A stretch of DNA of 23,806 bases from a virus. The stretch is from IMG/VR virus record IMGVR_UViG_3300025128_000336, positions 1 to 23,806 of that record; one strand, given 5' to 3'. The translations under genes were made by a program, and so were the position numbers. Below are positions 1 to 23,806 of the stretch, piece by piece. The notes beneath the pieces are model-generated. The model was not told the origin of the DNA. It saw nothing but the letters and a program-made list of their open reading frames with translations, and did not search any database. Within the stretch, counting starts at the first letter, position 1; every line of letters begins with the position of its first letter.

Positions 1-478
1 TCGATGAGCTAGTGCTAACAGAGCTACCGCTTATTAAATGTGAACCTTCAGCCACATAGCCGCTTGTTTCAATACCGCCAGCATCACCTAGCTGGACTAA
101 TATTGCACTAGTGCTGGCCGTGGACACACCCTCGAACAGTATGTGAACGCACCTTACACCAGCCGGTATTCCGGTAATGTCGTAAGAGTTTCCTGTCCCA
201 ACCGAAGTGTCACTTGTTATAGTACTCGGCATAGCCATCGTCGGCGGTGCGCCAGCGCCAGCGGAAGTAAGTACATTGCCTAAAGTCCCCGTAGCTACGG
301 CTGCTGGGTTGCCCGACGCATCATAGCTAATCAGGTTGCCATCGGTGCCGCTGGCCATTTTGGCTAGTGTCACTGCGTCATCGGCTATCTTGGCGGTCGT
401 GATATTTGCGTCCAACACATTAACCGTTTTGACTTCGTTGTCGCCAATTACGCTGCTTGAAACTTTAGTAGTTGCCAT
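1..478 (-). CDS. Tail fibre/appendage-like protein, N-terminal part (runs off left edge)
   Basis: The frame is open from the ATG at 478 to the window edge, giving the first 159 residues; the C-terminus is missing. The start is supported by AGGAG about 7 nt upstream, which overlaps the TAG stop of the preceding gene. The protein starts MATTKVSSSVIGDN and contains NITTAKIADDAVTLAKM followed by GNLISYDASGNPAAV. This low-complexity, Ser/Thr/Ala/Gly-rich beta-type sequence is usual in shaft regions of fibre proteins of marine podoviruses. The next part (around residues 85-159) looks like a beta-rich domain with few charged residues. It is the last visible gene of the late operon, after the fibre and LamG genes, which fits a second receptor-binding or fibre-tip component. 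The domain identity is not certain. Confidence 0.7.
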   Translation of the reverse strand, partial: MATTKVSSSVIGDNEVKTVNVLDANITTAKIADDAVTLAKMASGTDGNLISYDASGNPAAVATGTLGNVLTSAGAGAPPTMAMPSTITSDTSVGTGNSYDITGIPAGVRCVHILFEGVSTASTSAILVQLGDAGGIETSGYVAEGSHLISGSSVSTSSS

Positions 479-487
479 GATTTTCTC

Positions 488-1243
488 CTAGTCACTCGGT
501 GAATTTGACGCCGCCGCTGGTGTGCCGGTGAACGACATATTGCCGCCCTTGCCAAGGTTGTTCACAATATTTGCAGGCGTGCTGGCATCAGCTTTAAAAT
601 AAGAATTTGGCTGATTGCCTGTTGGCGTCGAACCATCAGCGCCCAAATCAACGGGCTTGCCTTCGGCACTCCGAAATTTCTGCACGTTTGCGCTGTCAGA
701 AATATCAAGCGTCTCGTCTGTGTTGATGTAGATTTCTGCTACATCCATGTTGCAGAGATTACTTGAGCCGTCTCCTGCAAAAATGTGACGTTCAGCGTCA
801 GCGTGTTGCAGTGTCACGTCGGAATTAATTGACACTGAAGCGACATCACTCCCATCGATCACCATTTGAACAGCCGTGCCCGAGCAAGCAAACAAAAAAT
901 GGTGCCACGTTGAGGCCGTTGTAAAAGAGTTCGTAGAGACACACTGTTTTGCATCGCCGCCATCAGTGCCAAGCAGCCGCACGTCCCAAACATTGCTGGA
1001 ATTTCGGCGCACGCGAATCCTCTCAGTTGCCACTGGGCCGCTGATAATATCTTGATGTGCGCCATCGCCTCCTGTCATTTTAAACCAGAAGGAGATAATT
1101 ATATTTTTTGTATTAACGTCCGCGCTATCAGTTGAGCGGTCCATAAAATTCGTGCCGGAACCGAGCGCTATAGCTGCCACGGAAAAAGCGCCTCCGCCAG
1201 CGTCACCAGCGCCAAAACCGATTAGCTGATTAGATTGCAGCAT
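488..1243 (-). CDS. LamG/concanavalin A-like domain protein, probable tail appendage
   Basis: The 251-residue protein has a Gly/Ala-rich N-terminus followed by a jelly-roll lectin-like domain from about residue 45 to 190. Diagnostic features are the strand IIISFWFKM near residue 48, the STWHHFLF segment near 111-118 and VQMVIDGSDVASV near 125-137, the usual order in LamG/pentraxin-like (Laminin_G_3) domains. Such domains bind glycans, so a role in recognising host surface polysaccharide is inferred. The start codon overlaps the stop of the upstream 135-residue gene by one base (TAATG), implying translational coupling. Its TAG stop is part of the SD of the next gene. No catalytic residues of a polysaccharide depolymerase are recognisable. 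Confidence 0.75.
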   Translation of the reverse strand: MLQSNQLIGFGAGDAGGGAFSVAAIALGSGTNFMDRSTDSADVNTKNIIISFWFKMTGGDGAHQDIISGPVATERIRVRRNSSNVWDVRLLGTDGGDAKQCVSTNSFTTASTWHHFLFACSGTAVQMVIDGSDVASVSINSDVTLQHADAERHIFAGDGSSNLCNMDVAEIYINTDETLDISDSANVQKFRSAEGKPVDLGADGSTPTGNQPNSYFKADASTPANIVNNLGKGGNMSFTGTPAAASNSPSD

Positions 1244-1650
1244 TAAAAATTATCCCGCAACATTTTTTGAAACCCAGCCACATCAAGCGCGTCTTTACTC
1301 TCCAATGCACGGATGCGGTTTTCTTGATCCAAGGCCAATTTAAAAGTTACGGTAATTGGCGGCGCATACGCCGAATCCTTACGTTCAATGACTTCCTTAT
1401 TGCTTAAAGCCACAGCTTCGTAGCCTTCAACCCGCTTTGCAGACGGCGAGACGGCCACCGACAAATCCGACAAATCGGGCTGAGTAACTGTTGCGTTTAG
1501 CTTGTGTGTGTTAGCGTCAAAATCTGGCGCGTCTTTTTTCTCCAGCTTGATCCAAACAACCGGCTTGTTGAAAACGCGCTCTAACTTGTCCTCAGTTCGA
1601 CGCTTTAAAACGTCACCGGTAGCTCTATCAATTTTTACCCATTCGGTCAT
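1243..1650 (-). CDS. Hypothetical protein, possible tail-fibre assembly chaperone
   Basis: The 135-residue soluble protein is rich in Lys, Asp and Val and begins MTEWVKIDRATGDVL. The C-terminal third (residues about 95-135) reads ITVTFKLALDQENRIRALE and looks like a beta strand followed by amphipathic helix. I do not recognise a named domain. A small gene directly after the fibre gene is a common position for fibre-assembly chaperones, so that is the best guess, from position rather than motif. Its start overlaps the fibre stop by one base (TGATG) and its stop overlaps the LamG start (TAATG), so the three genes form a coupled fibre module. Confidence 0.6.
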   Translation of the reverse strand: MTEWVKIDRATGDVLKRRTEDKLERVFNKPVVWIKLEKKDAPDFDANTHKLNATVTQPDLSDLSVAVSPSAKRVEGYEAVALSNKEVIERKDSAYAPPITVTFKLALDQENRIRALESKDALDVAGFQKMLRDNF

Positions 1651-3794
1651 CAGGTGTCCTCTCCAGCGTTGATCGTGTAGAAAATTTGTATGCCCAGAAG
1701 CACTGCGTCTTCGGTCATATTGTCTGCACTTACATCTCTGAACACTCGGAAAAATGTCAGCGTGTCGGCGGCAACCGACGCTATTGTGACTGCCCCGCTT
1801 TCCGCGCTTACAGCAATGTCTTCGACGGTGCCGCTTGTGGCTTCCGTCACAACAACGGCGGTGCCATAGGCTTGGTCGATAGAAGCATCATCCGCCACCG
1901 ACAACCCTTGCAAGCCCCAGGATACGGTGTCCGAACCGTCTGTTGCAGCGGCGTCAGTTACCGCGCTGAAAGCTCGAAAAGTAACCGTGCCCTCGTTCCA
2001 GCCCTTTGGGAACGCTACACTAAATTGTGCATGTTCATCGCTGGCACCGTCAAATAATAGACCCATGATGTCCGGTCTGCCGCTGGTCGTAACGTGATCC
2101 GTCATCGCACTACAACCGTTTGAGCTTTCTGGCCTCATAGCTGCTGCCGGAACCCAAATTGTCTGCTTGCCGATTGTGCCGCCTTTGGCACTAAGCAAAT
2201 TACCGGTTGAACTGCTAAACGCAGTCAAAGCAACCGGATCAGTTGAACCATCACCGACAACAATCGCGCCATCGCCCAACGCCGTCATAGCCGTGACCGC
2301 GCCAGTGCCGCTGCCCAACAGTACCCCGCCGTCTGTCAAACTTGTTGCCCCGGTCCCGCCTTGCGCTACCGACAATGCAGTGGTCAACCCTGAAAGGCTG
2401 GTGATGTCGGAGTTTGCGCCTTTTACCGCTTTGAGATCAGCGTAACTTTTGATGGATTGCTGTGTTGCCAGCTTAGTTGCGCTGTTGCTGGACATATCGT
2501 CTTCGTCCAGGCAATCCGAAATATTAGCTGTAGTCGGAAAGTCTATGTTGTTTCCGTTTAACGACAAGTCGCCGCCAAGTTGAGGACTACTATCCTCCAC
2601 AATGTTTGCTAGTCCAGAACCGGCATTACCGGTACGAGTGAACAGCACCGACATGGCATTGCCGTCTGTAAAAGAGCCACCAGAGGCAACGTGCGTTACC
2701 GCAACTTTTGAGTAAGTCGATGCGCTAGTTACCGCACCAGTGACATTAAAGATGGCGTAATTCGTTGGGTTTGCAATTTCAACCAAATGAATAGTGCCGC
2801 GCAAACCTGTAGTTGTGCTGTCATCCCAGGTGTCGATGTAGCTATTCAGATTTACGCTGTTGGCGTCCACGTCATCTAAAAATAATACCGTAGCGCTCGA
2901 AACAGTAGAGTTGTTTAAAAACACTTTTCCAACGCCCTGATCAGCGTCAGTTGTTGTGCTTTCAAAATTATACTCCACACCGCCTTGGCCTCGCGGACCT
3001 TGTATTCCTTGCGCTCCCGCTGATCCGGTGGCTCCGGTTGCACCCGTTGGGCCAGCCTCTGCCAACGCCGCACCATGCACACATTCGATATTGTTAGTGC
3101 CGCTGGGCGGTGCGGTAGAAAAGGTAAGCGTAGTACCTGATACGCTGTATGTGGAGTGCGCTTGATGCACACCATCAAAAAATACCTGACAATTTTCTTC
3201 CCGGCCCGGATCAACCGATAAAGTAAATGCTGTGGTCGATGCGTTGCCGCTAAATACATCCACCGTGCGTTGCAGACTTGCAGCAACCGTTGCAAGACTT
3301 GTCGTTGTGATTACTTTTGGATTGCCGTCACTATCGAAAGCCAGAATGTTATTAGCGCGGTCCACACTGTTTGGCACGGTGCCAATAGCACTATCGGTTA
3401 GCGCAACTTTAAACGAGCGATTAAGTTCTTCTTGTATTTCCTGATTACCCATAGCCAAGCGGTCAAGCGCTAACTCATGCGTATCGGCGGGGAACGGATC
3501 GTTTGGCGTGTAGTCCACCGTTTGCGTGCGCGTGGTCGTGCGCCGTATATGCCACTGAACTGTACTCGCTGGTGCCGATGCTGCCACTACCGTTCCGGTA
3601 GAGCCGCTGCCGCCAGTCACGGTGTAGTGCGTGGTGTAGGTTTTTACTGTTTCTGCACCTGTTGCTATAACGCGCTCAACCACCTGTAGTTCAGCGTTGG
3701 CTCCAGTTCCTTGAAAAGGAAACGTAACTGCAAAAGACGTAGTTGATCCGTTCCCCGTGTATGCCACGGAGGTTGTCGTTGTGCTAACTGCCAT
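1650..3794 (-). CDS. Tail fibre protein with T7 gp17-type N-terminus and collagen-like segment
   Basis: The 714-residue protein begins with a region of about 130 residues (TGNGSTTSFAVTFPF, then HYTVTGGSGSTGTVV, then FPADTHELALDRL and QEIQEELNRSFKV) of the type that anchors T7-like fibres to the tail. Residues about 248-272 form eight Gly-X-Y triplets (GPTGATGATGSAG and on), a short collagen-like trimerising stretch. A repetitive Ser/Gly/Asp-rich shaft follows, and the last 150 residues (FPKGWNEGTVTFRAF near the start) look like a beta-rich receptor-binding tip. An SD GAGGAAATC directly precedes the ATG. The gene follows the internal virion genes, as in T7. The tip is the expected host-range determinant. 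Confidence 0.87.
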   Translation of the reverse strand: MAVSTTTTSVAYTGNGSTTSFAVTFPFQGTGANAELQVVERVIATGAETVKTYTTHYTVTGGSGSTGTVVAASAPASTVQWHIRRTTTRTQTVDYTPNDPFPADTHELALDRLAMGNQEIQEELNRSFKVALTDSAIGTVPNSVDRANNILAFDSDGNPKVITTTSLATVAASLQRTVDVFSGNASTTAFTLSVDPGREENCQVFFDGVHQAHSTYSVSGTTLTFSTAPPSGTNNIECVHGAALAEAGPTGATGATGSAGAQGIQGPRGQGGVEYNFESTTTDADQGVGKVFLNNSTVSSATVLFLDDVDANSVNLNSYIDTWDDSTTTGLRGTIHLVEIANPTNYAIFNVTGAVTSASTYSKVAVTHVASGGSFTDGNAMSVLFTRTGNAGSGLANIVEDSSPQLGGDLSLNGNNIDFPTTANISDCLDEDDMSSNSATKLATQQSIKSYADLKAVKGANSDITSLSGLTTALSVAQGGTGATSLTDGGVLLGSGTGAVTAMTALGDGAIVVGDGSTDPVALTAFSSSTGNLLSAKGGTIGKQTIWVPAAAMRPESSNGCSAMTDHVTTSGRPDIMGLLFDGASDEHAQFSVAFPKGWNEGTVTFRAFSAVTDAAATDGSDTVSWGLQGLSVADDASIDQAYGTAVVVTEATSGTVEDIAVSAESGAVTIASVAADTLTFFRVFRDVSADNMTEDAVLLGIQIFYTINAGEDT

Positions 3795-3803
3795 GATTTC
3801 CTC

Positions 3804-6257
3804 TTAGTTTAATAAGCCGCCGGGAACCGCCACACTCGGCCTTACTTGTGGCAAGAAGTCTTGCCCACGCTCTTCACGCACTCGCTCTTCGAAACGCGCC
3901 GCCCAACCGGGTCTAAGCGCCTCGTTCATTTCCCAAAAAATAAAATAGTCAAGCGCTAGACGCCCATAAAAAAGATTGCCAAATGGCAACATTGATTTTG
4001 CGCCGCGATAAACACTGCCCGGTATTTTATCAAATTCACCGTGTGCAGCGTTGTTGAGCGGCGACATGATTAACTTATCAAAGGTTCCGTACACCGGACC
4101 CATAATTTCGGTAAGGGGGCCACGACCAAACTTCTTTTCCTCGAAAACAAAAGCGTTAAGAAGATCGCCGTAGAAGCCCAACCCGCCACTGGTCATTAAG
4201 CCTCTAAATATTGACGCACCATTTAGTTCTTGTGGCTCCCGCCCTTTTGAAAAGTCTTTAAGCATATTTACAAGAGTGCCGTAGACAATCATTGAAGAAA
4301 TTAAATGAGCGCCGTAAACAAACTTCTCGCTTGGTTTGCCAGCCCCCATTATTGACCGCGATAAAATTTCCCGTGCATACGTTATTGCGTAGGATTTAAG
4401 GTGAAAGAAAAACATCGCCATTTCTGAAACGGCTGTTCCCCGCGTTGCTCCTTGCCTTTGTGTCAGTCGCGCCTTTGCTCCCGGCGTCAACACTGCACTG
4501 TTTACAAAACCAGCAATAAAGTTTTGAAACGCAAACCGTGTATCTTCGTTGGCTATGTTATTTGCATCTATATATTGTTTGCCATTTACTTCTCGCACCG
4601 ACTCTTTTAAGCGAGGCCAGTCGTCGGCGGTGATCCCATAACCATTAAGCTCTTGCCGCGCCGCTGGTGTTAAATCATCAAACGACTTGGCCGTAACCCG
4701 CGCTAGGTAGTTAGACATAGTTAGACCCGCTGACGCTTTTAGCGTGTCAGAAAGCCAATTCATGCCTGTAATTCTAAATACCTGACTAACCAGATGCGCG
4801 CCCTGCCCGTTGCCAGCGCCATCACCCATAAACCGCCCACCAACACTATCAAACAAATACTCAAGACCAACACCTAAACTGTCTGCTATGTCTCGTATTT
4901 CGCCAGACCGCCGCCCTTCAAACATGCCGCCTAACATTGCACGGTGAGCTTCACCAAGCGGTACGCCAAATTCACCCAGCCGCGCAACCGACGTAGCAAT
5001 ATCACTCAATGATGTAATTGACACGCCGCCCAATACAGCAGCGCTACTGACGTTCCGCAGCCAGTTGGCACCGCGTGCCATTTTGCCACCAAAGTTTTCT
5101 GTAGGCATAATTGAGTTGGTGCCCATTACTTCATCAAACTCTAGCGCTATGCGGTTAGTATCTACAGTGCCAATAACCGTATCGTCTGACCTAATTCGTT
5201 GGTCTACTGTCTTGGCAAGATCAAGCAACATATTTTTTGGGTTTGGGCCTAAATGCCTCATCGCCGCTATGTTGCGCGACATCATTTCCAAACCACCAGT
5301 AAACGATGTGCCAACATCGGGATAGCCATACGCTTGCATGTATGACCATGTTGACTCGCCGTCTTTAAAATGTAGGTGGCGAGAATGCGACAATTCTTTA
5401 GCCATGTTTGCTGGACCCTTAAAGCCTGGAGTCTCTGACAAATCTTTGACTAATTCAGCGCGCTTGTTACCACTTACAATTGTCTCCCAAGAACTTTTAA
5501 GGCGTTCTATTTTTTCTTCGCGGGTTAATTTGCCGCCAAAGGTTCGTTGATCGTCAAGCAGATCAACAATGAAGTTTGCCCATTGTTCGCGCCCCGCCTG
5601 TTTGACTTTAAAGCCATCATGGGATTGACGGAACAGATATCCCGGCACCTTGGCAATATCCGCGCCGTACCTATTAGCCTGTCGCCGCATAAAGTCAGCA
5701 GTCTCTTCCATCGCCTCTGCAATTGCGCGTGCCATTGGTGGAATGTCTGCAATTTTTTTGGCTGTGTCATACGATGCGCGAAGAATGTCTAATGAGTTAC
5801 TGCTTTTGCGTAGATAACGCATTACATCGTTTCTATTTACACCTCGGTCCTCTACCGCTTTTGCAAACTGCACTTGTGCCAAATGGTGAAACGCTACTCC
5901 GGTTGTTTCTATGCCGCCCTTAAAATCGCTGCGGCCATCTTTAGGAATAGCAATATGCTTTATAAGGTCTACCTGTTCTTGCGCCGTCTTGCCCTCTAAT
6001 GCTGCAAGAAAACTAGCGCGCACACGATAGTTTAAAGCAGCGTGCCATTTTTCGTTTTCTGCTGCCTTTAACATATTTTTAAAAAACTTCTGCGCCGCCT
6101 CATCAACAACTGCTTGTTCATCAACAACATCGCCGCTGCGCCGTGCGCCTTCTACAGTTTCTTTTGCATATTGAAGAAACTCCTTGGCGCGTCTTTTACT
6201 AAGCGTTTTGCTTAACGCTTGTATTCGCGCAACGCAGGGGTCTGTTTTTTTTGTCAT
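3804..6257 (-). CDS. Large internal virion / DNA-ejection protein, C-terminal-type component
   Basis: The 817-residue protein begins MTKKTDPCVARIQALSKTLSKRRAKEFLQYAKE and is mostly helical and charged. A mid-protein hydrophobic segment, NWLRNVSSAAVLGGVSITS, and another near the C-terminus (SMIVYGTLVNML) resemble segments of gp16-type core proteins that cross the cell envelope during genome ejection. No lytic transglycosylase motif is visible. The start overlaps the stop of the 592-residue gene by ATGA. Position between internal proteins and fibre, together with size, supports an ejection-protein role. The two adjacent genes together (about 1,400 residues) are comparable in length to T7 gp16 (1,318), so this may be one half of a split gp16 equivalent; that is inference. 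Confidence 0.72.
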   Translation of the reverse strand: MTKKTDPCVARIQALSKTLSKRRAKEFLQYAKETVEGARRSGDVVDEQAVVDEAAQKFFKNMLKAAENEKWHAALNYRVRASFLAALEGKTAQEQVDLIKHIAIPKDGRSDFKGGIETTGVAFHHLAQVQFAKAVEDRGVNRNDVMRYLRKSSNSLDILRASYDTAKKIADIPPMARAIAEAMEETADFMRRQANRYGADIAKVPGYLFRQSHDGFKVKQAGREQWANFIVDLLDDQRTFGGKLTREEKIERLKSSWETIVSGNKRAELVKDLSETPGFKGPANMAKELSHSRHLHFKDGESTWSYMQAYGYPDVGTSFTGGLEMMSRNIAAMRHLGPNPKNMLLDLAKTVDQRIRSDDTVIGTVDTNRIALEFDEVMGTNSIMPTENFGGKMARGANWLRNVSSAAVLGGVSITSLSDIATSVARLGEFGVPLGEAHRAMLGGMFEGRRSGEIRDIADSLGVGLEYLFDSVGGRFMGDGAGNGQGAHLVSQVFRITGMNWLSDTLKASAGLTMSNYLARVTAKSFDDLTPAARQELNGYGITADDWPRLKESVREVNGKQYIDANNIANEDTRFAFQNFIAGFVNSAVLTPGAKARLTQRQGATRGTAVSEMAMFFFHLKSYAITYAREILSRSIMGAGKPSEKFVYGAHLISSMIVYGTLVNMLKDFSKGREPQELNGASIFRGLMTSGGLGFYGDLLNAFVFEEKKFGRGPLTEIMGPVYGTFDKLIMSPLNNAAHGEFDKIPGSVYRGAKSMLPFGNLFYGRLALDYFIFWEMNEALRPGWAARFEERVREERGQDFLPQVRPSVAVPGGLLN

Positions 6258-8032
6258 TGAATGACACCATCAACTGCACATTTAAACGCATCTTTAAACG
6301 CAGATTCTTGCTCATTTAAATCGTCAATTTCTTTTTGTGCCTGTGCCTGTTCTTTATCAAATTTGGCAACATCTGCCGCTGATCCAGTTCGCTCTATTTC
6401 TGCGCGCACTTCTGTCACTTGCGCCTCTACTGCCTCAGAGTAAACATCAACATCAGGCACATCTAACTCGTCTATTTTCTGCCGTAACTCTTGCTCCATA
6501 GCGTAGAACAATTCTCCCTCTGGAGAATTCGCTTCTTTTATTAATGACGCTGTGTAGTCTTGATTGGGTGACCAATGCGGTGATCCATCAGCGCCAATAG
6601 ACAAGCGACCGAGCGCTGGTGGCAAATATTCTGGAACAACAGCTTTGTCAGGCGATTTCTTCAAAATATCCAAAGCAAAAGGATTGTTGCTATTTGCAAC
6701 ATAATAAACCTCACCAATTTTAATTGGTTGGGCATTTTCTGTGCGCCGCTCTTCGTTTAAACGCTTTGCTTTTTCTGCTGCATCTTTTTTTGTGCGGAAG
6801 GTTAAATGTTGTCCATCGGCGTCTCTAGCTAAAAAGTTGTCTGGCAACAAAGCGTCTACAGTTGTCGTGCCGTCTTCCTCCTGCGTTACGCGAGTTCCAA
6901 CGCCGCCTTCAGCTAGTTCTTTAACTATTCTATCAACGTCTGCTACGTCATCCTGTTTTACTTTAATTGCAGGTAACTTTTGCGTTAAGCCATCTGCGCC
7001 GGTTTCTAGAATATAGTCACCGCGCGCAATCAACGGTTGGCTATCGTCCATACGAATTGGTGATGGCAAATCAAGCGCACGCCCAACAGCCGTCGAACTT
7101 TCAAGGACGCGACCAAACGTAGTAGAGTTTTCAAGCGCCGTTCGAAACATAAGATCAGCGCCAGTTATTTTTCGCCCTGCGTATAATTGACCAGCAGCAA
7201 CGCTCAATGTAGTTGCGTGTGCATCGACGCCAGCTTCTAGCGTCAATTCAGCCATCTGACGCTCTAATGGCTTTGCTTTTGGATTGCTTAAAATATCTCC
7301 AATAAAGCCACCGCCAGCGCGCAAACCACCACCCATACCAGCGCCGAAAGCAAGGTTAGCAAAACTGTCGTATATATCATAATCGGCTTGCACATTTTCG
7401 AGGGCAAGATAAACAGCGGGTTCAACCGCTAAAGCGCCAACCGCGCCCTCTGTTGCTCCTACCCGCGCACGCACCGATGCGCGCCCAAACTTAGATGCTT
7501 GATTGCCAAGCAATTTTGCGTATCTCGCAGCGCCGACAACAGGAATAAATGCAGAGCCTAAGTTTATAGGATCAAATACAGAAGCGACTAAACCAACAGT
7601 GATTTGAGCGCCAATGCCAATACCGCTGTTTGCTGCAATAAATTTGCGCGTAATTTCTTCGCGCTTGGCTTCCATAATTATATTAAGACTGTCTTCAGTC
7701 TCACCAATTTGAGGCGTTAAATGTTGAGTAAGGTCATTGTCCTTAAAAATTTCCTGTTGCTCATCAAGAGATAAAAACGTTTTACCTCTAAATTCACCGC
7801 TACCATCTGCCTCAAGTATTTTTTCAAAATCTGCAAACAAATGCGACAAAGGCGCGTCGCGAAGGCCGCGCGCAGCATTTATTTCTGCTGATCCAAATGC
7901 AGACGATAGTGGGTTAGTTGCAAAGACATCTTCAGCAACTGCGCGTGAACCAGACTTAGTGTCAAACGCTAGAGATATAGGAATGCCGGAACGTCTGGGA
8001 TCATACACCTCTGGTTCAAATAAATAGGCCAT
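6254..8032 (-). CDS. Internal virion protein, N-terminal-type component of ejection apparatus
   Basis: The 592-residue protein starts MAYLFEPEVYDPRRSGIP. Residues about 140-175 (IGIGAQITVGLVASVFDPINLGS split by short turns) and a Gly-rich FANLAFGAGMGGGLRAGGGF near 225-245 are hydrophobic and could insert in a membrane. The C-terminal 100 residues are charged and coiled-coil-like (EAQVTEVRAEIERTG, FDKEQAQAQKEIDDLNE) and end FKDAFKCAVDGVIQ. It overlaps the 739-residue gene upstream (TAATG) and the 817-residue gene downstream (ATGA). Size, place and hydrophobic pattern fit a podovirus internal core/ejection protein. No enzyme motif is seen. Confidence 0.7.
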   Translation of the reverse strand: MAYLFEPEVYDPRRSGIPISLAFDTKSGSRAVAEDVFATNPLSSAFGSAEINAARGLRDAPLSHLFADFEKILEADGSGEFRGKTFLSLDEQQEIFKDNDLTQHLTPQIGETEDSLNIIMEAKREEITRKFIAANSGIGIGAQITVGLVASVFDPINLGSAFIPVVGAARYAKLLGNQASKFGRASVRARVGATEGAVGALAVEPAVYLALENVQADYDIYDSFANLAFGAGMGGGLRAGGGFIGDILSNPKAKPLERQMAELTLEAGVDAHATTLSVAAGQLYAGRKITGADLMFRTALENSTTFGRVLESSTAVGRALDLPSPIRMDDSQPLIARGDYILETGADGLTQKLPAIKVKQDDVADVDRIVKELAEGGVGTRVTQEEDGTTTVDALLPDNFLARDADGQHLTFRTKKDAAEKAKRLNEERRTENAQPIKIGEVYYVANSNNPFALDILKKSPDKAVVPEYLPPALGRLSIGADGSPHWSPNQDYTASLIKEANSPEGELFYAMEQELRQKIDELDVPDVDVYSEAVEAQVTEVRAEIERTGSAADVAKFDKEQAQAQKEIDDLNEQESAFKDAFKCAVDGVIQ

Positions 8033-10251
8033 TATTCAGGCTCATCAAATAGCGTCTGAACACGGGGAGTAAGGGGAGTGCGCGCACTAACCACACCATA
8101 GCCGCCTTCTCTTACTACCCCGGCTGGCTGTTCAACTGATTTTTCAAAAACACTAATTGCTTCGTCATACGAAACCCGTATCTCTTTACCATTCGCATCC
8201 AGAACAGCTTCTTCGCCCGTACTGTCTGTTAGAACGGCTGACCTACCATCGCCGCTTAATCTCCAGACACCTGTATTTACCAAAGATTGACGCGCTAATT
8301 CTTGCCGGTCTGTATCTTTTATTCCTGGCGGTATGCTTCCAGTGACGGTTTTATCGAAGACTAAGTCCTTTTGATTTTGTAACCACAACACCAGACCGCG
8401 CTCAAACTGTCGCGGCTTTACTACGTTCTCATTGCCGGGTGCGTGAACAACGCCTTTCAAGTTTTTGTTATTTACCACTTGGTACGGCGCAACAGTTTTA
8501 ATCGCCTCTGTGACCGCTTGCCCAACCGGCATACCATTAGCAATATTGCGCGCAGCCACTAATTCAACTGCATCGCGCAGTGGCCCTACACTTATATTAG
8601 AGCGCACCCCCATATTCGGAAATTTTGTGCCAAATTGCCCTAATGTCTCGTCTTTAAGTTGCTTACGTTTCGCTTGTTCAGCAATAACGCTCTCTATACC
8701 GCCTTTGGCTACAAACTCTGCTACAGCCCGTCGCTCCTTATGATTTGCAATTGCGCCGATTGCTTGCATATCTCTACTTACACTTTTATTCGTAAATATC
8801 TCACTTACAAGTTTGCCACCATCAACACGACCTAAAGCATCATAAATGCTCCCTATTTGAATTGCGGCATTCTCCGCGCCGCCGCCAGTTATTTGCGTTG
8901 CCATTTGCTCTGCTTCAGCTACAGAAAGATACTTACGGTCGCCAGGAAGAATACCTAGCTCATTAAACCTAACGTCTGCCGCAGATTTATAAGCACTCCA
9001 GCGTTCTTGTGCTCCCGCAGCGTTGCCCTGTAAAAGACTTGTTTTAAAATCCCCATACAATTGTTGTATAAATTCAGTACGCAGCACAACGCTGCCTGAG
9101 TTTTTTTGTCGCTGATTTAGTTCACCGTTAGCGCCACTCACTCGTTTTTCAAAAAGCTGTAATTGTTTAATGTTCTGCTTTTGTAGCGCTAACGACAAAT
9201 TTCGATTGTTAGCATCTTGTATTAGTCTTTTTCGTTCACTGGCTATATCTGACAAACTACCAAAACTAATTATAGGTAAAGATGTTGTACGAAATTTTTC
9301 TTGATCGTTTACTTGATCAATAAGATTTGCTTGTTCCTCTTTAACAACATTTGCTTCTATATATTTACGATTTGCATACTTTGCCGATTCGTTTGGATTA
9401 GTCGCTGACCTTATGTCTAATTCATCTGCAACATTTTTTTTTGCTTCGTTGCTTTTAGCTACAGCTAAACTTTTTTGTTCTCTTTCATGGGACTCTATTT
9501 GATTTTGAGTACTCCTTAATAACCGCGCACGGGTATCACTATCTAAACCCTCAAAAGATTTTGGGTTATTAAGGTCAGACTTTAGTTGCTCAAGCGCTTT
9601 TGGATTTTTTGTTAAGTCAGCATTTAAGCGATTTAAAACCTCTGTCTGCCGTATGCTGTCTGTGCGCTGCGCTTTTAATTTTTCGCCTTCTTCTGGCGTT
9701 ATTGCGCGCGCATCTATTAAAGCGTTTAAAGACTCATTATTTGCGTCAATCGCCATTTGATAATTAACTTGAGCGCTGCCAAGAACTAATGAGTCAACAC
9801 GTTTTTCATAGGCCGAAAGGTCATCGGCTACCATCAATGTTTTGCCGCGCTGTATGCCGTTATTAAAAGTATTTACTCGTCCAATAGCTTGCAGCTTGAC
9901 CCACCGAGTATGGAACTTTGATATGGCCGCATCGTCCATATTTTGTGTGAGATTTTGGTAAATCTCTTGCGCGCCTTGCTGATACGCCGCGTCAGCTTGC
10001 GACGGGTCTACCTCCTTCATACTTTCTTGCAATTGTGTCAGACCAAACATTGCTTCTGCATCAGCATTAGCAACCTGTGTTTTTACGCGCTTATCGTTAA
10101 ACTCATTGAAAAGATTCTCAATTTCACTACCGACAGCCGAAAACGTTTTTGCGTCAAACGTTTTAATTTTTGAATAGTTGACGCTTGGACCGGCGCTAAG
10201 TTGCGTTGACGGCGCGACACCGCGCCCAGTGTATAGAGGTATGCGCGCCAT
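8032..10251 (-). CDS. Internal virion protein, gp15-like by position
   Basis: The 739-residue protein is almost entirely helical and rich in Lys, Glu, Gln and Asn, starting MARIPLYTGRGVAPSTQLS. The typical short disordered N-terminus is followed by long alpha-helical stretches such as FNDKRVKTQVANADAEAMF and later ALEQLKSDLNNPKSFEG, consistent with a tubular helical core protein. T7 gp15 has 747 residues and occupies the same place between gp14 and gp16; the similar length supports equivalence but sequence similarity cannot be judged by eye. The ATG follows directly after the upstream TAA (TAAATG). Confidence 0.7.
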   Translation of the reverse strand: MARIPLYTGRGVAPSTQLSAGPSVNYSKIKTFDAKTFSAVGSEIENLFNEFNDKRVKTQVANADAEAMFGLTQLQESMKEVDPSQADAAYQQGAQEIYQNLTQNMDDAAISKFHTRWVKLQAIGRVNTFNNGIQRGKTLMVADDLSAYEKRVDSLVLGSAQVNYQMAIDANNESLNALIDARAITPEEGEKLKAQRTDSIRQTEVLNRLNADLTKNPKALEQLKSDLNNPKSFEGLDSDTRARLLRSTQNQIESHEREQKSLAVAKSNEAKKNVADELDIRSATNPNESAKYANRKYIEANVVKEEQANLIDQVNDQEKFRTTSLPIISFGSLSDIASERKRLIQDANNRNLSLALQKQNIKQLQLFEKRVSGANGELNQRQKNSGSVVLRTEFIQQLYGDFKTSLLQGNAAGAQERWSAYKSAADVRFNELGILPGDRKYLSVAEAEQMATQITGGGAENAAIQIGSIYDALGRVDGGKLVSEIFTNKSVSRDMQAIGAIANHKERRAVAEFVAKGGIESVIAEQAKRKQLKDETLGQFGTKFPNMGVRSNISVGPLRDAVELVAARNIANGMPVGQAVTEAIKTVAPYQVVNNKNLKGVVHAPGNENVVKPRQFERGLVLWLQNQKDLVFDKTVTGSIPPGIKDTDRQELARQSLVNTGVWRLSGDGRSAVLTDSTGEEAVLDANGKEIRVSYDEAISVFEKSVEQPAGVVREGGYGVVSARTPLTPRVQTLFDEPE

Positions 10252-10908
10252 TTATTCGTACCCCATGTTGCCCAAAGCCATTGTGTTGTACTGAGTTGCT
10301 GTTGCGCTTGGCCCTGCGGCACCTAATGGGTTAAAGCCGCCAAAGGTTGAAACGTCATAACCCTGTCCAGCTAGTTGACTTTGCGAAGCGCCAAACGCAA
10401 GAGTAGGATCAGAACCCATTTGACCAATGCCAGCCGATAACAAGCTACTGCCCACAGTCAATATTGCTTTTGTCATTCCGGCTGATTGCGCTGCATTTGC
10501 CGAAGATCGCAAATTACCAGCGTGCCACGTCATTAAACTAGCGCGGTAGTTTTGATCTTTTTCTATGACTTTGCCTTTATGCACTTGGAATAAACGTTCC
10601 AACTCAAACTCCGCAGCCGTGTCTCCAAGAACTTCAATAGGCGTACCGTCATTTATCTGCACGCCACTCTTGCCATAGCCAGCAGTGGCCTGTGACATTT
10701 GAATTTTGCGCGCCCGGTTTACACGATCAGCTTCAGCTTGCGCGGCTTCAACAGCCGTTTGAGCATTACTTCTAGCTATACCAGCGTTGGCTTCTTGCGT
10801 TGCCGCTTGGCGGTTTAACGCAGCCGCTTGTGCGCGGCCTTCCGATATACTGCCATAAGCTTTGATTGCAGCGGTCGTCACCGCGATTGCTGATGCTGGA
10901 TCACACAT
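10252..10908 (-). CDS. Internal virion protein, gp14-like core protein
   Basis: The 218-residue protein starts MCDPASAIAVTTAAIKAYGSISEGRAQAAALN. It has the layout of T7 gp14 (196 residues): a short hydrophobic N-terminus, then a long Ala/Gln-rich helix (NAQTAVEAAQAEADRVNRARK), a GSIRAA-like turn here read as QATAGYGKSGVQINDG, and a second helix (NYRASLMTWHAGNLR). A hydrophobic stretch AILTVGSSLLSAGIGQMG near residue 150 precedes a Gly/Ser-rich tail. It lies between the tail nozzle gene and the gp15-like gene, the same order as in T7. It is expected to be ejected to help form the channel across the cell envelope. Confidence 0.78.
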   Translation of the reverse strand: MCDPASAIAVTTAAIKAYGSISEGRAQAAALNRQAATQEANAGIARSNAQTAVEAAQAEADRVNRARKIQMSQATAGYGKSGVQINDGTPIEVLGDTAAEFELERLFQVHKGKVIEKDQNYRASLMTWHAGNLRSSANAAQSAGMTKAILTVGSSLLSAGIGQMGSDPTLAFGASQSQLAGQGYDVSTFGGFNPLGAAGPSATATQYNTMALGNMGYE

Positions 10909-10911
10909 GAG

Positions 10912-13335
10912 TTATCCTGAGTGAGTAATAATTCGATTTATAACTGCGGTTAATTCAAACGGCAGTGGCTGTGTTTGTTTTACCGTTACCTGTCCACCCT
11001 CTTCCCAGGAGCCGTGCATTTGCACGGTCTTGTCACCTGTAAATAAAGGCGGTGAAGAATCCATTGGATCGCTGCCGCTGCGAAAAAGAACGCGGTCAAG
11101 TGAACCGTCTTTGGGTCCAAACTCTGCGCCCAGCGTGTCAAGAAATCTAAACGTCGTCTCAAACACTCGCTTGGCACGACCTTGCGCCGTGCCATCATCG
11201 CCGCCAGCTTCTGGCCTCAACGTGCTAACCTCTGTGTTATACTGAAGGCCAACGACAGCCGTTGTGACAGTTGGCGACAAACCAGTAACCTGACCGTTTG
11301 TTACAGTCTGGCTTGTGTAAACATCGCCATTCCCAACGATGCTAACGCTCTGACCTTCCAGATGATCTAAACCAGTTAATGTGGCTGTCGCTACACCGCT
11401 ATAACTCAAACCGCTATCAACAAAAAACGCATTGGTCTTGGTATCACCGCGCGATGTATCGAACTTGCTTTGCAGCACCTCGACATATCGGCGTGTAACG
11501 CTGTTGATCGTTCGCTTCACGATCATCCATACTTCGTCGTAGCCATTGCCCGAAATCGAGGTAACGCTCTCGACCACGGCCCCGGTTCCACCGATTTGGT
11601 GTAGGTGCCATCCGATAACCTCCTGATCTTTTTGAAAAGTTAAACCGATCAGCGCACCGTCGTCTCTGACCAGCCAGACGACGCTATCTGGTTCTTGCTG
11701 ATATGCCATCTCAACGAAACCAGCGCCGCTTATATTCTCCGCAAGGATTGTTAGGTCTGGCGATACAAAGCTATCAGTGGAAATTTCAAACACCATTTCA
11801 CGCAACTTGCGGCGGTGGTGCTGGATAAACATTACACGGTTGTCTATGCGGATTGGTCGCGTTGGAAAACTGCCGCGCGTGCCTTGCCTAACAACTCGTA
11901 TATTAGTTGGCGTTATTGCTTCTTGATCGCTGGACGATGACAGCGTGAACTCGCCGCCAGCAGTGCCAACGGCAACAACAGTACCAGGACTTAACCACCG
12001 TATTGCGTTGACCTGATCTGTGGCAATCGTGACGTTGATTGCGCCATCGGCTAGAGCGCTGGGCGTATGCGTTTCAAAGTCACCGCTTTTGCTGCCCCAA
12101 ATTGTTTGCGGCTGTTCCTTGCTGCCAGCAAAAAATAAACGTTGTTCAAAAAACGCTACCGCGCGGGGATAACCCGTCGTGCCACTGTAAGCGCCTAGCG
12201 ACCAGTGCGTGTCTGCTGCGTGACTCGCAAAGGTCCGATTAACAGTAGCGGCAACAATGGTCGTACTTGTTATGCCGGTTATTGTGGCGTTGCCGTATGC
12301 AATGCCACCGTCATCAACGAATTTCCACGTTACTGTGCCATCAACAATATTGTCGCCTTCGTTGGTCGGACCACCGCTACCCGCTGACGTTCCAGCTTGT
12401 ATTGCTTCATAGACATTGCCACTATTTCGAACCACAGCACCAACAGCATAAGCTGTGCTTGCCGCCCATTCCGAGGCTTGATAGCCGATGCGGATCAAAC
12501 GACCAATGTCGGTACTCGTAAAACCTGTGCCGCCATTAACGCCTGTCAACGCAGACGCTGTAATAGTTATACTGCCGGTAGTTCCGCTTGGATCAAACGT
12601 TGTTGTGGTGACATTCTCTGGCAGATAAGGGCCGTCAATAAACGTTACATCTGCCACTGTCCAATCAGTGTTACTTGTTCTTGTTACTTTCTTTGGTGGA
12701 TAGTTTTTGTGGACTAAAAATAAAACATCTGCCGTTTGCGCGAACTGGATTTCAAAAAGATCATCCTTATCAAACGGACTAGCGATTTGCACAACACTGG
12801 CAGCAGTGCCGCCGCTTGTGTAGGTGGTGTGGCCGCTACTGTCGATAGCTACACCATCCACAGTGTTTAACTGGAACGTGTTAGTTGTTTTTCCAGCAAC
12901 CTTAAAATACTTACCATTAACTTCGGTCATACCGCCGACGTTTTGAATAAACACCCAATCGCCGTCACTAAACCCATGTGAGCTACTGGTGACAACAGCA
13001 GGGTTAGCTTTTGTGATTGCTGTAATGTTTTTGTTAGCGTTTAAGATTGCGCCTTGGTCGGTATAAAACCGCATGTATTCATCACCAACCTCAATGCAAT
13101 AACTTTGCTCGGCGTTAAATTCAAACGGCAACAACCGTGACTTATCTGCGCTTGTGCGAACCTCATTAATAAACTTTGTACCCGGTCGCCTGTACACGCC
13201 ACCATGCGGCTGCACCACGCAGTTTGTCAGCGTCTCCGCCGCGTTCTTGTACTTTGCCACATCAATGCGGCCAAACAAGCGCGGCGAGAAAACGCCAGCG
13301 GTAAAGTTAGTCTGTATTGTAGTGACGCGAGACAT
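10912..13335 (-). CDS. Tail tubular protein B / tail nozzle, with inserted domains
   Basis: The 807-residue protein begins with the signature TNFTAGVFSPRLFGRID followed by HGGVYRRPGTKF, found at the start of podovirus tail-tube (nozzle or stabilisation) proteins. Residues about 106-177 (NPAVVTSSSHGFSDGDWVFI, then TYTSGG) match the short beta-barrel FCCH-type insertion often seen in such proteins. Residues about 289-343 (EWAASTAYAVGAVVRNSG, then TVTWKFVD) resemble a small carbohydrate-binding module of the CBM5/12 type. The remainder is beta-propeller-like. It lies directly after tail tubular protein A, with a one-base TAATG overlap, as in T7 (gp11-gp12). Confidence 0.85.
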   Translation of the reverse strand: MSRVTTIQTNFTAGVFSPRLFGRIDVAKYKNAAETLTNCVVQPHGGVYRRPGTKFINEVRTSADKSRLLPFEFNAEQSYCIEVGDEYMRFYTDQGAILNANKNITAITKANPAVVTSSSHGFSDGDWVFIQNVGGMTEVNGKYFKVAGKTTNTFQLNTVDGVAIDSSGHTTYTSGGTAASVVQIASPFDKDDLFEIQFAQTADVLFLVHKNYPPKKVTRTSNTDWTVADVTFIDGPYLPENVTTTTFDPSGTTGSITITASALTGVNGGTGFTSTDIGRLIRIGYQASEWAASTAYAVGAVVRNSGNVYEAIQAGTSAGSGGPTNEGDNIVDGTVTWKFVDDGGIAYGNATITGITSTTIVAATVNRTFASHAADTHWSLGAYSGTTGYPRAVAFFEQRLFFAGSKEQPQTIWGSKSGDFETHTPSALADGAINVTIATDQVNAIRWLSPGTVVAVGTAGGEFTLSSSSDQEAITPTNIRVVRQGTRGSFPTRPIRIDNRVMFIQHHRRKLREMVFEISTDSFVSPDLTILAENISGAGFVEMAYQQEPDSVVWLVRDDGALIGLTFQKDQEVIGWHLHQIGGTGAVVESVTSISGNGYDEVWMIVKRTINSVTRRYVEVLQSKFDTSRGDTKTNAFFVDSGLSYSGVATATLTGLDHLEGQSVSIVGNGDVYTSQTVTNGQVTGLSPTVTTAVVGLQYNTEVSTLRPEAGGDDGTAQGRAKRVFETTFRFLDTLGAEFGPKDGSLDRVLFRSGSDPMDSSPPLFTGDKTVQMHGSWEEGGQVTVKQTQPLPFELTAVINRIITHSG

Positions 13336-13892
13336 TAGACCCTGCTGCTCAAGAAACTTTCTTCCGTCGCTGGCAGCGCTTCTTGTGCATCGACCAACCG
13401 CGCCTCTGCCAACTTACGCTGGTACAAGGTTTCCATGCTGTTAAGAACGGTCTGACTAGCAGTCACTTCATAAGCAATGTCACTTGCCAGCCTGTAGGCG
13501 TATGCTTCTGCAAAAAGAGAATCAAACTCGGTGGGGTCTGTGACCTCATACACATATATTATATTGAGCGGTGCGGCAGCGTTGCTGACGATCTTGCGGC
13601 CTTCAACAACCCACTCTTCATCAGTGTCCACCTCAACAATTGATAAACAATCTGCTGGCCAAGAAAAAGCGTTGGTTTTGCCCCACACAGGAGATGTTGT
13701 GTCAGCAGCTAACTCCACACGCCTCATGGCAAAGTTCCAGGGGTGGCCGCGCAACACCTGATTGCGCGATTGCTCAAACATGCGTTTACACGCACGCGCC
13801 TCTTTAGTGTCGTCATCAAGCGACGTAATTGCTTGCGCGCCAAGAAATGTAAGCGCACGGTTACTGATAGAAACGAATGTATTCGTTGCCAT
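13335..13892 (-). CDS. Tail tubular protein A (gatekeeper/adaptor)
   Basis: The 185-residue protein starts MATNTFVSISNRALTFLGAQ and continues with ACKRMFEQSRNQVLRGHPWNFA, the classic adaptor pattern in which a helical domain leads to the conserved HPWNFA segment. Later PADCLSIVEVD and the helical AEAYAYRLASDIAYEV complete the fold. This family binds below the portal and connects it to the nozzle; T7 gp11 has 196 residues. The ATG follows AGGAAGACAAA. That SD begins within one base of the T-run of a Rho-independent terminator lying between this gene and the upstream head gene. Confidence 0.9.
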   Translation of the reverse strand: MATNTFVSISNRALTFLGAQAITSLDDDTKEARACKRMFEQSRNQVLRGHPWNFAMRRVELAADTTSPVWGKTNAFSWPADCLSIVEVDTDEEWVVEGRKIVSNAAAPLNIIYVYEVTDPTEFDSLFAEAYAYRLASDIAYEVTASQTVLNSMETLYQRKLAEARLVDAQEALPATEESFLSSRV

Positions 13893-13903
13893 TTTGTCTT
13901 CCT

Positions 13904-13931
13904 AAAAAGAGGGGGCGACCGAAGTCGCCCC
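13904..13931 (-). terminator. Rho-independent terminator/attenuator between head and tail genes
   Basis: Read on the minus strand, an 8-bp stem GGGGCGAC/GTCGCCCC (13931-13924 and 13919-13912) closes on a TTCG tetraloop and is followed by CTCTTTTT. This is a strong intrinsic terminator, placed 12 nt after the stop of the 159-residue gene and immediately before the SD of tail tubular protein A. It would lower transcription of the tail genes relative to the capsid gene. Confidence 0.9.
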
Positions 13932-13942
13932 GCTCTAAATGT

Positions 13943-14422
13943 TTAGGTAGTTACCCAATGAATGATGAAACTCATATCACCGCCAGTACCACCTTCAGCT
14001 TGCATCGTTGCTGCTATGTAGTAGTACCCACCTGGGTCAGAACTAGCACCCGCCAACTCCCACAGCTTTTTGCCGCAAGTGTTGATGTCTGCTGCTTCAT
14101 GGCGCACATCTGCCAAAGCCGCTGCGTCAGCAACGGCACTAGCAAACAAGTCCTCATCCACGACAACACCCGTCGTCTGATAAAGACCTACGTTAATTGT
14201 GCATGACCCGCCAAACGTGTCTGTGCCAATAAAGATATGTGGGACAGTCGCATTTGAAGGCAATACGGCAAGTTGCACAATGTCATTGTCATTGGTGTCA
14301 CCTGCCGCTAGAGCGATAGTACCCTGTGCTACACGCATTACGCCATCTAGCAAGGATACGTCATTTGCCACTTGAGGGGTTGCCTCATAGTTAGCAATGA
14401 GAGTCGAATTTTTTGTACCCAT
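13943..14422 (-). CDS. Probable capsid decoration or minor virion protein
   Basis: The 159-residue protein starts MGTKNSTLIANYEATP and is rich in Ala, Thr, Gly and Asp with few basic residues, predicted mainly beta (NDIVQLAVLPSNATVPHIFI, then GGYYYIAATMQAEGG). It contains a hydrophobic C-terminal strand FIIHWVTT. I do not recognise a named domain. The gene has the best SD in the window (AGGAGG, 7 nt before ATG), lies 12 nt after the major capsid stop and before the terminator, so it should be made in amounts similar to the capsid protein. This context and composition suggest a decoration or head-associated protein; the role is inferred. Confidence 0.7.
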   Translation of the reverse strand: MGTKNSTLIANYEATPQVANDVSLLDGVMRVAQGTIALAAGDTNDNDIVQLAVLPSNATVPHIFIGTDTFGGSCTINVGLYQTTGVVVDEDLFASAVADAAALADVRHEAADINTCGKKLWELAGASSDPGGYYYIAATMQAEGGTGGDMSFIIHWVTT

Positions 14423-14434
14423 TATTCAGCCCTC

Positions 14435-15577
14435 CTAACTTGGATCACATTCGATGTAACCAACGAGTTTTTCTTGCATTCTCGTTGCACCGATGGTCAT
14501 GGACGCGAAGACTTGCGTCGCATAATTTTTGTCATCCCGTTCACTGATCCGCACTTGCGCTTCAGCACCAGAAGCTAACAGCAAGCCACTTTTCGCGTAG
14601 AAAAGCACTTTGTCGTCGCTGTTAGAGTCAACTCCAATACGCTGCGTGCGGATAAAGTTGAAACCTAAAAAGGTATCAAGCTCACCTTGCACTACATAAT
14701 GTTCGAACAAACGAGCTACTGTTTGTCCCGCCTTTCGGCAGCTTACGGTTATGCCCGTAAGATCAGACCATATCTTCATCTCAATGAGATGCTCTGCGCT
14801 TCCACCGCGCTTGCGGTGTACTCCTAAAAGGATGGTCGTTGAACCTTCCCCAAATGGGGCTTGGCTGCTGATTGCCCTCGACTTTACGTTAGGGTTTCCC
14901 AGCAATTCACAGAGTGTTTACACGCATGTTGCCATGCGTGGGCGCTAGTGTATTAACGCTTTGACGGTATTGAAATCTGAACTTGTGACTGCTGTTTCAG
15001 CTAACAAGTTTTTCAACTGTTTAGCATTAACAATACAATACCGCTCGATTTCTGGATCAATGTCAGAGGCATTCAGTATTTCAGAGGCCGCCCTTAACTT
15101 AGCTACGTTAAGGCCAACATCAGATGAACTGCCGCCAACTTGAACGTCAACAACGTTGTTCGTATCAAACGCAGTTGACGTTGAACCATCGACGCCCGTG
15201 AAAGCCGCACTATCCGCAGCCGCTATGATTTCATCGTCCATAGCGCGACCGAGAGCCATAGCTTGTGATTCAGCATACGGACCCGTTAGTGAAACCAACG
15301 TGCGAACCTCATCTTCCTTGTCAATGAGGTCAGCAACGTCATAGTCAACTAGGCTGACACGACGCCTCGCGCTGGGGGTATCTACTCTTGGTGTGTCGCT
15401 GTGACGCGACGTGCGTTTTTGTGCGGAAACTTCACCGAGTTGTTCGAAAAAACCGTTCTTGCCGGTCACTGTCTCATTTCTGACAGAGTCCCGAAGGCGT
15501 GAACCTTTTTGTTGAACGAGATGTTCGACATTACCACGATACTGTTCCACAAACGCGGTTGTGATCTGCACACTCAT
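14435..15577 (-). CDS. Major capsid protein, two exons joined by a group I intron
   Basis: The coding sequence is complement(join(14435..14694,14956..15577)), 882 nt, 293 residues. Exon 1 gives residues 1-207 plus one base of codon 208, starting MSVQITTAFVEQYRG after SD AAGGAG; an earlier in-frame ATG lacks an SD and is not used here. Exon 2 supplies the rest, starting VQGELDTFLGFNFIR and ending MQEKLVGYIECDPS. The product looks like an HK97-fold podovirus capsid protein (Phage_capsid_2 type): a VDYDVADLIDKEDEVRTL segment, RAMDDEIIAAADSAAFTG, and a C-terminal FYAKSGLLLA followed by VRISERDDKNYATQVF. Without splicing, translation would continue Leu-Ile-His into a TAG at 14947-14945 and give only 210 residues. 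It lies between scaffold and decoration genes, the expected place. Its TAG stop overlaps the next SD. Confidence 0.93.
14695..14955 (-). ncRNA. Group I self-splicing intron, subgroup IA-like, in the capsid gene
   Basis: All core helices can be drawn by eye on the minus strand: P2 CACGCAT/ATGCGTG (14940-14934, 14927-14921); P3 CTCTG/CAGAG (14914-14910, 14796-14792); P4 TGCTG/CAGCA (14904-14900, 14870-14866); P5 CCCT/AGGG; P6a around CCCCATTTGGGG; P7 GACCA/TGGTC (14837-14833, 14770-14766); P7.1 TCCT/AGGA; P7.2 CACCGC/GCGGTG (14818-14813, 14808-14803); P8 CATCTC/GAGATG; P9 CTTACGG/CCGTAAG (14761-14755, 14748-14742); then a GCC-GAAA-GGC hairpin and ACAAAC/GTTTGT. The S element AAGATATGGTCTG and R element GTTCAACGACCA match group I consensus, and J4/5 has the usual GGGAAA. 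Two extra stems between P7 and P3' place it in subgroup IA. The last base is G (14695). No ORF or homing endonuclease lies inside. Confidence 0.95.
14942..14959 (-). other. P1 helix and internal guide sequence at the 5' splice site
   Basis: Exon 1 ends GCGT (14959-14956) and pairs with GCGC (14945-14942); the last exon base U14956 pairs with G14945 as the conserved U-G wobble, and T14955 with A14946 extends the stem. The adjacent CACTA (14950-14946) is the reverse complement of the first five exon 2 bases TAGTG (14694-14690), giving a 5-bp P10. The two pairings together fix both splice sites without protein alignment and agree with the restored reading frame (GCG T-TA GTG CAA). Confidence 0.92.
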
Positions 15578-15702
15578 TTTGCAGTCTCCTTCGTTTGGGT
15601 TAAGGTTTACAGTGCGTTGTCGGGCAACCCGGCACACCTACGTTTGAGGTCGTCACCTTTGCTGTCTTTCCAGCAGTCAACGGGGGCTTACACCTTGTCC
15701 GT

Positions 15703-16554
15703 TTAAACGTTGTCTGGAAACGCCACCTCATAAAGCTGTGTCAGGCGGTCGTTCAGAACCTTGTGTTCCGGGTGTCGAGTATCCATTAGACCCGGATTGT
15801 TTCTAATTTCAGCGATAGCCTCTTTGGCATCCTGTGGCGTCATGCCAAACTTACCGCTGCTTTCGGCTTCTTTAAACTGCGCGCCACTCGATAGCTCCGC
15901 ACCAATCTTAACAAAGGTGCGGATCATCTCGGGGTGATTGCCCAAGCCGGTTGTGTCTAAAATATTAAGCAGATTGTCGCTTCCAAATGCGCGCACTGCG
16001 CGCTTGGCTACAGCAATTTTGTCATCGTATGCGGTGCCGTATTCCTTTTTGACTTCTGTCGTCCAATCCTCAACCTGTCGCTGACTGTCAAGCGCTTGCG
16101 ATTGATGTTGGTCTAGCGCACGCTGCACAAAACCATCATGTAACTTCTGCGCCATGTGCGCTGGCAACTTTGCATCATGCGCGCTTTGGCGAAACCAATC
16201 ACTCAGGTCTTGGGAATAATTCTCCATACCTTCCGGTACTTTTAATTCATAACCATCGGCGGTTTCGGGAGTACCTAATTTATTCCACCCATCCCACTCG
16301 CCAATGTCTTGGTCGGCCTCTGGTAGCGCTAGACGCTCCTTGCCCATCGCTTTTTCTAAATTGACGTAGCTTTTCAGAACGTCATCTGCGCTCTGCCAGC
16401 CCTTGGCATCGACTACTTCTTTATAGTCTGCGCTTACCCAATCTGACTGCGTTAATTCCGTTGTTTCAATTGCTGGTGTTGTTTCAACTGCAACCACAGA
16501 TTCTGCGCTTGCAGCCTCTGGGTTCCCCGCTTCAGCGGACCCTAGTTCACTCAT
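15703..16554 (-). CDS. Scaffolding protein
   Basis: The 283-residue protein starts MSELGSAEAGNPEAASAE after AGGAGTTATTG; an upstream in-frame TTG is less likely. It has an acidic, Ala/Glu/Thr-rich disordered N-terminus, then the segment SADDVLKSYVNLEKAMGKERLALPEAD followed by ADGYELKVPEGM, the usual layout of T7-like scaffold proteins, then a helical middle (AHMAQKLHDGFVQRALDQHQ) and a C-terminus ending DRLTQLYEVAFPDNV. It directs assembly of the capsid shell and is removed afterwards. It overlaps the previous gene by 8 nt. A 125-nt gap with short dyads (for example TGCTG-GAAAGA-CAGCA) separates it from the capsid start; I see no convincing promoter there. Confidence 0.88.
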   Translation of the reverse strand: MSELGSAEAGNPEAASAESVVAVETTPAIETTELTQSDWVSADYKEVVDAKGWQSADDVLKSYVNLEKAMGKERLALPEADQDIGEWDGWNKLGTPETADGYELKVPEGMENYSQDLSDWFRQSAHDAKLPAHMAQKLHDGFVQRALDQHQSQALDSQRQVEDWTTEVKKEYGTAYDDKIAVAKRAVRAFGSDNLLNILDTTGLGNHPEMIRTFVKIGAELSSGAQFKEAESSGKFGMTPQDAKEAIAEIRNNPGLMDTRHPEHKVLNDRLTQLYEVAFPDNV

Positions 16555-16789
16555 CAATAACTCCTATTCCAATTTTCATTACTTGCTCGTCATCCAGACC
16601 CAGAAACGAAATAATGCGACGAACCATGTCGCGCGTTCCTTCCAGATGATGAACCTCTTCGGGCGACCTCACGCCTGTGACTTGAAACAAACCACTGGCT
16701 TTCATCATGTCGCGCAAAACTATTTGACCTTCCGGCACTGTCATAAAAACGTGACGGTAGCTCTCTACTAACTGCTTTTGACTCGTCAC
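16547..16789 (-). CDS. Bbp19-like small phage protein
   Basis: The 80-residue protein starts with GTG and reads VTSQKQLVESYRHVFMTVPEGQIVLRDMMKASGLF in total before a VHHLEGTRDMVRRIISFLGL helix. The YRxVF-x-PEG-x-x-VL-x-D start and the EGxRDxVxxI helix match the Bbp19-type family found beside portal and scaffold genes in many podoviruses. Its function is not known; it is usually in a head-assembly neighbourhood. The GTG start overlaps the portal stop as GTGA, so expression is likely coupled to portal. It overlaps the scaffold start by 8 nt. Confidence 0.75.
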   Translation of the reverse strand: MTSQKQLVESYRHVFMTVPEGQIVLRDMMKASGLFQVTGVRSPEEVHHLEGTRDMVRRIISFLGLDDEQVMKIGIGVIDE

Positions 16790-18399
16790 CGTTGTGCAGC
16801 CTGACTAATCTGGCTCACCTTCAGCGCAGCGTCTGCCGCCTGTGGTGCAGCCTCTAGTGCTTGCTGCATCTGTTGTTGTTGCGCTCGTTGGTTACGCGCA
16901 TTAGCTATGCTCTCCTCATCTTTGAGGATGCGTTGGGGCACGCCATTAACATCAGCAAGAACGCGCGTAATTTCATCAAAGTTAAAGTTGTCCATGACGC
17001 TAGGATCAACCGCTGCAATTGGCTGCACCATTTCTAGCGTGCGTAATATGCCGACACCCTCTTCCGACTTCATGGCACGGCTTAGAGGCGATACATATTC
17101 AACCTCATACTCTTGACCCAGCAGTACGTCGGGCGGCGGTGGCAACACACCTTGGCGACCAAGGATGCTAAACTCGCGCTCAATAAGTGGCCCAATTGTT
17201 TCACTTTGTTGCCGCCCAACCGTAGGCGCTAACAACGCACCTTTTTCTTGTGCGCGTTGCAACACTTCGGTTGCCGTCATTCTTGGACTATCAACAAGGA
17301 TCTGGAACAATGTCACCAAGAACGCATCGTTAATTGTGCGGCGGCGGCTCTCCATCATTTCTTCGCCAATGTCTGGACGGCCACCTGTATTCAATGGCTG
17401 GATAGGCGCTTGTTGGCGACCATCAAGTCTGGCAAACGTTGCGCCGCCGGGGCGCGTATTTACTGGCAGTATAACGCCGTCGTCGGCAATCAGCAGTGGC
17501 GGGTCCACCACCTTCTCGCCAGCGCGGATAACGACACGCGACATCGCCTGTAACATCTTGATATCAGGCAATACTATCATCGCGGGGCTACGCCCATACG
17601 TCTCGCGCGCGGTCGTAACATACCTGCTGATTATGTACGGGTTCTCCTCGAAACCCCCTTCCTCAATTAATTTTTTTGTTTTGCACTCATAGTACCCGCT
17701 ACCAAACTGCATGTTGACGCGGTCGCGTTGTGTATTGTCCCTGTCAGTGCGTGGGCCGACGACATGCAACAGTTCCACTTTTTCATCGGGTTTGTCGTTC
17801 GCCATTTCCAGCATTTTGTCGCTAAGATTGCCATCAGGAAACTTCATTGCAACTTGGCGCGCAGTCATGTTCATGCGCCGGAATACGGTATCGACAATGC
17901 CGTGTTCGTTTTCAGCAATGAATATGTCGGACAGATGCACTGAGCGATAGCGGAAGCCAGCGTCTAACTTCTCATCAACATACAAAGCGCCAGTGCCAAA
18001 CGCTCCAAGACTTAGGTATGTCTCATGCATCTGCGAAGCAAAGTTACTGCGCGGCGCATATCGATAGTGGAACATAACGCGCTCCACCTGATCAAAGTAT
18101 TCGCCTACTTCTGGCACTTGGTTAAGGCCGGGGTCACTGGCGCGCAGTGTGTGCCACTTGGCACCGCGCGGTGTTAGCAAAGACTCCACGGCAGCAGCGA
18201 AGCGCTCAAGTGCCAGTGCGCTCGTTGCATCATAAATTTTTTCTGTACGTTTATCGCCTGGAGTTTTGTCGCCGTTAAATTCGCTGCTGCGTGGCAGGAC
18301 TCGCTCTGCGATTTCTTCCCAGTGCGATTCCCAAGTTCCGCGCATACTCTTTAATCGCTCATAGCGTTTAAAGATTGCGTCAGTATCTTTGTAGTCCAT
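16786..18399 (-). CDS. Portal (head-tail connector) protein
   Basis: The 537-residue protein starts MDYKDTDAIFKRYERLKSM and continues with WEEIAERVLPRSSEF and LTPRGAKWHTLRASD, the pattern of the T7-like head-tail connector family (T7 gp8, 536 residues). Further family-like segments are LGAFGTGALYVDE, RSPAMIVLPDIKMLQAM and the Gln/Ala-rich C-terminus (NARNQRAQQQQMQQALEAA). It would form the dodecameric ring through which DNA is packaged and released. It overlaps the upstream 65-residue gene by TAATG. Confidence 0.93.
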   Translation of the reverse strand: MDYKDTDAIFKRYERLKSMRGTWESHWEEIAERVLPRSSEFNGDKTPGDKRTEKIYDATSALALERFAAAVESLLTPRGAKWHTLRASDPGLNQVPEVGEYFDQVERVMFHYRYAPRSNFASQMHETYLSLGAFGTGALYVDEKLDAGFRYRSVHLSDIFIAENEHGIVDTVFRRMNMTARQVAMKFPDGNLSDKMLEMANDKPDEKVELLHVVGPRTDRDNTQRDRVNMQFGSGYYECKTKKLIEEGGFEENPYIISRYVTTARETYGRSPAMIVLPDIKMLQAMSRVVIRAGEKVVDPPLLIADDGVILPVNTRPGGATFARLDGRQQAPIQPLNTGGRPDIGEEMMESRRRTINDAFLVTLFQILVDSPRMTATEVLQRAQEKGALLAPTVGRQQSETIGPLIEREFSILGRQGVLPPPPDVLLGQEYEVEYVSPLSRAMKSEEGVGILRTLEMVQPIAAVDPSVMDNFNFDEITRVLADVNGVPQRILKDEESIANARNQRAQQQQMQQALEAAPQAADAALKVSQISQAAQR

Positions 18400-18596
18400 T
18401 AAACACCTAGCATTGTTGTGCGTTGGATGGCTTGTGCGTCAGTATTGCGCGGCACACCCTGCATAATTGTTCTGCCTTGGTATGTGCCACCGCCGACAGT
18501 TGATTGCGCTTGGCGTTGTGCTTTAGCCAACCTTGAGCCGCTACTTGCTTCGGGCACCTTTGGCTGCGCGGTATCGTAGAGTTGTGGTGTACACAT
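18399..18596 (-). CDS. Small hypothetical protein upstream of portal
   Basis: The 65-residue, Ser/Thr/Gln-rich and probably disordered protein starts MCTPQLYDTAQPKV and has a Gly-rich turn STVGGGTYQG. No domain is recognised. The ATG is 5 nt after the stop of the Lys-rich gene and has no strong SD, so it depends on coupling; its stop overlaps the portal start by TAATG. Such short, Gln/Ser-rich proteins with an MCxP start are frequent in this region of podovirus genomes and may be internal virion components. Confidence 0.65.
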   Translation of the reverse strand: MCTPQLYDTAQPKVPEASSGSRLAKAQRQAQSTVGGGTYQGRTIMQGVPRNTDAQAIQRTTMLGV

Positions 18597-18601
18597 AAGA
18601 G

Positions 18602-18691
18602 CTATTTCTTTGCTTTCTTCTTTTTGGTTATCGGCTTCTTTTTGGGTGGACGACCCTTCTTGCTACCGTAAGTGCCTTTACCTTTGGGCAT
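18602..18691 (-). CDS. 29-residue Lys-rich basic protein
   Basis: A complete small ORF follows AGGAG (7 nt spacing, sharing the TAG of the upstream gene) and encodes MPKGKGTYGSKKGRPPKK and then a Lys-rich tail ending KKKKAKK. The GTYGSKxGRPPKK motif recurs in small proteins of marine podoviruses in my recollection. Its net charge is strongly positive (about half Lys/Arg), so nucleic-acid binding, for instance in the virion core, is plausible but not shown. The perfect SD and lack of intergenic space argue that it is a real gene. Confidence 0.8.
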   Translation of the reverse strand: MPKGKGTYGSKKGRPPKKKPITKKKKAKK

Positions 18692-18700
18692 GGCTATCTC

Positions 18701-18916
18701 CTACGCACCCAGCAAGGATTTAGAACCAGTGTTCGCGTCTTCAGTAACGCCTTGACCGCCCGTCATTAAAGTGGACTGCCTACCGGCGGCAAGTTGACGC
18801 CGACGCCTTGAATCACGATTTGCCTGACTAACGGCTGGATCATCGCGCGCCGGAACTGAGATAGGCGGCGGCGGTGGTGGGGGCCGATCATTGCTGGGTT
18901 GCGTAGGACCACACAT
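18701..18916 (-). CDS. Small Pro-rich hypothetical protein
   Basis: The 71-residue protein starts MCGPTQPSNDRPPPPPPP; that ATG is chosen over an earlier one seven codons upstream because SD GGAG lies 9 nt before it. Seven consecutive prolines are followed by a basic segment RDSRRRRQLAAGRQS and a Gly/Thr-rich tail ending GSKSLLGA. It appears disordered. The SD lies in the last codons of the upstream gene and the start is one base after that gene's TAA. The function is unknown; position before portal suggests a minor head or core protein. Confidence 0.7.
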   Translation of the reverse strand: MCGPTQPSNDRPPPPPPPISVPARDDPAVSQANRDSRRRRQLAAGRQSTLMTGGQGVTEDANTGSKSLLGA

Positions 18917-18917
18917 A

Positions 18918-19394
18918 TTAAATCTCCTGATACTCACTTCTTAACCAACGGAACATGAAGTAGGTGCGCGCGTTTGCACCATACTCCTCAATCTCCGATT
19001 CCTTTTTGGCTCCTAAAAACTTGAGCCATGCGTGCGCGTCCGTATGCGTATCGAGGGCGCGGCACTCTAGCCGATTGGCCCCCATGTCATACAGATAACG
19101 CGACATTGTTCTCTTGATATGTTTTGTCACCGTGCCGCTAACAAGCGACCAATCATCAGTGGCAAACATGAACACTTGCCAGCATGTCAGCGCCGTCTCT
19201 GATGCGCCAAACACACTGACCGGCTTACCGTCTACGGATGCAATCTTTGCATAACTCGACATTGATGCGCGCAACGCTAAGTCTTCAGCAGATTTGATTA
19301 ACGGCCCAATCTCTTCAGCGTCCGACGCACGCATACGTCTGGCGACATAAACCGCTGATGCGTAATCTGCATCCTCAACTAAAACTGTCGGCAT
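18918..19394 (-). CDS. T7 gp13-like protein (GNAT-like fold)
   Basis: The 158-residue protein starts MPTVLVEDADYASAVYVARRMRASDAEEIG. The N-terminal RRMRASDAEEI helix, the GASETALTCWQVFMFATDDW core and the C-terminal NRLECRALDTHTDAHAWLKFLGAKKESEIEEYG resemble proteins of the gp13 type in podoviruses, which have an acetyltransferase-like shape but seem structural. T7 gp13 has 138 residues. The start lies inside the end of the large terminase gene (20-nt overlap), which is why the two are likely coupled. No acetyl-CoA-binding motif is clear, so I do not predict enzyme activity. Confidence 0.75.
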   Translation of the reverse strand: MPTVLVEDADYASAVYVARRMRASDAEEIGPLIKSAEDLALRASMSSYAKIASVDGKPVSVFGASETALTCWQVFMFATDDWSLVSGTVTKHIKRTMSRYLYDMGANRLECRALDTHTDAHAWLKFLGAKKESEIEEYGANARTYFMFRWLRSEYQEI

Positions 19395-20715
19395 AGTCGT
19401 TTTGGATAACGGGGTTGCCGTTGTGTAAACGTTGCGTGCGCGCCACGTCGCTCATTACATCTTCGTTATCTGCGTCGCGCATACCTACCGATAAATAACG
19501 AAAAGAATCAGCGCTATGAGAACTGTGATCATGGTTTGGCCGATCTCGCCAATCGTTGCGCTTTGCATCCCAAGCGCGATGGTATCCCCGTAAATACTTT
19601 AACCCCTGCGCGCACTTGTGGCGATCAAACCAGCAACGCGACAGCGTTGCACGCACCGCCTCAATGCCGTCTTGAACTGTGAGCTTGGGAACCACGGTAG
19701 GCCGCACACCCAAACCCATGAGCATTTCATACCGGCTCTTACCACTACCAAGTTCTCTGACCATAATGTCATGCGGAAAATAAAACCGATCATAATCATA
19801 TGGTCGGTTGTTTAATTCTTTGACGTAGTGATGCAGCCCCTCGCCGCTGGCCTCGTAGTAATCGATCAGCCTGATCTCACCCGTCCTTGAATACTCCTGG
19901 CTAAACCAGATTGCTGTGCTGTCTGCGACGCCTAGATCGAAGCTGACCGAAACCTTTAGATTAGGATCGTGCGGCACGTTAGTGATGCGACCATCGGTTT
20001 CTGCTAGGTCAAGCGCTGCGCCGTAGTAGCTGCCGCGCAATGCGGCAGACCAGTTGCACTCAAACTCCTGCTGGTATTGGGACTCATCCATAATAGCTCT
20101 GGCTGAATCCAGTTCCTCTTGCTTGAGGATTCCGGTTTCCGATGCCTTGAAAAGCATCGTGTACCAATCTTTATTGCCATCTTCTTGTTGCTGTAGAGCG
20201 TGGTCGTATATCTCCTTAAACTGGTTGTCTCCGCGCGGCGTTCCTATCCACAAACATTTACCCAGCCTATCGGTCAGGGCCGGTCGTATGACCTCTGGAT
20301 AAAGACGACTGTTCATGTCTGCGTATTCGTCCAGACACACTGAGTCTAAAAAAAGTCCGCGCAAGGCGTCAGCGGAATCGCCTCCGAGTAAATATATTCT
20401 CTTGTCGTCCGGTAGGTCGCACCGCAGTTCTGCTTCGTTAAACTTAACCTTTGGGATGACCGCTGCGTATTCTCTGAGGTACGCCCACGCTATTCGTTTA
20501 GCTGCCGTGTAGGTCGGGGCGATGTAAGCCCCCTGCGCTCTTGGTTGCTTGCACATAAGAATTTCGCGCAGTAAATGATTAAGCGCCATAACCGTTTTAC
20601 CAAAACGCCTGTGTGCAACGGCTACGCTAAAACGCTTTGCGTTTTGGTGAAACTCCTTCTGCAACGGTCGCGGCGTGTACGGTATGAGAACCTTTTGTTG
20701 TGCAATTTTACTCAT
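19375..20715 (-). CDS. Terminase large subunit (packaging ATPase/nuclease)
   Basis: The 446-residue protein has Walker A HRRFGKT at 35-41, Walker B hydrophobic-Asp-Glu LFLDSVCLDE at 121-130 and a coupling motif CLWIGTPRG at 154-162. The nuclease half contains SFDLGVADSTAIWF (Asp260 probable metal ligand) and HSSHSADSFRYL with Asp403. This is the full set for a headful or site-specific packaging motor. It starts 3 nt after the stop of the small subunit and has no strong SD, so translation is likely coupled. Length (446) is normal for this family. Confidence 0.94.
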   Translation of the reverse strand: MSKIAQQKVLIPYTPRPLQKEFHQNAKRFSVAVAHRRFGKTVMALNHLLREILMCKQPRAQGAYIAPTYTAAKRIAWAYLREYAAVIPKVKFNEAELRCDLPDDKRIYLLGGDSADALRGLFLDSVCLDEYADMNSRLYPEVIRPALTDRLGKCLWIGTPRGDNQFKEIYDHALQQQEDGNKDWYTMLFKASETGILKQEELDSARAIMDESQYQQEFECNWSAALRGSYYGAALDLAETDGRITNVPHDPNLKVSVSFDLGVADSTAIWFSQEYSRTGEIRLIDYYEASGEGLHHYVKELNNRPYDYDRFYFPHDIMVRELGSGKSRYEMLMGLGVRPTVVPKLTVQDGIEAVRATLSRCWFDRHKCAQGLKYLRGYHRAWDAKRNDWRDRPNHDHSSHSADSFRYLSVGMRDADNEDVMSDVARTQRLHNGNPVIQNDYADSFS

Positions 20716-20718
20716 ACA

Positions 20719-21270
20719 TCAATGCACTTTGTTGCTGCCGACCAGCTTGGCTGTATCCGCAGGGTCATGCTCAATCGTTGTGCCTTCCGGCGTGTCGCTG
20801 CCCCACATCAAAATGATTGAGCCGCCACCCTCGACATCCTCTTGCTTATGGCGTACACCGCGCGGCTGCATTTTTGAGAACGTCCATTTCTTGGTGTCTA
20901 CTTCCAAGCGGCGGCGCTGTATCTCTGCATGTGTTAGCTTTGGGTCCATGCCTTCCGGCAACGGCATTGCTGCAAGGTCGTGCATCTCATCGGCTAACAC
21001 CTCTGCGCCGATGGCGCGTGCGCGCGCATACATTTCGTAAAAATCTTCGTCGCGTTGCACCTTCTGCAAAACGGTCGTCCACATCGGCATCTTGTGGTCT
21101 GCGGTTGTTATGGAGCGCAGACTTTTGCCTTTCGCAAGCTCATCACAAACGCGCTGCATTAGCGCCTTGGTTAGTTTCTTGCGCTTGCGTTTCTGTTTGC
21201 GCTCAGTGGTGCGTACTACCGCTTCATCGTCAGGTGCAGGGTTGACGATATCAATTGGTTTTTTGGGCAT
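20719..21270 (-). CDS. Terminase small subunit
   Basis: From the ATG at 21270 the protein has 183 residues, starting MPKKPIDIVNPAPDDEAVV. A basic linker RKQKRKRKKLT leads to a DNA-binding helix-turn-helix (ALMQRVCDELAKGKSLRSIT), then YEMYARARAIGAEVLADEMHDLAA, which is typical of podovirus/siphovirus small-terminase proteins. It should bind the packaging site and load the large subunit. An upstream TTG at 21303 gives 11 more residues but would be inside a terminator hairpin. No SD is visible just before the ATG; a GAGAGGGGG stretch sits beyond the hairpin. Confidence 0.85.
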   Translation of the reverse strand: MPKKPIDIVNPAPDDEAVVRTTERKQKRKRKKLTKALMQRVCDELAKGKSLRSITTADHKMPMWTTVLQKVQRDEDFYEMYARARAIGAEVLADEMHDLAAMPLPEGMDPKLTHAEIQRRRLEVDTKKWTFSKMQPRGVRHKQEDVEGGGSIILMWGSDTPEGTTIEHDPADTAKLVGSNKVH

Positions 21271-21294
21271 AAAAAAAGGCCGACAGAATCGGCC
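21271..21294 (-). terminator. Terminator-like hairpin abutting the small-terminase ATG
   Basis: Read on the minus strand, GGCCGA-TTCTG-TCGGCC (21294-21278) is followed by seven T and then the ATG of the small terminase. It is a good intrinsic terminator and separates the 151-residue HTH gene from the packaging genes, and may also bring the upstream GAGGGGG stretch close to the start codon. Confidence 0.82.
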
Positions 21295-21337
21295 CCCTCT
21301 CAAAAATTCGCGTCAATGCCCCAAAGCGTAATTTTTT

Positions 21338-21793
21338 CTAACCTGTTTTCGTACGTTTGGCAACACTATTCTGCAAATTATACCAGAGGCTCAAAATGGC
21401 ACCCTCAAAGCGTCTTTTGACGGTTTGGGGGTGTAGGCCAATTATTCGCCCTATGCGGCTCCATGACGGTCCTCGCTGCCGTTTGACGGCACTATGAGCC
21501 GCTGCCCAGATTAACTTTGCGTCATCGACGGTAAGGCGCATTGTTAGCTGGAGCGCCCAATCGTAGTTTCGGATTGCTGATGCGGTTGCTGGGCCGGGGT
21601 TTACCTTGGCGTCGGTGTAGCCGTATGCCATGCCGGGGTCGTTGGCGACTTCGGGCCACTTGGCTTTAACCCTCAAATCATATGCTCTTGGCAAGCGGCG
21701 CTCTGTGTCGGCGGCTTCGAAGAATAAACCGGCGAGGTCGTCCACGCCTTTGCAGTGCTTTAGGACGACTTCTGCTAGGTAAGTATCGCTCAT
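21338..21793 (-). CDS. HTH-containing protein, possible DUF6362-type regulator
   Basis: The 151-residue protein starts MSDTYLAEVVLKHCKG after SD GAGGAT and is the first gene of the leftward operon. The C-terminal half contains SWSRIGRIIGLHPQTVKRR (about 110-128), a clear helix-turn-helix of the resolvase or sigma-region type, preceded by LTVDDAKLIWAAAH. The arrangement resembles the DUF6362-type proteins of alphaproteobacterial phages as I recall; the family name should be checked. Its place next to the terminase genes and the packaging region suggests a regulator or packaging-related DNA-binding factor. Confidence 0.72.
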   Translation of the reverse strand: MSDTYLAEVVLKHCKGVDDLAGLFFEAADTERRLPRAYDLRVKAKWPEVANDPGMAYGYTDAKVNPGPATASAIRNYDWALQLTMRLTVDDAKLIWAAAHSAVKRQRGPSWSRIGRIIGLHPQTVKRRFEGAILSLWYNLQNSVAKRTKTG

Positions 21794-21867
21794 TTGCGTT
21801 TATCCTCAATTTGTTATTAGAAAAAACGTGGTGTCAGTCAGACCGAGCATGGGACCAATTTTTGTTT

Positions 21868-21917
21868 GGCGGCGCGGCGGGGGTGGCACCCCTCCAAAAT
21901 GACCCCCCGGCCCCCGG
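21868..21917. other. GC-rich dyad block, candidate cos/pac site
   Basis: The block is almost entirely G and C apart from a short AT patch. It contains GGGGT-GGC-ACCCC (21880-21892) and CCGG-CCC-CCGG (21907-21917), and starts with GGCGGCGCGGCGGGGG. It sits in noncoding DNA just upstream of the HTH and terminase genes, where cos or pac sites usually lie. This is position and composition only; no end sequence is visible. Confidence 0.35.
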
Positions 21918-22075
21918 TTTTAAAGGAATAAATAATGTTTTTCGGTGCGGTATTTGTGCAGCATCGGGCCAAGCTATTGACTTTGTTAGTGTGGGTTAAG
22001 GGTTGGCTACCTCTCACTCGATTTTGATTTGGTTTCGCGCGAAGTGCTACGCCGAGGCAGTCGCGAGCAGAAACC

Positions 22076-22107
22076 ATTATATAGCGAACCTGGGTCATTA
22101 TGCTCAA
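22076..22107 (-). promoter_or_regulatory. Leftward sigma70-like promoter for the late operon
   Basis: On the minus strand TTGAGC (22107-22102), an 18-nt spacer and TATATA (22083-22078), which runs on into TATATAAT, form a near-consensus promoter. It faces the HTH gene and the late operon, about 280 nt upstream of the first ATG. No other good promoter is seen upstream of the operon. Confidence 0.6.
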
Positions 22108-22159
22108 GGTGAGTATTTTTAACCAGGTAACACCTTTAATTATTTTTTTCATTTTTACC

Positions 22160-22189
22160 TTGACAACTACAACGTAATTGTAGCATACG
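22160..22189 (+). promoter_or_regulatory. Rightward early promoter with overlapping operator dyad
   Basis: TTGACA (22160-22165) is a perfect -35. A plausible -10 is TAGCAT (22181-22186, 15-nt spacing, preceded by TG as in an extended -10) or CATACG (22184-22189, 18-nt spacing). A perfect inverted repeat CTACAA-cgtaa-TTGTAG (22167-22183) lies in the spacer and reaches the -10, so a bound repressor would block polymerase. The 66-residue gene begins about 45 nt downstream. Confidence 0.62.
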
Positions 22190-22232
22190 TTTTTAGTAAT
22201 TATTTTTTACACCAAAATAAGGGAATAAATCA

Positions 22233-22433
22233 ATGACCACACGTTTATGGACGGCCAAAGAAGTAAAAGTAACTGTTAAGGGTTTACGGGACGCCGGATA
22301 TGAAATCATAAAAAAGGACAAATACACTTATTCAAGTAAAGAGGAATATGGCACCGGTCCTATATTTTATGCTGCAAAACATAGTGGCGGCAATTATCTA
22401 GTCCGGCATCATCCTGAATTATTTACATATTAA
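22233..22433 (+). CDS. Hypothetical early protein, 66 residues
   Basis: The first rightward gene starts MTTRLWTAKEVKVTVKGLRDAGYEI after AAGGGAATAAATCA. It is a small, basic protein with Tyr-rich stretches (DKYTYSSKEEYGTG, then IFYAAKHSGGNYLV). The sequence looks like a compact alpha/beta fold but no family is recognised. Position right after the repressible promoter makes it an early gene; possible roles include takeover of host functions. Confidence 0.7.
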   Translation: MTTRLWTAKEVKVTVKGLRDAGYEIIKKDKYTYSSKEEYGTGPIFYAAKHSGGNYLVRHHPELFTY

Positions 22434-22443
22434 AAATAAACTA

Positions 22444-22467
22444 GGGGAAGGTTTAACGGCCTTCCCC
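22444..22467. other. Perfect 8-bp hairpin between the first two early genes
   Basis: GGGGAAGG and CCTTCCCC (22444-22451, 22460-22467) enclose the loop TTTAACGG. On the plus strand no T-run follows, so it is more likely an mRNA stability or processing element than a terminator of the early genes. On the minus strand a T-rich stretch (TAGTTTATTTTTAA) follows, so it could stop leftward antisense transcription. Confidence 0.65.
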
Positions 22468-22503
22468 ATTACCACAACCAAAAGAAAACAAGGGAAAAAA
22501 TCA

Positions 22504-22749
22504 ATGGAAACCTATGAGATTACAATTCAAGAGGCGCTAAAGAATAAGCCTGAACTATTAGAAGAAGTGATGAAGGTGGTGAAATACAAAGAGTATGCAT
22601 TCAAATACGACAGAATGTTTGAAGAAGTCTCGAATGAACTTCTAGAAGAGGATCCTGGCAGGGATGCAGCTTTGATGGAGGAAACTGCGGAACGAATTAC
22701 AATCGAACGATTGGCGGAGGCTGGTTACAATCTTCCGAGAAGCATCTGA
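22504..22749 (+). CDS. Hypothetical early protein, 81 residues, acidic helical
   Basis: The protein starts METYEITIQEALKNKPELL after AAGGGAAAAAATCA, a leader nearly identical to that of the previous gene. It is helical and acidic (EEVMKVVKYKEYAFKYDRM, then EEDPGRDAALMEETAER) and ends GYNLPRSI. No family is recognised. It is probably cotranscribed with its neighbours; the next gene starts 48 nt later. Confidence 0.72.
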   Translation: METYEITIQEALKNKPELLEEVMKVVKYKEYAFKYDRMFEEVSNELLEEDPGRDAALMEETAERITIERLAEAGYNLPRSI

Positions 22750-22797
22750 AACCGCTTGGCTTGGAATAGTGATGAAGACAAAAAAGGACATAGAACA

Positions 22798-23373
22798 ATG
22801 TCAATAGAGACGCGAGAACAATGGCTAGTCGAGTTGGCCAAACAACTAGAGCCGCTTTTTATTGAGCAAGGCGCGACGCTTCCAAAATACCGGATATCAT
22901 GCGGCTTTCCAAGCAAGGGCGGCCTGTCCGCGAAAAATCGCAGAATAGGCGAGTGCTGGAGCCCGAATGCTAGTGCCGACAATACAACTGAAATTATAAT
23001 GAGCATCACCAAAGATGAACCAATGAAAGTTGCCGGTGTTGTAGCGCACGAGATGGTTCATGCCGCCGTTGGAACCGAGGCCGGTCATGGGCCAAAATTT
23101 AGACGGTTAGCAGTTGCTATCGGCCTCGAGGGCAAAATGACCGCAACCACCGAAAGCGACGCGTTTAAACGTCGCGTGCAGCCTATTCTAGATACGATTG
23201 GCGCTTATCCGCACGCAAAACTTGATGCGAACATGCGGAAGAAACAAACCACACGCATGGTTAAATGCGTGTGCGACGAAAGCGGCTACACCATCCGAAC
23301 CGCGCGCAAGTGGATTAATCTGCACGGTGCGCCAATCAGCCCGACGACTGGCTTGACCATGAGGGTTTGTTAA
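22798..23373 (+). CDS. SprT-like zinc metallopeptidase
   Basis: From the ATG at 22798 (AAGGAC upstream) the protein has 191 residues, starting MSIETREQWLVELAKQLEPL. The peptidase motif VVAHEMVHAAVG at about 81-92 gives the HExxH zinc ligands, and the third His is in GHGPKF near residue 97, as in SprT-like domains of phages and of DNA-protein crosslink repair proteases. The C-terminus (RMVKCVCDESGYTIRTARKW, then GAPISPTTGLTMRVC) is the SprT zinc-ribbon position but keeps only CxC and a lone last Cys, with Ser in place of an expected Cys, so it may not bind zinc normally. Another in-frame TTG at 22756 is less likely. A role in early DNA metabolism is inferred. Confidence 0.85.
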   Translation: MSIETREQWLVELAKQLEPLFIEQGATLPKYRISCGFPSKGGLSAKNRRIGECWSPNASADNTTEIIMSITKDEPMKVAGVVAHEMVHAAVGTEAGHGPKFRRLAVAIGLEGKMTATTESDAFKRRVQPILDTIGAYPHAKLDANMRKKQTTRMVKCVCDESGYTIRTARKWINLHGAPISPTTGLTMRVC

Positions 23374-23375
23374 AA

Positions 23376-23678
23376 ATGAACGAATATAAAATAGTATCTA
23401 TCCAACCGTGCGCTATCAAAAAATTTATGCGTAGCTGGCCGTGTTCAGGGTTGCACAATATCCACCACATTACGGCGTGCTTTCATGGCTCCGATTTAGT
23501 CGATTTGGACGCATTTAACGATGAGGCAGAAACGCAGTTAACTAATGGCGACGATTACGAAGGCACTGGCGCGATGCCAGCACTACTTGATGATGCTGTT
23601 GCGCATTGCGTCAAAATCAAAGTTTTACCGGGTATGCTCGAAGGCGGGTACCGCTTTACAGAAAAGGAAACCGTTTAA
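23376..23678 (+). CDS. Hypothetical early protein, 100 residues
   Basis: The ATG at 23376, 2 nt after the peptidase stop and 10 nt after GAGGG, gives MNEYKIVSIQPCAIKKFMRSWPCSGL. The protein contains several Cys and His residues (PCSGLHNIHHITACFHG) that could bind a metal, and an acidic middle (DLDAFNDEAETQLTNGDDYEG). No family is recognised. It ends at a CGTTTAAACG palindrome, whose TAA is the stop codon. Confidence 0.68.
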   Translation: MNEYKIVSIQPCAIKKFMRSWPCSGLHNIHHITACFHGSDLVDLDAFNDEAETQLTNGDDYEGTGAMPALLDDAVAHCVKIKVLPGMLEGGYRFTEKETV

Positions 23679-23684
23679 ACGCCC

Positions 23685-23710
23685 CGGCGCGCTGTTGCAG
23701 CAGCGCGTCG
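23685..23710 (+). other. GC-rich stem-loop between early genes
   Basis: CGGCGCGCTG (23685-23694) pairs with CAGCGCGTCG (23701-23710), a 10-bp stem with one G-T pair and the loop TTGCAG. No T-run follows, so it is not a standard terminator; it may affect mRNA stability or separate translation of the next gene. Confidence 0.6.
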
Positions 23711-23744
23711 GAGCTAATCATTAACGATACTGGAGGTATCAAAA

Positions 23745-23806
23745 ATGACTAATTACTATTTAAACCGTAAATCACAGAATCGCAAAACCGGAAAAATCCC
23801 GGTTTC
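23745..23806 (+). CDS. N-terminal fragment of a further early gene (runs off right edge)
   Basis: After GGAGG (9 nt before ATG) the frame reads MTNYYLNRKSQNRKTGKIPV and stays open to the edge, 20 residues. The KTGKIPVS start resembles phage early proteins that continue into a Cys-rich domain, but only 20 residues are seen and the identity is a guess. Confidence 0.55.
   Translation, partial: MTNYYLNRKSQNRKTGKIPV

Follow-up and report, generated by a model that had tools for sequence, protein, structure and literature searches.

A predicted self-splicing group I intron in the major capsid protein gene of an uncultured marine HTVC010P-like podovirus

The capsid gene and its intron

The DNA analyzed here, referred to as the window, comprises positions 1-23,806 (23.8 kb, 23,806 nt) of the IMG/VR record IMGVR_UViG_3300025128_000336 from an uncultured virus. 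Its minus strand encodes a small terminase (PF20901), a head-to-tail connector or portal protein (PF12236) and the major capsid protein (MCP, PF19821) as well as further large ORFs. The gene order matches that of pelagiphage Lederberg, i.e., TerL, connector, protease/assembly protein, capsid, tail tubular A and tail tubular B. In tblastn comparisons, the closest annotated capsid proteins came from HTVC010P-type Pelagibacter phages and were 51-55% identical. By its sequence, the window is an uncultured marine HTVC010P-like podovirus. Since its G+C content of 46-51% is well above that of Pelagibacter genomes, the virus probably infects a marine bacterium other than Pelagibacter. A large protein encoded where tail tubular protein B is expected (10912-13335, minus strand) matches the models E1_FCCH (PF16190) and CBM_5_12 (PF02839).

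The MCP gene consists of two exons separated by 261 nt (Table 1). Exon 1 was assigned by its match to PF19821 (E=2.1e-62) together with the reading frame, and exon 2 by comparing the spliced translation with uninterrupted relatives. Joined, both exons encode a complete MCP of 293 aa, which aligns end to end with these relatives. An empty-site allele in locus L002, whose protein is 94% identical to the window MCP, is uninterrupted at the exact insertion point and reads AAGGCGT/TAGTGCAAGG (slash, insertion point); other relatives are likewise uninterrupted there. An ORF-based annotation would list the window capsid gene as two broken ORFs; the correct reading is a single spliced gene.

The intervening element matches the Rfam family Intron_gpI (RF00028) at 83.2 bits (E=4.3e-20, gathering score 50). 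The match runs over the full length of the model (1-253), covers the core from P1 to P9 and spans 14965-14742 on the minus strand; nothing was seen that would exclude membership in the family. In the unconstrained minimum-energy fold, which has a z-score of -5.3, P1, P2 and P9.2 are present. Sequence and fold further reveal P7.1/P7.2 hairpins between P7 and P3 as well as P9.1/P9.2, and by this hairpin anatomy only, the intron probably belongs to subgroup IA2.

To place the element among its relatives, IMG/VR was scanned by protein and by pattern, yielding 26 fetched loci, the window included, some of which overlap or repeat stretches of one contig. These loci hold 11 distinct introns at the window site, 249-262 nt in length and 65-95% identical to the window intron. 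All 26 loci restore the frame and the peptide ALV(Q/H/N)G after predicted splicing, with both exons conserved. The 261-nt element can be assigned to the group I introns because it matches the covariance model, because relatives are uninterrupted at this point and because the layout of P1, U.G pair, P10 and terminal G recurs in the 11 introns.

Table 1 Features of the MCP gene and its intron in the window.
Feature	Position	Strand	Basis or remark
MCP exon 1	14956..15577	-	Start codon to first base of codon 208
P1 5' strand, exon bases GCGU, last exon base U at 14956	14956..14959	-	Invariant in 11/11 introns
Group I intron, 261 nt, without endonuclease ORF	14955..14695	-	RF00028 match
P10 5' strand CACUA, directly 5' of the internal guide sequence	14946..14950	-	Fold and pairing; outer pair in 8/11 introns
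In-frame UAG stop shortly past the 5' splice site	14945..14947	-	Unspliced mRNA would end ...KALIH, then stop
Internal guide sequence GCGC, P1 3' strand; G14945 forms the U.G wobble	14942..14945	-	Invariant in 11/11 introns
Omega G, terminal intron base	14695	-	G in 11/11 distinct introns at the window site
P10 3' strand UAGUG, first five exon 2 bases	14690..14694	-	Pairing and protein junction
MCP exon 2, LVQGELDTFLGF... to stop	14435..14694	-	Spliced translation against uninterrupted relatives

Splice sites and guide-sequence pairings

The initial annotation of this DNA had paired the exon bases GCGT with GCGC, with a wobble at the last exon base, and CACTA with the first five bases of exon 2, TAGTG. 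Both helices were recovered at the positions given in Table 1. P1 consists of the pairs G-C, C-G, G-C and U.G, the latter at the cut, and P10 of five Watson-Crick pairs lying flush against P1. Such a P10 between the internal guide sequence (IGS) and exon 2 is common among group I introns, although not universal. The spliced product reads GCG-TTA-GTG-CAA, encoding Ala-Leu-Val-Gln. A second sequence able to pair with GCGU, ACGC within P2, was rejected as guide in favor of the invariant GCGC, being taken up by P2 and not conserved in relatives.

Candidate junctions in the precursor were enumerated by requiring a P1 that ends in U.G and has 4 bp or more, a 3' splice site after a G at most 60 nt from P9.2 and a P10 of at least 3 bp. 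Exactly one combination of 5' site, 3' site, P1 and P10 was obtained, and it is in frame. When random 15-mers were set between the fixed exons, this P1 with an adjacent P10 arose in 23 of 1,000,000 trials (2.3e-5) if only Watson-Crick pairs were counted, and in 1,547 of 1,000,000 (1.5e-3) if G.U pairs were allowed. In composition-preserving shuffles of the flanks, a pairing of the P1/P10 type appeared somewhere in 12.7% of cases and at the observed junction in 0/2000. Because such a share of shuffled flanks yields some pairing of this kind, the pairings alone are not decisive for the junction; their agreement with the junction demanded by the protein is. As evidence, P1 and P10 are not fully independent of each other, both being read from one IGS.

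A rival reading accepts the intron but places both splice sites one or two bases further downstream. As TA follows each of the two cuts, an identical mRNA and protein, with the product GCGTTAGTGCAAGG, result from the junctions 14956/14694, 14955/14693 and 14954/14692. The initial annotation had regarded the splice sites as fixed to the base and had named the cDNA junction as the deciding test. A single in-frame solution does emerge under the U.G and terminal-G rules, but since all three registers yield an identical GCGTTAGTGCAAGG, a cDNA could neither choose among them nor refute the neighboring ones, and the choice from sequence rests on these two rules. In the shifted registers, a U-A or A-U pair of the P1 extension would replace the U.G pair at the last exon base, and the terminal intron base would be U or A rather than G, whereas all 11 introns at the window site keep both the U.G pair and the terminal G. 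We therefore consider a shift to 14955/14693 or 14954/14692 highly improbable and the proposed splice sites almost certainly right.

GCGU, GCGC, the U.G pair and the terminal G are kept in 11/11 distinct introns. The extraction patterns included the IGS region, so that the invariance of the IGS partly reflects selection; one scan without the IGS in its pattern still returned only GCGU/GCGC introns at the window site. P1 as previously described is present throughout, but GCGU and GCGC never vary, which renders the covariation test of P1 across the 11 introns uninformative: the comparison neither supports nor contradicts this helix. For P10, the four inner pairs are invariant and the outer, fifth pair is lost in 3/11 introns. 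The five pairs initially counted are correct for the window, while across relatives the helix is reliably one of four.

On the exon side, uninterrupted relatives use varied codons for Ala-Leu-Val (GCT CTT GTT, GCA TTA GCA and others), and intron carriers always have GCGTTAGT at the junction. A fixed GCGTTAGT in carriers would be expected if the exon were held by P1/P10 or served as insertion target, a pattern partly confounded by descent.

Conservation of the core and predicted splicing

Across the 11 introns, both sides change in 31 of 79 pairs; shuffles give 16.5 such pairs, and sliding the partners gives 3-10. Of the cells, 93.3% pair, against 32-46% with slid partners. P3, P7 and P8 are 100% paired, so that the P3/P7 pseudoknot is kept, and P6 and P4 reach 100% and 95.5%, respectively. 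Compensatory changes are found mostly in P2, P5, P8, P9, P9.1 and P9.2, with one each in P6 and P7, the latter from C-G to U-A. The alignment columns of P7.1 (86% paired) and P7.2 (59%) look mis-registered between two length classes and were not used either way.

Group I introns are removed by a two-step chemistry (reviewed in PMC3984707). From this anatomy we infer that the window intron is spliced as follows. During the first step, a free guanosine bound in P7 would cut after U14956, within the P1 helix. In the second step, the freed exon 1 would attack after G14695, with exon 2 aligned beside it by P10. Prior to this second step, P1 may gain two further pairs from the last two bases of the P10 strand. 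Such an exchange between P1 extension and P10 from one splicing step to the other is usual in group I introns.

The unspliced frame runs into a UAG right after the junction. This would also fit a decayed intron that no longer splices, leaving a truncated capsid protein (...KALIH) or marking the contig as a defective genome, but the core is intact, compensatory changes keep the helices across introns that are only 65-95% identical, and every record shows two conserved exons in frame, so that we regard decay as very improbable. An in-frame UAG within the same CACUAG occurs in 11/11 introns, 4-5 codons past the 5' site, and the P1 loop differs in length only by 3 nt among them, so that the stop stays in the same frame. 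Halting ribosomes before they reach the intron core would be a reasonable purpose of this conserved codon. Overall, we hold with very high confidence that the MCP gene carries an intron at the window site with the described P1, P10 and terminal-G layout, which is predicted to remove itself by group I splicing.

Known capsid-gene introns and further insertion sites

Phage capsid genes with group I introns have been described before, and the window intron is a further case of an ordinary type. In the Cluster J mycobacteriophage LittleE, a group I intron of the major capsid gene is removed in vivo, as established by cDNA and N-terminal protein sequence (PMC3706429). The LittleE intron, ~820 bp long, encodes a putative homing endonuclease, whereas the window intron has 261 nt, lacks an endonuclease and resides in an unrelated phage. 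That paper also cites a group I intron in the capsid gene of the lactococcal phage Tuc2009, a different phage; it likewise interrupts a structural gene. Closer in size is the intron in a minor tail gene of BAKA (Cluster J), with 265 bp and no endonuclease, for which splicing was demonstrated by RT-PCR (PMC3706429). Like the window intron, it follows an exon 1 ending in U and itself ends in G, but it lies in another gene and another phage group. Among the hits listed in a literature search, no published capsid intron from the HTVC010P group was found.

The longest stop-free run within the window intron is 82 aa, and its 261 nt leave no room for a usual endonuclease. Scans with HNH_3, HNH and GIY-YIG gave no match in 21 records, many of which are fragments, and Pfam scans of the larger ORFs of the window did not reveal an endonuclease either. 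The endonuclease ORF in or near the intron that defines mobile (homing) group I introns was not detected in these records. Uncultured marine podoviruses related to pelagiphage HTVC010P carry predicted self-splicing introns in the gene of their main virion protein, at several sites and without a detectable homing endonuclease.

In relatives, group I introns occupy about four other sites of the MCP gene, at residues ~49 (L104, L114), ~55 (L066), 66 (L141) and 84 (L066, L143 and others), and score above the Rfam gathering score wherever scanned. Two introns are present at once in the MCP gene of L066 (residues ~55 and 84), and L104 and L114 also have two each. The pattern scan for residue 84 returned many unrelated contigs, of which those encoding the capsid reading were kept. 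This family comprises 17 loci, some overlapping (L066, L143, L198, L199, L212, L215, L218, L220, L225, L228, L230, L231, L232, L236, L237, L241 and L244), with 12 distinct introns of 223-253 nt from two capsid clades. Their P1 is formed by GACCU/GGGUC with a U.G pair and their P10 by CAAUG/CAUUG (5 bp). By P1, P10 and protein, the 3' site lies at ...UA/CAUUGA in the 12 distinct introns, and the family therefore appears to end in A, not G. An alternative junction with a terminal G, introducing Asn, is unlikely because capsid residue 85 is I or V in 38/38 distinct uninterrupted peptides and the second clade, too, has an uninterrupted member with DLIDDADKV. The terminal G of group I introns is considered universally conserved, and A takes its place in the sea anemone mitochondrial ND5-717 intron (PMC8146996).

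We tentatively propose, as somewhat short of an even chance, that the MCP gene of HTVC010P-like phages is a repeated target of endonuclease-free group I introns at about five sites (near residues 49, 55, 66, 84 and 208), and that the residue-84 family, with G replaced by A in 17/17 loci, may still splice. As no endonuclease was detected, the introns could conceivably spread, under this proposal, through reverse splicing or with the help of an endonuclease supplied in trans.

Clustered introns were also observed outside the capsid gene. In non-capsid genes of L087, L090, L092 and L100, group I introns resembling the window intron in their cores lie close together in groups of two to four, with four within 1.7 kb in L090 and four within 1.5 kb in L100.
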